This document shows, in pieces, positions 1-64,000 of a DNA stretch of 64,000 nt (position 1 is the stretch's first letter; every line of letters begins with the position of its first letter). The stretch comes from Cyclobacteriaceae bacterium. GTDB taxonomy: Bacteria; Bacteroidota; Bacteroidia; Cytophagales; Cyclobacteriaceae. Below the pieces are notes generated by a model. It had not been told where the DNA came from. It worked only from the letters and a program-made list of their open reading frames with translations, and made no database searches. A program made the position numbers and the translations under genes. Location: NCBI GenBank assembly GCA_019694875.1, contig JAIBBC010000001.1, forward strand, positions 682,001 to 746,000, in the 5' to 3' direction.

Positions 1-528
1 ATAATTGGTACCGAGCTTCATTGCAAGGTCTATATCGTCTCGCGTAGCTGTTCCTTCCTGAACAGTGTAATACGCTTCATTAATAATCATACAAATAACG
101 CGAGGGGTCACCAATCCTACTCGATCATCTACCTGCATAAACTCTGTGCCCAATTTTTTAGCGATCTCCGCTAGTTGAATAATATCTGTTGGACGTAGCA
201 CGCTTACCTCCATAACCTCTCTATTTAAAAAAGTAGGAAGTCCATTAAATCCAAAAAGTGTAGCCTTAATTTCGTGACCGCGAAGACTAGACAGCTCTGC
301 CAGGGAAATCTTAGCAGTGTTTACGAAAACTTTAGCTTGAGCTTTATTTTCATAAATCTCCACCTTATATGGTTCCTCATCTAGAATAAAGTCAAGCACG
401 AGATCCTTATTTTCAACAAATCTCTCTGCTTCCCGGTGATCATTCTCTACGGTGAAATGGTGACCTTCTCCAAACTTTGCTTTAGCTTCTTCGAGGTTAG
501 TTGATGCGCCAATAACAAGAATCTTCAT
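1..528 (-). CDS. 3-hydroxyacyl-CoA dehydrogenase-like protein, second copy (3' end outside window)
   Basis: The reverse strand is open for 176 codons from ATG at 528 (a second ATG lies at 531) to the window edge. The product is about 70% identical by eye to the complete protein at 13654-14322. It shares the N-terminal KILVIG-type pseudo-Rossmann strand, the FVNTAKISLAEL block, GFNGLPTF and the 3HCDH C-terminal motif DDRVGLVTPRVICMIINEAY. The family is known for NAD-dependent oxidation of 3-hydroxyacyl-CoA, but this short form may not be a full enzyme. The start is only about 10 bp after the stop of the XRE regulator gene, so the two are probably co-transcribed. Third codon positions are more AT-rich than in the resident copy, which suggests a foreign origin. 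Truncation here is by the window edge; whether the gene is whole cannot be seen. Confidence 0.85.
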   Translation of the reverse strand, partial: MKILVIGASTNLEEAKAKFGEGHHFTVENDHREAERFVENKDLVLDFILDEEPYKVEIYENKAQAKVFVNTAKISLAELSSLRGHEIKATLFGFNGLPTFLNREVMEVSVLRPTDIIQLAEIAKKLGTEFMQVDDRVGLVTPRVICMIINEAYYTVQEGTATRDDIDLAMKLGTNY

Positions 529-540
529 CATATTGATACG

Positions 541-921
541 TCAGAGATTCTTTTCGATTACTTCTCCAAATTGTTTTGACTTCAATTTTCTATATTCCGA
601 CATCTCGAATCTTTCCCTCAAATACTCTAGAATTTTCAATTGTTCGACTCCGGAGAGAGTCTTGACTTTTTCGAAATAAGCCGTTAGCTCATCTGTAGGT
701 GAACCTTTAAGGAGGAAATCTGCAGTCGTTTCAAGTTCGTTAGCAATGTTCAATAAAACAGCCGAAGTGGGACTCTGGGCATCACTTTCATAGTTCGAAA
801 TCTGAACGTGCGAAACTTTTACTCTTTTAGCCAATTCGTTCATCGAAATCCCCCGATCAGTCCTCAGGGATTGAATGCGTTTACCAAGTGTTATTTCTTC
901 GTTTTTACCTCGTTTTGCCAT
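541..921 (-). CDS. XRE-family helix-turn-helix regulator
   Basis: This 126-residue protein has a Cro/C1-type helix-turn-helix at about residues 12-72, with the classic pattern of a recognition helix in VSHVQISNYE. A short helical tail (about 80-126) may be for dimerisation. It is transcribed divergently from the transposition operon that begins at 1237 and sits directly upstream of the second 3HCDH-like gene, with a gap of about 10 bp. XRE proteins usually repress their own promoter, so the repeat-rich 922-1236 interval is the obvious operator region. Whether it controls the tns genes, the dehydrogenase-like gene or both is inference. Confidence 0.85.
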   Translation of the reverse strand: MAKRGKNEEITLGKRIQSLRTDRGISMNELAKRVKVSHVQISNYESDAQSPTSAVLLNIANELETTADFLLKGSPTDELTAYFEKVKTLSGVEQLKILEYLRERFEMSEYRKLKSKQFGEVIEKNL

Positions 922-1236
922 GATTTTATTCTATCACTTCGCAACCTATTCAAACCAGCCTGGATCACAAGCTAAATAATAGTTGTGTGCAATTGTAATT
1001 ATTATTACATTTAATTGTAATTAAAGTTACAACGCTTGAAACTCTTTGATTTTGGACTTCTGGACTTCATCTGTTTTGTTTCGGAATGCCTATTCAAAGA
1101 TACTGAAAGAACTCTGTTACGCATCACGTAACAAAAATAAAAAGTTACACATGTACACGACCCCGCGACCAAAAAGTAAACGCAATTGAAAAGAAGAACC
1201 CTTACACACAAATGAAATAACCTAAACTCAAATCAT
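922..1236. promoter_or_regulatory. Divergent intergenic control region with repeated GTTAC and AATTGTAATTA motifs
   Basis: This 315-bp AT-rich gap separates the XRE gene (leftward) from the transposition operon (rightward) and holds no convincing gene. The 11-mer AATTGTAATTA occurs at 991-1001 and 1013-1023, exactly 22 bp apart, or about two helical turns. An inverted repeat TGTAAT-N4-ATTACA lies at 994-1009. A second one, TGTTACG-N5-CGTAACA, lies at 1115-1133. Further GTTAC half-sites are at 1026-1030 and 1144-1148. These fit operators for the adjacent XRE protein. The transposon's tnsA-side end could also lie here, but no inverted copy of the right-end repeats was recognised. Confidence 0.55.
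1115..1133. promoter_or_regulatory. Perfect 7-bp-arm inverted repeat, candidate operator
   Basis: TGTTACG and CGTAACA flank a 5-base centre (CATCA). The site lies about 100 bp upstream of the first gene of the transposition operon and about 190 bp upstream of the divergent XRE gene. The same half-site GTTAC recurs three more times within 125 bp. Symmetry and recurrence suggest a dimeric repressor site; the XRE product is the natural candidate, but binding is inferred. Confidence 0.4.
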
Positions 1237-2346
1237 ATGAAACTTAGAAAACCAATTTCTCACAATCATCTCCAACCCAACCTTAGTGAAAATGAGTTTG
1301 TAGTTCTCAGTGAATTCATGAATGAAGTCGTTGTCACATCTACACAACAAAGTTCACAAGTAATTGGGAACCCATTTCTAAATCTTGCAATTAGGGAAGG
1401 CATAATTACCGGTATCTACTTAACATTTGAAGAATTGAATGGATTAAGTAGTTACCAGTTCGCGAAAACCATTCTGTCACATGAAATTAAATTTCCAGAC
1501 AGTATAAGACACGATATATCCGTCTTTCCCTGGGAAGGAAAGCCCACACGTACCAAAAGTCAAGAACATGGACAAGCTGATTCCGGGCTACGTAAAATCA
1601 CGATAACCATCGAAGGAGAAAAGCTCTACGATTCAAGTCTCCGACTTGTTATAAGAAAAATTAAATCAAAAATAGTAGAGCGACTTAAAGACCAAATTAC
1701 CTTGGACGGAAACAAATCCATTTGTACATCTCTAACGGAGTTATACACAGCCGTTATAACAGAAGTTGAATTCTATAATCATGGAATGAACTCGGAAGCA
1801 GAGCAGGAGAATTCCATCAGTCAGAATATTGGGTCACGCGAAGGGCTTAAAATTTCAGAAGCTCTGTACTCATCGATAATCTATGAGAAAAGGCTTTGGT
1901 GGTTGAACTTAAAATCAAAGGAGGTTACTGTTGATAAAATGGGCATACACTATAAAGGCAAATGCTTTACGCCAACTGACGCTGATGGGTACAATTGTCT
2001 TTGTACGATCTTAAATGACCAAAGTAGAACAACTGTAACAGTATATCCCAGTAGCCAACTGCATTCGAAACTTTTTTGGGTTCACCAAATGCATTTCATC
2101 CCCTTAACAGAGCGCAATGAACATTTGCAAACAGATGAAGTTCAAGAATTAATATTTCAATCCAAATCCTCCATTATGAAAAAGGAAAAATCTACAACTG
2201 TAAAAATCCGAAACGATCGTCATGCCAATCGTAGAACTGCAAAAATTGAATCTTCTCGTTTCGATGAGAGGCAAAACAAATCCACATTCATGATTCCTAA
2301 ACTCCAGAGCAACTGTGAATACTTACTGAGTTGCTATTTGGCGTGA
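1237..2346 (+). CDS. Catalytically inactive TnsB-like protein (TnsB paralogue)
   Basis: This 369-residue protein can be aligned by eye with the TnsB encoded at 3114-5138. Residues 20-59 (EFVVL...IGNP...IITG) match TnsB 261-302, LTFE at 62-65 matches 305-308, ITITIE at 121-126 matches the HVTVE strand, and 165-290 match TnsB 428-560 (SLTELY, LWWLNL, GIHYKGKCF, LFWVHQMHFIPL). This covers the RNase H core and the C-terminal beta-barrel. TnsB catalytic D266 corresponds to S25, E389 to R140, and the D354 region to a KPTR stretch without acid. The N-terminal DNA-binding domains of TnsB (about 240 residues) are missing, and the C-terminal tail is different and basic. The reading frame is intact over 369 codons. 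It precedes tnsA by 40 bp, so it is probably the first gene of the operon. A role as a TnsB or TnsC partner, or as a regulator, is inference; a decaying relic is the alternative. Confidence 0.8.
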   Translation: MKLRKPISHNHLQPNLSENEFVVLSEFMNEVVVTSTQQSSQVIGNPFLNLAIREGIITGIYLTFEELNGLSSYQFAKTILSHEIKFPDSIRHDISVFPWEGKPTRTKSQEHGQADSGLRKITITIEGEKLYDSSLRLVIRKIKSKIVERLKDQITLDGNKSICTSLTELYTAVITEVEFYNHGMNSEAEQENSISQNIGSREGLKISEALYSSIIYEKRLWWLNLKSKEVTVDKMGIHYKGKCFTPTDADGYNCLCTILNDQSRTTVTVYPSSQLHSKLFWVHQMHFIPLTERNEHLQTDEVQELIFQSKSSIMKKEKSTTVKIRNDRHANRRTAKIESSRFDERQNKSTFMIPKLQSNCEYLLSCYLA

Positions 2347-2386
2347 TAACGATTCTCTTAAATCAGTTCAACTTAAATTAACCAAT

Positions 2387-3130
2387 ATGAAAAACAGAAT
2401 ATCAGATAAGGGCAGGTTAAAAAGACATCATTCTAATCAAACTTATAGGCCCTGGATTAGAGTGCATGATTTTAGTTCTAAGGGGCTTGTTTCAAGAATC
2501 TACTCTGAGCTTACAGGACGAGTTCATCACCTTTTATCTCAACTTGAAACAAAAGTGTTCTACTGGTGCGAATGGTTCGCAAAGGAAATAAAGGAGCAAT
2601 ATGCACTCTTGCCCCTGTCCGAGACAATCGAGATCGCGGCCCTGGCAGGACTTCATCATCCCCAGGTGAATGGAGCGGAAGTCATTATGAGCACAGACTT
2701 CCTAGTTGACCTCGATGAGGGTCCAATTGCAATCTCCGTGAAGCCTTCATCAAAATTAACCGCAAGGACCCTTGCAAAGCTAGAAATCGAGCGACAGTAC
2801 TTTGAGCGAAGAAAAATCCCCTACTACATAATTACGGAAAAGGAAATACCGGAAATCTTCATTAAGAACATTTGTCTTGCTCGCCAAGCCGCCAAAAGAC
2901 CAGACATCAGTGTCTCCGACAATAAATTCCTTTCTGACCTGATACAGTACCCCGAAGCAAATGGCTCTATTCTTCAAACACTACAGAAGATGGCTATTCA
3001 ATATGAGTGCACTTATCCAGAGTTAAAGAACCTGTATCTCCATTTGATCTGGAAAAAGAGAATCTCTTTTGATTTATCTGTGAAGCATGCTATGGATTTA
3101 AAAAAAGGGGATTATGATATCACAAATTGA
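2387..3130 (+). CDS. tnsA: TnsA transposon endonuclease
   Basis: At 247 residues this is close to Tn7 TnsA (273). TnsA has a restriction-enzyme-like fold and nicks the 5' ends of the transposon, which enables cut-and-paste. The nuclease core is visible: E54 in SQLETKVF, D104 in MSTDFLVD and K119 in ISVKP, with spacings close to Tn7 E63, D114 and K132. The Tn7 Q130 position is serine here (S117). The remaining region (about 165-247) is the helical C-terminal domain that contacts TnsC and DNA. The gene overlaps tnsB by 17 bp, consistent with translational coupling. Confidence 0.92.
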   Translation: MKNRISDKGRLKRHHSNQTYRPWIRVHDFSSKGLVSRIYSELTGRVHHLLSQLETKVFYWCEWFAKEIKEQYALLPLSETIEIAALAGLHHPQVNGAEVIMSTDFLVDLDEGPIAISVKPSSKLTARTLAKLEIERQYFERRKIPYYIITEKEIPEIFIKNICLARQAAKRPDISVSDNKFLSDLIQYPEANGSILQTLQKMAIQYECTYPELKNLYLHLIWKKRISFDLSVKHAMDLKKGDYDITN

Positions 3131-5138
3131 CGTAGCCAAAAAATCAGTATACAAAATTGCTGCTGAAAAAAATCTCTTCTATCGCGTGCTGTATGTCAAT
3201 CAGCTTAGCGATAAAATTTACGTCCTGGAGCTTCGGAACAATCCAAAAAAGCCAGGGAATTACGTTGAAATGTTCTACTCCGATTTTACGGAAGACATAC
3301 GACAAGGAAAATTGATTAAGCATCCAGACATCTTCATACGCAATGCCGTTGAAGAAAAGATTTCCAAAAAAGCCCGAGAACTAAGAGATAAGGCTTGGGT
3401 GCAAATTGAAAGCTTAGTCAAGAAAGAACCAAACATTTACATTCCTGCACTTCGATTTGAAATTATTAAAGAAGCAAATGAACAAGAGGGAGGAGCCTCT
3501 ATAACAAGCTATTATAAATGGCTAAAGTCTTTTGACGCATGGGGGCAAATAAAAAATGCTTTGATTCCATGGTTAAGCAACTGCGGTGCGCCCGGAGTAG
3601 AGAAATCTAATTGCGAACTCAATGACGACACTAAGGCGATTATTAGAAAGGGTTATGCAGAATTCTTCGTAGGAAAAGCAACGCTCAGAAAAGCTTATAA
3701 AGACACTCTGCGAGTGTATTACAATCCAAAGCTTCACGGTGAAAAAGAATTCACCAAAGACCAATTTTATTATTGGGGAAGTATGGAGTGGACTTATTCC
3801 GAAGAGTTACAGCGAAAAATAGGTCATCGAAAATTCAAAAGCACCAGACGCCTGTTAAAGGGGAGGGCCACTGACATGGCCAGCTATGTTGGTGAGTTAT
3901 TTATGATTGACTGGACAATGATGGACATACATGTTGTAAGTTCATTAAACCGAAATGATTACATAGGTAGGCCCACTCTTTATCTAGTAGTTGATACAGT
4001 TTCCAGAGTCATTACTGGTGTACTCCTCACATTTGAAAGTCCCAGCCACATTACTCTATGCAATGCATTTTATAATGCAGGGCGCAACAAAGTAGAGTTT
4101 GCCAAAGAGTGTGGATTCGACATTGGAGAAGACGAATGGACAACAAACATTATTTCAAACAGATTGATGGGTGATAGAGGAGAACTATTGAGTACCAAAG
4201 CAGACTCACTGGTAAACAACTTGCACGTAACAGTTGAGAACACGAGGGCATATTCACCTGAGTTGAAAGGAATTATTGAAAATTTAATTGGCAGAATTAG
4301 CGATCGTGTAAAACAACGGTTCGATGCAAAAGGAAAAGTAGAAAAAGACTTTGGAGAACGGCTTTCAAATGATTCCAGAAAAGAAGCAACAGTAACACTC
4401 AACGAGCTATACGAAATAACTATTCGTTGTATCATCGAGTACAACAATCATCATTGGATCGACACCTACCCATTGACCACTGAAATGGTTCGGGATAAAG
4501 TGAAACCAATACCAATGGAGATTTGGAAGTGGGCTAAAGCAAATGGTTACATGACTGGAGCAGAGTTTGAAAAAAGAACTCTTTGGTTGAGTCTCCTTGA
4601 AAATAAAATGGTTACTCCATCACGAAAAGGAATCTACTTGAATAAACAAGATTTTGTTCCAGTTAATGCTGATGACTTCAGGCTTCTTGAAAATATCATC
4701 TGTGCTCCAATCGTTGATGAAATCAAAATATCATATGACCCCAGAGTATATCATGAGATTTTTTGGATTCACGAGAACAACTTTATCCCTCTGAGAACTA
4801 GAGGAGAAAATGACGCAAAATATTCTAACGAATGGGAGGTAATTGGAACCAATGAAAGTTACAAGGAGCTGAGCAAAGAGTACAAACAAAAGGAACTTCT
4901 TATTGAGATTGAAAATGACAAGAAGTTCGCAACTATCATTGGTACAGAAAAGAAAACTGAACCGACTAACCTTAAGAAAGCGAAACCAGGTAAGAAGGCA
5001 GAGATTGCTCTCGGGAGGAAGGCAATTCCATCATTCGGTTCAACACAGCAAAAAATACAAACCAATTTATTTGAACAGGATTCAAAATACGGAAGACCTG
5101 ATTACTCTGAAGAACTAAACCAACTCGATAATCTATGA
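3114..5138 (+). CDS. tnsB: TnsB DDE transposase
   Basis: This 674-residue transposase binds the transposon ends and joins 3' ends to target DNA. The N-terminal about 240 residues hold helix-turn-helix DNA-binding domains. The RNase H core follows with D266 (ELFMIDWT), D354 (MGDRGE) and E389 (KGIIEN). The 88- and 35-residue spacings equal those of Tn7 TnsB D273, D361 and E396, so the triad is intact. A beta-barrel domain spans about 490-565, and a long basic tail (about 600-674) probably contacts TnsC. The start overlaps the tnsA end by 17 bp, and the stop overlaps the tnsC start by 4 bp (ATGA). Only about 60% of its length is represented in the upstream inactive paralogue. Confidence 0.95.
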   Translation: MISQIDVAKKSVYKIAAEKNLFYRVLYVNQLSDKIYVLELRNNPKKPGNYVEMFYSDFTEDIRQGKLIKHPDIFIRNAVEEKISKKARELRDKAWVQIESLVKKEPNIYIPALRFEIIKEANEQEGGASITSYYKWLKSFDAWGQIKNALIPWLSNCGAPGVEKSNCELNDDTKAIIRKGYAEFFVGKATLRKAYKDTLRVYYNPKLHGEKEFTKDQFYYWGSMEWTYSEELQRKIGHRKFKSTRRLLKGRATDMASYVGELFMIDWTMMDIHVVSSLNRNDYIGRPTLYLVVDTVSRVITGVLLTFESPSHITLCNAFYNAGRNKVEFAKECGFDIGEDEWTTNIISNRLMGDRGELLSTKADSLVNNLHVTVENTRAYSPELKGIIENLIGRISDRVKQRFDAKGKVEKDFGERLSNDSRKEATVTLNELYEITIRCIIEYNNHHWIDTYPLTTEMVRDKVKPIPMEIWKWAKANGYMTGAEFEKRTLWLSLLENKMVTPSRKGIYLNKQDFVPVNADDFRLLENIICAPIVDEIKISYDPRVYHEIFWIHENNFIPLRTRGENDAKYSNEWEVIGTNESYKELSKEYKQKELLIEIENDKKFATIIGTEKKTEPTNLKKAKPGKKAEIALGRKAIPSFGSTQQKIQTNLFEQDSKYGRPDYSEELNQLDNL

Positions 5139-6649
5139 AAAAGAAGAGCAAACCCACTCCTACAGATGCAAATCCATTTTTAGGAGCAATTTCTGAAAAA
5201 CTAAGCTTCCTAGACTTCGCAAAGAAAATCCGTAAGACGCCACCGTTTCTGGAACAGAAAATACCGAAAGATCCGAACGCTCGTAAGAGTTTGTTGAAGG
5301 ATATCAAAAATAAGTGGTTTCATGTTACGTCTTTGCACTACGAGGTTTACGAATGTTTTCATGAAATAATTGAAACAAGATTTCAAAATCTTGTGAAGAG
5401 TTTTAACGAAATACTTGAGAATATTTATGAATGGAACGATCATCACAAGGATCGCAACTTTGTTCCGAAGTCAGTTGTCAACAACATCATTGATGGATTT
5501 ACTATAATCGGTCCAAGCGGTTTGGGAAAGACGCTTACCGTTAACACCATTCTTCAAACGTTTTTCCCGCAGGTAATAATCCACGAAAGGTTTAAGCAAC
5601 TCGTTTACCTAAAAGTAAATTGTACCAGCATAGGCTCAACCAAATCACTGTGCTTCCTAATTCTTCATGAATTTGATAAAGTACTCGGCACTAAATATTT
5701 TGAAAGGTATTCAACGGCTACGTATTCAGCAGAAAAATTAATTCCGGTCATCGCTGACCTCTGTCATTTACATCGATGTGCCTGTTTAATTATTGATGAG
5801 TGTAATCACCTTTCTGACATGAAAGGTCAAAGTAAAAATCAGATAATTGGCTTCTTGAAAAACTTGAACCAAGCGATTGGCCTACCGATTGTTTATATCG
5901 GAACTCCAGAAGCTCTACCTATTCTCGCCGGCAATCTTCAAATAGCGAGAAGAAGTCAAGGTATTCAATCAATCATGTGGGATAGATATCAGGAGGAAGG
6001 CGAAGATAAAAAAGAAGATAAGGAATGGGGAAGGCTTCTTAAATCATTATGGACGATTCAGGTACTTTTTAAACCTGGTGATCTTACTCCAAAACTAAGA
6101 AAGACCTATTACCGCTTAAGTCAAGGCGTGCTCGATGTCCTGATTAAGCTCCATGTTCAAGCTCAAAAACGAGCACTCTCACGAGGTCTCGAAACAATTG
6201 ATGAGAATCTTCTGGAGGCAGTCGCTAAGGATTACTTCGCTTTAACTAACCCAATGATTAATGCCATCCGATCAAAAAATTCATTCTTGATTAGCCAGTA
6301 CCGAGACATCTCAATGGATAATCTTCGCATTATCAAACAGGCAGATGGGCCAGATGAGTTAACGCGTTTACTCAATCGTGACTTTAGTTCTGATGAGATT
6401 AAACTTTGTATGCAAGTATTGCTGAAGAAAAATCCAGAGTTAAAGCCAGAAGACTTAATAGCCCAGGCGAAATCAACCCTCGACCAGGTGAAAGCTGTTT
6501 CCCCAGCTAAGGCGAAAACAGGACGCAAGCCAACTGGGCGATTTGTTGATGCCGGAAAAAGTGTAAAATCAAAAAACAAGCATGAAGCTTTAGTAAAAGA
6601 AGACATCATTAAGCCATTATCAGCACTAAGCCCTAACAAAGAAAATTAA
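5135..6649 (+). CDS. tnsC: TnsC AAA+ ATPase, transposition regulator
   Basis: TnsC forms ATP-dependent filaments or rings on DNA that link the targeting protein to the TnsAB transposase. The 504-residue product has Walker A GPSGLGKT at 126-133 and Walker B CLIIDE at 217-222, followed by an arginine-rich sensor region. The C-terminal about 100 residues are rich in Lys, Pro and Ala (SPAKAKTGRKPTG) and likely form the flexible tail that contacts TnsA/TnsB. Length and order match Tn7 TnsC (555). It starts within the last codons of tnsB and is followed by a 10-bp-stem hairpin before the first TniQ gene. Confidence 0.95.
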   Translation: MKKKSKPTPTDANPFLGAISEKLSFLDFAKKIRKTPPFLEQKIPKDPNARKSLLKDIKNKWFHVTSLHYEVYECFHEIIETRFQNLVKSFNEILENIYEWNDHHKDRNFVPKSVVNNIIDGFTIIGPSGLGKTLTVNTILQTFFPQVIIHERFKQLVYLKVNCTSIGSTKSLCFLILHEFDKVLGTKYFERYSTATYSAEKLIPVIADLCHLHRCACLIIDECNHLSDMKGQSKNQIIGFLKNLNQAIGLPIVYIGTPEALPILAGNLQIARRSQGIQSIMWDRYQEEGEDKKEDKEWGRLLKSLWTIQVLFKPGDLTPKLRKTYYRLSQGVLDVLIKLHVQAQKRALSRGLETIDENLLEAVAKDYFALTNPMINAIRSKNSFLISQYRDISMDNLRIIKQADGPDELTRLLNRDFSSDEIKLCMQVLLKKNPELKPEDLIAQAKSTLDQVKAVSPAKAKTGRKPTGRFVDAGKSVKSKNKHEALVKEDIIKPLSALSPNKEN

Positions 6650-6660
6650 ATGTAGAAAAT

Positions 6661-6692
6661 GGGAACCTCAGTCATGAATGCTTGAGGTTCCC
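6661..6692 (+). other. Perfect hairpin between tnsC and the first tniQ gene
   Basis: GGGAACCTCA (6661-6670) and TGAGGTTCCC (6683-6692) form a perfect 10-bp stem with a 12-base loop. There is no U-tract after it, so it is not a typical intrinsic terminator. It ends 9 bases before the chosen ATG at 6702, within the ribosome footprint. It could lower translation of the targeting protein relative to TnsABC, or stabilise the upstream mRNA 3' end after processing. Both functions are inference. Confidence 0.6.
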
Positions 6693-6701
6693 CTGTTACT
6701 T

Positions 6702-8495
6702 ATGATACAATCTTTCATCGAGCAATTTCCGGAAGAGGTCTTTTATAGTATCATAGCCAGGTACTATAAGCAAACCTTAGCTTTTAGTCCCAAGAGCTTT
6801 TCACGACAGTTATTCAACTCACCGCTAGGTGCAGCCACTATCGATCTGCCAAGTCATTTAGAATGCTTTCACTTAAATACGAAACAGATCTTTCCATATA
6901 GCACAGACGACATAATTGAAAACTTTACGCTTTACCCATTTTACCTGCCATTCTTAAGGTTTGAAAAAAGATCCTCAATTATTAATGCGATGAAAGGTGA
7001 TGTGGGAAACACAGTTCATACAAGGATCGGAATCAACGCTTCAAAAATTGTTACATATCGATACCCACGTTACTGTCCTGCTTGCATTGAAGAGAACACA
7101 GCAGAAGATCCTTATTGGGAACGTCTTCCTCAGACGGATCTGATAATTTGTCCAAAACATAACTGTTTCATTCATTCGTATGTTCCGGATCTTGCTGAGC
7201 TCAATAGATCACTCTTCATTTCAGCGCCTAAAGGCTTGGCACTTCACAATCCCCCTGTATTTAATGAAGATCAAAAGCTCTATGACCTTGCCGTCATTTA
7301 CCAAAAGATCCTGAATAAAGAATATGACTTTGACATTAATCTGATTAATTATCATGAAAAGGTTAGGGAGGGCGGATATGCAAAGGAAAAAAATCTTGAT
7401 GTTCAAAAACTCATCAACGATTTCAATCGGTTTCATAGTCAAGAGTTCCTTTACAAGCTTTTTCCCAGAGCAAATCAATATGATCGGTTGCAATGGCTAC
7501 CCGATATCATAAAACGGCCCCTTCATATTTTTCACCCCTTGCGACACATTCTTACCCACGAATTTGTCAAGTCGATTGAGGCTGCTCCAAAAGCAATTCA
7601 GTCCTTCGGGCGCGGTCCATGGCCTTGTCTCAATAAAGCTTCTGATCATTTCCATAAAAATGTAATACACAACATAGAGTATCACATTGACCCGAAAAGT
7701 AAGCGTCAGATCGGTGTGTTGAGCTGCATCTGCGGCATGGTTTATACTAAAAGTATTTTGACCAAGAATGGATCATCAATTGAGTTTGTAAGGATAAAAG
7801 AATGGGGACCATTATGGATCAAAAGACTACGAAACGAAATCAAAACCGAAAAATCATTTAGAACAATTGCATCAATTCTAGGGACAGACGCCAAAACTAT
7901 CTCAAAACTCTCCAAACAGTTTAACAACACTGTTGATAAAAATACGGACAACAGGGAAACACGTACTGCATATAGAAAACGATGGGTAAAACTTCTAAAT
8001 AAATTTTCGAATCGAAAGGTTTTTAATGCCAGGCTGGCCGAGCCAAAAATCTATGCGTGGCTGTATAGAAATGATAATTCATGGCTTCTTACCATTAACA
8101 AACTTCACAGTCAAAACTCACTTCAGACAGAACTAAAATTAGATTGGCAGCAAATGGATCAGGATTTAGTAATCAAATTATCTGAGTCTTTTGAAAAGTT
8201 AAGGCAGGAAAATTTCAGGGGTAGAATTTCAAGAACGCTCCTTGCAAAAATCATAAACCATGAAAAATACCTTCTAGGGAAGAATGCGAAAAAGCTGCCA
8301 CTAAGCATAAGCTATTTGGAAAAGGTTTGTGAAACGCGCGAGGAGTATCAGATCAAAAGAATTAAGCTGGCCAAAAAACAACTCGATGCAGAGCTCGAAA
8401 TACCACTTCAATGGAAAATTATGCGAAAGGCTGGCTTGAGAAAAGAATTATCTCCTGTCGTGGAAATGGAAATCAATAAAATAATTGGATACTGA
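6702..8495 (+). CDS. TnsD/TniQ-family target-site selection protein, copy 1
   Basis: TnsD-type proteins recognise a specific attachment site and recruit TnsC there. The product is 597 residues. The start at 6702 is chosen because MIQSFIEQFPEEVFYSIIARY lines up with the start of the next TniQ protein; an ATG at 6678 lies in the loop of the upstream hairpin and adds only eight residues. An N-terminal TniQ domain has the zinc motif C125-x2-C128-x21-C150-x2-H153. A second TnsD-type zinc region follows (WPCLNKASDHFH at about 307-318, CICG at 342-345). The C-terminal 240 residues are basic and probably bind DNA. Length is like Tn7 TnsD (508) or longer, so it is a full targeting protein and not a short TniQ. 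Confidence 0.88.
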   Translation: MIQSFIEQFPEEVFYSIIARYYKQTLAFSPKSFSRQLFNSPLGAATIDLPSHLECFHLNTKQIFPYSTDDIIENFTLYPFYLPFLRFEKRSSIINAMKGDVGNTVHTRIGINASKIVTYRYPRYCPACIEENTAEDPYWERLPQTDLIICPKHNCFIHSYVPDLAELNRSLFISAPKGLALHNPPVFNEDQKLYDLAVIYQKILNKEYDFDINLINYHEKVREGGYAKEKNLDVQKLINDFNRFHSQEFLYKLFPRANQYDRLQWLPDIIKRPLHIFHPLRHILTHEFVKSIEAAPKAIQSFGRGPWPCLNKASDHFHKNVIHNIEYHIDPKSKRQIGVLSCICGMVYTKSILTKNGSSIEFVRIKEWGPLWIKRLRNEIKTEKSFRTIASILGTDAKTISKLSKQFNNTVDKNTDNRETRTAYRKRWVKLLNKFSNRKVFNARLAEPKIYAWLYRNDNSWLLTINKLHSQNSLQTELKLDWQQMDQDLVIKLSESFEKLRQENFRGRISRTLLAKIINHEKYLLGKNAKKLPLSISYLEKVCETREEYQIKRIKLAKKQLDAELEIPLQWKIMRKAGLRKELSPVVEMEINKIIGY

Positions 8496-8528
8496 TTATC
8501 ACTAACAAACCACTTAAACTTTGCTTAT

Positions 8529-10328
8529 ATGATTGCTTACTTTGTTGACCCAAGACCAGATGAGTTATTCTATAGTATTATTTGTCGCTATAAGGATCAT
8601 ACCCTTTCGGGTCACTGGATGATTAACGAGGATTTATTTGGTGCTGGAAAGAATATCCCCTCAAATATTTTCTATCCACATCATTTAGGGAATTTCTACA
8701 ATTCAATTGGAAAACATTTCTCGCTAACCCCGGAGGATATCATTCAAAACCATACTGTCTTGCCGCAGTACTTCAGGTTCACTTCACAAGAAAAAGCGGA
8801 TAGGATAAAAAGAGATTTAATTGAAAATAAACCTCTCACCATTTTTCACAGAACCAAAAGTAAGACCACTACTCTCAAGTTTTGCCCAAAGTGTCTTACA
8901 GAGGATTTATCAACCTATCACGAACCCTATTGGCATTTGTCGCACAATACAAATGAGTTTATTCGAATATGCGTCAAACACAACTGTTTTCTCGAAAGCT
9001 GGACACCCCCTGAGGATAAATTAAAAATGGTAAACCTTCATTCTGCGAAATCACTGGCTAAGATTAAAATACTCCCAAGATTCAATGACAATCCACTCTT
9101 ATTAAAGATTTCTGAAAAAATGGTTTCTCTTCTTCATGATACAGAATCTATCAACAAAGAAGAAATTATTTCTAAGGCGATTCAGAAAGGAATAATCAAA
9201 TATTCAAGCAGCAAAATCTGCATAGTAAAATCACAATTCAATGAATTCAAGGTCGAAATAAGAAAGTTGGATGAGAAATATTTTGAGCAGTTGGAACATG
9301 CATTAGTAAATCAGGGATTTTTAAACAAGGTTTTTTCTGGCGAGCATCCTCTACTTTTTGTATTGCTTGAATGCTTGATCGAAAGGTTACCCAATAAATT
9401 ATTGCGATTTGGGGACCCCTTTAAATGCATTAATAAAATTTGTCCGAAGTACGGTCAGCCTGCTCTTCACCCTAAAAGCCTGTTCAATCGCGCATTAAAA
9501 CTGTATCCGTTTAATGGGCTAGCATTAATACACTGTAAAGCTTGTGGCATGATTTATCGAGCAGATTTCTCAGCAGCGAAGAATAAAAAATACTGGAGAA
9601 TTGAATATGGAGAGCTATTTACTTCACGCGTTTATAACTACTTGAATAAAGGACATTCCCTTTCTGAAATTTCAAGGAATGTTGACTTTGGTTGGGACCA
9701 ATTAAAAACCTTGATCGCCTGCGATTTTAAAAGAATTATTAGCCAAAAGGAACCAATATCTCCTGCCGAATTCTTAAAAAATAGAACAAGACACAGGTCT
9801 ATTTGGAAAAATGAATTGGCGTCAAAATCATTCATTTCCATTTCCAAGTCAAGAAAAAAACTCCATCCAACTTACAAATGGTTATTAACTCATGATAAAG
9901 ATTGGATGATCAACTTCAACAAATCCTACACAAAAAGAAAGGGTGGTCACTCATCAAAAAAAATGACGCTAACAGAAGAAGACAGCTTCTATCTCGACCT
10001 ACTCATAAAGAAGAAAAAAGAATTCCTAGCTAACGATGTTCAAAAAAGATTAAATAAAACGTTGTTGCTAAATATGGATGAATTTATCCCCATACGGATT
10101 AGACATAGGCTATTACCTAAGTGCACCAAATTTCTCAACGCAGAATGTGAGACACCATTCGATTACAAACTGAGGCAGCTTAGAAAGTATATCAAAAAGA
10201 ATACAGGAGTTCTAAAGTTCACAAAAACTTTTCTTTTCAATCAGTTTGGTTTCATCGTAAACAGATTGACTTACAGGGAAGTAAAAGACGTGAACTTAAT
10301 TCTCAATCCTATTGGGCATAGCATATAA
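8529..10328 (+). CDS. TnsD/TniQ-family target-site selection protein, copy 2
   Basis: A second full-length targeting protein of 599 residues begins 33 bp after the first. The N-terminus (MIAYFVDPRPDELFYSIICRY) parallels copy 1. The TniQ zinc motif is C119-x2-C122-x25-C148-x2-H151. A second metal region includes FKCINKICPKYG (about 300) and HCKACGMIY (about 337). The C-terminal half differs strongly from copy 1, as expected if it reads a different DNA sequence. In Tn7-like elements with two TnsD/TniQ proteins, one usually serves a chromosomal site and the other an alternative target or guide complex. No CRISPR genes are present here, so a second DNA site or a mobile target is the simpler reading. 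Confidence 0.86.
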   Translation: MIAYFVDPRPDELFYSIICRYKDHTLSGHWMINEDLFGAGKNIPSNIFYPHHLGNFYNSIGKHFSLTPEDIIQNHTVLPQYFRFTSQEKADRIKRDLIENKPLTIFHRTKSKTTTLKFCPKCLTEDLSTYHEPYWHLSHNTNEFIRICVKHNCFLESWTPPEDKLKMVNLHSAKSLAKIKILPRFNDNPLLLKISEKMVSLLHDTESINKEEIISKAIQKGIIKYSSSKICIVKSQFNEFKVEIRKLDEKYFEQLEHALVNQGFLNKVFSGEHPLLFVLLECLIERLPNKLLRFGDPFKCINKICPKYGQPALHPKSLFNRALKLYPFNGLALIHCKACGMIYRADFSAAKNKKYWRIEYGELFTSRVYNYLNKGHSLSEISRNVDFGWDQLKTLIACDFKRIISQKEPISPAEFLKNRTRHRSIWKNELASKSFISISKSRKKLHPTYKWLLTHDKDWMINFNKSYTKRKGGHSSKKMTLTEEDSFYLDLLIKKKKEFLANDVQKRLNKTLLLNMDEFIPIRIRHRLLPKCTKFLNAECETPFDYKLRQLRKYIKKNTGVLKFTKTFLFNQFGFIVNRLTYREVKDVNLILNPIGHSI

Positions 10329-10350
10329 TTCCACATATCACCCACTTTGT

Positions 10351-11160
10351 ATGAAGCATCGCAACCTAATTCAACTACTGGACAATAAACCGAACTACGA
10401 GAGGCTGGAAATTATTATTCAGGAGCTCGACAAGTTGGGTATTGGCTATTCTAATCAAAAGTATTCTAGCGGGACAAATTTAATTGTCGACCTTGGAAAT
10501 GCTGAAAAGCGAATTGGAATAAGTTCACATTTTGATAAAGTTCAAACCTCGGCTGGAGCAAACGACAATGGTTCGGCAATAGCTGTCTGTCTTGACATAA
10601 TCAAAAAACACAAAAACTTAGGAAATGATGACCTGGGGCTTCGCGTGTTCTTTTTTGACGAAGAAGAGAATGGCTTACAAGGATCTACCGCCTACGTAAA
10701 GGAACATGGCACAAATGACTTGATCGGGTTAATAAATATGGAGTTAGTTGGACTGGGTGATAAATTTGCTTTGTGGCCTGTCACCGAAAGAGCTAACAGC
10801 CATCTTCTATCTTCTTTTGAATCTACTTCAAAACAAAAGCAAATTATCTCCAAACGATTTGACCAGATTGTTACAAATACCGCTGATCATCTACCATTTC
10901 AAAAAGCCGGACTTCAAGATTCTTTTACCATAACATGCATTTCGGACAAAGACATTCAAGTTGCTCAGAAATATTTCGAGGCGTTGGAATTAGAAGAAGA
11001 CAAACATGTTTTATTCGAGATACTTTCATCCGCTCCAATTTTTCAACATTATCACAAGCCATCTGATACTTTCGATAAGTTGAATGAAGAGACAATGCAA
11101 ATGACAACTGAAGTAATTTGGGAATGTTTACTCCTGGCTAACAATCACACAACAAAATGA
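10351..11160 (+). CDS. M28-type zinc peptidase-like protein, transposon cargo
   Basis: From ATG 10351 the product is 269 residues. An upstream in-frame ATG at 10312 would overlap the tniQ gene and lacks family similarity. Family metal ligands are visible: H60 (SSHFD), D72 (GANDNGS), catalytic E105 with E106 (FFDEEENGLQGS), E131 (NMELVG) and H235 (HYHKPSDT). M28 enzymes are di-zinc amino- or carboxypeptidases. This one has no signal peptide, so it is probably cytoplasmic, unlike the secreted M28 protein at 29670. The stop overlaps the phosphoesterase start by 4 bp (ATGA), indicating a two-gene unit. Substrate unknown; a defence or stress role for the pair is speculation. Confidence 0.8.
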   Translation: MKHRNLIQLLDNKPNYERLEIIIQELDKLGIGYSNQKYSSGTNLIVDLGNAEKRIGISSHFDKVQTSAGANDNGSAIAVCLDIIKKHKNLGNDDLGLRVFFFDEEENGLQGSTAYVKEHGTNDLIGLINMELVGLGDKFALWPVTERANSHLLSSFESTSKQKQIISKRFDQIVTNTADHLPFQKAGLQDSFTITCISDKDIQVAQKYFEALELEEDKHVLFEILSSAPIFQHYHKPSDTFDKLNEETMQMTTEVIWECLLLANNHTTK

Positions 11161-11780
11161 AGATTGTTTTAATAAGCGATACACATAACCAGCATGAGAA
11201 AATCATTCTGCCAAAAGGTGACATGATCATTCATGCCGGAGATATTTCAGAACTTGGAACCTTCACCGAAGTACTAAACTTTATTCAATGGTTTAGCAAG
11301 CTCCCTTTCAAGTATAAGATTTTCATTGCAGGTAATCACGATTTTCTTTTTGAAAGACAAAAACTGGTTGGCACAGCCATGCTCTTGGAAGGAGTTACAT
11401 ACCTCGAAAACTCGGAAGTAACAATAGACGGACTTAGAATATATGGCTCGCCATACACGCTAAAATTTTATGATTGGGCTTTCATGAAAAGCTCAGGAAA
11501 AGAAATTGCTGAGACCTGGAACTTGATCCCCGAGAACGTTGACATTCTAATAACGCACAGCCCGCCTTTCGGGGTACTTGATAAGAATGAATTGGGCACG
11601 CACTGTGGTTGTAAAGATTTACTGGCAAGAGTGTATGCGGCCAAACCATGTATTCATGTATTTGGTCACATACATGAAGGCTACGGCACACACGAGATTA
11701 ATGGTACTCGATTCTATAATGCCAGTATTCTTAATGAAAATTATCATGTTAGTAACAGACCGATATTAATTGATCTGTAA
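11157..11780 (+). CDS. Calcineurin-like metallophosphoesterase, transposon cargo
   Basis: The 207-residue protein has the full set of metallophosphoesterase motifs: SDTHN near the N-terminus, HAGDI, AGNHD, THSPPFG and FGHIHEGYG. These ligate two metals in phosphatases and phosphodiesterases. No signal peptide or membrane segment is present. It overlaps the M28 peptidase gene by 4 bp, so the two are translationally coupled. The exact substrate cannot be told; the family includes nucleotide and protein phosphatases and cyclic-nucleotide phosphodiesterases. Confidence 0.88.
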   Translation: MKIVLISDTHNQHEKIILPKGDMIIHAGDISELGTFTEVLNFIQWFSKLPFKYKIFIAGNHDFLFERQKLVGTAMLLEGVTYLENSEVTIDGLRIYGSPYTLKFYDWAFMKSSGKEIAETWNLIPENVDILITHSPPFGVLDKNELGTHCGCKDLLARVYAAKPCIHVFGHIHEGYGTHEINGTRFYNASILNENYHVSNRPILIDL

Positions 11781-11808
11781 GTCAAACAGCATTTAAATTC
11801 TATAAAAA

Positions 11809-12231
11809 ATGAAAAAAAATTATTATCAAAAAGGACAGCCTGGGCACTATCTGAATAAAGATTATACTATTGAAGCACTGTGGATTAACATTGAGTGTTA
11901 TGCGTACCTCATCGATAACCATCTAGAATGTGTAACCAAAGATGTTGCATCAGGGCGCATTACGAATGAAAAGGTAATTCTTGAGACCTTAGAACTGATA
12001 AAAAGAGTTGGTGACTTAGTTCCTAAGGATATATCTAATATCAATAGGTGTATATCATTTGTAAAGGAAAAATTCCCTCATGCAATTTTTAGTACATACC
12101 ACGACACTATTGCGATTGAAAACCTTTCAAAAGTGGAAATGATCACTTGCCTTCAACAGGACGGGCTCCGCTTTGACTACGCTCGAGTAGATAAGAATGG
12201 TGATATACCTGAAGAGGATCTTGTTAGATAA
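11809..12231 (+). CDS. Unrecognised 140-residue cargo protein
   Basis: No family is recognised. The protein is soluble, rich in Asp, Glu, Ile and Lys, with a Lys/Tyr-rich start (MKKNYYQKGQPGHYLNKDYT) and likely alpha-helical content at about 20-85. It begins 28 bp after the phosphoesterase stop and is the last gene before the right-end repeats. The start is the first ATG in frame and fits operon spacing. Function cannot be inferred. Confidence 0.65.
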   Translation: MKKNYYQKGQPGHYLNKDYTIEALWINIECYAYLIDNHLECVTKDVASGRITNEKVILETLELIKRVGDLVPKDISNINRCISFVKEKFPHAIFSTYHDTIAIENLSKVEMITCLQQDGLRFDYARVDKNGDIPEEDLVR

Positions 12232-12270
12232 GGTCTGCATCTTTTACTGGATCATCGCCAATCTGTTTTA

Positions 12271-12360
12271 CGACTTTTCTCCAAAATTGTGCGCTCCCGA
12301 ACAGTTCCATTAAGCGACTTTTCTACAAAATGCATCACGCGACTTCTCTGCTATTTCACA
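12271..12360. repeat. Transposon right-end direct repeats (candidate TnsB binding sites)
   Basis: Three related repeats lie in the same orientation: CGACTTTTCTCCAAAAT from 12271, CGACTTTTCTACAAAAT from 12315 and CGACTTCTCTGCTATTT from 12340. Offsets are 44 and 25 bp. The last repeat runs to TTTCACA at 12360, so the end read inward starts TGTGAAA, fitting the TGT terminus of Tn7-like elements. Arrays of about 22-bp repeats at the ends are the known TnsB binding sites in Tn7. The sequence between the repeats is not conserved. The boundary at 12360 is an inference. Confidence 0.7.
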
Positions 12361-12388
12361 AAACCCTTTCACCTCGAAAGGGTTTTTT
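12360..12388 (+). terminator. Rho-independent terminator immediately outside the transposon end
   Basis: AAAACCCTTT (12360-12369) and AAAGGGTTTT (12377-12386) form a perfect stem with a 7-base loop, followed by T residues to 12388. It would stop + strand transcription leaving the cargo genes before the MFS gene. Its position directly at the inferred insertion point resembles Tn7 insertion at the terminator of its target gene, so it may have belonged to an ancestral host gene now on the far side of the element. Confidence 0.8.
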
Positions 12389-12490
12389 ATTCCAAACATA
12401 TCATTGCAAAGCCGTTAATATGTCATATCAATCGGTTACGATACTTTAATTGACCGATATCTTCATTCATAGTCACAGTCGCGCGATCTT

Positions 12491-12498
12491 TACATTTG
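12491..12498 (+). promoter_or_regulatory. Candidate -7 box for the MFS transporter gene
   Basis: TACATTTG matches the Bacteroidota -7 consensus TAnnTTTG and lies 10 bases before the ATG at 12509. No clear -33 TTTG is seen at 19-21 bp. An inverted repeat ATCGGT...ACCGAT (12431-12436 and 12453-12458) upstream might bind a regulator. Confidence 0.4.
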
Positions 12499-12508
12499 AT
12501 TTACTAAA

Positions 12509-13657
12509 ATGCCGTCACCTTTTCGCGCACCACGCGCATACCGGATTGCCATAAGTTCATTCTTTTTTATCCAGGGATTAACCTTTGCCAGCTGGGCCAG
12601 CCGCATTCCGGATATTAAAAATGCATTTGATCTCAGTGATGCAGCCTGGGGCGGAATACTGCTGTGCCTGCCGATCGGCCAGTTTTTTGCGCTTGCCTTG
12701 TCAGGTTTTTTGGTGACACGCTACGGGAGCCGGATTGTATTAATCACGACTTCCCTTCTGTATCCCGCCACATTATTGGTGATCGGGCTGGCATCAAGCC
12801 CGGTATGGTTAATTGTCGCGCTTTTGCTTACCGGTTTTTTCGGAAACATTTACAATATCGCTGTCAATACGCAGGCTGTCGGCATTGAGGCGCTGTACGG
12901 CCGCAGCATCATGGCAAGTTTTCACGGATTGTGGAGTCTCGCAGGATTTGCAGGTGGGTTGATCGGAACTTTTATGATCGCGAAAAACTTGTCACCCTTC
13001 CAGCATTACTGGATAATCAATGGCCTAACGTTATTGCTCACGTTTCTATTTGTCCGATCTACGCTTCCGCGTGATACCCGAACCAGCGATGCAAAACCTA
13101 AACTGTTTGTCAAGCCTGATAACGCTATCCTGATTCTAGGAATACTTGCATTTTCCTGCATGATCTGCGAAGGAACCATGTTCGACTGGGCGGGAGTTTA
13201 TTTTGAAAAGATTGTCGCTGCGAAAAAAGAATACGTACAGTTTGGCTTCGTGGCTTTTATGAGTACCATGGCAAGTGGCAGACTGATTGCCGATTTCCTG
13301 ATCATGAAACTTGGCACTAAACGAATGATCCGGCTCAGCGGCTTCATGATCTTTATTGGAATACTAACCGTTGTTGTGTTCCCGTATTTCGTTCCTTCCA
13401 TTATTGGATTACTGATTACCGGCTTGGGGGTATCATCAGTTGTACCGTTAAGCTACGGGCTTGCCGGGCAGTCGAAAACCATGCCGGCCGGGCAGGCGCT
13501 TGCAGCGGTCTCCTCACTGGGGTTTTTAGGATTTCTGATTGCACCCCCCCTGATTGGATTTGTTTCGGAAGGCTACACGCTTCGCACCGCGTTTGCGTTG
13601 ATCGCGCTGATGGGATTAGCCGTTGCGTTTTTATCCGGGAAGGTTCAGCGCAATTAA
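12509..13657 (+). CDS. MFS transporter
   Basis: This 382-residue integral membrane protein has about 12 hydrophobic segments and a GGLIGT-type loop, and is of the FucP/YbjJ-like major facilitator type. An early FASWASRIPDIKNAF motif is typical of the YbjJ group of predicted sugar or multidrug permeases. It acts in the inner membrane; substrate unknown. Its composition (more GC-rich) matches the chromosome, not the transposon. Its 3' end overlaps the convergent 3HCDH-like gene by 4 bp. Confidence 0.85.
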   Translation: MPSPFRAPRAYRIAISSFFFIQGLTFASWASRIPDIKNAFDLSDAAWGGILLCLPIGQFFALALSGFLVTRYGSRIVLITTSLLYPATLLVIGLASSPVWLIVALLLTGFFGNIYNIAVNTQAVGIEALYGRSIMASFHGLWSLAGFAGGLIGTFMIAKNLSPFQHYWIINGLTLLLTFLFVRSTLPRDTRTSDAKPKLFVKPDNAILILGILAFSCMICEGTMFDWAGVYFEKIVAAKKEYVQFGFVAFMSTMASGRLIADFLIMKLGTKRMIRLSGFMIFIGILTVVVFPYFVPSIIGLLITGLGVSSVVPLSYGLAGQSKTMPAGQALAAVSSLGFLGFLIAPPLIGFVSEGYTLRTAFALIALMGLAVAFLSGKVQRN

Positions 13658-14322
13658 GTCGATTTCAAATATTCCTTCTTAAGCTTGCCGCAGATTTTGT
13701 AGCGTTCATCGTGTGTGTCTTCATACACCGCTTCGAGCAATTCGTAAACATGCTTAATACCGATTCGCTGGCACCATTCGAAAGGTCCATAGGGATAATT
13801 TGTTCCAAGCTTCATACTCAGATCAATGTCTTCGCGTGAAGCCGTGCCTTCTTCAGCCGTATAATAAGCTTCATTAATGATCATGCAGATGATACGCGGA
13901 GTAACCAAACCAACACGATCGTCAACCAGCAAATATTCCGTATTTAAATTTTGACAAATATCTCTCAGTTGTCCTTCGTCACTCTTTTCCAGCAGGCTTA
14001 CCTCCAGCACGCTCCTGTTTACAAACGTGGGCAGTCCGTTAAACCCAAACAGCCTTGCTTTCAAATTATGATTTGCGAGGTTTGAAAGTTCAGCCAGTGA
14101 AATCTTGGCCGTATTCACAAATACCTTTGCATTTGCCTTATCTGCATAAATTTCAACCTGAAACGGATCTTCATCCAGAATAAAATCCAGCACTAAATCA
14201 CTTCCCTGAACAAATCGCTCCGCTTCACGATGATCGCGCTCGAATGTGTATTTATGACCGTCACCAAACTTCGCTTTGGCTTCGTCTAAATTCACCTGCT
14301 CACCGATTACGAGAATATTCAT
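13654..14322 (-). CDS. 3-hydroxyacyl-CoA dehydrogenase-like protein, resident copy
   Basis: The complete 222-residue protein has an N-terminal NILVIG start, FVNTAKISLAEL and the 3HCDH C-terminal domain (DDRVGLVTPR...GTNYPYGPFEW) of the FadB/PaaH type. It is shorter than a classical two-domain enzyme (about 280-310) and lacks a clear GxGxxG dinucleotide motif, so catalysis is uncertain. The homologue at the left window edge shares about 70% identity. The gene is divergent from ridA and converges on the MFS gene. It probably acts in fatty-acid or aromatic CoA-ester metabolism. Confidence 0.82.
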   Translation of the reverse strand: MNILVIGEQVNLDEAKAKFGDGHKYTFERDHREAERFVQGSDLVLDFILDEDPFQVEIYADKANAKVFVNTAKISLAELSNLANHNLKARLFGFNGLPTFVNRSVLEVSLLEKSDEGQLRDICQNLNTEYLLVDDRVGLVTPRIICMIINEAYYTAEEGTASREDIDLSMKLGTNYPYGPFEWCQRIGIKHVYELLEAVYEDTHDERYKICGKLKKEYLKST

Positions 14323-14364
14323 ACTTTTGACAATACGCGAAGTTAATTTTTAAACCGTTAAAAG

Positions 14365-14745
14365 ATGTCAAAAAATGTAGTTTATTCAGGCTCTGCCCCT
14401 GAGCCAATCGGTCCGTATAGCCAGGCGATCCAGGCAGGAAACATGCTTTTCGTAAGCGGACAAATTGCTATTCAAAAATCATCCGGTAAGCTGATCACCG
14501 ATGACATTGAAACCGAAACCGCCCAGGTGATGAGAAACATTGGCGACATTTTAAATGCAGCAGGATTCGACTTTCAACATGTGGTAAAGAGCACAATCTT
14601 TCTTCAAGACTTTAATGACTTCGCAAAGGTGAACGAAGTTTACGGCCGGAGTTTCCCCAACAATCCGCCAGCACGCGAAACGGTTGAGGTTAGCCGCCTG
14701 CCGAAAGATGTGAATATCGAGATTTCGTGCATAGCTGTTAAATAG
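14365..14745 (+). CDS. ridA: RidA-family enamine/imine deaminase
   Basis: RidA hydrolyses reactive 2-aminoacrylate-type enamines made by PLP enzymes, protecting them from damage. The 126-residue length is typical. Family motifs are present: APEPIGPYSQAI near the start, FVSGQI, and the C-terminal NIEISCIA with the preceding PPARETVEV (catalytic arginine region). Cytosolic trimer in the family. It is divergent from the 3HCDH-like gene, 42 bp away. Confidence 0.95.
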   Translation: MSKNVVYSGSAPEPIGPYSQAIQAGNMLFVSGQIAIQKSSGKLITDDIETETAQVMRNIGDILNAAGFDFQHVVKSTIFLQDFNDFAKVNEVYGRSFPNNPPARETVEVSRLPKDVNIEISCIAVK

Positions 14746-14751
14746 ATATTG

Positions 14752-14797
14752 GGCATTAGGGATCAGGCAGATTCTCCAATGCCTAATCCCTGACGCC
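14752..14797. terminator. Imperfect long inverted repeat between convergent ridA and glnS
   Basis: Arms at 14752-14769 and 14780-14797 (18 bases each) pair with three non-Watson-Crick positions, leaving a 10-base loop. It fills the gap between two convergent genes and reaches the first base of the glnS stop. It may serve as a bidirectional terminator although no long T-run follows, or it may be a dispersed repeat. Confidence 0.5.
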
Positions 14798-16449
14798 TAG
14801 TTTTTCTTCGCCCACATATCTTTTAATGTAACCGTGCGGTTAAACACCGGTTTGCCAGGTATTGAATCCGGGTCCATCACAAAATATCCTTTGCGCAAAA
14901 ATTGGAACCTCAAATCGTTTGAATCTTTTAACAAAGCAGGCTCTGCATACACGGTTTTGATCTGCAGCGAATCCGGGTTCAGGTAATCTTTAAAATCTCC
15001 TTCCGCGTCACCAAGATCTTCCACCTTGAAAAGCCGTTCGTATAACCGGGCTTCCACCGGCACGGCATGCTTCGCACATACCCAATGCAAAGTTCCTTTC
15101 ACATTAATGCCGGATGTATCCGATCCGCTTTTGCTTTCCGGGATATACGAGCAATGCAATTCTTTGATCTTACCACTTCCGTCCTTCACCACGTCATCGC
15201 ACTTAATGATGTATGCACTCTTCAGTCGTACCATCTGACCAGGCGCCAGGCGGAAATACTTCTTTGGAGCAACTTCCATAAAGTCTTCCTCCTCAATCAG
15301 GATTTCCCGGCTAAAGGGCATTTCCCGTGTTCCGCCATTCGGATCCTCGGGATTGTTCTCCCCATCCAGCATTTCGATTTTTCCTTCCGGATAATTGGTG
15401 ATTACCACTTTAATCGGATCGAACACCACCATCCTGCGTTGCGCAGTCTTGTTCAAATCTTCCCGAACGCAAAACTCAAGTAGCCCGACATCAATCAGAT
15501 TCTCCCGTTTTGCCACACCAATGCGGTCGCAGAACTCCCGAATACTCGCGGGTGTATACCCCCTTCTTCTTACTCCACTCAGTGTAGGCATGCGCGGGTC
15601 GTCCCAGCCACTCACATGTTTTTCATTCACAAGTTGCAGCAGCTTACGCTTGCTCATGACCGTGTACGTCATGTTCAGGCGGGCAAACTCATATTGATGC
15701 GATGGATAAATCTCGAGTTTCTCAATAAACCAATCGTACAACGCGCGGTGCGGAATAAACTCCAGCGTGCAGATACTGTGTGTAATGTTCTCAATCGAAT
15801 CGCTCTGCCCATGCGCAAAATCATACATCGGGTAGATACACCATTTATCGCCCGTGCGGTGATGGTGTGCGTGCTTGATGCGGTACATCAGCGGATCGCG
15901 CATGTGCATGTTCGGATGCGCCATATCAACTTTTGCACGAAGAACTTTTTCTCCATCGCGATATTTGCCGGCACGCATGTCGGCAAACATTTTAAGATTT
16001 TCTTCTACGCTTCTATTGCGATAAGGACTGTCGGTTCCGGGCGTGGTGGGTGTACCTTTTTGTTTTGCGATTTCTTCGCTGGTACTATCGTCAACGTATG
16101 CCAATCCTTTTCTGATTAGCGTTACCGCGAATTCATATAATTTTTCAAAATAATCCGATGCATACAGTTCTTCGGCCCAGTTGAAGCCGAGCCAGCGGAT
16201 ATCATTCTTAATGCTCTCTACATATTCCGTTTCTTCCGTGACCGGATTTGTGTCGTCAAAGCGCAGGTTGGTTTTTCCGCCATACTTCAGCGCCAAGCCG
16301 AAGTTCAGGCAAATGCTTTTTGCATGACCCATGTGCAAATAGCCGTTGGGCTCGGGCGGAAAGCGCGTAACAATGGTTTTATACTTTCCCTCGGCAAGGT
16401 CTTTCTCTACAATTTCTTCCAGGAAGTTCAGGCTCTTTTCGTCAGTCAT
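14797..16449 (-). CDS. glnS: Glutaminyl-tRNA synthetase
   Basis: This enzyme charges tRNA-Gln with glutamine. The class I signatures are PPEPNGYLHMGHAKS (residues 31-45, the HIGH-type motif) and VMSKRK (KMSKS type, about residue 268). With the start at 16449 the protein is 550 residues, matching E. coli GlnRS (554). The frame is open 28 codons further upstream, but that extension (SRKIQSKSKS...) is not family-like. A TAACTTTG -7 box at 16473-16480 sits between, which supports 16449. The gene is divergent from gltX. Confidence 0.96.
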   Translation of the reverse strand: MTDEKSLNFLEEIVEKDLAEGKYKTIVTRFPPEPNGYLHMGHAKSICLNFGLALKYGGKTNLRFDDTNPVTEETEYVESIKNDIRWLGFNWAEELYASDYFEKLYEFAVTLIRKGLAYVDDSTSEEIAKQKGTPTTPGTDSPYRNRSVEENLKMFADMRAGKYRDGEKVLRAKVDMAHPNMHMRDPLMYRIKHAHHHRTGDKWCIYPMYDFAHGQSDSIENITHSICTLEFIPHRALYDWFIEKLEIYPSHQYEFARLNMTYTVMSKRKLLQLVNEKHVSGWDDPRMPTLSGVRRRGYTPASIREFCDRIGVAKRENLIDVGLLEFCVREDLNKTAQRRMVVFDPIKVVITNYPEGKIEMLDGENNPEDPNGGTREMPFSREILIEEEDFMEVAPKKYFRLAPGQMVRLKSAYIIKCDDVVKDGSGKIKELHCSYIPESKSGSDTSGINVKGTLHWVCAKHAVPVEARLYERLFKVEDLGDAEGDFKDYLNPDSLQIKTVYAEPALLKDSNDLRFQFLRKGYFVMDPDSIPGKPVFNRTVTLKDMWAKKN

Positions 16450-16472
16450 CGTGATGGGTATAGTGCAAACCA

Positions 16473-16480
16473 CAAAGTTA
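16473..16480 (-). promoter_or_regulatory. -7 promoter box of glnS
   Basis: Read on the minus strand, TAACTTTG matches TAnnTTTG exactly and lies 23 bases upstream of the glnS ATG at 16449. No convincing -33 TTTG is present. Its position helps decide the glnS start. Confidence 0.5.
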
Positions 16481-16605
16481 GGAACGCTTTTCGATTTTGA
16501 CTGAATTTTTCGGCTCCGCAGGCCACTTTTCACACCTTTTGTTGGCCTTTAACAAGACTAATTGCGACCCGAACGGTTAACTTTACGGGATATTTTTTAC
16601 GGAAG

Positions 16606-18126
16606 ATGAGAGACGTTCGCGTAAGGTTTGCACCCAGCCCGACAGGGGCACTACACATTGGCGGAGTGCGGACAGCCTTGTACAATTATTTGCTTGCGCG
16701 CCAGAACAACGGCACCATGATTTTGCGCATTGAAGATACCGACCAGGGCCGTTATGTACCGGGTGCAGAAGAATACATTCTTGAATCGCTTGCATGGGCC
16801 GGAATCAAGATTGATGAGGGTGTAAGTGTGGGCGGCCCGCATGCTCCCTACCGGCAATCGGAACGGAAAGCACTGTACAAACAATATGCACAGAAGCTGA
16901 TTGATGACGGAAACGCTTACTACGCTTTTGATACCGAAGCGGAACTTGATGCGATGCGCGATAAGCTGAAAGCTGCGGGAAATGATAACCAGCAGTACGG
17001 CATGCATTCGCGGATGGAGATGAAAAACTCGCTTACGCTTTCAGCGGATGAAACGAAAAGGTTGATCGGGTCGGGCGCATATGTAATCCGGTTGAAAGTA
17101 CCTGCAGGTGAACAAATTCAGGTTAACGATTTGATCAGGGGCCTGGTAACGGTTGATTCATCGCAGATTGATGATAAGGTTCTCATGAAATCTGACGGTA
17201 TGCCCACGTATCATTTGGCTAATGTGGTTGACGACTACCTGATGAATATATCCCATGTGATCAGAGGCGAAGAGTGGCTGCCTTCTGCTCCGTTGCATGT
17301 TTTACTGTACAGATTTCTGGGTTGGGAGAAAACAATGCCGCAGTTCGCGCATCTGCCACTGCTCTTAAAACCTGACGGTAACGGAAAACTCAGTAAGCGT
17401 GCAGCCGACCAAATGGGATTCCCCATTTTTCCACTTACGTGGAAGGATCCCGCCACAGGCGAGGTAGCCAAAGGCTTCAAAGAGTCGGGGTATCTGCCGG
17501 AAGCATTAATTAACTTTTTAGCGTTTCTCGGCTGGAATCCGGGAACCGAACAGGAGATTTTCTCGATGGAAGAACTGATCAACGCTTTCTCGCTCGAGCG
17601 GATTAACAAGGCTGGTGCAAAGTTTGATGTCCAGAAAGCGCAGTGGTTTAATCAGCAATACATTAAGACAACACCCAATGAGGTGTTGGCTGACCGATTG
17701 ATGAAAGAATCCGGTCATTCAGTTTCAAAAGAAACTGCCGCGAAAATTGTTTCGATCATGAAAGAGCGTGTTACCTTTCCGCAGGAGATTTGGGAACAAG
17801 CTAAATTTCTTTTTGCTGCTCCAACACAATTTGATGATTCGGTTGTGAGCAAGAAATGGAATGATGAAGCGATAGCCGTGATTACAGCTTTTAAAAATGC
17901 ATTAGCGGGAGAAGCGTCTATCAACGCTGCGTCTGCGAAAAGCGTTTTGGAATCAGCGGCAGCCTCAGTGAATATAGGTGTTGGCAAAATCATGCAGGCC
18001 CTGCGCGTGGCTATTACCGGAAACGGATCGGGCCCCGACCTGATGATGACAATGGAAATTATCGGAAAGGATGCAGTAATCAAACGTCTGGATCACGCAG
18101 TAAATACATTAAAGGTTAAGGCCTAA
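16606..18126 (+). CDS. gltX: Glutamyl-tRNA synthetase
   Basis: It charges tRNA-Glu. The 506-residue length is normal. N-terminal RFAPSPTGALHIGGVRTAL carries the HIGH-type motif (HIGG at 17-20), and GKLSKR at about 260 is the KMSKS motif. The C-terminal half is the anticodon-binding alpha-helical domain. It is divergent from glnS across about 155 bp; TAACTTTA at 16578-16585 is a near-consensus -7 box. It is probably followed by the 68-residue gene in the same transcript. Confidence 0.96.
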   Translation: MRDVRVRFAPSPTGALHIGGVRTALYNYLLARQNNGTMILRIEDTDQGRYVPGAEEYILESLAWAGIKIDEGVSVGGPHAPYRQSERKALYKQYAQKLIDDGNAYYAFDTEAELDAMRDKLKAAGNDNQQYGMHSRMEMKNSLTLSADETKRLIGSGAYVIRLKVPAGEQIQVNDLIRGLVTVDSSQIDDKVLMKSDGMPTYHLANVVDDYLMNISHVIRGEEWLPSAPLHVLLYRFLGWEKTMPQFAHLPLLLKPDGNGKLSKRAADQMGFPIFPLTWKDPATGEVAKGFKESGYLPEALINFLAFLGWNPGTEQEIFSMEELINAFSLERINKAGAKFDVQKAQWFNQQYIKTTPNEVLADRLMKESGHSVSKETAAKIVSIMKERVTFPQEIWEQAKFLFAAPTQFDDSVVSKKWNDEAIAVITAFKNALAGEASINAASAKSVLESAAASVNIGVGKIMQALRVAITGNGSGPDLMMTMEIIGKDAVIKRLDHAVNTLKVKA

Positions 18127-18136
18127 CATTCTTATT

Positions 18137-18343
18137 ATGGCAAAACAACCGGCAAAGAAAAAGAAACCCCGCGTTCACAAAGACCTGCAGGGTTTTGAAG
18201 TTTCCGTAAATCAATTCGGTGAGCTGAACGCAAGCATGAGCATCGACAAGATCAATGAATTCCTCAACAAAAACGTTGAAGACAAAAAACTTGTTGATCG
18301 GGATGAATCAGAGGAACCGAAGACGAAAAAGAAACGCAAATAG
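18137..18343 (+). CDS. Small conserved-looking charged protein
   Basis: This 68-residue protein has Lys-rich ends (AKKKKPR at the start, KTKKKRK at the end) and a central FEVSVNQFGELNASMSIDKINEFLN segment. It starts 10 bp after gltX and ends 2 bp before the next gene, so it is probably expressed with both. The pattern resembles small Bacteroidota hypothetical proteins found beside gltX. No function is recognised. Confidence 0.7.
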   Translation: MAKQPAKKKKPRVHKDLQGFEVSVNQFGELNASMSIDKINEFLNKNVEDKKLVDRDESEEPKTKKKRK

Positions 18344-18345
18344 AT

Positions 18346-18987
18346 ATGAAGAAAATTATTACAGCATGTGTTGTATTTTTTTCTTTACAAGCAGCTTATT
18401 CACAACGCGATACGTTAGTTTTTGTACATTTTACCGGTGGAGCTTCCTATGCCATAGGGCAAGAAATGGATCAGGTGTACGACTTTGGCCTGTCTGCCGC
18501 TACGCACGTTTCAATTCCGGCGGGCAGAGTTATTATAGAACCAGGTTTTTCATTTTTTTATTTTGGAAATTATTACAGCAAGTCAACACGCGATAATCTA
18601 CTTCTTTGGAATATGGGTTCCCGTATTCATCTAAACTGGTCATCCCGGTTTGATCCTTTTATAGGAGCATATTTTCTTATCGGAAAGGACTATCTGGAAC
18701 CCAGAAAAGACTATCGTGGTTCTTCGATTGACCTAATGACGTTTCGGGGTATGGGCATTTCAGCCGGACTCAATTTTTATGCATCGAAATGTCTTTATTT
18801 TCAACTGACTGGAGAATTCGTAACACCAAAGGCCCGACTGGATAAATCTTTGCAGGATGATATTAAAGAGGAGCTTGAGGCGACAAGTTCGCTTTATAAT
18901 ATCGTCAGCATTCCCGATAAGCGGATTTCCTTAAACACGATAAGTCTCAAAATTGGCTATAAACTATCATTAAAGCATAAACCATGA
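18346..18987 (+). CDS. Secreted outer-membrane beta-barrel-like protein
   Basis: A 213-residue protein with an N-terminal signal peptide (cleavage after about residue 20, AAYSQ). Alternating aromatic strands (FFYFGNYY, SRIHLNW, GISAGLNFY) fit a small outer-membrane beta-barrel. It overlaps the downstream lipoprotein gene by 4 bp (ATGA), so the two probably act together at the cell surface. Function unknown. Confidence 0.7.
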   Translation: MKKIITACVVFFSLQAAYSQRDTLVFVHFTGGASYAIGQEMDQVYDFGLSAATHVSIPAGRVIIEPGFSFFYFGNYYSKSTRDNLLLWNMGSRIHLNWSSRFDPFIGAYFLIGKDYLEPRKDYRGSSIDLMTFRGMGISAGLNFYASKCLYFQLTGEFVTPKARLDKSLQDDIKEELEATSSLYNIVSIPDKRISLNTISLKIGYKLSLKHKP

Positions 18988-20132
18988 AAAAGCTTATACT
19001 ATTTTCGTGCATATTGGTGTTAGAGGCCTGCTCCACCCATGAGGAGATTTTCACTTCTAATGTAACCGTCAATTTCAATGTTCATGAATTAAGTTCCGTA
19101 TTATCGGATGAAAGCATCTATAGTGCAAAACTCACTGGTAAGGACCACATAGTCGGGTTTCTAAACACTTCATTCTTCACATTTCAAGATAGCTTTACTT
19201 CTGCAAGCGTTGTACCAGGATCGATAAAGACAGGAAAGGTCGTACACGAGGATGCTGAGCAATTAGTAGTGTTTTCAACAATCTCTTTGGAAAATGGTGA
19301 AAAAAACTATCAACTTAACGATGTCATATTAAGCAGTACGGGTATTAATAGCGCCCCGCGATTTACACTCTATGATAAAAAAGACAACCTCCCAGGCAAG
19401 CCTTTAAACACCCGCGGCTTCCGGACGTATACAAATGCGTTCTTTTTGTCTCAAGCAAAAGGTTGGATTTTCTGTCAGTATTCCGGAGCAAACTCGAGTG
19501 ACTATCCGGAAGGGCTTCGCACGTACAGAATCAATGGGGCCTCAATTGAAATTATCTCAACAATACCCAACAGATCGTACGTACCGGTAGATGCATATTT
19601 TAAAAACGATGATATCGGTTGGCTGATCGCAACGAACTTCTCAATTCCTTATACCTACTACTTTTTTAAAACAACGGATGGCGGAGTAACTTGGAATCTA
19701 GTCAGCGCAGATGACTACAAAGTTCAGGTCAAAAGAATGATCTTCATTGATGATCAAAATTTTGTCTTATTTGGAGAAGAAGGAATTTTACGAACAAGTA
19801 ATAGTGGTGAAACATGGAGAGCAACTTTCTTTGAATCGCCCGATCGAAATCACTCTGTGTCAGATGTTACAAAGGCTTCCGATTCGAATATTCTTTATGC
19901 CAGCATCTTTGAAGGTCTGCGAGACTACAATGCTATTCACTCTATCCACAGATCCACTGACAATGGAAAAACGTGGACTGAGCTGGATAAAAAGACACTC
20001 AACGGCAACCTGAGTTTTTCCGATGAACGACACGGAATCGCGTATAGCTTTACCGGATTAGAATATACTGCTAACGGTGGTAAAACATGGGATCTAATTC
20101 TTTACTCGTTTCCGTTGACAAAAATAGATTAG
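18984..20132 (+). CDS. Lipoprotein with BNR/Asp-box repeats
   Basis: The 382-residue product has a lipoprotein signal peptide with lipobox LEAC at about residue 16. Several S/T-x-D-x-G-x-T-W Asp-box repeats are visible (KTTDGGVTWN, RTSNSGETWR, RSTDNGKTWT, TANGGKTWD), as in sialidase-like beta-propellers and YCF48-type proteins. The fold is likely a surface-exposed beta-propeller. Neither catalytic residues nor a substrate can be assigned. It is translationally coupled to the upstream barrel protein. Confidence 0.8.
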   Translation: MKKLILFSCILVLEACSTHEEIFTSNVTVNFNVHELSSVLSDESIYSAKLTGKDHIVGFLNTSFFTFQDSFTSASVVPGSIKTGKVVHEDAEQLVVFSTISLENGEKNYQLNDVILSSTGINSAPRFTLYDKKDNLPGKPLNTRGFRTYTNAFFLSQAKGWIFCQYSGANSSDYPEGLRTYRINGASIEIISTIPNRSYVPVDAYFKNDDIGWLIATNFSIPYTYYFFKTTDGGVTWNLVSADDYKVQVKRMIFIDDQNFVLFGEEGILRTSNSGETWRATFFESPDRNHSVSDVTKASDSNILYASIFEGLRDYNAIHSIHRSTDNGKTWTELDKKTLNGNLSFSDERHGIAYSFTGLEYTANGGKTWDLILYSFPLTKID

Positions 20133-20149
20133 TGGATACTTAATTGCTC

Positions 20150-21355
20150 ATGCTAAAAATTGGAATCATCCGTGAAGGAAAAAACCCGCCCGACAAGCGG
20201 GTACCGTTCACGCCCCTTCAAACCGAAGAAATTGAACAGCGGTTTCCGCACATGAAGGTTACGGTGCAGGCCAGCAATGTGCGCTGCTTCAACGACAATG
20301 AGTATTCCGAGGCAGGCGTACAGGTAAGCGATTCAGTAAGCAACTGCGATGTACTGATGGGCATAAAAGAAGTGCCTGTTGACCAACTCATTCCGAATAA
20401 AGTATACCTGTTCTTTTCCCATACGATCAAGAAACAACCCTACAACAAAAAGCTGCTTCAGGAAGTATTAAAAAAGAAAATCAGGCTCATCGATTACGAA
20501 ACATTAACCGACCGGCTTGGAAACCGGATGGTGGCTTTTGGCCGTTTTGCCGGGATTGTTGGCGCTTATAATGGTTTGTGGACATTCGGTAAACGGTATG
20601 GCGGCTTTAGCTTACGAAGAGCGTTCGACTGTTTTGACGTAAACGACCTGAAGCTCGAATTAAGAAAAGTAGCGCTTCCGCCTGTGAAGATTATCCTGAC
20701 CGGAGCAGGCCGGGTAGGTAAAGGTGCGATGGAAACGCTGGATACTGCCGGTATCCGCAAAGTGAGTCCGTCTGATTTTCTTACCCAAACATTCAATGAA
20801 CCGGTTTACGTGCAGCTCGGAAGTGCCGATTATCATATCCGCAAAGAAGGCGGTCATTTTAATCGTGAGGAATTTCACAAACACCCGGAACACTACAGCT
20901 CCGATTTCCTGAAGTTCACGAAGGTAGCCGATATCCTTATGGCGGGCGCTTTCTGGAACCCCAAGGCACCTGTGCTGTTTACGAAAGCCGATATGCAGGC
21001 CCCGGATTTTAAAATGAAGGTTATAGCCGACATCACCTGCGATATCGAGGGCTCAATCCCGAGTACAAAAAAAGCAAGTACCATTGCTGAACCGGTGTAT
21101 GATTACAATCCCGTGAGTGATGCGGTTGAGAAACCTTTTTCTTCGGAGAAATTTATAACGGTAATGGCCGTTGACAACCTTCCGTGCGAACTGCCGCGCA
21201 GCGCTTCGGAAGAATTTGGACGCGATCTGATCGATAAGATTCTTCCACTTTTCCTGAACGATGATCCGGATGCGATACTACACCGTGCAACGATTGCAAA
21301 GGGTGGCGAACTGACCGATACATTTGCGTATCTTTCAGATTATGTCGCGGGCTAG
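20150..21355 (+). CDS. Saccharopine dehydrogenase-like NAD(P)-dependent oxidoreductase
   Basis: From ATG 20150 (a TTG at 20144 is possible but less likely) the product is 401 residues. The N-terminal domain (IGIIREGKNPPDKRVPFTP) is that of the alanine dehydrogenase/PNT and lysine-forming saccharopine dehydrogenase families. FFSHTIKKQPYNKKLL and the GAGRVGKGA nucleotide-binding loop at about 190 support this. It presumably acts on amino acids in the cytosol; the direction and substrate in Bacteroidota are not established here. The 3' end overlaps the OmpA-family gene by 14 bp. Confidence 0.82.
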   Translation: MLKIGIIREGKNPPDKRVPFTPLQTEEIEQRFPHMKVTVQASNVRCFNDNEYSEAGVQVSDSVSNCDVLMGIKEVPVDQLIPNKVYLFFSHTIKKQPYNKKLLQEVLKKKIRLIDYETLTDRLGNRMVAFGRFAGIVGAYNGLWTFGKRYGGFSLRRAFDCFDVNDLKLELRKVALPPVKIILTGAGRVGKGAMETLDTAGIRKVSPSDFLTQTFNEPVYVQLGSADYHIRKEGGHFNREEFHKHPEHYSSDFLKFTKVADILMAGAFWNPKAPVLFTKADMQAPDFKMKVIADITCDIEGSIPSTKKASTIAEPVYDYNPVSDAVEKPFSSEKFITVMAVDNLPCELPRSASEEFGRDLIDKILPLFLNDDPDAILHRATIAKGGELTDTFAYLSDYVAG

Positions 21356-22925
21356 TATTATTGGCTTAATCCTGGTTGTATTTTCTGTCGTTAACCTTTA
21401 TGCACAAGGGAAAATTTCCCGTGACGTAACGTTTCATAACGGCAATTACCGGCCGGCAGCTTTTTCAAAAGCGTATTGGGGCGAAGAGTGGTACGATAAT
21501 AAAAAGCTCAGGTTCAAAGGCAAGTTTTTGAAATGCACGACCCGTCAAAACGGTATTGACGTTTTTGAAAAACGAAAGATCGGCAAGTGGGTTTACTATC
21601 ACCCAAACGGAGCTATTAGTCGCATCGAAAACTACACGGATACGCAGTCGTGTGCCGACAAGGTTGTGAAAACGGGTAAGTGGCAATACTTCAACCAATT
21701 GGGCCAGCTGTATCACGAAGAATCTTATGAGAATGATTCACTTGCCGTGAGTACACTTGAAATCTATCGCGACAGTTCGCTCTTTCAGCAAATCAGCACA
21801 GTAAACGGAAAAATCCAGGTCATTCAAACTTCAGCGCAGACAACCTCCGACAACTATATTACCAATGGGGACTTTGAATTGTATAAATACAAACCTGTTC
21901 TGATCGTTAACACCGGGCATGACCGGATTGAAGAACTCATCCCCGGCTGGGTTTCACCCGGCACAAGCGCTGACTACTACAACTATAATCGCAAAGTTCA
22001 GGATGTGCCGGAGCATATCGATAAGGGTTCAAATAACTCAGGCTATGCCGGAATCATGATTTATAACAGTCGCAGAGAAAGTTATTCCGAACATCTTCAA
22101 GCAAAACTTAAGAAGCCCTTAACGAAAGGTCAGCGTTACTGTCTTACGTTCGATGTTCGCCTTTCGATCAACTCCGGATACTTCACAGAAAAATTTGAGG
22201 CCCTTTTCTCGTCCAGGCAGGATTACAAATCGACCGATTCAACACTTTCCGACAGCACCAGACTGTTAACGTACCAAAATACATTTGATAATACCGGCTA
22301 TTGGCAACAGCTGTGTGAGTGCTTTATGGCTGACGGCACTGAAACCTATTTGACACTCGGCCTTTTTTCATTGGAGGATGCCGGTGTTACCAAAACTACT
22401 GAGCGTTATAAAAGTATGATGGACATCAACCAGGCTGCTTATTACCTGGTGGATAATGTTTCTCTGAAGCCGGCATCCGATGATCAAACCTGTGTTCAAA
22501 AACTTGTTGTGAAGCGACTGGAGAAGAAAAGGCAAGAGGCGCTTAAGAATAATGTTTTTGCGGTACTGCTGACGGGAGAAGCACAGGCCATCACGTTCAA
22601 AAATGTTCAGTTTGAAACGAATCGTTCCGACTTGAAACAGGAGTCGTTCCCTGAACTCGAGCAGCTGAAATCATTCCTCGAAAACACGACCGTGAGCATT
22701 GAAATTGCAGGTTTTACCGACAATGTTGGTTCAGCCGAACATAACCAGGAGCTCTCATTGGCGCGTGCTGAATCTATCAAAACATGGTTAAGTCAGCGGG
22801 GCATTGAAGACGCGCGGCTTTCAACGATCGGTTATGGCGCATCGAATTTCGTGGCCGACAACGACTCCGAAACCGGCCGGCAGCTTAACCGCAGGGTTGA
22901 AATCAGGCTCGTGGCGTCAAACTAA
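21342..22925 (+). CDS. OmpA-family outer membrane protein
   Basis: With ATG 21342 the 527-residue protein starts with a signal peptide (SRASIIGLILVVFSVVNLYAQG). An upstream TTG at 21324 would break it. Residues about 35-130 hold two MORN-like modules (GKWVYYHPNG, GKWQYFNQLG). A middle domain begins with NYITNGDFELYKY, a pattern of carbohydrate-binding-like modules. The last about 110 residues are an OmpA/MotB peptidoglycan-binding domain (NVQFETNRSDLK, IAGFTDNVGS, RQLNRRVEI). It likely anchors the outer membrane to the cell wall. Confidence 0.88.
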   Translation: MSRASIIGLILVVFSVVNLYAQGKISRDVTFHNGNYRPAAFSKAYWGEEWYDNKKLRFKGKFLKCTTRQNGIDVFEKRKIGKWVYYHPNGAISRIENYTDTQSCADKVVKTGKWQYFNQLGQLYHEESYENDSLAVSTLEIYRDSSLFQQISTVNGKIQVIQTSAQTTSDNYITNGDFELYKYKPVLIVNTGHDRIEELIPGWVSPGTSADYYNYNRKVQDVPEHIDKGSNNSGYAGIMIYNSRRESYSEHLQAKLKKPLTKGQRYCLTFDVRLSINSGYFTEKFEALFSSRQDYKSTDSTLSDSTRLLTYQNTFDNTGYWQQLCECFMADGTETYLTLGLFSLEDAGVTKTTERYKSMMDINQAAYYLVDNVSLKPASDDQTCVQKLVVKRLEKKRQEALKNNVFAVLLTGEAQAITFKNVQFETNRSDLKQESFPELEQLKSFLENTTVSIEIAGFTDNVGSAEHNQELSLARAESIKTWLSQRGIEDARLSTIGYGASNFVADNDSETGRQLNRRVEIRLVASN

Positions 22926-22930
22926 AAATG

Positions 22931-22938
22931 TACCTTTA
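22931..22938 (+). promoter_or_regulatory. Candidate -7 box 4 bases before the DUF4286 start
   Basis: TACCTTTA (one mismatch to TAnnTTTG) ends 4 bases before ATG 22943. If used, the transcript would be almost leaderless. The same 4-base spacing occurs before the genes at 28148 and 59650. Confidence 0.3.
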
Positions 22939-22942
22939 ACAC

Positions 22943-23248
22943 ATGTATTTATTCAACGAAACGGTCGGCATTGATGCTTCTGCAGAGCAGGAATGGTTAG
23001 GCTGGGTTAAGGCGGTTTACATTCCCTCGGTTTTGAACACACAGCTTTTTACTGGTCACAGGATTTATAAAGTTCTTCACGAAAGTGAAGATGGAAGTAT
23101 CTCCTACTCAATTCAGTTCTTTTCCAATTCGCTTGAAAATGTGGTTCAGTTCCTGGAAGTCTTCGCCCCGCCATTGGTTGAGCAACAGCGACAGAAATTC
23201 AGTCACCGCCACGTTGCCTTCCGCACGCTTTTGGAAGAGATGAAATAA
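22943..23248 (+). CDS. DUF4286 family protein
   Basis: A 101-residue soluble protein with the typical DUF4286 layout: a YLFNETVGID start, an EWLGWVKAVYIP segment and a C-terminal FRTLLEEM. The fold is probably a ferredoxin-like dimer; function unknown. The family is common in Bacteroidota. It ends directly next to the convergent acetyltransferase gene, with no gap. Confidence 0.88.
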   Translation: MYLFNETVGIDASAEQEWLGWVKAVYIPSVLNTQLFTGHRIYKVLHESEDGSISYSIQFFSNSLENVVQFLEVFAPPLVEQQRQKFSHRHVAFRTLLEEMK

Positions 23249-23728
23249 TTATTTGCCGAGCAATTTTTTAATCTGATCGATTTCGAGGCTTGTATTAAGC
23301 CATTCACCATCAAATTTGGGGTTGTAATGTTTGCGATAGAAGTTTATCCCCGGTTCGTTCCAATCGAGCACCTGCCACAACATTCCGGAGCAATTTTCAT
23401 CGACAGCATGTTGCATCGTCCGATCAAACAGTAACTTACCAATCCCGTTACCCCGTTCACTTTCGGTAACGATGATATCTTCCAGGTACAGTCGTTTTCC
23501 CTTCCAGGTTGAGTACCGCCAGTAGTACACTGAGATTCCGACAATACCGTTTTCAGTTTCGGCTACAAAGAACCCGTAAATGGGATTTGGGCCGAAGCCG
23601 TCTTTCTCCATCAGCTCAACAGTATTGATTACTTCATGCGGAGCTTTCTCATAAAGCGCAAGCTCCTTAATAAGCTCAAGCACCCGTGGAAGATCCTTCT
23701 TTTCGCCTGTGCGGATTGTTGTAACCAT
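23249..23728 (-). CDS. GNAT-family N-acetyltransferase (diamine acetyltransferase-like)
   Basis: From ATG 23728 the protein is 159 residues; an in-frame TTG at 23740 is the alternative. The acetyl-CoA loop is seen in ERGNGIGKLLF, preceded by LYLEDIIVTESE, and WQVLDWNEPGINFYRK is characteristic of the spermidine/diamine acetyltransferase (SSAT) branch. The substrate could also be an amino acid such as thialysine. It begins 16 bases after the serS stop on the same strand, so it is likely in one operon with serS. Confidence 0.88.
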   Translation of the reverse strand: MVTTIRTGEKKDLPRVLELIKELALYEKAPHEVINTVELMEKDGFGPNPIYGFFVAETENGIVGISVYYWRYSTWKGKRLYLEDIIVTESERGNGIGKLLFDRTMQHAVDENCSGMLWQVLDWNEPGINFYRKHYNPKFDGEWLNTSLEIDQIKKLLGK

Positions 23729-23744
23729 GATTACGATCAAAAAT

Positions 23745-25016
23745 TTAATTGATCAGATCAAATCCGGTAAACGGAACCAGTGCTTTTGGAATTTTGATTC
23801 CGCTTTTGGTTTGGTTGTTCTCCAGAATAGCCGCCACAATACGCGGCAACGCAAGTGCACTGCCGTTCAGTGTATGTAACAACTGAGTTTTCCCGTCTTT
23901 GGTTTTATAGCGAAGCTTCAACCGGTTTGCCTGGAAGGTTTCAAAATTACTGACCGAACTAACCTCCAGCCAGCGTTGTTGCGCCGCGGAGAACACCTCC
24001 ATGTCGTACGTCATCGCTGAGTTAAAGCCCATGTCGCCTCCGCACAATAACAGCTTCCGGTATGGGAGTTCAAGTTTCTCTAACAAACCCTGAACATGTG
24101 AACACATGTCATCCAGCGTGTCATAAGAATCTTCCGGCTTGGTGATCTGTACAATCTCTACTTTATCGAACTGGTGCAAGCGATTCAGGCCGCGTACATG
24201 CGCACCCCAGCTGCCTGCTTCTCTTCTAAAGCACGGAGTATATCCGGCATTTTTTACAGGTAGTTCATTCTCATTCATCATTACATCGCGGTAAAGATTT
24301 GTGATCGGAACTTCCGCAGTAGGAATAAGATACAACCCATCTTCGGTAACAAAGTACATCTGGCCTTCCTTGTCGGGAAGCTGGCCGGTGCCGTAGCCGG
24401 ATGCTTCATTTACTACAATCGGTGGTTGAATTTCGCGGTAGCCTTTCTGTTCGGCTTCCTGCAAAAAGAAATTGATCAACGCGCGCTGTAGTTTGGCGCC
24501 CTTTCCTTTATAAACCGGAAAACCGGCTCCGCTGATTTTATTGCCAAGATCAAAATCGATGATGTCGTATTTTTTGATCAGTTCCCAGTGGGGCAATGCA
24601 TCCGCGTCAAGCGCAGGAATCGTTCCATGCTGATGAACGTTGATATTATCTTCTGCCGATTTTCCTGCGGGCACTTTCGTATGCGGAACGTTCGGGATTT
24701 TATATAGATGTTTCAGCAATTGATCTTCATACGATGCACGGTCATCTTCATGCTTTTTGATGGCATCTTTATCGCTGGCAATGGCGGCACGCAACGAGGC
24801 TGCCTCATCGGCCTTTCCGTTTTTCATGAGCTCGCCAATGCGTTTTGATTCAGCATTGGATTTCGACTTAAGATCATCAGCAAGCTGTTGCGATTTCTTG
24901 CGTTCATCGTCCAGGCGGATGGCTTCATCGATCAGGCTCTCGGCATTCAGTCCGCGCTTCTTCAGTCCGGTTAATATGGTTTCGCGATGCTCGCGGATTA
25001 CGGAAACTTGTAACAT
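23745..25016 (-). CDS. serS: Seryl-tRNA synthetase
   Basis: A class II synthetase of 423 residues. Residues 1-110 form the antiparallel coiled-coil tRNA-binding arm (ESLIDEAIRLDDERKKSQQ). Motif 2 is FRREAGSWGAHVRG, and motif 3 is LNGSALALPRIVAAILEN. Length and order are normal. It charges tRNA-Ser and possibly tRNA-Sec. Confidence 0.97.
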   Translation of the reverse strand: MLQVSVIREHRETILTGLKKRGLNAESLIDEAIRLDDERKKSQQLADDLKSKSNAESKRIGELMKNGKADEAASLRAAIASDKDAIKKHEDDRASYEDQLLKHLYKIPNVPHTKVPAGKSAEDNINVHQHGTIPALDADALPHWELIKKYDIIDFDLGNKISGAGFPVYKGKGAKLQRALINFFLQEAEQKGYREIQPPIVVNEASGYGTGQLPDKEGQMYFVTEDGLYLIPTAEVPITNLYRDVMMNENELPVKNAGYTPCFRREAGSWGAHVRGLNRLHQFDKVEIVQITKPEDSYDTLDDMCSHVQGLLEKLELPYRKLLLCGGDMGFNSAMTYDMEVFSAAQQRWLEVSSVSNFETFQANRLKLRYKTKDGKTQLLHTLNGSALALPRIVAAILENNQTKSGIKIPKALVPFTGFDLIN

Positions 25017-25095
25017 TTGCGTGAATTAATTGGCCGTAAAATTAGTTCTTTGACCGGACAGAAAGCCCGCAAAACCAACAAATTCTGCACATTTA

Positions 25096-25126
25096 TTTGT
25101 TTGTATTCAATTTTAGCCTATACTTG
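25096..25126 (+). promoter_or_regulatory. Promoter of rho with a long leader
   Basis: TTTG (25096-25099), a 19-bp spacer and TATACTTG (25119-25126) fit the Bacteroidota promoter TTTG-N19-21-TAnnTTTG with one mismatch. The start would be near 25132, giving a leader of about 145 nt before rho. Rho genes of other bacteria are autoregulated in long leaders. Nothing else is seen in the 261-bp gap. Confidence 0.5.
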
Positions 25127-25277
25127 TGCCATCAACGGCTGACCCAAGCCTCTAAACGAATAACCTTACCCTGCTGAAATTTTAGTTACTCTGGCTGCCG
25201 CTTGAATTTCATTCTCTGAATTTTTCCAAATACACATCCTTCATATCTCTTATTATTAAAATCCACTTTTTAGTATC

Positions 25278-26840
25278 ATGTACACAATTGACGATCTGAA
25301 TGTCAAGTTGCTTTCGGAGTTGAAAGAACTCGCGGAACAAATGGGCGTAAAAAATGCCAAGAAGCTCTCCAAGCAGGAACTGGTTTACAAAATCCTCGAC
25401 CAGCAGGCAATTACCGGTGAAGCCCCCGGTGCAAAAAAAGAAAAAGAAAAGCCGGCACCCGAAGGCCGCACCCTGCGTCCGCGCAAGCGTGAAAACGTAA
25501 CTGCTCCGGCACCCAAAACAGAAAAAGAACAATCGTCAGAAGAAATTCTGAATACCATTAACACCGAGGTTGACTCAACCATCACCCGTTTTGACGAACC
25601 TCAGCAACAGAAACCTGTTCGCGAAGAAAATCAGCAGCGTGAACATAACCGCGGTCCGCGCGAAGAGCGCCAGGGAAATCCCAACCAACATCAGGCACCG
25701 CAAAATCGTCCTAATATTAAAGAGTTCGATGGCGCCATTTCAAACGAAGGCGTACTCGAAATCATGCAGGATGGTTATGGCTTCCTCCGCTCATCGGATT
25801 ATAATTACCTGGCCAGCCCGGATGATATTTACGTGTCTCCTTCACAGATTAAGTTATTCGGCTTGAAAACCGGTGATACCGTGAAAGGTTCGATCCGTCC
25901 GCCAAAAGAAGGCGAAAAGTATTTTGCGCTTTTGAAGGTTGAGTCTGTAAATGGAAAAACAACGGAAGAAATCCGCGACCGAGTAGCGTTCGAATATTTA
26001 ACGCCACTCTTCCCGGAAGAAAAATTAAAGTTGAGCACTGCGCCTGATAATATGTCAACGCGTATTCTTGATTTGTTCTCACCAATCGGTAAAGGTCAGC
26101 GCGGTATGATCGTGGCCCAGCCAAAAACCGGTAAAACGGTGCTGTTGAAAAACATTGCTAATGCGATTGCTGAAAACCATCCGGAAGTATATCTGCTGGT
26201 TCTTCTGATTGATGAACGTCCCGAAGAAGTTACCGATATGGCCCGCAGCGTGAAGGCTGAAGTAATTGCCTCCACGTTTGACGAGCAGGCAGAACGCCAC
26301 GTAAAAGTTGCCAGCATTGTGCTTGAAAAAGCAAAACGCATGGTGGAGTGCGGTCACGATGTGGTAATTCTTCTTGACTCGATCACGCGTTTGGCCCGTG
26401 CGTATAACACGGTTGTTCCTTCATCGGGTAAAATTCTTTCCGGTGGTGTGGATGCAAACGCCCTGCACAAGCCGAAGCGCTTCTTCGGAGCAGCACGTAA
26501 CATTGAAAACGGTGGTTCATTAACGATTATCGCCACCGCATTAATTGAAACCGGTTCCAAAATGGACGAAGTTATCTTCGAAGAATTTAAAGGAACGGGT
26601 AACATGGAATTACAGCTGGATCGCAAGCTTTCTAACAAGCGCGTGTACCCTGCGATTGACGTTCCGGCTTCCGGTACAAGACGCGAGGATCTGCTGATGC
26701 GGGAAGATGAACTTCAGCGCGTGTGGATTCTCCGCAAGTACATGAGTGATATGAACTCAAACGAAGCAATGGAATTCCTGTTGAGCAAAATGAAAGGAAC
26801 CCGCAACAACGATGAGTTCCTGCTGTCGATGAACGGGTAA
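25278..26840 (+). CDS. rho: Transcription termination factor Rho
   Basis: Rho is the hexameric RNA helicase that ends transcription. The 520 residues comprise a Rho N-domain (1-43), a low-complexity charged Gln/Asn/Pro-rich insert (about 45-145), a cold-shock-like RNA-binding domain (about 150-225) with GYGFLRS, and the ATPase core with Walker A AQPKTGKT (280-287), [13 protein letters not shown] and the Q/R-loop region. The core is complete. The insert is longer than in E. coli Rho (419), as in many Bacteroidota and Actinobacteria, and may add RNA affinity. Confidence 0.97.
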
Positions 26841-26862
26841 TTGATAAATCAGTCTGAAATCT

Positions 26863-26896
26863 TAGCCAGTAGGGAAACTTACTGGCTATTTTTTTT
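26863..26896 (+). terminator. Rho-independent terminator after rho
   Basis: TAGCCAGTA (26863-26871) and TACTGGCTA (26880-26888) form a perfect 9-bp stem with an 8-base loop, followed by eight T residues. It overlaps the last codons of the convergent helicase gene. Confidence 0.9.
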
Positions 26897-28135
26897 GTCA
26901 TGAAAAGCGCCCTTAAACGTAGGGTCGTCTCTGCGTTTTTGTTGATCTATTTCGCGGGCCATTTGCTGCGATTCCTCAAAGGAGGTTTTGGTTATCTCAA
27001 CTTCTGCAGGAATTTTTTCTTCACGAATTTTCTCGCGAATCAGCTTTTCGATCTTTTGGATGTGATATTCCTCGGCTTTGTTTACAAACGTAATTGCTGA
27101 GCCTTCCTGGAATGCCCTGCCTGTACGCCCGATGCGGTGAACATAATCTTCATACAAAATCGGCACATCGAAATTGATGACGTGTGAAACCTTTGTCACA
27201 TCGATTCCGCGAGCCGTGACATCGGTAGTAACCAAAACCCTGAGATTGCCCTGTTTGAATTCATTAACCGCGTTGATCCGTGTATTCTGGCTTTTGTTCG
27301 AATGAATAACCTTTACCGGACCAAGTCCTTTTCGATCCAGGTATTTTGATACTGCGTCTGCGTTTGCTTTCGTTCGGGTAAAGATCATCACGCGATTAAA
27401 CGTTTCCCGATTCTGAAGCAAATACTCAATAAAGTTGATTTTTGTTTTCAGGTTCGGAACGCGATACATAACCTGACTTACCTGCCGCGCAGGTGTAGCC
27501 TGTGGCGTTACTTCAATCTTAACGGGGAACTCTAAAAAATCGCCTGATAAACGCTCAACCTTTTCGGGAAATGTTGCTGAGAAAAGAAGATTCTGTCGCT
27601 TGCGCGGAATCACATCAAATATTTTCCTGAGCTGAGGCATGAAACCCATGTCCATCATGCGATCGGCCTCGTCAATTACCAGCGTTTTGATTTGTTTGAC
27701 AGGAAGTTCATTGGTCAGGTATAACTCCATAAAACGGCCGGGGGTGGCAATCAGAATATCAACTCCTTTTTGAATGGCTTCGATTTGAGTTTTTATTCCG
27801 ACTCCTCCATAAATCGGCAGAATTCTTAAATCGGTGTTTTTCGCAAAAGACTTTGCGTGCTCGGTGATTTGGAGTGTTAATTCCTTTGTCGGAACGAGAA
27901 CTATCGCCCGAGGGTCGTTTCCCTGCGCGTATTTCACCTTCATCAGCAAAGGCAGCAAATAAGCAGCAGTTTTTCCGGTCCCCGTTTGCGCGATCCCGAT
28001 TACCTGTTGTCCTCCTAAAATGATCGGAATGGCCTTTTGCTGAATATCGGTTGGCTCGGAAAAGCCCGCGTCATGCACCGCGTCAAGCAGCTGCCGGTTC
28101 AGGTTGAATTGTTCAAATGTGGCAGCTTCTTTCAC
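26879..28135 (-). CDS. DEAD-box ATP-dependent RNA helicase
   Basis: A 418-residue helicase of the RhlE/DeaD type, remodelling RNA or assisting ribosome assembly or decay. Visible motifs are Q motif FSEPTDIQQKAIP, Walker A AQTGTGKT, PGR, VIDEADRMMDMGF, SAT, RGIDVTKV and HRIGRTGR. It has a short basic C-terminus and no long RGG tail. It is divergent from pyrC by 12 bp. Its 3' end lies inside the rho terminator. Confidence 0.95.
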   Translation of the reverse strand: MKEAATFEQFNLNRQLLDAVHDAGFSEPTDIQQKAIPIILGGQQVIGIAQTGTGKTAAYLLPLLMKVKYAQGNDPRAIVLVPTKELTLQITEHAKSFAKNTDLRILPIYGGVGIKTQIEAIQKGVDILIATPGRFMELYLTNELPVKQIKTLVIDEADRMMDMGFMPQLRKIFDVIPRKRQNLLFSATFPEKVERLSGDFLEFPVKIEVTPQATPARQVSQVMYRVPNLKTKINFIEYLLQNRETFNRVMIFTRTKANADAVSKYLDRKGLGPVKVIHSNKSQNTRINAVNEFKQGNLRVLVTTDVTARGIDVTKVSHVINFDVPILYEDYVHRIGRTGRAFQEGSAITFVNKAEEYHIQKIEKLIREKIREEKIPAEVEITKTSFEESQQMAREIDQQKRRDDPTFKGAFHDKKNSQ

Positions 28136-28143
28136 TAACTTTG
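28136..28143 (+). promoter_or_regulatory. -7 box of pyrC, 4 bases before the start codon
   Basis: TAACTTTG is an exact TAnnTTTG match and ends 4 bases before ATG 28148. The divergent helicase starts at 28135, so the pyrC promoter must lie here or inside the helicase gene. No good -33 element is seen. Transcription would begin at or next to the start codon. Confidence 0.4.
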
Positions 28144-28147
28144 TATT

Positions 28148-29494
28148 ATGAGCTCAATTCTGATTCTTAATGCAAATATAGTCAACGAAAACAAGGTCTT
28201 TCAGGGCGATGTGCTGATCCGGAATGAACGGATTGAAAAAATAGGCACCGGCTTACAGTCGGAGAAAGCGGATAAAATCATCGATGCAAAAGGTAAATAC
28301 TTGTTGCCGGGCGCGATTGATGATCAGGTCCATTTTCGTGAGCCGGGATTGACCCATAAAGCAAACATCTTCACCGAATCACGCGCTGCGGTGGCTGGTG
28401 GCGTTACCAGCTTTATGGAAATGCCAAATACCATCCCTCCTACGTTCACGCAAAGTTTGCTGGAAGACAAGTATCAAATCGCAGCAAAAAACTCGCTGGC
28501 CAATTACTCCTTCTATATCGGTGCTTCGAACGATAATCTTGACGAAATTCTCAAAACTGACGCCACGAAGGTTTGTGGATTAAAAATTTTCATGGGATCA
28601 TCAACCGGAAACCTTTTGGTGGACGATCCAAAGGTGCTGGAAAAAATCTTTTCAAACGTTCCGTTTCTGATCGCGTCCCATTGTGAAGATGAGCCAACGA
28701 TTCGCAGAAATACCGAAGAGTTCCGTAACAAGTATGGCGAGGATTTGCCGATGGAATATCATCCGCTGATTCGCAGTGAAGAAGCTTGTTATAAATCTTC
28801 ATCATTCGCCATCAATCTGGCAAAAAAACACGGCACACGCTTTCACGTTCTCCACATCTCTACTGCAAAAGAAACGTTGTTGTTCGATGATAAAACTCCG
28901 CTTGACAAGAAAAGGGTTACCGCAGAAGCCTGCATTCATCATTTGTGGTTTAATGACTCCGACTACAAGCGACTGGGCACAAAAATCAAATGGAATCCCG
29001 CCATCAAAACGCCACTTGATCAGAAAGCAATTATGAATGCTGTTTTGTCGGACCACATCGATGTAATCGCAACCGATCATGCACCGCATACTATCGAAGA
29101 AAAAAATAACCCGTATTTCAAAGCACCTTCCGGCGGGCCGCTGGTTCAACACAGTGTTGTAGCTATGCTGGAGTTTTATCATCGCGGTGAAATCTCGATT
29201 GAAAACATCGTTAAAAAAATGTGCCACAACCCGGCCATTCTTTTCCGTGTCCGGGAACGCGGATTTATTCGCGAAGGTTATTATGCAGATTTGACGCTGG
29301 TTGATCTGAATAGTCCATGGCAAGTGTCGAAAGACAATATTTTATCGAAATGCGGCTGGTCGCCATTTGAAGGTGAAAGCTTTAAATCGAAAATCACCCA
29401 CACCTTTGTTTCCGGCCATTTGGCTTACGAGAATGGAGTTTTAAATGAAAATCAGCCCGGAAAGCGGCTTTTATTTAATGCGGAATTGGGATAG
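28148..29494 (+). CDS. pyrC: Dihydroorotase (class I)
   Basis: The third step of pyrimidine synthesis, cyclising carbamoyl-aspartate. The 448-residue amidohydrolase has metal ligands in DQVHFREPG, the lysine in LKIFMGSSTG, HISTAKE and DHAPHT. Length fits the class I (PyrC/AllB-like) enzymes. Related allantoinases and hydantoinases share these motifs, but VHFREPG and MPNT favour dihydroorotase. Confidence 0.9.
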   Translation: MSSILILNANIVNENKVFQGDVLIRNERIEKIGTGLQSEKADKIIDAKGKYLLPGAIDDQVHFREPGLTHKANIFTESRAAVAGGVTSFMEMPNTIPPTFTQSLLEDKYQIAAKNSLANYSFYIGASNDNLDEILKTDATKVCGLKIFMGSSTGNLLVDDPKVLEKIFSNVPFLIASHCEDEPTIRRNTEEFRNKYGEDLPMEYHPLIRSEEACYKSSSFAINLAKKHGTRFHVLHISTAKETLLFDDKTPLDKKRVTAEACIHHLWFNDSDYKRLGTKIKWNPAIKTPLDQKAIMNAVLSDHIDVIATDHAPHTIEEKNNPYFKAPSGGPLVQHSVVAMLEFYHRGEISIENIVKKMCHNPAILFRVRERGFIREGYYADLTLVDLNSPWQVSKDNILSKCGWSPFEGESFKSKITHTFVSGHLAYENGVLNENQPGKRLLFNAELG

Positions 29495-29497
29495 GCT

Positions 29498-29527
29498 TTT
29501 GATTTTAACCCAGCCTGTCTAACTTTG
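29498..29527 (+). promoter_or_regulatory. Promoter of tRNA-His
   Basis: TTTG (29498-29501), an 18-bp spacer and an exact TAACTTTG (29520-29527) make the best Bacteroidota promoter match in the window. The tRNA begins 14 bases downstream. Confidence 0.65.
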
Positions 29528-29540
29528 CAGTCCTCAAAAC

Positions 29541-29615
29541 GGTGATTGTAGCTCAGTTGGTTAGAGCGCCTGATTGTGGTTCAGGAGGTCGTGGGTTCGA
29601 CCCCCATCATTCACC
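29541..29615 (+). tRNA. tRNA-His (anticodon GTG)
   Basis: The cloverleaf folds with an anticodon stem CCTGA/TCAGG around a loop TTGTGGT (anticodon GTG). The T-arm GTGGG/CCCAT encloses TTCGACC. A 5' extra G at 29541 opposite discriminator C29615 is the known tRNA-His identity pair. The acceptor stem GTGATTG/CATTCAC has one T-T mismatch. The 3' CCA is not encoded after the discriminator. Confidence 0.97.
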
Positions 29616-29626
29616 CACTTAAAGAA

Positions 29627-29656
29627 AACCTCGCCTGAATATTGGCGGGGTTTTTT
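29627..29656 (+). terminator. Rho-independent terminator after tRNA-His
   Basis: AACCTCGCC (29627-29635) pairs with GGCGGGGTT (29644-29652) through nine pairs including one T-G, with an 8-base loop, and a T-run extends to 29656. It lies 11 bases after the tRNA and 13 bases before the next gene. Confidence 0.9.
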
Positions 29657-29669
29657 AATTTTAAGACTT

Positions 29670-30569
29670 ATGAAAAAACTGTCCTTCTCTGCGCTGCTCA
29701 TTTTTTCAGCGCTTTTCTCTTCTGCTCAATATTCTTTCGATCCTAAAAAACTGGCCCAGGAGCTAAAGGAACTCTCATCGGGTGTCATGGATGGCCGAAG
29801 AACCGGCACCGAAGGAAATCGCAAGGCGCGGATATACATCATTGATCACCTGAAACAATTGGGGGTGGAACGTTTTGTTCCCGGATACGAGCAACCCTTC
29901 TCCGTTTCACAAGCGGGCAGCCTTGCACAGGGAACGGGCGGTGTAAACATTCTGGGGGTGATTCCGGGGAAGAAACAAGAGACTATTGTGATCAGCGCAC
30001 ATTACGACCATCTTGGTAGTCGTGATGGCAAGGTTTACTACGGTGCTGACGATAACGCTTCAGGTACTGTAGCTTTATTAGCGATGGCTGAATATTTTAA
30101 GAAGAATGCTCCGGAACACAGAATCATCATAGCTTTTTTTGATGCCGAAGAAATGGGACTTCGCGGGTCGCGGTATTTCGTAGGTGCCACCGATCTGGAA
30201 AAAGAGAATATTGTTCTCAATATCAATATGGATATGGTTGCCCGTGGCGACAAAAATGAATTATACGTATGCGGAACTTCCTATTATCCACAACTTAAAG
30301 CGCCTGTAGAAACTATCCAAAAACCAGAGGGCATGGCGCTTTTATTCGGACATGACGGTACATCTGAAGGTTCCGACAACTGGACAAACCAATCCGATCA
30401 GGGAAGCTTTCACGCCAAGAAAATCCCATTTTTGTATTTTGGTGTTGAAGATCATCCGGATTATCACCGGCCCACGGACACATTCGACAAAGTAAACCAG
30501 GATTTTTACGCGAAGAGTGTGGAAACAATCCTGCTGTCTGTAAAAGCACTCGACCGCTCGCTCAACTAA
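29670..30569 (+). CDS. Secreted M28-family metallopeptidase
   Basis: The open frame extends into the tRNA, but the ATG at 29670 gives a proper signal peptide (KKLSFSALLIFSALFSSAQ) and 299 residues. Di-zinc ligands are in ISAHYDHLG, GADDNASG, FFDAEEMGLRGS, INMDMVAR and YHRPTDT. This is an aminopeptidase-type M28 enzyme exported to the periplasm or outside. A cytoplasmic relative is transposon cargo at 10351. Confidence 0.92.
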   Translation: MKKLSFSALLIFSALFSSAQYSFDPKKLAQELKELSSGVMDGRRTGTEGNRKARIYIIDHLKQLGVERFVPGYEQPFSVSQAGSLAQGTGGVNILGVIPGKKQETIVISAHYDHLGSRDGKVYYGADDNASGTVALLAMAEYFKKNAPEHRIIIAFFDAEEMGLRGSRYFVGATDLEKENIVLNINMDMVARGDKNELYVCGTSYYPQLKAPVETIQKPEGMALLFGHDGTSEGSDNWTNQSDQGSFHAKKIPFLYFGVEDHPDYHRPTDTFDKVNQDFYAKSVETILLSVKALDRSLN

Positions 30570-30604
30570 AGGCGATAAGAAAAAACTTATTGAATTACAA
30601 TACG

Positions 30605-30633
30605 CGCACCCGCTTGGGGTGCGTTACTCTTTT
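30605..30633 (+). terminator. Terminator after the secreted peptidase
   Basis: CGCACCC (30605-30611) and GGGTGCG (30617-30623) form a perfect 7-bp stem with a 5-base loop, followed by TTACTCTTTT. It precedes the small gene at 30648. Confidence 0.7.
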
Positions 30634-30647
30634 AACTAAGTTTAAGC

Positions 30648-30896
30648 ATGGTTACGTGGGCTGAATTCAAACGGTTTTCGCTGGATAATAAAGTCAAGAC
30701 TTTATACGAGCACGGAACGTTTGTCATGGCCATTCGCTATTATCGCTACAAGGTGAACCTGTACATGCTTGGAAACAACTATCTGGAAGTATTCATCAAT
30801 CACAAGCATGCTTCCATTGAAAAAATAACGCTGCTTGACCGGCAGCACAGTCGGATGAAATTTTATTCTGACCAGATCAAACTTCCGGCACTATGA
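30648..30896 (+). CDS. Small protein of unknown function
   Basis: An 82-residue basic, aromatic-rich protein (AIRYYRYKVNLYMLGNNYLEVF) without signal peptide. No family is recognised. It has its own near-consensus -7 box (TAAGTTTA, 30637-30644) and is bounded by terminators on both sides, which supports a real independent gene. Confidence 0.7.
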   Translation: MVTWAEFKRFSLDNKVKTLYEHGTFVMAIRYYRYKVNLYMLGNNYLEVFINHKHASIEKITLLDRQHSRMKFYSDQIKLPAL

Positions 30897-30904
30897 TCCA
30901 ATAA

Positions 30905-30937
30905 AAAAGCCTTCCGAAATTCAGAAGGCTTTTCTTT
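30905..30937. terminator. Bidirectional terminator
   Basis: AAAAGCCTTC (30905-30914) and GAAGGCTTTT (30924-30933) form a perfect 10-bp stem with a 9-base loop, flanked by A- and T-runs. It ends transcription from both convergent neighbours. Confidence 0.9.
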
Positions 30938-30954
30938 TAAATTCTTATCGTCAA

Positions 30955-31689
30955 TTAAACGGTTGCTGCAGCACCTTCAAATTTTGTTGATGCCTTCAGA
31001 GTCACAGCTTTCTTCGCTTTGTATCCGCAATATCCGCAAAGGAAATGCTTTAACAACTCACCCTCTTCAGTTTCAGTCGGGGCCTTCAGAATTTCTTCTT
31101 TCACCACTTTGAATGTCTGGTAATTACATTCCGGGCACTGAACAGCGTGCAGGTGACCTGCATATTTTTCAATCTTAACGTAGCCAGATTCCTCGTCCTT
31201 CCATACGTCATAGTCCATCGAGAAGAGGTTTTCTTCAGCCTGCATACCTTCATCCAGGTAAACGTCTTCTTCTTCTTCACTGAGAAGCTTCATAGGCTTA
31301 CCAGTTTTAGGAGAAATCCGTGGCTTGTAGCGCAACACCTTTAAGCGTTTCTCGATGTAGAAAGGATAGTAGAACTTCAACAGGTTTTGCATAATCAAAC
31401 CTGCAAGCAAGCCCATTGAAATGGTTGTGAACAACCTGACAATAATCCACAACGTTGTTCCGGTTTCTTCAGTAACCCATGAATTGAAGTAAAATGCAAA
31501 TCCAATTACAATGATTACCGCGCCTACCAACAAAAGCTTGATTTCGTGCCGGTTGATGTAGTCGTATTTGTCTTTAGACTCTTTGGTAATTGATAACTTC
31601 AGCAAATGGCCGAGTACCACCAAAATTCCTGCAGCCCAACAGCCAAAAGCTATTTTCTGAGCCAGGTGATTCCATTCCGGGTAATTCAT
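30955..31689 (-). CDS. Membrane protein with C-terminal zinc ribbon
   Basis: Three hydrophobic segments occupy the N-terminal about 125 residues of this 244-residue protein (AFGCWAAGILVVLGHLL, LLLVGAVIIVIGFAFYF, LFTTISMGLLAGLIM). The cytoplasmic tail has an acidic region and a zinc ribbon with CPEC at about 188 and CGYCGYK at about 222. No family name is certain. A role in membrane-associated regulation is only a guess. Confidence 0.75.
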   Translation of the reverse strand: MNYPEWNHLAQKIAFGCWAAGILVVLGHLLKLSITKESKDKYDYINRHEIKLLLVGAVIIVIGFAFYFNSWVTEETGTTLWIIVRLFTTISMGLLAGLIMQNLLKFYYPFYIEKRLKVLRYKPRISPKTGKPMKLLSEEEEDVYLDEGMQAEENLFSMDYDVWKDEESGYVKIEKYAGHLHAVQCPECNYQTFKVVKEEILKAPTETEEGELLKHFLCGYCGYKAKKAVTLKASTKFEGAAATV

Positions 31690-31837
31690 GTTCAGGGTTG
31701 TTTTAGTGAGTTATTTTCGTTGCAAATATAATTTCTTGATCAAATAAGTCACAGGATGGTTAAGCCTGTGAAAAAACTACCCAATTTAATACTCTTTTCG
31801 ATTAAAAGTGACCGAAAAACGGCTCTTTTTTAGCAAA

Positions 31838-32611
31838 TCAGATGGTGGCTTTTACGAGAAAGCCGTGGATAAGATTCGCAGTCTCGGTTTCTTTTTCAAA
31901 CATACCCATATGAGCCACATCCAAGACAATATTGAGATGCGGGTTTACGGCCAAATTGGCCTGTTTTTGAAGTGTATCCATCGGAATTACCGTGTCCTTT
32001 TCACCTGCGATAAACATTATCGCATGATTAAATTTTTGGATAACACTTGTTAGGTCTGGACGGTCGCGCATTGCTTTCGCATAGCCGATAAGCGTTTCGC
32101 TTTTGGTCTGTAAGGCCATATTTACGGCAAACGGTACATCCGGATGAGCCTTATTATAAAACAATGGAGGAATAAACGATTCAATGAAAGGTGCAACGCC
32201 ATTGTTCTTCACAAACTCAATTACCTTGTTGCGTGAAGCCTTGCGTTCTTCACTGTCTGCGTAAGCTGTAGAATGGAATAATCCGAACGCGGAAAATAAT
32301 TCCGGCTGTTGATTAACCATGGCTAACGTCACATATCCACCTAAACTATGGCCGATTGGAATGCATTGCTTAATCTTCAGGCTAGTCAGCAATTTGTTAA
32401 TGGACGCTGCCGCATCGGCCACCGAAAAGTTGGCCGGAAGTGATTTGCTTTTTCCGAAGCCCGGCAGATCTACCGAAATAATCCTGAAATCTTTGGAAAG
32501 AAGTTTTGCGAAGCGCGTCCAGACTTCGTGCGTCTCGCAGAATCCATGAATAAGTATTACCGGAAATCCCGTACCCTGATCGGTATGGAAGACATCGGAA
32601 GCCTCAGGCAT
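31838..32611 (-). CDS. Alpha/beta-hydrolase
   Basis: The 257-residue product has the oxyanion region ILIHGFCETHEVW, nucleophile elbow GHSLGG, acid in GEKDTVIP and a C-terminal His in VAHMGMFE. It lacks a signal peptide. The substrate cannot be told (esterase, lipase-like or C-C hydrolase). Its start overlaps the dxs 3' end by 8 bp, so it is probably co-expressed with dxs. Confidence 0.88.
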   Translation of the reverse strand: MPEASDVFHTDQGTGFPVILIHGFCETHEVWTRFAKLLSKDFRIISVDLPGFGKSKSLPANFSVADAAASINKLLTSLKIKQCIPIGHSLGGYVTLAMVNQQPELFSAFGLFHSTAYADSEERKASRNKVIEFVKNNGVAPFIESFIPPLFYNKAHPDVPFAVNMALQTKSETLIGYAKAMRDRPDLTSVIQKFNHAIMFIAGEKDTVIPMDTLQKQANLAVNPHLNIVLDVAHMGMFEKETETANLIHGFLVKATI

Positions 32612-34526
32612 GTTTAGTTGTTTTCAGCATCTCCATCACCGCCTTCTCGATATGTTCGGGATCAAATCCCGCTTCATGCTGAAGTTCAATTTGTTCGCCA
32701 TGCTCAATTACCGCATCGGGAATTCCCAGGCGTTTTACATCGGCTGTATAGTTATGATCGGCCATGAACTCCAGCACAGCACTTCCGAAACCACCCTCAA
32801 TGCATCCGTCTTCAACGGTAATTACTTTTGAGTATTTGCTGAAAATCTCATGCAGGAGTTTTTCATCGATCGGTTTTACAAACCGCATATCAAAATGCCC
32901 AACGCGAACGTTCTGCTTCTCCAGTTTCTCACAAACTTCAACCGCATAATTGCCGATATGACCGATGGTCAGGATTGCTACTTCATCGCCATTGCGAAGC
33001 TTACGGCCTTTACCGATTTCAATTTCCTCAAACGGAGTTCTCCATTCCGGCATAACCCCCTGCCCTCTCGGGTAACGAATTGAGAATGCTTGTCCTTTTC
33101 TTGGTTTCGATGCCGTGTACATCAGGTTTCTCAGCTCCTGCTCATTCATTGGTGCCGACACAACCATATTCGGAATGCAGCGGAAATAAGCAATGTCATA
33201 AGCTCCGTGATGTGTGGGGCCATCGGCACCGGCAAATCCTGCCCGATCCAAACAGAAGTTTACAGGCAGATCCTGGATACACACATCGTGGATAACCTGA
33301 TCATAAGCTCGCTGCATGAATGAGCTGTAAATGTTACAGAACGGAATCAATCCCTGTGTGGCGAGCCCGGCTGAAAATGTAACAGCATGCTGCTCGGCAA
33401 TGCCTACGTCAAAAGCACGATCAGGCATTTCTTTCATCATGATGTTCATTGATGAGCCGGAGGGCATGGCTGGTGTAATTCCTACAATTTTGTCGTTCGC
33501 CTTTGCAAGCTCTACCAGTGTATGGCCAAATACATCCTGGTATTTAGGAGGCTGGGGCTTCTCGTGAACTTTCTTATAAATCTCGCCCGTAATTTTATCG
33601 AACACACCCGGTGCATGCCAGGTGGTTGCATTACCTTTTTCGGAAGGGCCATAACCTTTACCCTTCACAGTAACACAATGAAGAATTTTAGGACCCTTGA
33701 TATTTTTCAAATCATTCAGCACGCTGGTCAGATGGTTCACATCGTGACCGTCAACCGGCCCAAAGTACCGAAGGTTAAGCGATTCGAATAAGTTGCTCTG
33801 ACTTAATAGTGCCGACTTGATGCTATTCTCAATCTTCGAAACAATCTCCTGGGCATTCTTTCCAAAGTGTGAAAACTTGCCGAGCATGTTCCAAACATCA
33901 TCTTTAAGCTTGTTGTATGTTTTGGAAGTTGTAATATCGGTGAGGTAATCCTTTAACGCCCCCACGTTCGGATCAATTGACATGCAATTGTCGTTCAGAA
34001 CAATCAGAAGATTCGTATCGGAAACACCCGCATGATTGAGGCCTTCAAACGCCATACCGCCTGTAAGCGCACCATCACCGATTACAGCAATGTGTTGTTT
34101 ATCGTTCAGGCCGAGGTACTTCGAAGCAACAGCCATACCGAGTGCTGCAGAAACAGATGTTGACGAATGACCTACACCAAATGTATCGTATTCACTTTCT
34201 TTCCGTTTGGGAAAACCAGAAATACCACCATACATGCGGTTGGTATGAAACATTTCCTTGCGACCGGTAAGAATTTTATGTCCGTAAGCCTGGTGGCCCA
34301 CATCCCATACGAGTTGATCGTATGGCGTATTAAAAACATAATGAAGTGCTACAGTAAGTTCAACCACTCCCAGGCTGGCACCGAAATGACCGCCATAGAC
34401 CGACACGTTGTCGATGATAAAATGCCGGAGTTCTTCGCAAAGCTGTACCAACTGCGCCTGATCGAGTTTTCTCAGGTCGGCAGGGCTGTTGATTTTCTTT
34501 AAAAGAGGCCCGGGAGTTATCAGCAT
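32604..34526 (-). CDS. dxs: 1-deoxy-D-xylulose-5-phosphate synthase
   Basis: The first enzyme of the MEP isoprenoid pathway, also supplying thiamine and pyridoxal precursors. The 640-residue length is normal. The TPP-binding motif GDGALTGGMAFEGLNHAG...ND, GHSSTS, and the second-domain EQHAVTFSAGLA with DRAGFAGADGPTHHG are all present. It is divergent from scpA and followed by an overlapping hydrolase gene. Confidence 0.96.
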   Translation of the reverse strand: MLITPGPLLKKINSPADLRKLDQAQLVQLCEELRHFIIDNVSVYGGHFGASLGVVELTVALHYVFNTPYDQLVWDVGHQAYGHKILTGRKEMFHTNRMYGGISGFPKRKESEYDTFGVGHSSTSVSAALGMAVASKYLGLNDKQHIAVIGDGALTGGMAFEGLNHAGVSDTNLLIVLNDNCMSIDPNVGALKDYLTDITTSKTYNKLKDDVWNMLGKFSHFGKNAQEIVSKIENSIKSALLSQSNLFESLNLRYFGPVDGHDVNHLTSVLNDLKNIKGPKILHCVTVKGKGYGPSEKGNATTWHAPGVFDKITGEIYKKVHEKPQPPKYQDVFGHTLVELAKANDKIVGITPAMPSGSSMNIMMKEMPDRAFDVGIAEQHAVTFSAGLATQGLIPFCNIYSSFMQRAYDQVIHDVCIQDLPVNFCLDRAGFAGADGPTHHGAYDIAYFRCIPNMVVSAPMNEQELRNLMYTASKPRKGQAFSIRYPRGQGVMPEWRTPFEEIEIGKGRKLRNGDEVAILTIGHIGNYAVEVCEKLEKQNVRVGHFDMRFVKPIDEKLLHEIFSKYSKVITVEDGCIEGGFGSAVLEFMADHNYTADVKRLGIPDAVIEHGEQIELQHEAGFDPEHIEKAVMEMLKTTKHA

Positions 34527-34656
34527 TTGCGGTGTTTTTTCTATTAACAGCCAATCAAGTTAAAGGTTTAAAACGCGCGTGCAAACGGCTGTGTTTCAGA
34601 ACGCGGTACAAAGATAGATATTTCAGGCAGGCCGGAATTTTATGGTGGATTATGGG

Positions 34657-34664
34657 TAAATTTG
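34657..34664 (+). promoter_or_regulatory. -7 box of scpA
   Basis: TAAATTTG matches TAnnTTTG exactly, 19 bases before ATG 34684, in the divergent dxs-scpA gap. No obvious -33 element. Confidence 0.45.
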
Positions 34665-34683
34665 CCGTTCGATTCTTGGGGAT

Positions 34684-35469
34684 ATGACGGCACAGGACAA
34701 TTTTGAGGTAAAACTCCCGCTTTTTGAAGGCCCTTTCGACCTTCTGCTTTTCTTTATTGAACGGGACGAACTTGACATCTACGATATTCCGATTTCACGT
34801 ATCACCAAGGATTTCCTGGATTACCTGCATCACCTCGAACAGTTGAACGTTGACGTTGCCAGCGAATTTATTCTGGTAGCTGCTACGCTGATGCGCATCA
34901 AATCGAAAATGCTGCTACCGCGTCCGCAGATTGACGAACAGGGTAATGAAATTGACCCACGCGAAGAACTTGTTAAGCACCTCCTCGAATACAAAAAATA
35001 CAAATCAGTAATCGACAGCTTCCACAAAATGGAAGAGATCGAACTGATGAAAGAGAAGCGCGGTAACCTGATGAAGGAGCTTAAAGTACTGGCAGAAAGC
35101 AGCAACGTGGAAGCCGAACTTCAGGATGTTGACCTATTCAAGCTGATGACTGTTTTTGAAAAAGTTCTCAAACGTCAGGAAGAAGAAAAGAACAAACCTG
35201 TTCACCAGGTTATTCAATATCCATACACCATTGAAGGGCAGCGCGAGTATCTGCTCGGACAGGTAACAACCCGAAAGCGCGTGTCGTTTGTAGAGATTGT
35301 TGAAAGCTATAAAACCAGAATTGCGCTGATTTTCAATTTCCTTGCAATTCTTGATTTGCTTGCGCAAGGCATGCTTGCCATTCAGGTTGGTGAAGGTTAC
35401 AACAATTTCTGGATCACGAGTCCTGAAACTGAGAAGCAAGAGCAAGCTTCCGAAACTCCCAGCATTTAA
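34684..35469 (+). CDS. scpA: Segregation and condensation protein A
   Basis: ScpA is the kleisin that bridges SMC and ScpB in chromosome condensation. The 261-residue protein shows the N-terminal PLFEGPFDLLLFFIERDELDIYDIPIS motif region, a central acidic helical stretch and the C-terminal winged-helix (RKRVSFVEIVESY, FLAILDLLAQG). It ends one base before the convergent TolC-like gene, so no terminator fits between them. Confidence 0.95.
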   Translation: MTAQDNFEVKLPLFEGPFDLLLFFIERDELDIYDIPISRITKDFLDYLHHLEQLNVDVASEFILVAATLMRIKSKMLLPRPQIDEQGNEIDPREELVKHLLEYKKYKSVIDSFHKMEEIELMKEKRGNLMKELKVLAESSNVEAELQDVDLFKLMTVFEKVLKRQEEEKNKPVHQVIQYPYTIEGQREYLLGQVTTRKRVSFVEIVESYKTRIALIFNFLAILDLLAQGMLAIQVGEGYNNFWITSPETEKQEQASETPSI

Positions 35470-36786
35470 TTATTTCAGCAGACTACCGTTCAACCGGAGC
35501 AACTCTGTCTCTGCCACTTTGGTATTGTACCGGGCGGCAATTAACCGGTTATAGGCTTCCGCCAGACTTTGCTGTGCTGTTCGAAGTTCGATAAAGGTTG
35601 CCACACCACGCTTGAAACTTTCCAGTGCAATGGTTACGTTTTCACGGGCGAGTGAAATGTTCTCTTCCTCAACAACCAGAATCTTTTTTGTGTTGTCATA
35701 GTTAACGTAGGCATTTCTAACCGCTACATCAACCGCTTGCTTTTGCTGATTGTAGATAAGTTCCTGTCTGCGTACGTTGATCCGGGCCTGCTGAACGTTA
35801 CGGGTAATGTTGAATCCGTTCAGAATCGGCAACGTCATGGAGAAGCCATAGGTGAACCCATTGATCTTGCTTTCCAGAGACGAAAACGGATTGATCAACT
35901 TGGTGTTGTTGGTTTTTGAATAATTGTAGGCCCCGTTGAAGTTAATGATGGGTGAGCGGCTGGCGCGGCTTTCATGCAGCATAAGGTCAGCTATTTCCAG
36001 GTTCTTTTCCGTAGCCAGCAATTGGTAATTTTTGTTTTCGATGTCGGTAGAAATTTCAGGCTCGGTCAGATTGAGATTAATCATGATCGTATCCGCTACA
36101 TCATAATTGGGCGGCAGTTTCAGTCCAACCAAACCATTGAGCTGGTCTTTAAGTTGAGCAATCAAAGTTTCTTGCTGGATAGCTAATGTACGTTGCGCAT
36201 TTAAGTCGACTTTCGCCTGAAGTAATTCCGGTCTCGCGCCAATACCAACTTCCACTTTCCGGTCGGCAACTTTAACACGTTCCTCATTTACCGACATCAA
36301 TTCCTGGATGGCTTTCAACTGTTGTTTCTGGCGAACGATGTTATAGTAGTTTACAATCACCGCGGAAATCGAATTCACCATTTGATTCTTAACATTCAAC
36401 TCCCCTTGTGAGGCAATCTGCTCCAGACGAGCACGCGTGGCAAACATTTTTGTTCCGTCAAACAGTGTCCATACTGCCAGCAGCGATGCATTCTGTCCGT
36501 TTGATTTTGCATTTCCACTCACGTTCCGTGATTCATCGGCAAAAGCAAATTCCTGGTGATTGGATACCCAGTTGGTAGAGGCTGTTCCGTTTAATTGCGG
36601 CAGCAGTGCGCCAACGCTGTACTTCTCATCTGTTTTGGCAGAGAGGGCCAGATTTTTCGCAATCTGAACGTCATAGTTTTCTTCTAACGCAAGCGCAATC
36701 GCCTGTTCAAGGGTAACTAATTCCTGCGCAACTACCTTTTCACTGATTACGAAAAGCAGCAGGACAATCAATAACCTAAATTTCAT
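35470..36786 (-). CDS. TolC-family outer membrane efflux protein
   Basis: With ATG 36786 the 438-residue protein starts with a signal peptide (KFRLLIVLLLFVISEKVVAQ); the longer frame to 36831 adds 15 residues inside the RND gene. Two OEP repeats with long helices (about 30-210 and 235-430) fit the TolC trimeric channel. It overlaps the RND pump gene by 11 bp and is the last gene of a three-gene tripartite efflux operon. Confidence 0.92.
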   Translation of the reverse strand: MKFRLLIVLLLFVISEKVVAQELVTLEQAIALALEENYDVQIAKNLALSAKTDEKYSVGALLPQLNGTASTNWVSNHQEFAFADESRNVSGNAKSNGQNASLLAVWTLFDGTKMFATRARLEQIASQGELNVKNQMVNSISAVIVNYYNIVRQKQQLKAIQELMSVNEERVKVADRKVEVGIGARPELLQAKVDLNAQRTLAIQQETLIAQLKDQLNGLVGLKLPPNYDVADTIMINLNLTEPEISTDIENKNYQLLATEKNLEIADLMLHESRASRSPIINFNGAYNYSKTNNTKLINPFSSLESKINGFTYGFSMTLPILNGFNITRNVQQARINVRRQELIYNQQKQAVDVAVRNAYVNYDNTKKILVVEEENISLARENVTIALESFKRGVATFIELRTAQQSLAEAYNRLIAARYNTKVAETELLRLNGSLLK

Positions 36787-39700
36787 ATGCCAATTCTTTT
36801 TTAGGGGCAGCAACTTCATCACCAAACTCAACCGGTTTTGGCTTTCGCGATAAGTACGAATACATCGCAGGGATTACAAACAATGTGAGCACAAGCGAGA
36901 ACATGATTCCGCCTACGATCACAATTCCCAACGGCTGACGGCTTGTGGAAGCAGCGCCCAATGAGAGAGCAATGGGTAACGTACCCAAAGCCATAGCCAG
37001 GCTCGTCATGAGAATCGGGCGAAGACGAAGTCGGGAAGCTTCGAGAACGGCATCCATTTTAGAAAGACCCTCCTCGCGTTTCTGGTTTGCAAATTCGACA
37101 ATCAAAATACCATTTTTTGTTACGAGCCCGATCAGCATAATCATCCCGATTTGTGAGAAGATGTTAATCGTTTGGCCGAAAATGAATAAACATATAAATG
37201 CTCCTGCCAGCGCAAGCGGCACAGTAAACATGATTGTCAACGGATCGATAAAGCTTTCAAATTGTGCCGAAAGGATCAGGTAGATCAGCACAAGCGCCAG
37301 GATGAAAGCAAACGTTGTGTTGCTCGCGCTTTCGGCATAGTCGCGCGATGTTCCGGACAACGAAGTTGTAAACGAATCATCGAGCAACTGGGCTTTTATG
37401 TCCTCCATGGCTTTGATGCCATCGCCAACTGTTCTTCCGGGTGCTAACCCCGCAGAAATTGTTGCCGACTTGTACCGGTTGAAGTGATACAATGATGGCG
37501 GTGTTGTTGATTCTTCAATGGTAACAAGATTATCGATCGACACCAGTTCGCCCGAACGGGTACGTACATACAAACTTTTCAAATCGCTCGGATCATCGCG
37601 GTTAACGCGTGATACCTGCCCCATTACCTGGTATTGCTTACCTTCTTTGGTGAAGTATCCGAAGCGGAGGTTACTGTACGCAAGCTGTAACGTTTGAGCG
37701 ATGTCCTGAACACTCACACCAAGCTGCGTAGCCTTTAACCGGTTGATACTGACTTTCAATTCCGGTTTGTTGAATTTTAAATCAGCATCCACACCCTGCA
37801 GCGCTGGATTTGAACTTGCTGCTTCCAAAAATTTTGGTAGCACTTCGCGTAACTTTTCGAAGTTGTTGTTCTGGATAACAAACTGAACCGGTAGTCCTCC
37901 CCTCCTGTTTACAGAAATTGTCTGTTCCTGAATGGCAAATGCCCTGCCTTGCGGATAGCGCACAAGATTCCGGTTTACCATGTCAACGATTTGTTGCTGC
38001 GAGCGATTTCGCTGATCGGGATCGACCAAAGTTGCACGTACAAAACCTGTGTTTACAGATCCTGAACCGGTAAAACCCGGTGCCGTTACCGACAACGCTG
38101 TGCGATATTCGGGAACGGAATCCATGATTAACTGTGTGAGGTCGTTCACATAATTATCCATGTATTCGAAAGCCGTTCCTTCCGGGGCCGTCAGTTGTAA
38201 TCTGAACTGGTTACGATCTTCCATCGGTGCGAGTTCAGATTGGAGGTTTTTACCGGTGAAGTATGCACCCAGAATACATAGAGCGATCAACACAATCGCA
38301 ACCCAGCGAACCTTCATAAAAGACGCGAGCATGTTGCGGTATCCGGTTTCCATTCCGGTAAAGAATGGCTCTGTTACTCTGTAAAACCAGGAGTGCACGC
38401 CATGCTTGCCGGAGAGTTTCACACTCAATACGGGCGTAAGCGTTAACGATACAAAACATGAAATCAATACCGCGCCACCGACAACCACGCCAAACTCCCG
38501 GAACAACCGTCCGGTAAACCCTTGCAGGAATAATATCGGCAGGAACACGACCGCCAGTGTTATGGAGGTTGAGATAACGGCAAAGAAAATTTCTTTGGCA
38601 CCTTCCCGCGCAGCACGGTATTTATTCATACCCTGCTCAAGTTTTTTATAAATGTTTTCCGTTACCACGATACCATCATCCACCACCAGCCCGGTAGCGA
38701 GTACAATGCCCAGCATAGTCAGCACATTCACCGAAAATCCGCACAGGTACATGATGAAGAATGTTGAAATCAGTGAAACCGGGATGTCAATCAACGGACG
38801 TAATGCGATGATCGGATCGCGGAAGAATAGATAAATGATCAATACAACCAGCAGGAATGAAATCAACAACGTTTCCTCTACTTCAGAGATCGAACGCTTG
38901 ATGAAAACTGTTTGATCGAGCGCAATGTTCAGGGTGATATCGGCCGGCACTTCTTTTTCGATCTGTGCCATACGCTTATAAAACTCATCGGAAATCGAAA
39001 CATAGTTAGCTCCCGGCAACGGCACAATCGCCAAACCAATCATCGGGATGCGGCTTTCTTTAAGAACAGATTCTTCATTTTCAGGGCCCAGAACTGCCTG
39101 ACCAACATCCTTTAAGCGGATATCGCCTGTTTCGGTAGCCGACTTGATGATTACATTGTTGAAATCATCTTCGGTATACAAACGTCCGAAAGTTCTAACC
39201 GTCAGCTCGGTGTTGTTTCCATAAATCTTACCGGAAGGAAGTTCAACGTTTTCTCGGTTCAATGCCTGCTGAACATCCAGCGCTGTTAAACTGTACGCGC
39301 TTAACTTTGATGGATCGAGCCAGATCCGCATGGCGTACCTGCGTTCGCCCCACACCTGAATGCTGCTTACTCCGGGAATGGTTTGCAACCGCTCAACCAG
39401 AACGTTGTTACAATATTCAGTTAGTTCAAGCTGGTTCTTTGTATTGCTCTGTACCGTCATTGAGATAATGGCATCAGAGTTTGCATCAGCTTTTGAAACA
39501 ACTGGTGGTGAAGTCAAATCCTGCGGGAGCGAACGAACTGCCTGAGAAACTTTGTCGCGTACGTCATTCGCGGCCGCTTCCAGGTCAACGCTCAGTTCAA
39601 ACTCTATATTAATATTGCTTCGGCCTACGCTGGAAGACGAAGTGATGTTCTTGATCCCGGCAATACCGTTGATCGCTTTCTCAAGCGGCTCCGTGATTTG

Positions 39701-39883
39701 TGATTCAATAATATCGGCATTCGCACCTGAATACGAAGTGCTCACGTTCACGTTTGGCGGATCGATAGCCGGATAATCGCGAACCCCGAGAAAACTAAAC
39801 CCGATAACCCCAAACACAATGATGATGATGTTCATCACGATTGCGAATACGGGGCGCCTCAGACTTAATTCGGATATATTCAT
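36776..39883 (-). CDS. RND efflux pump (HAE1/AcrB type)
   Basis: The 1035-residue inner-membrane pump has the full duplicated RND plan: a first TM, a large porter loop, TM2-6 (LLISFLLVVLIIYLFF, with LATGLVVDDGIVVTENIY carrying the proton-relay aspartates), a second loop and TM8-12 (SQIGMIMLIGLVTKNGILIVEFAN). It is driven by proton influx. Substrates may be drugs, detergents or lipids. The gene lies between the adaptor (upstream, 9 bp) and TolC (overlap). Confidence 0.95.
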   Translation of the reverse strand: MNISELSLRRPVFAIVMNIIIIVFGVIGFSFLGVRDYPAIDPPNVNVSTSYSGANADIIESQITEPLEKAINGIAGIKNITSSSSVGRSNINIEFELSVDLEAAANDVRDKVSQAVRSLPQDLTSPPVVSKADANSDAIISMTVQSNTKNQLELTEYCNNVLVERLQTIPGVSSIQVWGERRYAMRIWLDPSKLSAYSLTALDVQQALNRENVELPSGKIYGNNTELTVRTFGRLYTEDDFNNVIIKSATETGDIRLKDVGQAVLGPENEESVLKESRIPMIGLAIVPLPGANYVSISDEFYKRMAQIEKEVPADITLNIALDQTVFIKRSISEVEETLLISFLLVVLIIYLFFRDPIIALRPLIDIPVSLISTFFIMYLCGFSVNVLTMLGIVLATGLVVDDGIVVTENIYKKLEQGMNKYRAAREGAKEIFFAVISTSITLAVVFLPILFLQGFTGRLFREFGVVVGGAVLISCFVSLTLTPVLSVKLSGKHGVHSWFYRVTEPFFTGMETGYRNMLASFMKVRWVAIVLIALCILGAYFTGKNLQSELAPMEDRNQFRLQLTAPEGTAFEYMDNYVNDLTQLIMDSVPEYRTALSVTAPGFTGSGSVNTGFVRATLVDPDQRNRSQQQIVDMVNRNLVRYPQGRAFAIQEQTISVNRRGGLPVQFVIQNNNFEKLREVLPKFLEAASSNPALQGVDADLKFNKPELKVSINRLKATQLGVSVQDIAQTLQLAYSNLRFGYFTKEGKQYQVMGQVSRVNRDDPSDLKSLYVRTRSGELVSIDNLVTIEESTTPPSLYHFNRYKSATISAGLAPGRTVGDGIKAMEDIKAQLLDDSFTTSLSGTSRDYAESASNTTFAFILALVLIYLILSAQFESFIDPLTIMFTVPLALAGAFICLFIFGQTINIFSQIGMIMLIGLVTKNGILIVEFANQKREEGLSKMDAVLEASRLRLRPILMTSLAMALGTLPIALSLGAASTSRQPLGIVIVGGIMFSLVLTLFVIPAMYSYLSRKPKPVEFGDEVAAPKKELAYEI

Positions 39884-39892
39884 CGTTGATAA

Positions 39893-40945
39893 TTATTTAG
39901 AAATTCTTTTTACGCTAACCTTCGAGTTCGGCTTCAGTACCATCAGTCCGGTAGTAATAACTGTATCACCAACTTTTAGTCCGTTCGTGATCTGTACATA
40001 CACAGAATCCCGTGCACCGGTTTCCACAACATTAAACACAACGCTGTCTTTCCGGAGCACCGCAACCTGTTTGTTTCGTGCTGTAGAGATAACGGCCTGA
40101 GTCGGTACCAGCAAAGCGTCTGCAGTTTGTCCTAACTGAAGATTTACACGCGCGAATACACCCGGTACCAGTTCGGAATCAACTTTGTTTACCAAAGCGC
40201 GGATGCGAAGCGTTCGGGTTGTTTGTTCAACGCTATTTTCCGTTGCAATAACTGTTGCGGTATGATCGCGCTGCCCTCCATCAACGCGAAAACTGATGCG
40301 GTCATTCTTCTTTACCTCTTTCGCATATTTCTCAGGAACTGAGAATTCAAGCTTCAACTCATTTACCTGGCGAATGGTTGTTATCACATCGGCCGGAGAG
40401 ATGTAAGCACCGAGACTAACGCTGCGTAAACCCAGTTGACCCGAGTAAGGCGCACGGATTTCAGTTTTTTCAATCGCAATTTCAGTAGCTTCGATGTCGA
40501 CATTTAGTGTTTCAACGTTGAGTTTCACGAGGTCATAGTCCTGCTGACTGATGCCTTTTATCTCCAGCAACTCGCGCTGACGTTTCTCGGTGGTTTCTGC
40601 GATGGCGAGCTGCACTTTGAGTTTCTTCAATTGCGCCTGAAGGTCACCATCAAAAAGCTTTACGAGCAATGCACCCTTCTGAACGCTTGAACCTTCTGCA
40701 AGATTCAGTTTTACAATCCTGCCACTTACTTCCGAGCGAATCTGTGTTTGTTCGGAAGGCATGAGAGACCCGGGAACTTCAATCTTGTCGCTGATGCTTT
40801 GGTGGCGCACCACAAATCCGTCAACATCCGGAGCGCGCATCTGACGTGACTGTGCTGACGGTGGTGCCGCTTGCTTTTTTCCGCAACTTACAAGGGCTGC
40901 GCTCATTATTACTGCTGATAAAATTCTTGAATACGATTTACACAT
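39893..40945 (-). CDS. Efflux periplasmic adaptor (membrane fusion protein), lipoprotein
   Basis: A 350-residue adaptor with lipobox LVSC at about residue 21. Order of domains: barrel-sandwich (RSEVSGRIVKLNLAEGSSVQKGALL), coiled-coil hairpin (about 110-165), the second lipoyl half (IRAPYSGQLGLRSVSLGAYIS), beta-barrel and membrane-proximal domain. It joins the RND pump to TolC. First gene of the efflux operon. Confidence 0.93.
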   Translation of the reverse strand: MCKSYSRILSAVIMSAALVSCGKKQAAPPSAQSRQMRAPDVDGFVVRHQSISDKIEVPGSLMPSEQTQIRSEVSGRIVKLNLAEGSSVQKGALLVKLFDGDLQAQLKKLKVQLAIAETTEKRQRELLEIKGISQQDYDLVKLNVETLNVDIEATEIAIEKTEIRAPYSGQLGLRSVSLGAYISPADVITTIRQVNELKLEFSVPEKYAKEVKKNDRISFRVDGGQRDHTATVIATENSVEQTTRTLRIRALVNKVDSELVPGVFARVNLQLGQTADALLVPTQAVISTARNKQVAVLRKDSVVFNVVETGARDSVYVQITNGLKVGDTVITTGLMVLKPNSKVSVKRISK

Positions 40946-40989
40946 TGATATTGTGATGAATTAATTAGGCGTTGGTTACCGGCACGAGT

Positions 40990-41592
40990 TTACTGTGCCA
41001 TTGAAAGGAATTGTTTATGAAGCGCGATCACCTGAGGTATCAGGGGTGTACGTTCATCATTTAAAATCACGTAGTCTGCCAGTTTCACTTTTTTTTCGTC
41101 TTCCAGTTGATTACGAATAATGTCTTTTACCTGCTGTTCGGTACGATGCTTGTCTCGTTGAAGAACACGCTGGATTCTGAGCTCTTCAGGCGCAGAAACA
41201 ACAATTATTTTATCGAGCGCCTGGTTCGATTTTGCCTCAAACAGTAAAGCAGCCTCCTTTAATGCGTAGCTGCTCGTCTGTTCTGTTACCCAGTGTGCAT
41301 AATCTTCGCCAACCCTCGGATGCACCAGACTGTTCAGGATCTTCAGTTTGTCCGGATTGCCGAAAACATGTTCCGCCAGGTACTCACGATTTAAACTCCC
41401 ATCTGCACGAAACGACAATACTCCGAATTCTTTCTTAATCTGTGACACTAATATTCCATCGGTGGTCATTAAGGTTTTCGCTCGGCTGTCGGCATCGTAT
41501 ACAGGTACACCCAGCAACGTGAAAATGTGGCACACCAAAGATTTACCTGAACCAATGCCTCCGGTAATTCCTATCTGCAATGGTTTTTTCAA
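40990..41592 (-). CDS. coaE: Dephospho-CoA kinase
   Basis: The last step of coenzyme A synthesis. The 200-residue protein has P-loop GITGGIGSGKS at the start, VPVYDADSRAK and the RVLQRDKHRTEQQV lid. Length is standard. Its start is 2 bp from the stop of the YbbR gene, so it belongs to the nusB-yajC-ybbR-coaE run. Confidence 0.95.
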   Translation of the reverse strand: MKKPLQIGITGGIGSGKSLVCHIFTLLGVPVYDADSRAKTLMTTDGILVSQIKKEFGVLSFRADGSLNREYLAEHVFGNPDKLKILNSLVHPRVGEDYAHWVTEQTSSYALKEAALLFEAKSNQALDKIIVVSAPEELRIQRVLQRDKHRTEQQVKDIIRNQLEDEKKVKLADYVILNDERTPLIPQVIALHKQFLSMAQ

Positions 41593-41594
41593 AA

Positions 41595-42539
41595 TCAGAA
41601 GTTAACGATAACAGTATCTGTTTTAATAACTCGTGCAACGGCCGGCAATCCTTCAATCTTTGGTACGAATCTGTGTTCACCTCTTGACATACCATTCAAA
41701 TCGATCACAGCCCGCAGTGAATCAGCCGAAAATGTTCGCATCAGTGATGCCGGCAAACGAAACGAACATGCAACCTCCCTGACTAATGTTCCCTGCTTCA
41801 GCTTTGACGGAACATTTACGATATCCAGCCTGACGTGTTTATTAACTTCTTCGAACTGTTCAATGCTCAATGAAACATTAACAATGCGAGGTTGTGCATG
41901 TAGTAAATTGCGGTTTTCAAAATTTAGTTCAATCTCTTCCTTAAAATCTTTGTGAAGATTTCTTTGCGGAAGTACAAGTTGCCAAACCTGCGGCAGCGTT
42001 GCGATGAGTTGTTTGGGGCCTTCCACCCAAACCGTATCGGGTGTCAGCTTGGGTTCATCGGTCAATCCATAACGGGGGTCGATAAACTGTTGGGCTGAGT
42101 CTAACCGGATACTGAGTTTCCTTCTCGCCTTTTCTTCGATGTGAACGCGAATGGTATCGGTAATTACAAAGTTGATTTTCAGACGTTCAAGTTGTCCGGC
42201 AAAAGTTGCCGGAAGCGTTGTGCCAACAATTCTGCGGATGTCGGCAGGTTTTTCCAGCGGAACCACCAGCGGTGGAACCTTGAAGCCGAGGCTTCTGCGG
42301 AATAAATCCCAGCCCGAGCCGGTAACATTCATCCGAATAGTAGCGGGCAGAGGCTTTACCGGCACATAATGATCCTGATCGTAATCAAATGCAACCGGAA
42401 AACTTAAGTTGGTGGAGTAATTTTTATTGAGCGCGTTAAAAAACCAGAAGACCGTAGCGGCAAAGATGCACAATACTACGGCCTTCCAGTTTTTTTTATT
42501 GAAGCGTAAGAAATTGAATATCGATGTTACAATACTCAC
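41595..42539 (-). CDS. YbbR-like domain protein
   Basis: A 314-residue protein with one N-terminal transmembrane segment (AVVLCIFAATVFWFFNAL) and an extracytoplasmic part with YbbR-type beta repeats. In Firmicutes the relative CdaR modulates the c-di-AMP cyclase; here no cyclase gene is adjacent. It starts 2 bp after yajC and precedes coaE, a conserved Bacteroidota order. Confidence 0.82.
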   Translation of the reverse strand: MSIVTSIFNFLRFNKKNWKAVVLCIFAATVFWFFNALNKNYSTNLSFPVAFDYDQDHYVPVKPLPATIRMNVTGSGWDLFRRSLGFKVPPLVVPLEKPADIRRIVGTTLPATFAGQLERLKINFVITDTIRVHIEEKARRKLSIRLDSAQQFIDPRYGLTDEPKLTPDTVWVEGPKQLIATLPQVWQLVLPQRNLHKDFKEEIELNFENRNLLHAQPRIVNVSLSIEQFEEVNKHVRLDIVNVPSKLKQGTLVREVACSFRLPASLMRTFSADSLRAVIDLNGMSRGEHRFVPKIEGLPAVARVIKTDTVIVNF

Positions 42540-42540
42540 G

Positions 42541-42858
42541 TTATTTTTTACCGGCTGCGACTTTGGTTGCTTCCATGGAAATGGCTGACTTGTTGAAACG
42601 GATGCGGCCTCCTTTTTCTACTTCGAGAATAAAAGTATCGCCTTCCATCTCAGCAACTTCTCCGTGTGCGCCACCAATGGTCACCACGTAGTCGCCTTTT
42701 TTAATTTCGTCAATGAATTTCTTTGCGTCTTTGGCTTTTTTCTGCTGTGGGCGGATCATGAAGAAATAGAACACGAGGATCATACCTCCCATCATCACAT
42801 AAAAGCTCCAGCTGCTGCTGCCGCCCGTTTGGGCCTGTAATAAAATTGCACTTACCAT
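42541..42858 (-). CDS. yajC: Preprotein translocase subunit YajC
   Basis: A 105-residue accessory subunit of the Sec translocon (with SecDF). One membrane helix (SFYVMMGGMILVFYFFMI) is followed by the signature RPQQKKAKDAKKF and KKGDYVVTIGGAHGEVAE. Typical length. Confidence 0.95.
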   Translation of the reverse strand: MVSAILLQAQTGGSSSWSFYVMMGGMILVFYFFMIRPQQKKAKDAKKFIDEIKKGDYVVTIGGAHGEVAEMEGDTFILEVEKGGRIRFNKSAISMEATKVAAGKK

Positions 42859-42903
42859 ACTTGGTTGTTTATTGAACTTGTAAAGTTATCCTATTAAAAC
42901 AAA

Positions 42904-42935
42904 CATCCCAATCGTTCTCGGGAAGGATTGGGATG
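42904..42935 (-). terminator. Terminator between the DUF1573 gene and yajC
   Basis: CATCCCAATC (42904-42913) and GATTGGGATG (42926-42935) form a perfect 10-bp stem with a 12-base loop. Read on the minus strand it is followed by TTTGTTTT, fitting termination after the DUF1573 gene. Confidence 0.85.
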
Positions 42936-42956
42936 CTGTTGTAGTTGGCTTATCGA

Positions 42957-43493
42957 TTACTTGCGAACCGGACCATTTTGTGCGTCAGGTTTTGGCGTAA
43001 CCATCGCCTTGAACGTAAGGCGGGTTGTCTTCGGCCATGTGTTAGCCGTAACGGTGATCGTTTTGTTTTGTGCATTCGGCTTGCCGTTGCTGTCGAATTC
43101 AGCTTTCACAAAGCCTTCGCCTCCCGGAGGGATTGGAGTTCTTGTCCAGTCAGGCGCTGTACATCCGCATGACGGCTTGGCATCCTGAATGATCAGGGGA
43201 GCTACACCGGTGTTTTTGATTTTGTAGACGTGCGAAACTTTTTCGCCTTCTTTTATAACACCGAAATCATAGTCGGTCTGGTCAATCTGCATTTCCGGCA
43301 GCGGACCATCAGGCTTTACCTCAGCTTCAGGTGATACAACTTCTTTACCCGGCTCGGAAGGTGTTGGAGATTTTTTGCCTTCCAGTGAATTAATTCTTGC
43401 TTCCAGTGCAGCAATCTTCTTTTCCGCATCACGGTCTTTACACGCGGTGAATGAAACCGCTGCAATCAATACTAAAATCAATTTTGCTTTCAT
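42957..43493 (-). CDS. DUF1573 lipoprotein
   Basis: A 178-residue lipoprotein (lipobox FTAC at about residue 18) with a short coiled coil (KKIAALEARINSLEG), a Pro/Glu-rich linker and the DUF1573 Ig-like domain (YDFGVIKEGEKVSHVYKIKN, PSCGCTAPDW). The domain resembles ASPM-SPD-2-Hydin-type modules. Likely in the periplasm or on the surface; function unknown. Confidence 0.9.
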   Translation of the reverse strand: MKAKLILVLIAAVSFTACKDRDAEKKIAALEARINSLEGKKSPTPSEPGKEVVSPEAEVKPDGPLPEMQIDQTDYDFGVIKEGEKVSHVYKIKNTGVAPLIIQDAKPSCGCTAPDWTRTPIPPGGEGFVKAEFDSNGKPNAQNKTITVTANTWPKTTRLTFKAMVTPKPDAQNGPVRK

Positions 43494-43512
43494 ATGCTAT
43501 CAACTATATTCT

Positions 43513-43821
43513 TTAACCTTTTTTTCCTTTGATCTGTTCGAGCAACTCATCTACATCTTCCAACAACTTTTCAGCTTTCAACCGGGCTTCATCCACAACT
43601 TTTTGACCTTGTGATTTAGCTTCTGATGTAAGAGGCGTTTCTTTTCCCTCCATCATATCTTTCAAAAAAGACTGAAGCATGTCCTTATACTTCTCAAGCT
43701 GAAAAGAAAGTTTCTGACGTGTGTGTACTCCTTTATCGGGAGCATACAAAATTCCGAGTGCCGCGCCTGCTGCCGCTCCAATCAGGAACGCCAGGAATGC
43801 ATTTCCACTTTTTTTACCCAT
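43513..43821 (-). CDS. YtxH-like protein
   Basis: A 102-residue protein with a glycine/alanine-rich hydrophobic start (AFLAFLIGAAAGAALGILYAPDKG) that matches the YtxH domain, followed by an amphipathic coiled-coil tail ending LLEQIKGKKG. Such proteins are membrane-associated and stress-related in some bacteria. It sits between nusB and the DUF1573 gene. Confidence 0.85.
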   Translation of the reverse strand: MGKKSGNAFLAFLIGAAAGAALGILYAPDKGVHTRQKLSFQLEKYKDMLQSFLKDMMEGKETPLTSEAKSQGQKVVDEARLKAEKLLEDVDELLEQIKGKKG

Positions 43822-43913
43822 AGGACTTCAAATTTCATCAGGATTTTCGGGATTTACACGCTTTTTCAGCAAGAAATCCGCCCGCTGCCCCGAATTAACA
43901 GCTTTTTAACAGG

Positions 43914-45053
43914 CTATTTGTTATCGATCAGTCCGCGGCCGCTTTTCTTCATGCTGCCTTTCGTTTTGAGCTCTTTTGAAATAACATCCAGAATACCGTT
44001 AATGAACTGCCGGCTTTTGGGTGTACTGTAATTTTTAGCGAGTTCGATGTACTCGTTGATCGTAACCTTTACGGGGATGTTGGGGAATGATATAAGTTCG
44101 GCAATCGCCATCTCGAGTATAATGCGGTCGGTCAGCGGAAGACGTTCCACTTCCCAGTTACGGGTATTGTTTGCGATAAGTTCTTTATGTTGCTCACTGA
44201 GGTTAGCTCCTTCCGTAAAAAGATTTTCAATAAAATTCCGGTCGTCATCCCAGTTCAGTGAAAGCACGGGAAGCTGAATGGCTTTATCCTTTTCAGGATT
44301 AAATGACTTGATGGTCTTTTCAACCATGCCCTTCACGATGTCGTGATCCTCAGCCCAGTACAGCACTTCTTCTTCAAAAAACTCATTAATGATTGTCTTG
44401 CCCAGAATCACTCTTCTGAAAAGGTAATTCATAACTTTTTTTTGATCTTCGAAAGAAGGACTTTTCTTGTCGAGGTAATGCATGTACTCATTATCCTGCT
44501 TCAGCACATCTTTCAGCCACTGGCGTACGCGATCAAAATTCTTGTCCCAGGCAATTCCGGATTTAAGTGACTCCTTTTTCAGTTCTTCACTTTTACCCAA
44601 TGCTTTGATCCAGCTGTTCTTGACAAAATTTCCATGATTGATTTTCTTGTCTGCCTCCGCAGCTTCGGCAAGGGCAACTCCCAGTGCCAGCACCGAGATG
44701 TAGTGATCGTAGATTTTTTCCGACTGAAGAACCAAGTTTTTCTTAATGAAGTCGAAATCCTTTTTTATGCCTTTCGAATATAACGAGAAGGCGTTCTTTA
44801 ACGCTTTTTGAATTTTCGGATCGTCATGCTCAGCGGAGGTTTGATTTTTTTCAAAAGCCTTTTCAAACGCCTTGAGCGCCTGTGCCTTTTGTTTGTTCAA
44901 CTCCTTTTTATCCTGTACTTCCATCGAGTTGAGATCGGGAGCGAAGGCCTCCTCAATTGCATCGGTGGCGAGGGTGTAATTGGCATCCTTACATTGCTGA
45001 TAGGCAAAAAGGCTTTGCATTACTTTTACGCGGAGGCTTCTACGGTTGAGCAT
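43914..45053 (-). CDS. nusB: Transcription antitermination factor NusB (long Bacteroidota form)
   Basis: NusB with NusE binds boxA RNA in rRNA antitermination. The protein is 379 residues, more than twice E. coli NusB (139). The conserved NusB core is C-terminal (DRIILEMAIAELISFPNIPVKVTINEYIELAKNYSTPKSRQFINGIL, about 312-360), with the start RRSLRVKVMQSLFAYQQ at the N-terminus split from it by a long helical insert. The long form is common in Bacteroidota. Confidence 0.92.
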   Translation of the reverse strand: MLNRRSLRVKVMQSLFAYQQCKDANYTLATDAIEEAFAPDLNSMEVQDKKELNKQKAQALKAFEKAFEKNQTSAEHDDPKIQKALKNAFSLYSKGIKKDFDFIKKNLVLQSEKIYDHYISVLALGVALAEAAEADKKINHGNFVKNSWIKALGKSEELKKESLKSGIAWDKNFDRVRQWLKDVLKQDNEYMHYLDKKSPSFEDQKKVMNYLFRRVILGKTIINEFFEEEVLYWAEDHDIVKGMVEKTIKSFNPEKDKAIQLPVLSLNWDDDRNFIENLFTEGANLSEQHKELIANNTRNWEVERLPLTDRIILEMAIAELISFPNIPVKVTINEYIELAKNYSTPKSRQFINGILDVISKELKTKGSMKKSGRGLIDNK

Positions 45054-45147
45054 GTATCAAAGAACAAATCGGTCGCAAAGATAATCAGGATTGATCAATT
45101 TGCAGGATTTAAGTTGCCTTTGAAGTTCCGCAAAGGCCATAAACAAA

Positions 45148-45175
45148 AATACCTGCCGGTGATCAGGCAGGTATT
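45148..45175 (-). terminator. Terminator after the leucine dehydrogenase gene
   Basis: AATACCTGCC (45148-45157) and GGCAGGTATT (45166-45175) form a perfect 10-bp stem, with an 8-base loop and a T-rich tail (TTTGTTT) on the minus strand. It lies about 22 bases after the dehydrogenase stop. Confidence 0.85.
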
Positions 45176-45197
45176 CGGTGTAAAACAACTCGGAACA

Positions 45198-46298
45198 TTA
45201 TCTTCTGGTTCTTACCAGCGCAATGTCTGCAATGCGCTTTTCGGCAAGTTTGATAGCAGCTTCCTGTGTGTTGATCTTTTCCTGCTCGGCAAGTTTAAAG
45301 ATGTTCATACAGGTTGTATAGATTCCCTCGGCCTGCTCAAATACGCGGGCACGATTGTAGTTTCCTAAAAATTCGTTGTACACGTTAATCAATCCGCCAG
45401 CGTTGATCAGGAAATCAGGGGCGTAAGTAATGCCCTTGTCGATCAGCATGTAGCCGTGCTTCACCTCGTCTTTCAACTGGTTGTTGGCAGCACCTGCAAC
45501 CACCTGGCAATTCAACCGTGGAATGGTATCGTCATTTAATGTGGCACCGAGCGCACATGGAGCGTAAATGTCCATGTCGAGGTCATAGATCTTATCCTGA
45601 GCAACGGTTTTCACTCCCAGACGCTGTGCAAGTGCCTTCACTTTATCTTCCGCGATGTCGGTGATGTATACGTTTGCATTTTCTTTTACCAGGTGTTCTG
45701 TTAAATACGTACCTACCTGGCCGATTCCCTGAACCGCGATTGTTTTTCCGGTAAGGCTGTCGTTTCCAAAAGATTTTTTTGCAGCGGCTTTCATGCCGAG
45801 ATAAACACCGTATGCAGTAACGGGTGATGGATCACCACCTCCACGCATGGATTCGGGCAAACCGGTAACATGCTTGGTTTCCATGCCGATGTACTCCATG
45901 TCAGCGGTTTTCATGTTTACATCTTCCGCTGTGATATATTTTCCGTTAAGACTGTCCACAAATTTTCCAAATCTGCGCATGAAGGCTTCGGTCTTCATCG
46001 TTTTGGCATCGCCAATGATAACCGCTTTACCTCCGCCAAGATTTAAACCGGAGATGGATGCTTTGAATGTCATGCCGCGTGAAAGGCGCAGCACATCGGT
46101 AAGCGCTTCCTGTTCGGTAGCGTAATTCCACATGCGCGTTCCACCCAGGGCAGGGCCCAGCACAGTATTATGAATAGCGATAATCGCTTTCAGCCCGGTA
46201 GCTTCATCATGACAAAACACTACCTGCTCATGCCCCAGCTGCGAAAGCTTGCCGAAGATTCCAGCCTGCTCTACCTTTTCAAGTTCTTTAATCTCCAT
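45198..46298 (-). CDS. Leucine dehydrogenase (Glu/Leu/Phe/Val dehydrogenase family)
   Basis: A 366-residue NAD-dependent amino-acid dehydrogenase. The dimerisation domain has LGGTRMW, the catalytic lysines lie in RGMTFKASISGLNLGGGKAVI, and the nucleotide loop is VQGIGQVGTYL. YITAEDVNM and GGGDPSPVTAYGVY match leucine/valine dehydrogenases better than glutamate dehydrogenase. It links branched-chain amino-acid deamination to keto acids. Confidence 0.9.
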   Translation of the reverse strand: MEIKELEKVEQAGIFGKLSQLGHEQVVFCHDEATGLKAIIAIHNTVLGPALGGTRMWNYATEQEALTDVLRLSRGMTFKASISGLNLGGGKAVIIGDAKTMKTEAFMRRFGKFVDSLNGKYITAEDVNMKTADMEYIGMETKHVTGLPESMRGGGDPSPVTAYGVYLGMKAAAKKSFGNDSLTGKTIAVQGIGQVGTYLTEHLVKENANVYITDIAEDKVKALAQRLGVKTVAQDKIYDLDMDIYAPCALGATLNDDTIPRLNCQVVAGAANNQLKDEVKHGYMLIDKGITYAPDFLINAGGLINVYNEFLGNYNRARVFEQAEGIYTTCMNIFKLAEQEKINTQEAAIKLAEKRIADIALVRTRR

Positions 46299-46531
46299 CG
46301 GATTTGTTTTAGTTTAGAATCTGTTACTTTCCTGTTTATGGAAGCACAAAATTACCAGTAAAAGTTTGGTTTTCGGGCCATCTCAATCGATTGCAATAAA
46401 AATAAAGGGATTCTACTGGAGCGGCAGTACTTGGCAGAATTTTATTAAATATTTTGCGCCATTACCCAAACTTTGTAGGTGCCAGATCAGTTGAATCAAA
46501 TGCCATTTTTTGGTGTACGTTGCCGGTTATT

Positions 46532-48334
46532 ATGACAGAACTCAAGTATCTCAATAAATATCTTCTCAAATACAAAAGGCACCTGTTCTGGGGGATAGTG
46601 TTCGTGATCATCTCTACTGTTTTTCAGATCATACCTGCTGAACTGGTCAGACGTTCTATCGATCTTGTTACTGATGATATTGTTGTGTACCGTTCATTCG
46701 AAGGACTAACGCTGCAAGACAATTTCTTCCGGGTGTTTGCGCTAAGCCTGGTAATGTATGCAGGACTGATTCTGCTGATGGCTTTGCTTCGCGGATTTTT
46801 TCTTTACCTCGTACGTCAAACACTTATCGTTATGTCGCGGCACATTGAGTACGATCTGAAGAATGAAATCTTCGACCATTATCAAACCCTCCCATTAAGT
46901 TTCTATCGCAGGAACAATACCGGTGACTTAATGAACCGCATTTCGGAAGATGTTGGCCGCGTGCGCATGTACTTGGGACCGGTAATCATGTATGGGTTGC
47001 AATTGATCACGCTGTTTCTGATTCTCATTCCATACATGTTCAGCAAGAATCCAACGCTTACGTGGTATGCTATTATTCCGTTGCCGTTTCTTTCGGTTGG
47101 CATTTACCTGGTCAACAATATGGTTGAAAGGCGGTCGGAAGAAATTCAAAAAAGCCAGTCGAAGCTTTCCACGTTCGTACAGGAAGCGTTTAGCGGCATT
47201 CGCGTGATCAAGTCCTTCAATCGCGAAAACGAATCAATCAAAAACTTTTCGGAAGAAAGTGATAACTATAAAAAGGAATCACTCAAGCTTACACGAATTC
47301 AGTCGCTATTTTTTCCGTTGATGACGGGGCTTATCGGGTTAAGCATTATCCTTACCGTGTACGCTGGAAGCCGCGAGGTAATCAACACCGGGCTGCCCAT
47401 CAGTTACATCGCAGAGTTCATCATCTATGTAAACTTATTAACATGGCCGGTTGCTTCACTTGGATTAACCAGCAGTTTGTTGCAACGCGCGGAAGCATCA
47501 CAAAAACGCATCAATGAATTCCTTAAAACACAGAACACCATTACATCCGATAAAAACCTGGTTCGCGAGATCAAGGGCAAAGTCGAATTCAAAAATGTCA
47601 GCTTCACCTATCCGGATACGGGAATCCAGGCGCTTAAAAATGTGTCGTTTGTGATCAACCCCGGAGAGTCGCTGGCTATTATCGGCACAACCGGATCGGG
47701 AAAAAGCACCGTTTCCAACCTGATTGCGCGACTTTATGATGCCCGCGAAGGCGAAGTGCTGATTGATGACATTCCAATCGAAGATTACAATCTTCATTCG
47801 CTGCGCACGCAGCTTGGTTCCGTTCCGCAGGATGTGTTTTTGTTCAGTGATACCATCTACAACAACATCGGGTTTGGTTTGTCTGAATCTGACAATGAAA
47901 AAATAACCAGGGCTGCGAAAGATGCTGATGTGTACGATAACATCATGGCCTTTCCACAAGGTTTTGAAACACGAATTGGTGAGCGTGGCATTACATTATC
48001 GGGCGGGCAAAAGCAGCGTGTATCGATTGCACGTGCAATTGTGCGTGAGCCGAAAATACTGATTCTCGATGATGCACTTTCGGCTGTTGACACAAAAACA
48101 GAAAACACCATCCTGAACAGCATGCGGCGAATCATGCAAAACAGAACATCGGTTATAATTTCACACCGCGTGTCATCGGCCAAACTGGCTCACAAAATTG
48201 TTGTGTTGGTTGACGGGCAGATTGTTGAAGAGGGAACGCACATCGGCCTAATCCGCAAGGGCGGCATCTATAAAGATTTGTACCGGAAGCAGATTGAAAC
48301 TGAAAAAGAATCTGCGTTAGAAAACGTATCGTAA
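46532..48334 (+). CDS. ABC exporter half-transporter with a degenerate Walker B glutamate
   Basis: From ATG 46532 the protein is 600 residues; an upstream frame to 46454 has no family similarity. Six TM helices (about 20-310) precede a nucleotide-binding domain with Walker A GTTGSGKST, intact signature LSGGQKQR, Walker B ILILDDALSAVD and switch ISHR. The catalytic Glu after Walker B is Asp (LDDALS), as in the degenerate subunit of heterodimeric exporters. The other ABC gene at 49091 carries the complementary defects. Convergent with the outer-membrane protein gene, overlapping it by 18 bp. Confidence 0.92.
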   Translation: MTELKYLNKYLLKYKRHLFWGIVFVIISTVFQIIPAELVRRSIDLVTDDIVVYRSFEGLTLQDNFFRVFALSLVMYAGLILLMALLRGFFLYLVRQTLIVMSRHIEYDLKNEIFDHYQTLPLSFYRRNNTGDLMNRISEDVGRVRMYLGPVIMYGLQLITLFLILIPYMFSKNPTLTWYAIIPLPFLSVGIYLVNNMVERRSEEIQKSQSKLSTFVQEAFSGIRVIKSFNRENESIKNFSEESDNYKKESLKLTRIQSLFFPLMTGLIGLSIILTVYAGSREVINTGLPISYIAEFIIYVNLLTWPVASLGLTSSLLQRAEASQKRINEFLKTQNTITSDKNLVREIKGKVEFKNVSFTYPDTGIQALKNVSFVINPGESLAIIGTTGSGKSTVSNLIARLYDAREGEVLIDDIPIEDYNLHSLRTQLGSVPQDVFLFSDTIYNNIGFGLSESDNEKITRAAKDADVYDNIMAFPQGFETRIGERGITLSGGQKQRVSIARAIVREPKILILDDALSAVDTKTENTILNSMRRIMQNRTSVIISHRVSSAKLAHKIVVLVDGQIVEEGTHIGLIRKGGIYKDLYRKQIETEKESALENVS

Positions 48335-49027
48335 TCCCACGCCACCCTGAATCTTGGTCCAGCCCGGATCTTTTACGAGGTCGTAGTAATATTCCAGCTC
48401 CATAAATGCTGAAACGGGAATTTTAAAATACGAGTACTCGATTCCAAACACACCCTGCGCGCCCTGCGTCAATCGTTCGTATTGATTCTGGAAATTTTTA
48501 GGAAGACCCTCTTCGTCCGCAAAATAATCGTATTGGATTTTCAGGTTGCGTATTTCCCAACCAAGCCCAACGTAAAGCTGCAGCCCGGGAGAAACCTCCT
48601 CCATGCCCATCTGGTAAAGGACTTTCGCTTCACCAACCCAATCGGCTTTTACTTTGTGTGAATAGTATTTGGATGTTTCGGGTTGAAACTCGTAAAAAAG
48701 CTCGCTGTAATACTTGCTGTACAAGCCGCTGGCTGATTTGCCGAAGTCAACATCAACCGCGAAGTGTTTATTCGCATAATACTTGTATGTAAGCGCAAAC
48801 GGATCACCAACTTTTATCCCGATACCGTGATAGGGATAGCCATTGTCGACAAAAATCGGGCAGACCACTTTGCGCTTGGAGTGGGGAATGCGAATCGGGT
48901 TGTGCTTATTAACTGTGCGGCTCTTGGTATACACCTTTTGTGAGCCGTTGTTTGACCCTTGAGAAAAGGCCGAAAACACCATTACCAGGCACACAAGCAG
49001 CGTTAAACCAAGTTTTGTAAAGCGCAT
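48317..49027 (-). CDS. Secreted protein, probable outer-membrane barrel
   Basis: The 236-residue product has a signal peptide (LGLTLLVCLVMVFSAFSQG) and a C-terminal aromatic strand (GVGLRYVF) typical of outer-membrane barrels. Strands alternate through the second half (QLYVGLGWEIRNL, FGIEYSYFKIPVSAFMELEYYY). Function unknown. It lies between the two ABC genes and is on the same strand as the second. Confidence 0.75.
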   Translation of the reverse strand: MRFTKLGLTLLVCLVMVFSAFSQGSNNGSQKVYTKSRTVNKHNPIRIPHSKRKVVCPIFVDNGYPYHGIGIKVGDPFALTYKYYANKHFAVDVDFGKSASGLYSKYYSELFYEFQPETSKYYSHKVKADWVGEAKVLYQMGMEEVSPGLQLYVGLGWEIRNLKIQYDYFADEEGLPKNFQNQYERLTQGAQGVFGIEYSYFKIPVSAFMELEYYYDLVKDPGWTKIQGGVGLRYVF

Positions 49028-49090
49028 TAAAGCAAATATAACCCTTTTGGCCCTATTTGCTTAGAGTTTAGACGTTTTGACCGGTAGGTG

Positions 49091-50860
49091 TCAAAGAAAC
49101 TCTTTGTACTGCATTTTGTATAGTTGAGTATAGAATCCTTCTTTTTGAAGCAGATTCGCATGAGTGCCTGACTCTTTGATTTCGCCCTTGTCGAGCACCA
49201 CGATTGTGTCGGCTTTTTGGATGGTTGACAAGCGGTGAGCGATCACAATTGAGGTGCGGCCCTGCATCATTTTCTCGATGGCATTCTGAATCATCTCTTC
49301 CGTCTCCGAATCAACTGATGAAGTGGCTTCATCGAGCACCAGAATCCTCGGATCATACACCATGGCGCGGATAAATGAGATCAATTGACGCTGACCTACC
49401 GATAATGTTGAGCCGCGTTCCATTACGTTATAAGAAAGCTGGCCCGGCAAGCGTTCAATAAACTTTCTCGCGCCCACCATGTCGGCTGCACGCCACACCA
49501 TTTCCTCGGTAACGTCAGGATTGCCGAGCGTAATGTTCTTGTAAATCGAATCTGAAAAGAGAAACACATCCTGTAATACTACTCCGATATTCCTTCGCAG
49601 AAAGCCGAGATCGTATTCACGGATATCAACACCGTCAACTTTAATATGCCCCTGATTGATTTCATAAAAGCGGCTCAACAGGTTAATGACCGATGATTTA
49701 CCCGCACCGGTTGCACCAACCAGTGCAAATGTTTTTCCAGCCTGAATATCGAGATTGATGTTTTTTAAAACGTATTCGTCACCGACATATGCAAATGAAA
49801 CGTTCTCAAATTTCACTTCGCCCCGGATTGTTTCAGGTTGATGTGCGCCATTCGGCTGAACATCTTCCTGACTGTCAAGCAGACTGATGATCCGCGATGA
49901 GCTTACGATACCCATCTGGAGTGTATTGTACCGATCGGCAATCATTCGAATGGGACGGAAGAATTGCTGAAGCAGCATGATAAACGCTACCAGCTTACCG
50001 ATGGTCATTCCGGTATCGTTCTGAATGATGCTTTGCGCGCCATACCAAACCAGCAAACCGATTCCCGCGGCAGCGATGATTTCAGCCACCGGAAAATAAA
50101 TAGAATAATACAGAACTGAACGCAGATTGGATTGCCGGTGCTCTTCGTTGATCACCTTAAACTTCTCGAACTCACGTTTCTCGCTCGCAAAAATCTGAAC
50201 GATGTTCATGCCGGTAATGTGCTCCTGCACGAATGTATTCAGACTTGCCACGGCATTGCGGACATCGTTAAAAGCAACTTTGATTTTCTCTTTAAAGATG
50301 TATGTCGAGATCAGCAACAGCGGCAACGTAGCCAAACTTAACAGAGCCATCCGCCAGTCGATATACACCATTACAGCTACAATGAAGATGATTTGCAGCA
50401 AGTCACTGATGATGGCTGCCAATCCTTCGCTGAACACATCCGCCAGCGTTTCCACATCCGAAATGGTTCGCGTAACCAGCCTTCCGATTGGTGTTTTGTC
50501 AAAAAAACGAAGGCGGAGATTAACGAGGTGTTCGTAAAGTTTTGTGCGGATGTCGCGGATTACCTGTTGTCCCAGCCACCCTGACAGGTACGTGTGAATA
50601 TATTCAGCAAACGCCTGAACAATCAGCATCACCAGCAGCAGCAACACCATGATTAACATGCCTTGGTAGTCGCCCACAGCAACATCATTGTCGATTGTGT
50701 ATTGTATGAGGATTGGGCGCAGAGGTGTAAGTACGCCCAGGGTAAACGTTAGCACAATTACCAGGTAGAAACGGCCCTTGTACGGCATCACAAACTTCAG
50801 CAGGCGCTTTAGAACCTTAAAGTCGATTATGTTGCCACTGGTTGCCTGATCTTTATCCAT
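49091..50860 (-). CDS. ABC exporter half-transporter with a degenerate signature motif
   Basis: A 589-residue ABC protein with six N-terminal TM helices and an NBD with Walker A GATGAGKSS, Walker B ILVLDEATSSVD (intact Glu) and IAHR. The signature is LSVGQRQ instead of LSGGQ. In heterodimeric exporters one composite site pairs a Walker B lacking Glu with an imperfect signature; this protein and the one at 46532 together give exactly one good and one degenerate site. The substrate is unknown (drug or lipid). Confidence 0.92.
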   Translation of the reverse strand: MDKDQATSGNIIDFKVLKRLLKFVMPYKGRFYLVIVLTFTLGVLTPLRPILIQYTIDNDVAVGDYQGMLIMVLLLLVMLIVQAFAEYIHTYLSGWLGQQVIRDIRTKLYEHLVNLRLRFFDKTPIGRLVTRTISDVETLADVFSEGLAAIISDLLQIIFIVAVMVYIDWRMALLSLATLPLLLISTYIFKEKIKVAFNDVRNAVASLNTFVQEHITGMNIVQIFASEKREFEKFKVINEEHRQSNLRSVLYYSIYFPVAEIIAAAGIGLLVWYGAQSIIQNDTGMTIGKLVAFIMLLQQFFRPIRMIADRYNTLQMGIVSSSRIISLLDSQEDVQPNGAHQPETIRGEVKFENVSFAYVGDEYVLKNINLDIQAGKTFALVGATGAGKSSVINLLSRFYEINQGHIKVDGVDIREYDLGFLRRNIGVVLQDVFLFSDSIYKNITLGNPDVTEEMVWRAADMVGARKFIERLPGQLSYNVMERGSTLSVGQRQLISFIRAMVYDPRILVLDEATSSVDSETEEMIQNAIEKMMQGRTSIVIAHRLSTIQKADTIVVLDKGEIKESGTHANLLQKEGFYTQLYKMQYKEFL

Positions 50861-50876
50861 CTGCTTCTCGTCCGGC

Positions 50877-51623
50877 TTACTTCAAAAAAATTGAGTAAGG
50901 GTATTTCACCTTCGTTAAATACAATCCTTCAGGCGGAACATTTTGCCCGGCTTGCTTGCGGTCCTTGCTGTTGATGATTGTTTGAAAATCTTTGATCGTC
51001 ATTTTCCCGGTTCCGATGTCCAGCAGTGTGCCCACAATTGCCCGTACCATGCCGCGCAGAAAACGATTTGCGGTGATGGTAAATTCCAGCATGTCATCTT
51101 TTTGTTTCCACTCTGCTTTCGTAATGTCGCACAAAAAATGATTGACGTTTGTTTTAACCTTGCTGAAGCACTGAAAATCATGTTCGCCCAATAATAACGC
51201 AGCCGCTTTGTTCATCGTTGCAACATGGGGCGATTTAAAGTAATGCAACGCCAATCCGTCCAACAAGGGATTTTTGACGAGTGTAATCCGGTATTTATAC
51301 GTCCGCGAAAGCGCGGCAAAACGGGCACTTGCATCGGATTTTACTTTTCGGATTGACTGAATAGAGATGTCTTTCGGCAATAACACATTCAGCCGGTGTT
51401 GAAAATCTTTTAAGACGAGGGACTTATCAATATCCGCGTGAAAAAATTGTTGTTCACAATGCACACCTGTATCCGTGCGGCCGCTGCCGATAATCTCTGT
51501 ACGCGTTCCAATCAGTGTAGCAATAGCTTTTTCAACCACTTCCTGAACAGTAATGGCGTTATGCTGGGTTTGCCAGCCTTTGTAACGGGTTCCTTTATAC
51601 GCTATCTCGAAAAAATAACGCAT
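50877..51623 (-). CDS. truA: tRNA pseudouridine synthase TruA
   Basis: TruA makes pseudouridine at tRNA positions 38-40. From ATG 51623 the protein is 248 residues; the frame is open further upstream but that part is unrelated. Motifs: FEIAYKGTRYKGWQ, catalytic Asp in GSGRTDTGVHCEQQF, RTYKYRI and RFLRGMVRAIVGTL. The ATG overlaps the thiolase stop by one base. Confidence 0.95.
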   Translation of the reverse strand: MRYFFEIAYKGTRYKGWQTQHNAITVQEVVEKAIATLIGTRTEIIGSGRTDTGVHCEQQFFHADIDKSLVLKDFQHRLNVLLPKDISIQSIRKVKSDASARFAALSRTYKYRITLVKNPLLDGLALHYFKSPHVATMNKAAALLLGEHDFQCFSKVKTNVNHFLCDITKAEWKQKDDMLEFTITANRFLRGMVRAIVGTLLDIGTGKMTIKDFQTIINSKDRKQAGQNVPPEGLYLTKVKYPYSIFLK

Positions 51624-52816
51624 CAGAGAGATTCGTAAATAACAGCTGCACCCTGCCCTACTCCAATGCACATTGTTGCCAGCCCGTATTTGATTTTTCG
51701 CTTTTGCATTTCGTGAATCAGCGTGGCGCTGATCCGCACTCCGCTGCAACCCAACGGATGCCCGATAGCAATCGCGCCTCCGTTTACGTTCACCAGTTCA
51801 GGATTCAGGCCAAGATCGGATATGCATGCCAGGGCCTGCGAAGCGAACGCTTCATTCAATTCAACCAATCCAAGATCCGACACTTTTAATCCCGCACGCT
51901 TCAGCGCCTTTTGCGTAGCCGGCACCGGGCCGATACCCATGTGTGCCGGATCGACTCCTGCCACGGCCATTGACACAACCTTTGCCAGCGGCTTTAAATT
52001 ATATTTTACTACTACGTCTTCACTAACAATCAAGGAAGCGGCTGCGCCATCGTTGATACCGGATGAGTTACCCGCTGTTACTGTCCCGTTCGCCTTGAAA
52101 GCGGGCTTCAATGCAGCTAACTTTTCGAGTGATGTTGCGCGGGGATGTTCATCGCGATCAACCAGTAACGTCTCTTTCCCTTTTGTTACAGGAACGGGTA
52201 CCAGCTCATTATTAAATTTTCCCTGTTCGAATGCTTTTTGATAGCGCTCCTGCGATTGGAGCGCAAACCGATCCTGTTTCTCGCGGCTGATGTTCCATTT
52301 GTCGGCAACATTCTCAGCCGTTTCTCCCATTGAGTACGGGTGATATAGTTTCGACAACCTGGAGTTGATGAACCGCCATCCCATAGTGGTATCAAAAATT
52401 TCGGCTTTGCGCGAGAAAGCCTCTTCTGCTTTCGGCATTACAAAGGGAGCGCGGCTCATGCTTTCTACTCCGGCCGCGATAAACACATCACCATGACCGG
52501 TCATAATTCCGCGCGAAGCGTCCATTATTGCCTGAAGGCCGGAAGCACACAAACGGTTTACGGTAACGCCACCGATGCTCACCGGCAAACCGGCTAACAA
52601 CAGGGCCATACGTGCAACGTTACGATTGTCTTCGCCCGACTGATTGGCTGCGCCCGCGATTACATCTTCAATTAACTGATGATCGATTACAGCGTTGCGC
52701 TCCATCAGAGTTTTGATGGCATGCGCAAGCAGATCGTCAGGGCGGACCGATGCCAGGGCCCCGCCATATTTTCCGATCGGGGTGCGAAGAATATCAATGA
52801 TGTAGGCTGTTTTCAT
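51623..52816 (-). CDS. Acetyl-CoA acyltransferase (thiolase)
   Basis: A 397-residue degradative-type thiolase for fatty-acid or aromatic catabolism. The nucleophilic Cys lies in VNRLCASGLQAI, with GNSSGINDGAA, the NEAFA motif and the C-terminal GGAIAIGHPLGCSG and CIGVGQGAA. It is closest in pattern to beta-ketoadipyl-CoA/acetyl-CoA thiolases. Coupled to truA by a one-base overlap. Confidence 0.93.
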   Translation of the reverse strand: MKTAYIIDILRTPIGKYGGALASVRPDDLLAHAIKTLMERNAVIDHQLIEDVIAGAANQSGEDNRNVARMALLLAGLPVSIGGVTVNRLCASGLQAIMDASRGIMTGHGDVFIAAGVESMSRAPFVMPKAEEAFSRKAEIFDTTMGWRFINSRLSKLYHPYSMGETAENVADKWNISREKQDRFALQSQERYQKAFEQGKFNNELVPVPVTKGKETLLVDRDEHPRATSLEKLAALKPAFKANGTVTAGNSSGINDGAAASLIVSEDVVVKYNLKPLAKVVSMAVAGVDPAHMGIGPVPATQKALKRAGLKVSDLGLVELNEAFASQALACISDLGLNPELVNVNGGAIAIGHPLGCSGVRISATLIHEMQKRKIKYGLATMCIGVGQGAAVIYESL

Positions 52817-52853
52817 ATCCGGTTAACGGCAGAATTAAGCCGCTTAGATTTTG

Positions 52854-52861
52854 TAGTTTTG
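52854..52861 (+). promoter_or_regulatory. -7 box upstream of the DUF4293 gene
   Basis: TAGTTTTG matches TAnnTTTG exactly, 12 bases before ATG 52874, in the divergent gap with the thiolase gene. No clear -33. Confidence 0.45.
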
Positions 52862-52873
52862 CCGGCAAGTTAA

Positions 52874-53335
52874 ATGAACCTCAATATGTGGCAAAGAATT
52901 CAAACGGTATTTCTGGCGGTGGCAGCGATAGCATTGATTGTGGCGCTTGTACAGCCACTTTGGGAAGCCCGTGTGGGTGAAGAGAAGATCATTCTCACTC
53001 CTTTTTATCTGTTACAAAACAACCAATACCTCTACTATCCTTATGCACTTACAGCCGTGCTGGCCGTTGCGGGATTGACACTTACTTTTTTAACCATCAG
53101 GCGATATGACAACCGCATGGTTCAGATGAAGCTGGGCCTTTTCAACACGCTTATTTTAACTGGCGTAATGGCTTGCATCGTGATTTTTGTGTTGCAGCTC
53201 AATAAACAATATCCGCTCGCACATAATGGCATTGCCATGTATTTTGTTTTCGCAGCAGTTGTTTGCAACTGGCTGGCTGTCCGGTTTATCCGCAGAGACG
53301 AAAAACTTGTGCGCGACTCCGAGAGACTCCGGTAA
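52874..53335 (+). CDS. DUF4293 membrane protein
   Basis: A 153-residue protein with four transmembrane segments (TVFLAVAAIALIVALVQPLW, YALTAVLAVAGLTLTFLTI, LILTGVMACIVIFVLQL, GIAMYFVFAAVVCNWLAV). The start MWQRIQTVFL at residue 5 resembles the family's MIQRIQT, so ATG 52886 is an alternative start. Function unknown; Bacteroidota-specific. Confidence 0.85.
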   Translation: MNLNMWQRIQTVFLAVAAIALIVALVQPLWEARVGEEKIILTPFYLLQNNQYLYYPYALTAVLAVAGLTLTFLTIRRYDNRMVQMKLGLFNTLILTGVMACIVIFVLQLNKQYPLAHNGIAMYFVFAAVVCNWLAVRFIRRDEKLVRDSERLR

Positions 53336-53348
53336 TACTTTTTTTGCT

Positions 53349-55343
53349 ATGCGGTGGGGAACGGTTGGCTTGCTGTTGATCTTATTGGCGGTAAAATGTT
53401 ATAGTCAAACCGCTAATCGTTGCGAACATGCCAACGCATTGATCAACCTTATTCAAAAAAATCATGTTCAACCCATCCCGGTAAATGACGAATGGTCGAA
53501 GCGGGTTTTCAACAACCTGTTCGATCAGCTCGATCCGCAGCACATTTATTTTACACAAAACGACCTGAGCTCGTTTGCGAAACAACAAATGCAGGTTGAC
53601 AGTCTCGTTAAAATCAGCCAGCAATGCGCATGGGTGAAGTCCGTTGGTGAGGTGTACAAAAAACGCGTGAGCGATTATAAACTTTGGCTGGAGCAGGCCT
53701 TGAGCAAGCCATTCGACTATACAACACGTGATCAATTCGACCTTAATAACTTTCCGCCCAAAACATTTAGCAATTCGGCACAATCGCTCGAAAGTTACCG
53801 CAAGTCATACCTAAAATTTCTGATGCTGATGCGGATGTATGTTGCACGTGTAGCCGACAGCTCCGCCCGCGATCTGCTGTCATACGAAGCGTTTGCACGT
53901 AAAAACATCCGCAAAAAAGAATTACAAAAGCTTAGCGATGTAGAAAACAAAGGATTTGACGCGTTTACCGGTGAAGCATTCATGAAAGCAATCGCGCTGG
54001 CGTATGATCCGCACACCACATACATGTCGGAATCAGAAAATGAAGATTTCAATGAACAACTCAGTGACGAGAATCTTTCGTTCGGATTTTCAGTGACTGA
54101 AAATGAAACAGGTTCGTTTGTAGTAACCGACCTGATCCCGGGTGGCCCAGCGTGGAATTCGAATGCGGTTCGGGAAGGTGATATTTTGTTAAGTGTTCTT
54201 CTTCCCGATAATCGCGAATTGCATACGATGGACTTTGAACTCGATGATTTTATGGATGCAATAATGTCTTCGTCCATAACGAAGGCCACCTTCACATTCC
54301 GGCATACCGATGGACAGCTTACAAAGATTGAGCTGGCCAAAGAGAAAGTACGATCGCTCGATAACACCGTTTCAGGCTACGTTTTAAAAGGAACAAAAAA
54401 GATCGGGTACATTCCGCTGCCAAGTTTTTATTTCGATCGCGGAAAGGAGTCCGGTGGCGCTGCCGGAGATGTCGCGAAAGCGATCATCAAGCTCAATAAA
54501 GAAAACATCGAGGGTTTGATTCTTGATCTGCGTTCGAACGGGGGCGGATCAATCGAAGAGGCAATCGAACTGGCCGGAATTTTTATTGACTTCGGGCCGG
54601 TAATCATGTATAAGAATTCAGACCAAACAATCTCAATCCTGAAAGACATGAACCGGGGCACGATTTATAACGGCCCGCTCATCATTATGGTAAACGGGTT
54701 CAGTGCATCAGCTTCGGAGTTGCTGGCTTCTTCGCTTCAGGATCATAAACGCGCATTGATTGTTGGCGGCCGCACATATGGCAAAGGAACCGGTCAGCAT
54801 GTTGTTCCGTTGCCGGGAAGCACAACTGAATTCGCAAAAATAACCAGCGTAAAAATTTACCGCATCAACGGAAAGACCTACCAGCATCGCGGAATAATTC
54901 CGGATATCATTCTCCCCGACATCACGCAGAGCCTGGGCGAACGTGAAGAAAATTATCCGTATGCATTGTCATCCGATTCTATTGCTAAAAAAGCCTACTA
55001 CACCCCACTGGCAATGAAAACCTTTACGCCACTTGCCGAAAAAAGTATGAAGCGCGTGGAGCAGTCGGTAGCGTTTAATGGTGTAAGAAAACTGCAGGTA
55101 AATCTTTTGCAGGCGGTACCGTTAACCTCAACAGGTTTTTACGATTATATGAAGCGACCCGATGCCACCGAAGCCGGAAACGACTCGCTGCTGACTGTTA
55201 CCAACACCGCATTTGATAATTCGTTACTTGCCGTAGACGCGTTCCGTCAGGCACTAAATGAAAAATCTGTTAAAGAAATCCGCCAGAGTTTTTATATTCA
55301 GGAGGCATATAGCATTATGGTGGATTATATTTTACAAAAATAG
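53349..55343 (+). CDS. S41-family C-terminal processing peptidase (Prc/Tsp-like)
   Basis: The start at 53349 gives a signal peptide (RWGTVGLLLILLAVKCYSQ) and 664 residues; the longer frame overlaps the upstream gene. A PDZ domain (about 230-320) is followed by the S41 core with LRSNGGGSIEEA, nucleophile Ser in NGFSASASELLA and general-base Lys in GGRTYGKGTGQH. It degrades or trims periplasmic proteins. It lies 13 bp after the DUF4293 gene and may be co-transcribed. Confidence 0.92.
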   Translation: MRWGTVGLLLILLAVKCYSQTANRCEHANALINLIQKNHVQPIPVNDEWSKRVFNNLFDQLDPQHIYFTQNDLSSFAKQQMQVDSLVKISQQCAWVKSVGEVYKKRVSDYKLWLEQALSKPFDYTTRDQFDLNNFPPKTFSNSAQSLESYRKSYLKFLMLMRMYVARVADSSARDLLSYEAFARKNIRKKELQKLSDVENKGFDAFTGEAFMKAIALAYDPHTTYMSESENEDFNEQLSDENLSFGFSVTENETGSFVVTDLIPGGPAWNSNAVREGDILLSVLLPDNRELHTMDFELDDFMDAIMSSSITKATFTFRHTDGQLTKIELAKEKVRSLDNTVSGYVLKGTKKIGYIPLPSFYFDRGKESGGAAGDVAKAIIKLNKENIEGLILDLRSNGGGSIEEAIELAGIFIDFGPVIMYKNSDQTISILKDMNRGTIYNGPLIIMVNGFSASASELLASSLQDHKRALIVGGRTYGKGTGQHVVPLPGSTTEFAKITSVKIYRINGKTYQHRGIIPDIILPDITQSLGEREENYPYALSSDSIAKKAYYTPLAMKTFTPLAEKSMKRVEQSVAFNGVRKLQVNLLQAVPLTSTGFYDYMKRPDATEAGNDSLLTVTNTAFDNSLLAVDAFRQALNEKSVKEIRQSFYIQEAYSIMVDYILQK

Positions 55344-55347
55344 GTTT

Positions 55348-56379
55348 ATGAAAGGCTTTTATCTGGTGCTCGTTTTAGCAGCGGGCATAACATCTGCACA
55401 GGCGCAAAGTGAAGCATACCAATACCTCGAGGCCATCGGCAACGAGTTTCATGAAATTTCACAAAACAGCATGAGCTATACGAGTGCCGCTTCACATGGC
55501 AAGAGTGCACGCAAAATCGAGAAAAGAAGAACCGAGCTTATCACCAGCATCAAAGCAGCAGAAACAAAAATCCGCAGAATGAAACCGTTCGAGGGTGATG
55601 CATCTCTGCGCGACTCATTGGTGGCTTATTTGGTTCTCGACCGGCTTGTGATGACCGAGGATTACGGCAAAATCTTAAACATGGAAGAAATTGCCGAGCA
55701 ATCGTACGATGCCATGGAAGCTTACCTGCTGGCAAAAGAAAAAGCCGGAGAAAAACTTGAATCCGCGTATGATCGGGTGAGTGAGCAGAAAAAACTTTTT
55801 GCCAACCGGAACAACATTAAAATTGTAGAGAACACCAGCAAGCTTGGCAAGAAGCTCGAAAAGTCAAGCCAGGTTATTACGTATTACAATAAAGTGTATT
55901 TGTTGTTTTTCAAGAGCTACAAGAACGAAGCGTACCTGATGGAGGCGTTAGATAAAAAAGATATCAGCGCAATGGAGCAGACAAAAAATACGCTGCTTAC
56001 CAGCGCTGAACAGGATTTGGAAAAGATCGGGCCGTTACCGGCCTTCAGTGGCGATAACTCGCTTAAAATTGCGTGCCAGCAAATGCTTGCGTTTTATAAA
56101 ATGGAGGCTTCTCAAAAGGTGCCAGAAATGGTAAACTTCCTGTTGAAACAGGAGAATTTTGAGAAGATGAACAAGGCTATTCAGGCCAAGCGTCCCGCTG
56201 ACCGGAGTCAAAAGGATATCGACAGCTATAACAATGCCGTGAAAGATTTCAATACGGCTGTTGAAAAGGTTAACGCTATGCACAACGACCTGAACAAAAA
56301 ACGCAGCGCATTGCTGCAACAGTGGAACAACGCCAGCGAAAACTTCCTTGATAAACACGTGCCCAAACACAACGGCTAG
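55348..56379 (+). CDS. Secreted alpha-helical protein of unknown function
   Basis: From ATG 55348 the 343-residue protein has a signal peptide (KGFYLVLVLAAGITSAQAQ). The rest is predicted mostly helical and charged, with an internal coiled-coil-like pattern (KIEKRRTELITSIKAAETKIRR; FNTAVEKVNAMHNDLNKKRS). No catalytic motif is seen. It starts 4 bases after the S41 peptidase stop, suggesting a common operon and perhaps a periplasmic partner. Confidence 0.8.
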   Translation: MKGFYLVLVLAAGITSAQAQSEAYQYLEAIGNEFHEISQNSMSYTSAASHGKSARKIEKRRTELITSIKAAETKIRRMKPFEGDASLRDSLVAYLVLDRLVMTEDYGKILNMEEIAEQSYDAMEAYLLAKEKAGEKLESAYDRVSEQKKLFANRNNIKIVENTSKLGKKLEKSSQVITYYNKVYLLFFKSYKNEAYLMEALDKKDISAMEQTKNTLLTSAEQDLEKIGPLPAFSGDNSLKIACQQMLAFYKMEASQKVPEMVNFLLKQENFEKMNKAIQAKRPADRSQKDIDSYNNAVKDFNTAVEKVNAMHNDLNKKRSALLQQWNNASENFLDKHVPKHNG

Positions 56380-56381
56380 GC

Positions 56382-56394
56382 TGACATCCTGTCA
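56382..56394. promoter_or_regulatory. Inverted repeat TGACA-N3-TGTCA upstream of htpG
   Basis: A perfect inverted repeat with a 3-base centre lies directly upstream of the htpG -7 box (TACCTTTG, 56401-56408). Its position at the -33 region would suit a repressor or activator of the chaperone gene. A heat-shock role is inference. Confidence 0.45.
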
Positions 56395-56400
56395 TTTTTG

Positions 56401-56408
56401 TACCTTTG
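56401..56408 (+). promoter_or_regulatory. -7 box of htpG
   Basis: TACCTTTG matches TAnnTTTG exactly. It is 57 bases upstream of the htpG start, leaving a leader of about 50 nt that contains a terminator-like hairpin. Confidence 0.5.
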
Positions 56409-56420
56409 GAATATTATTTG

Positions 56421-56447
56421 AAATCCTGCCTGTTCGCAGGATTTTTT
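56421..56447 (+). terminator. Terminator-like hairpin in front of htpG
   Basis: AAATCCTGC (56421-56429) and GCAGGATTT (56436-56444) form a perfect 9-bp stem with a 6-base loop, with the T-run extending to 56447. It could end the upstream operon, but it lies downstream of the only visible htpG promoter box, so htpG transcripts would run through it. Confidence 0.75.
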
Positions 56448-56465
56448 ATTTAACACATCACAACT

Positions 56466-58364
56466 ATGTCAACTGTTCAGGAAAAAGGAACCATTTCCAT
56501 CCACACCGAAAATATCTTCCCGATTATTAAGAAATTTCTCTATTCCGATCACGAGATCTTTTTACGGGAACTGGTGAGCAATGCGGTCGATGCAACCCAA
56601 AAGTTAAAAAAACTTGCGTCTCTCGGAGAATTCTCGGGCGAACTTGGTGATCTGACGATTGAAGTATCGTTCGACAAAGAAAAGAAAACCATCACCGTGA
56701 GCGACAAGGGCCTCGGGATGACCGCTGACGAGATAAAAAAATACATCAACCAGATTGCGTTTTCTGGCGCTGCCGAATTTGTTGAAAAGTTCAAAGATAA
56801 AACCGATGCAAAAGATATCATCGGAAAATTCGGGTTGGGCTTTTACTCGGCTTTTATGGTGGCCGATAAAGTTGAAGTGATTTCAAAATCATTCAAAGAT
56901 GGCAGCGAAGCCGCACGCTGGGAGTGCGATGGCTCAACCGAATTTGAACTGAGCGCAGCAACCAAAACAGAACGCGGCACCGATGTGATCCTCCACATCA
57001 ACGCGGATTCAGAAGAGTTTCTGGATGAGTTCCGCTTAAAGGGCATCCTCGAAAAATACTGCAAGTTTCTCCCGGTACCAATCAAGTTCGGCACAAAAAA
57101 AGAAAGTATTGAAGACGGAACAGATGCTGACGGAAAACCTAAATTCAAGTCGGTTGACGTTGACAACATCGTTAACAACACTAACCCGATTTGGACAAAA
57201 TCTCCAAACGATTTAAAAGACGAAGATTACTTAAGCTTTTATCGTGAGTTATACCCGTTCAGTGAAGACCCGCTGTTCTGGATTCATCTGAATGTTGACT
57301 ACCCGTTCAACCTAACCGGTGTTCTGTATTTCCCGAAGGTGAAGAACGATTTCGAAATGCAGAAAAATAAAATCCAGTTGTATTCACGTCAGGTATTCAT
57401 TACAGATGAAGTTAAAGATGTAGTGCCCGATTTCCTGATGCTGTTGCATGGCGTTCTCGATTCACCCGATATTCCGCTGAACGTTTCAAGAAGCTATCTG
57501 CAAAGTGATTCGAATGTTAAGAAGATCAGCGCCCACATTACCAAAAAGGTAGCCGATAAACTGAACGAGATGTTTAAGAAAGATCGTGCTGATTTTGAGA
57601 AGAAGTGGGATGACGTAAACCTGTTTGTGAAGTACGGCATTATCAGCGATGAAAAATTCTACGATCGCGCGAAAGACTTTGCGTTATTCAAGAACACCGA
57701 TACCAAATATTTTACGCTTGAAGAATACAAGGAAAAGGTTAGCCCCGCCCAAACCGATAAAGATGGCAACGTGATTTACCTGTATGCTTCTGATGCCGGC
57801 AAGCAGGATAGTTTTATCCAGGCGGCCAAAAACAAAGCATACGATGTGCTCGTGCTTAACGGTCCGCTTGACAATCACTACATCAACACACTCGAGCAGA
57901 AGCTTGAGAAAGTTCAGATCAAACGTGTTGACAGCGACACAGCTGACAAGCTGATCGATAAAGGTGAGAAAATTGAAAGCGTTTTGAGTGACTCGGAAAA
58001 GGAGCAAGTGAAAGCTGTGTTCGAAAAAGCAATCAACAACAAGAACATGAACATTACCGTGGAGTCGCTTGCACCGGATGAGCTTCCGGTAATCATCACC
58101 ATGAGTGAATTCATGCGCAGGATGAAAGACATGGCTAAGATGGGCGGTGGCGGCTATGCGTTTATGGGTTCGATGCCCGATCAGTACGCGGTTGCGATCA
58201 ACGGAAATCATGCCATTGTTCAGAAAATCCTGAAAGCCGAAAACGAAGAACAAAAAACAACACTCGCCAAGCAGGCATTCGATTTAGGGCTACTGTCGCA
58301 GAACATGCTTACAGGCGCGGATCTTACGAATTTCATCAAACGCAGTATCACCCTGGTGGGATAA
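56466..58364 (+). CDS. htpG: Molecular chaperone HtpG (Hsp90)
   Basis: ATP-dependent Hsp90 chaperone of 632 residues. The GHKL ATPase domain shows RELVSNAVDATQKLKKL, SDKGLGMT and GKFGLGFYSAFM. The middle domain contains the catalytic Arg region (LNVSRSYLQSD), and the C-terminal dimerisation domain is complete. Length matches E. coli HtpG (624). Confidence 0.97.
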   Translation: MSTVQEKGTISIHTENIFPIIKKFLYSDHEIFLRELVSNAVDATQKLKKLASLGEFSGELGDLTIEVSFDKEKKTITVSDKGLGMTADEIKKYINQIAFSGAAEFVEKFKDKTDAKDIIGKFGLGFYSAFMVADKVEVISKSFKDGSEAARWECDGSTEFELSAATKTERGTDVILHINADSEEFLDEFRLKGILEKYCKFLPVPIKFGTKKESIEDGTDADGKPKFKSVDVDNIVNNTNPIWTKSPNDLKDEDYLSFYRELYPFSEDPLFWIHLNVDYPFNLTGVLYFPKVKNDFEMQKNKIQLYSRQVFITDEVKDVVPDFLMLLHGVLDSPDIPLNVSRSYLQSDSNVKKISAHITKKVADKLNEMFKKDRADFEKKWDDVNLFVKYGIISDEKFYDRAKDFALFKNTDTKYFTLEEYKEKVSPAQTDKDGNVIYLYASDAGKQDSFIQAAKNKAYDVLVLNGPLDNHYINTLEQKLEKVQIKRVDSDTADKLIDKGEKIESVLSDSEKEQVKAVFEKAINNKNMNITVESLAPDELPVIITMSEFMRRMKDMAKMGGGGYAFMGSMPDQYAVAINGNHAIVQKILKAENEEQKTTLAKQAFDLGLLSQNMLTGADLTNFIKRSITLVG

Positions 58365-58385
58365 CCGGAAAATAATTTCGGTTAT
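58361..58385. terminator. Inverted repeat after htpG
   Basis: ATAACCG (58361-58367) and CGGTTAT (58379-58385) form a perfect 7-bp stem with an 11-base loop at the htpG stop. No long T-run follows, so the terminator call is weak. Confidence 0.4.
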
Positions 58386-58402
58386 CTTTCGTTCAGTTAT
58401 TT

Positions 58403-59224
58403 ATGCTCAGGTACCTTCCTTTCGCGGTTATTTTGGTTTTGAGTTTCCCGGCCACAGTGATGGCCCAGGAAACTGAACCGGAGGATCAGCGCTTTACGGT
58501 GGATACACCCGTAAACCTCGATTTCCTAAAAGAGGAAAAGGTTGAAGAAGCTCCGAAAAAGAAGAAGGTAAAAAAGAAAGTTTTCTACGGAGTAAAAACC
58601 AAAAAAGGTTTTGCACGAAGGGGATCGGGTAATCGGGTTACCTACGAACTCTTCTACTACCTGAAAAAACCTGAGATGCCAAAAACTTTCGTGCGTGATA
58701 TTTACTATTACGATTACGCACGCAGAGAGGTGATTCGCACGAGCAAGTTCGATCCGAAAAAAGGAGTCCTGTTACATGGTCCGTACAAGCGCGTGATGAA
58801 CGAAGTAATTCTGGAGTCCGGTATTTTTTATAAAGGCACCAAACACGGGCGGTGGATGACGTATAAGCAAGACAGCACGCTTACCGATAAAGCCCTGTAC
58901 TTTCGGGGCTGGCCAAAAGAATCGCAGGTTACGTATTACGACCCGATGGAGCGTAAGAAAGTGAAAGAGATAACGCCAATTGAATTCGGTGAGAAGGAAG
59001 GCTTCTACTACATGTTTCATGAAAACGGGTTGATTGCCGTTACCGGTGAATACAAGTGGGGAAGAAAAGTGGGAAGCTGGATTGAATATTATCCTACCGG
59101 GAAAAGAAAGAAACTTGTTACCTACTCAAAGGATCCATTTGATAAAGATCTGATGCCGTATGTTAAAACCGAGTGGAACGACAAAGGCAAAGAAATCTAC
59201 CGGAATAATAAAATGGTGAAATAG
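58403..59224 (+). CDS. Secreted MORN-like repeat protein
   Basis: A 273-residue protein with a signal peptide (LRYLPFAVILVLSFPATVMAQ) and a Lys-rich stretch (KKKKVKKKVFYG). Several MORN-like modules follow (GPYKRVMNEVILESGIFYKG, HGRWMTYKQD, EGFYYMFHENGL, VGSWIEYYPTG). These form beta-hairpin arrays in surface or periplasmic proteins; function unknown. Confidence 0.78.
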   Translation: MLRYLPFAVILVLSFPATVMAQETEPEDQRFTVDTPVNLDFLKEEKVEEAPKKKKVKKKVFYGVKTKKGFARRGSGNRVTYELFYYLKKPEMPKTFVRDIYYYDYARREVIRTSKFDPKKGVLLHGPYKRVMNEVILESGIFYKGTKHGRWMTYKQDSTLTDKALYFRGWPKESQVTYYDPMERKKVKEITPIEFGEKEGFYYMFHENGLIAVTGEYKWGRKVGSWIEYYPTGKRKKLVTYSKDPFDKDLMPYVKTEWNDKGKEIYRNNKMVK

Positions 59225-59257
59225 ATCCGGTTTACAAATTCAGATTTTACTCCGCAA

Positions 59258-59608
59258 CTAATAGAACGCATCTTCAAAGTGTACGATCTCCGGGTTGAAT
59301 CCGGTTTTCACTGAAACAATATCAAACCGGATATTTCCTTCATATTTATTTTCGTAGGTGTATTGCTCGGCAGCGCGGATAACCGTTGCAGCTTTCCGTG
59401 AATCGACAAACGCTTCCGGCTCACCGTAAAACGAATAACTCCTTGTTTTAACTTCCACGAAAACGATAAACGTACCCTTCTTTACAATCAGGTCGATCTC
59501 ACCATGTTTGTGGCGGTAATTGCGAACAAGTATCTCGTAACCCTTGCTCTCCAAGTATTCGGCAGCGCGTTCTTCACCTGCTTTACCGGTTTTAGCTCTA
59601 TCATTCAT
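59258..59608 (-). CDS. YraN-family (UPF0102) endonuclease-like protein
   Basis: A 116-residue protein with the restriction-enzyme-like core: GEERAAEYL, GEIDLIV (Asp) and FVEVKTRS (ExK). The family is widespread, and its relation to Holliday junction resolvases is by fold only. Divergent from the phosphosugar isomerase gene. Confidence 0.9.
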   Translation of the reverse strand: MNDRAKTGKAGEERAAEYLESKGYEILVRNYRHKHGEIDLIVKKGTFIVFVEVKTRSYSFYGEPEAFVDSRKAATVIRAAEQYTYENKYEGNIRFDIVSVKTGFNPEIVHFEDAFY

Positions 59609-59637
59609 CGTGAACAGAAATCATATTTCTAAAATCG

Positions 59638-59645
59638 TAAATTTG
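59638..59645 (+). promoter_or_regulatory. -7 box 4 bases before the SIS isomerase start
   Basis: TAAATTTG matches TAnnTTTG exactly and ends 4 bases before ATG 59650. The divergent gap is only 41 bp. If used, the mRNA is nearly leaderless. Confidence 0.4.
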
Positions 59646-59649
59646 CAGC

Positions 59650-60657
59650 ATGTCTGTTACAAAAAAATCTATTGAAAATTTTACCCGCCAGCTGGGCGAT
59701 GCATTAAAGATTGGTCAATCGCTTGACCTGATGCGTCCGGGAAGTGATATACGGAATGTGGTGATTGCCGGCATGGGTGGTTCGGGCATCAGCGCCAACC
59801 TGATTGAATCATTAACGTGGGGACGAATTCCTATCCCGATTACAGTTTGCAAAAGCTATACGATTCCGCAGTTTGTTAGTCCGCATACGTTGTTTATCGC
59901 CAGCTCGTACAGCGGCAATACAGAAGAAACAATTGCTGCACTTAATAAAGCATTATTGAAACGTGCGCATTGCATTGTGATCGCATCAGGCGGAAAAATT
60001 CTCGACATCGCACGGGAGTACAATCTCTTCTACATACAATTGCCTTTAGGCTGGGCGAGTCCGAGGGCCATGCTTGGATATAATATGGTGTCGCTGCTTG
60101 CTTTGTTGTACCACACAAATCTGATTGGTGCGGCCTTCATCAAGGAAACCGAGAATGCTATGGAATATCTTGACCGCAGCGAGAAAGCCATCCAGACAGA
60201 AGCCGAGATTATCGCACGAAAATTAAAGGGCAAGCTTCCGGTAATTTATTGCGACAGCCGGCTGCAGGCTATGGCCATACGCTTTCAGCAGCAGTTAAAT
60301 GAGAACTCGAAGCAGCTCGCTCACGTGAACGTTTTCCCGGAAATGAATCACAACGAGTTAACGGGCTGGAGGTTTCCGGAGAACCTTTTGCCGATGCTTC
60401 AGGTTATATACCTGTATTCCGATCACGACCATGAACGCGTGGAAAAACGCATGGACATTTGCCGGGATATTTTTGAAAAGAAATCGAACAGCATTATCGA
60501 CATCGTGGGCGAAGGTGCCTCGCTGCTGGAACAATATTACTACCTCATCCACTTAACCGACTGGATTTCATTTTACCTCGCGAAAGAAAATGGCGTTGAG
60601 GCCGATCCGATCGAAACCGTGGATTACCTAAAAGCCGAGCTGGAAAAAAACAGGTGA
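59650..60657 (+). CDS. Bifunctional phosphoglucose/phosphomannose isomerase (SIS domain)
   Basis: The 335-residue protein has two SIS-type halves. VVIAGMGGSGISANLIESL and IASSYSGNTEETIAAL are the phosphosugar-binding loops, and the C-terminal half carries the PGI/PMI signature region (EMNHNELTGWRFPE). It interconverts glucose-6-P or mannose-6-P with fructose-6-P. Its stop overlaps the lipB GTG start by 4 bp. Confidence 0.88.
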   Translation: MSVTKKSIENFTRQLGDALKIGQSLDLMRPGSDIRNVVIAGMGGSGISANLIESLTWGRIPIPITVCKSYTIPQFVSPHTLFIASSYSGNTEETIAALNKALLKRAHCIVIASGGKILDIAREYNLFYIQLPLGWASPRAMLGYNMVSLLALLYHTNLIGAAFIKETENAMEYLDRSEKAIQTEAEIIARKLKGKLPVIYCDSRLQAMAIRFQQQLNENSKQLAHVNVFPEMNHNELTGWRFPENLLPMLQVIYLYSDHDHERVEKRMDICRDIFEKKSNSIIDIVGEGASLLEQYYYLIHLTDWISFYLAKENGVEADPIETVDYLKAELEKNR

Positions 60658-61373
60658 ACGCAGTTCTCAACCATCAAACAAAATTTATTGATCTTGGACT
60701 GATCGACTATCAGCAAGCGTGGGATTATCAAACCAATCTTTTCAACTCGATTTTAGAAATTAAATCTGCGAACCGCGTTGCGGCCCCGGGCGATCAACAA
60801 GTGACGGAGAATTACCTGCTCTTCTGCGAACATCCGCACGTATACACTCTCGGCAAAAGCGGCAACGAAGAAAATTTACTGGTTAAAAAAGAAGAGCTAC
60901 CCGCCATCGGTGCAACATACTTTCACATCAACCGCGGTGGCGACATCACATATCACGGCCCGGGGCAACTGGTTGGCTATCCGATTCTCGACCTGGAAAA
61001 TTTCTTCACCGACATTCATCAGTATATGCGGTTGCTGGAGGAAGCAGTGATTCAAACACTGGCAGAATTCAATATTGTTGCGGGACGAATTAAAGGACTT
61101 ACCGGAGTGTGGCTGGATGTTGATGATGCCAAACACGCGCGGAAGATTTGCGCGATGGGTGTAAAAACAAGTCGGTGGGTAACACTGCATGGCTTTGCAC
61201 TAAATGTGAACACTGATCTTTCTTATTTCGATAAGATGATTCCGTGCGGTATCAGCGATAAGGCAGTTACGTCCATGCAAAAAGAGTTGGACGCACCCGT
61301 GGATATGACAGAGGTCAAAAATCTGATGAAAGAAAAATTGGCTGCACTTTTTAAAATGGATTTACTGCCGTAG
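60654..61373 (+). CDS. lipB: Octanoyl-[acyl-carrier-protein]:protein octanoyltransferase LipB
   Basis: LipB transfers octanoyl groups to lipoyl domains. The GTG at 60654 overlaps the upstream TGA; no other start precedes the conserved region, so GTG is likely. The 239 residues include CEHPHVYTLGKSG, RGGDITYHGPGQLVGYPI, the catalytic Lys in MGVKTSRWVTLHG and the Cys in MIPCGI. Translationally coupled to the isomerase gene. Confidence 0.95.
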   Translation: MNAVLNHQTKFIDLGLIDYQQAWDYQTNLFNSILEIKSANRVAAPGDQQVTENYLLFCEHPHVYTLGKSGNEENLLVKKEELPAIGATYFHINRGGDITYHGPGQLVGYPILDLENFFTDIHQYMRLLEEAVIQTLAEFNIVAGRIKGLTGVWLDVDDAKHARKICAMGVKTSRWVTLHGFALNVNTDLSYFDKMIPCGISDKAVTSMQKELDAPVDMTEVKNLMKEKLAALFKMDLLP

Positions 61374-61493
61374 TCACGCTTTAACAGGTTCAGCGTGGCA
61401 ATACGAGTTAGTAGTCTGAGTCAACAACCTGTACTCCGTTGACACGACTTGTCTGATCAAATCGTTACCTTCGGTAAAATTTCTTTGAATTAT

Positions 61494-62213
61494 ATGCTCC
61501 CCGAACTTCGCGACATTGTTTTCCTGGATATCGAAACCGTTGGTTGTACCGACCAGTACAACACGCTCAATGATCGCCTGAAAGCTCAATGGGAACGCAA
61601 AGCGGCTTTTTTAAAGCGCGAAGAGGATGCAACCGATGAAGATTTGTTTTATCTCCGTTCCGGCATTTATGCAGAATTCGGAAAGGTGGTATGCATCGGA
61701 GTCGGAATGCTATACGATACGGAATCCGGAGAACTTGGCTTAAAAACAAAAGCCTATTGCGGCCATGACGAGCGTGCGTTACTGCTGGAGTTTAAAGACA
61801 TGCTTGAGAAGATTGACTCGTCATCCGTGAGGCTCTGTGCCCACAATGGCAAGGAGTTTGATTTCCCATATCTGAGCCGGAGGATGCTGGTGCAGAACAT
61901 TCCGTTGCCGATTGCGTTAAACCTCTCAGGACGCAAGCCATGGGAAACTCCGCACCTCGATACCATGGAAATGTGGAAATTTGGCGACTATAAGAATTTC
62001 ACCTCCCTCGATCTGCTGGCCGCCATTTTTAATATTCCCTCCAGCAAAAACGACATGGACGGCAGCCAGGTCAATCAGGTATATTATAAAGAAAAGAACC
62101 TGGAGAAAATCAAAAATTATTGCGTTAGCGATGTAGTAGTGCTTACGCAGCTTTATTTAAAATTAAAAGGAATGCCTGTGTTGGATACCAAAAACATCAT
62201 CCAGCGGGCATAA
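61494..62213 (+). CDS. Predicted 3'-5' exonuclease (PolB-exonuclease-like, DEDDy)
   Basis: From ATG 61494 the protein is 239 residues; the frame is open from a TTG at 61449, but a TACCTTCG -7-like box at 61466-61473 favours the ATG. Motifs: DIETVG (Asp and Glu, exo I), CAHNGKEFDFPYL (exo II) and YCVSDVVVLTQLY (YxxxD, exo III), giving a DEDDy nuclease. It is a stand-alone exonuclease without a polymerase domain, probably for DNA repair. It ends 5 bases before the RNase R gene. Confidence 0.85.
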   Translation: MLPELRDIVFLDIETVGCTDQYNTLNDRLKAQWERKAAFLKREEDATDEDLFYLRSGIYAEFGKVVCIGVGMLYDTESGELGLKTKAYCGHDERALLLEFKDMLEKIDSSSVRLCAHNGKEFDFPYLSRRMLVQNIPLPIALNLSGRKPWETPHLDTMEMWKFGDYKNFTSLDLLAAIFNIPSSKNDMDGSQVNQVYYKEKNLEKIKNYCVSDVVVLTQLYLKLKGMPVLDTKNIIQRA

Positions 62214-62218
62214 GTATT

Positions 62219-64000
62219 ATGAGTAAAAAACAAAACAAGAAAAAATCCAAAGACGATAAACATCAGATCGGACGTCTCCGGTCGGCAATTTTAAATCTCT
62301 TTGAAGAAAACCCGGGCCGGGCTTATTCCATCAAGCAACTCACCAAAAAGCTTGTTCTTAAAAAACGTGACGATATAAAAACTGCCACCTTCCTCGTGTA
62401 TGAACTGGAAGAGGATGGTAAGTTGAAAGAACTTCCCAACGGAAGTTATGTAAGCACACAGGCAGCCGGCTCTAAAACCGGTGGCGTTACCGGGATTGTT
62501 GATCATGTAAATCCCCGCTTTGCGTATATCCGAATCGGTGAGGATAAGAAAGACATCTATGTTAAAACATCTGATCTCGGATCGGCTGTGGATGGCGATA
62601 CCGTTACGGTGTCTGTTTTCTCAAAAAGAAGCGGAGCCAATCCGGAAGGAAAAGTAACGGGCGTGATTAAACGCGGTCGCACCCGTTTTGCCGGTCGCGT
62701 GGAACTTTCCCGCAATGCGGCATTTGTTGTTCCAGACTATCGGAAAATGCACCAGGATTTCTATGTGCATTCCGAAGATATCAATGGCGCAAAAAATAAC
62801 GACAAGGTTATTATTGAAGTAGTAGAGTGGGCTTCGGGTGAAAAAAATCCGGTAGCAAAAATCGTGAATGTACTGGGAAGTGCCGGTGAGAACGAGGCTG
62901 AGATTCACTCCATCATGGCTGAATTCGGACTGCCGTTTAATTTCCCCGAAAAAGTTGAGCGCGAATCTGAAAAGATCGATGAAGGCTTTACACAAGCTGA
63001 AATTAAAAAACGCTGGGACTTCCGCGATATTCTTACGTTTACAATCGACCCGGAAGACGCCAAAGACTTTGACGATGCATTGTCATTCGAATATCTGCCT
63101 GATGGTCACTACCGCATTGGCGTACACATTGCTGATGTAACGCATTACGTTCATCCGGATTCAGAGCTCGAAAAAGAAGCGTATGATCGCGCTACATCAG
63201 TTTACTTGGTCGATCGGACAATTCCGATGTTACCGGAAAGATTATCCAACGGATTATGTTCCCTGCGTCCAAAAGAAGATAAGTTCACTTTCTCGGCTGT
63301 GTTTGAAATGGACAAACATGCGCACATTAGAAAAGAGTGGTTTGGTCGCACCGTTATTCATTCCGACCATCGCTTTAGCTATGAAGGCGCACAGGAGGTT
63401 CTCGAAACCAAACAAGGTGTGTTCGTGAATGAACTGAACATTCTGAATGAACTTGCGCATCATCTGCGGAAAGAACGTTTTAAAAACGGAGCGGTTAATT
63501 TCGAAGCAACTGAAGTGAAGTTCAAGCTTGATGAGAAAGGGAAACCGCTTGCGGTAATCCCCAAAGTTCGCAAAGACGCACATAAACTCATTGAAGAATT
63601 TATGCTGCTCGCGAACAAGCAGGTTGCGAGATTCATTTACAACATGAAAAAAGGTGAAGAGCGCAATACATTTGTCTACCGTACGCACGACAATCCGGAT
63701 CCGGAGAAACTTCAAAACTTTGCCACGTTCGCGCGGCAATTTGGTCACAAGCTGAATGTGGAAGGCAATGGTGTGTCGCGATCGCTCAACAAACTGATGG
63801 ACGAAGTGGAAGGCAAGCCGGAACAAAACGTGTTGCAATCACTTGCAGTGCGCGCCATGGCGAAGGCAAAATATACAACCGAAGCGAAGGGTCACTTCGG
63901 CCTGGCCTTCGATCATTATTCGCACTTTACATCTCCGATCAGGCGGTACCCCGATATGATGGCGCACCGGTTGTTGCAGCACTATCTCGATAAGGGAAAA
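62219..64000 (+). CDS. rnr: Ribonuclease R, 3' end outside window
   Basis: The frame is open from ATG 62219 to the edge (594 codons). A Lys-rich start is followed by an HTH-like region (AYSIKQLTKKLVLKK), cold-shock domains (about 90-230), then the RNB catalytic domain with TIDPEDAKDFDDAL (four Asp ligands), DVTHYVHPDSELEKEA and DHYSHFTSPIRRYPDMMAH. The C-terminal S1 domain lies beyond the window. RNase R degrades structured RNA 3' to 5'. Confidence 0.95.
   Translation, partial: MSKKQNKKKSKDDKHQIGRLRSAILNLFEENPGRAYSIKQLTKKLVLKKRDDIKTATFLVYELEEDGKLKELPNGSYVSTQAAGSKTGGVTGIVDHVNPRFAYIRIGEDKKDIYVKTSDLGSAVDGDTVTVSVFSKRSGANPEGKVTGVIKRGRTRFAGRVELSRNAAFVVPDYRKMHQDFYVHSEDINGAKNNDKVIIEVVEWASGEKNPVAKIVNVLGSAGENEAEIHSIMAEFGLPFNFPEKVERESEKIDEGFTQAEIKKRWDFRDILTFTIDPEDAKDFDDALSFEYLPDGHYRIGVHIADVTHYVHPDSELEKEAYDRATSVYLVDRTIPMLPERLSNGLCSLRPKEDKFTFSAVFEMDKHAHIRKEWFGRTVIHSDHRFSYEGAQEVLETKQGVFVNELNILNELAHHLRKERFKNGAVNFEATEVKFKLDEKGKPLAVIPKVRKDAHKLIEEFMLLANKQVARFIYNMKKGEERNTFVYRTHDNPDPEKLQNFATFARQFGHKLNVEGNGVSRSLNKLMDEVEGKPEQNVLQSLAVRAMAKAKYTTEAKGHFGLAFDHYSHFTSPIRRYPDMMAHRLLQHYLDKGK

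Follow-up and report, generated by a model that had tools for sequence, protein, structure and literature searches.

Some truncated transposases, Inh of Tn5/IS50 among them, inhibit transposition in trans; Inh is a shorter product of the transposase gene itself, made from an internal start, in which the catalytic residues are kept. The known complexes, as described in the available sections of PMC13228271, contain two catalytic and two structural TnsB protomers. In published CAST complexes, TnsB reaches TnsC through two parts, its C-terminal hook and its beta-barrel; mutations at the barrel interface strongly reduced transposition, and in type V-K systems the barrel was required for stimulating TnsC disassembly (PMC13228271, available sections). 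According to the available part of the survey PMC10293859, TnsF, an inactivated tyrosine recombinase, is the target selector of Tn6022. How Tn7-like elements keep TnsB and TnsC in check where there is no proper target is a question under current study.

We analyzed a window of 64,000 nucleotides (the whole stretch of DNA) carrying a Tn7-like transposition operon. The open reading frame at 1237–2346 (P0001) was found at the head of this operon, as had been predicted: tnsA begins 40 bp past its stop codon, and both genes lie on one strand. The operon and its upstream region comprise the following features.

541–921, minus strand: divergent gene of 126 aa, helix-turn-helix type by look, likely the regulator of the operon (similar genes in relatives)
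922–1236, no strand: intergenic region between the divergent genes, presumed promoter/operator, containing an inverted repeat (1112–1136)
1237–2346, plus strand: dead, N-terminally truncated TnsB paralogue, P0001, 369 aa (assigned by homology, broken triad, and constraint)
2387–3130, plus strand: tnsA (Pfam Tn7_TnsA-like_N, 3.8e-15)
3114–5138, plus strand: tnsB, full length, with the triad D266/D354/E389 intact (alignments)
5135–6649, plus strand: tnsC, AAA+ ATPase (Pfam AAA_22, 8.4e-14; TniB, 6.7e-10)
6678–8495, plus strand: tniQ/tnsD gene 1 (Pfam TnsD, 2.6e-64; TniQ, 3.8e-13)
8529–10328, plus strand: tniQ/tnsD gene 2 (Pfam TniQ, 1.7e-16; TnsD, 1.4e-12)

Genes similar to the putative regulator occupy the same place in the related loci L021, L030, L064, and L069 (BLASTP E values from 6e-11 to 1e-6). 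Promoter-like matches in 922–1236 were no more numerous than in shuffled sequences. The inverted repeat at 1112–1136 is terminator-like on the minus strand and may be an operator for the gene at 541–921.

The original prediction had described P0001 as a TnsB paralogue, and the alignments agree with this. Residues 20–328 of P0001 matched residues 261–603 of the TnsB encoded in its own operon (BLASTP, E 5e-19), with 80 of 343 columns identical (23%) and 153 of 343 positive (45%). The profile search for a TnsB match that had been proposed as a check was significant (hhalign against a profile of six TnsBs, probability 96.7, E 3.3e-10), and an HMM built from 13 TnsBs matched residues 217–349 (E 3.3e-13 in a two-sequence search). 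Homology with TnsB over the RNase H core and the beta-barrel was thus present by BLASTP, hhalign, and HMM. No significant match that would name the protein was found in Pfam, NCBIfam, PHROGs, PADLOC, or PDB sequences (phmmer).

Positions of interest within P0001 were located as follows.

1309–1311, plus strand: codon of S25, facing the catalytic D266 of TnsB (alignments)
1564–1566, plus strand: codon of E110, facing D354 of TnsB in BLASTP only (MAFFT and hhalign differ)
1654–1656, plus strand: codon of R140, facing the catalytic E389 of TnsB (alignments)
1885–2127, plus strand: beta-barrel region, residues 217–297 (HMM match from 217; strands of the model at 228–292)

In gap-free stretches of the alignment, D266 of the element's own TnsB stands opposite S25 and E389 opposite R140, exactly as had been claimed. 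The further claim that the D354 region of P0001 holds no acid was too firm: this column is occupied by E110 in the BLASTP alignment, by Q in MAFFT, and by a gap in hhalign. All three catalytic acids were present in 14 of the 14 TnsBs compared (13 other elements and the element's own; two pairs among them are almost identical). By a hand-counted HMMER alignment to 7pik, D266/D354/E389 correspond to D273/D361/E396 of Tn7; this mapping assumes one extra start residue in the 703-residue 7pik chain, and the Tn7 numbers were taken over from the original prediction. As aligned, the DDE triad of P0001 is broken, with two of the three metal ligands lost.

The N-terminal DNA-binding domains were likewise reported as missing. 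The stop-to-stop frame of P0001 comprises 376 codons, and its ATG is located about 7 codons past the upstream stop. No TnsB remnant of the N-terminal part was present in window 501–1400 or 2201–2420, where the sole TnsB match was a 25-residue chance match (E 2.0). Since the open frame extends only about 7 codons upstream of the ATG and no TnsB remnant precedes it, the N-terminal part is absent and not just unread, and this claim stands. On sequence grounds, P0001 is a real and well-supported dead TnsB paralogue, and the single known case.

P0001 can be assigned to this TnsB clade and most likely arose by duplication in the element's own TnsB line. In a 14-row tree, it paired with its own TnsB (support 74/96); its branch measured 3.32 changes per column, vs. 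a median end branch of 0.49. In an earlier tree, the support for this pair was 52% and the branch length was 2.60. Placement of P0001 with L064, L062, or L022 was rejected (p 0.018, 0.0014, and 0.0045, respectively), while placement with L021, L030, or L061 was not rejected (p 0.09, 0.31, and 0.06, respectively). Only 1 column was common to P0001 and its own TnsB alone, vs. up to 7 columns common to P0001 and others. The own TnsB is therefore best described as the favored, not proven, sister of P0001.

Among aligned identical residues of the two proteins (M and W excluded), 27 of 76 had the same codon vs. 30.3 expected at saturation; the split of P0001 and its own TnsB is therefore old, and a recent TnsB copy was ruled out by these saturated synonymous codons. 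Identity between the two genes at the first, second, and third codon positions was 0.379/0.521/0.327. The corresponding values were 0.28/0.28/0.27 for random pairing (0.277 at the second position), 0.45/0.55–0.59/0.33–0.35 for four TnsB–TnsB pairs, and 0.53/0.53/0.54 for simulated neutral decay to a similar protein identity. Conservative replacements made up 32% of the non-identical pairs in P0001, 20% in the neutral simulation, and 27–35% in the four TnsB–TnsB pairs. Neutral decay to 24% identity introduced a mean of about 19 stops per 369 codons and left 0 of 300 runs open, vs. 0 stops in P0001. Constrained second positions, conservative replacements, and the absence of stops all suggest that an open frame was maintained once catalysis had been lost. 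Of the 58 core columns, defined as common to the window TnsB and at least three of four relatives, 41 were changed in P0001; we infer from this that a substantial share of the changes should postdate the loss of catalysis, with the frame staying open.

These data bear on the reading of P0001 as a functionless relic, a decaying TnsB copy that is open by chance, which we consider somewhat unlikely. It would account for the occurrence in a single genome, the very long branch, and the weak codon bias: the codon-usage score of P0001 was 0.082, vs. 0.19–0.23 for tnsA, tnsB, and tniQ1 (these three belonged to the training set), and was exceeded by those of two frames read in reverse across the same gene (0.094 each). 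However, second positions are constrained in spite of saturated synonymous codons, the replacement pattern resembles that of working TnsBs, none of the 300 neutral simulations remained open at the divergence of P0001, and a good part of the loss of the 41 core columns should have come about after catalysis was gone, while the frame stayed open. The synonymous score of the neighboring regulator gene was likewise weak (−0.024 vs. −0.014). P0001 looks kept rather than freshly broken, and on balance it is probably a working protein.

Overlapping draws of genomes from the order (390), the family (390), and the genus (17) contained no orthologue of P0001; the matches were P0001 itself, its own TnsB, and the TnsB of genome G608. 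A mixed profile (P0001 and six TnsBs) matched 6 of 375 genomes of the phylum, and the paralogue was recovered in its own genome (G000) only; this search scored at most three candidates per genome, and a weak copy could escape it. P0001 had no match in plasmids (E limit 1e-5) or phages, nor in viral contigs or species genomes searched with short exact patterns. For comparison, its own TnsB matched 14 of the 390 order genomes, and a profile of three TnsBs matched 29 of the 390 family genomes, distant TniA-like ones included. A dead TnsB paralogue was not found in the titles and abstract openings listed by searches of the open-access literature, and none is mentioned in the available parts of the Tn7-like surveys PMC10293859 and PMC8649781 or of the review PMC11406308. 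The former survey, in its available part, detected TnsB via PF00665 at the gathering cut-off; PF00665 had no match at E up to 1 in P0001 or in the full TnsB of the window.

Among the loci retrieved, 14 closer elements could be read upstream of tnsA (L021, L022, L023, L024, L030, L060, L062, L063, L064, L065, L067, L068, L069, and L090); L066, whose contig ends 224 bp past tnsA, and L061 and L100, whose contigs end before tnsA, were excluded. The original prediction had suggested looking for the same gene next to tnsA in other Tn7-like elements and had named its absence from all related elements as grounds for refuting the reading. In this sample, a TnsB-derived gene was found upstream of tnsA in 0 of 14 elements, an outcome that speaks against the original interpretation, which is otherwise supported in part. 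The slot before tnsA was held by a TniQ gene in three of them (L021, L060, and L090) and by a 203-aa open reading frame in one (L030), while the other 10 had no further operon gene there.

With TniQ genes in this slot in three relatives and with TnsF as a precedent for an inactivated recombinase selecting targets (PMC10293859, available part), P0001 could be imagined as a target-selection adaptor steering TnsC from a slot used for target selectors. This is very improbable in our view: the element already has two TniQ/TnsD genes, and no DNA-binding domain was recognized in P0001 (Pfam, NCBIfam, PHROGs).

The 203-aa head gene of G608 (P0012) was considered as a second dead TnsB, a suspicion that found no support: hhalign gave E values of 0.78 and 0.62 and BLASTP 1.6 and 2.6; of two HMMER profiles, one matched at E 0.24 and the second did not match; and Smith–Waterman comparison with 15 sequences under two matrices reached a best shuffle p of 0.013 in 30 comparisons. 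P0012 had no Pfam, PHROG, or PADLOC match, and its single-sequence fold was unusable (mean pLDDT 32). This unrelated-looking gene (L030 7612–8223) lies between a divergent helix-turn-helix-like gene and tnsA. The 388-aa TnsB-like open reading frame of G586 (L100, a 4.6-kb contig) was also rejected as a dead copy; its second aspartate and glutamate are kept. At L100 209–1700, a tnsB starting inside its domain lies beside a small open reading frame, maybe of an insertion sequence, as judged by eye.

The classical attachment site of Tn7 is glmS. In L024, L063, L065, L067, and L068, tnsA is located just downstream of a gene with what we take to be a glmS-like start. A small gene, presumably RidA-like (L062 7192–7572 and 15566–15931), flanks the element of G536 on both sides, as if it were the target. 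The element of the window was delimited by the following features.

12270–12360, plus strand: right terminus of the element, closing with CACA and holding three repeats (12271, 12315, and 12340; repeat analysis)
12361–12365, no strand: AAACC, presumed 5-bp target duplication (other copy outside the window, at C1:636247, window −45753)

Past AAACC at the right end, a terminator-like stretch was found upstream of an MFS-like gene. The same MFS-like gene adjoins Tn7-like elements in G588 and G599. It was noted beside the elements of two other genomes at L060 14637–16491 and L064 3484–3777, and part of the attachment sequence is present twice in L060, about 1.7 kb apart. Within 74 kb, AAACC-TGTG occurred once, at C1:636247, where a second Tn7-like element has just ended with its right end. 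CACA-AAACC occurred twice, at both junctions; about 0.3 occurrences of each were expected on one strand by base composition. The two elements apparently share one attachment site, arranged in tandem, and AAACC marks both their junction and the right end. The tandem junction is located at L021 14240–14315 (G000:C1 about 636240–636315) and the right-end site at window 12357–12365; the TnsBs of the two elements are 34% identical.

We read the element of the window as 58,109 bp long, from window −45748 to 12360, with presumably intact ends. Its left end is placed provisionally, by the letters AAACC-TGTG and by a terminal match that is weak, as 8 of 1000 shuffles reach its score; no cluster of sites like those of the right end was detected by a scan at this putative end. 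Since each end is bordered by a presumed target duplication, the element presumably moved as a unit. One gene, dehydrogenase-like by eye, was noted in two copies on the minus strand, the first within the element at window 1–531 (on to about −146) and the second in the flanking host DNA at 13654–14322; their products have 225 and 222 aa, and the copies are 72% identical over 268 bp of DNA.

Regional identity to the own TnsB, given for P0001/L021/L030, was 29/52/33% in the first RNase H part, 16/38/30% in the middle part with D354, 23/39/39% in the part around E389, 17/42/33% in the linker, 28/37/44% in the barrel, and 22/21/27% in the tail. By eye, barrel and tail seem the better preserved parts of P0001; conserved columns were retained at 10 of 20 in barrel and tail vs. 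17 of 58 in the core, a difference that is not significant (p 0.11). The AlphaFold2 model of P0001, predicted with TnsBs in the alignment, contained strands, two long helices, and a barrel (mean pLDDT 52, pTM 0.39). Foldseek with this model returned 14 hits at E ≤ 0.001, all of them TnsB chains, with TM-scores of 0.20–0.27 by query length; as TnsBs entered the alignment of a weak model, this match is not independent evidence. Where TnsB has its TnsC-binding C-terminal hook, the last residues of P0001 are hydrophobic, with a short helix predicted at low confidence, and resemble neither the end of the own TnsB nor the acidic ends of most TnsBs. Contact residues gave a mixed picture: R504 of TnsB, the one TnsC-contact position that could be mapped onto P0001, is kept as K234, but its neighbor K505 has become M235.

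P0001 retains the RNase H shell, the helices, and the barrel in traces, and known complexes hold two distal, structural TnsB protomers (PMC13228271, available sections). Both points would suit a subunit that transposition requires for structural reasons, one that stands silently beside TnsB (and TnsA) in the transpososome. We regard this as unlikely: structural protomers sit on end DNA, whereas P0001 is devoid of end-binding domains, and the 14 relatives whose upstream region can be read all do without a gene of this kind in that place.

Our preferred reading, offered tentatively and short of an even chance, is that P0001 works in trans, either braking transposition or guarding its fidelity, and touches TnsC and/or TnsB via its retained barrel and tail. 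In favor of this reading stand the TnsB homology with a broken triad, the signs of an old split and of constraint, the place beside tnsA, the presumed target duplications, and the TnsC contacts of the TnsB barrel and hook in published complexes. P0001 would be kept as a separate protein, presumably made together with the transposition operon. Its barrel and tail, perhaps with the RNase H shell, may occupy TnsC or strip it; alternatively, P0001 may join TnsB into assemblies unable to act. The direction of the effect on transposition is one that we infer. Against the brake reading stand the single genome, the 0 of 14 related elements, the low codon-usage score, the p value of 0.11 for retention of barrel and tail, the replacement of K505 with M235, and an end unlike the acidic TnsB ends. 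Put more broadly, there is an almost even chance that one copy of the element's transposase has been converted into a dedicated component without catalytic activity, whose action on TnsC or TnsB controls transposition.

Such a transposase-derived control component would belong to a class of Tn7 component that we did not find described in the literature searched. If the proposal is true, a transposon is able to make a regulator from its own transposase, and a natural protein consisting of RNase H shell, barrel, and tail, and lacking both end binding and chemistry, would be a ready tool for separating TnsC contact from catalysis; as a single case, the finding carries limited weight for now.

In comparison with known systems, P0001 shares with TnsB (PDB 7pik, 9y7b, 30jv, 7svw) a homologous RNase H core, linker, barrel, and part of the tail. 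It differs from TnsB in lacking the N-terminal DNA-binding domains and a working DDE triad, in its C-terminal end, and in being a separate gene beside an intact tnsB. Like Inh of Tn5, it is an N-terminally truncated transposase without end binding, present beside the full-length enzyme; unlike Inh, it is encoded by a separate, far diverged gene, is 23% identical to its own TnsB, and has a broken triad. With TnsF (PMC10293859, available part) it shares the character of a catalytically inactive recombinase as a Tn7-like component; P0001, however, has no tyrosine recombinase match (Pfam, NCBIfam) and is derived from a DDE transposase.
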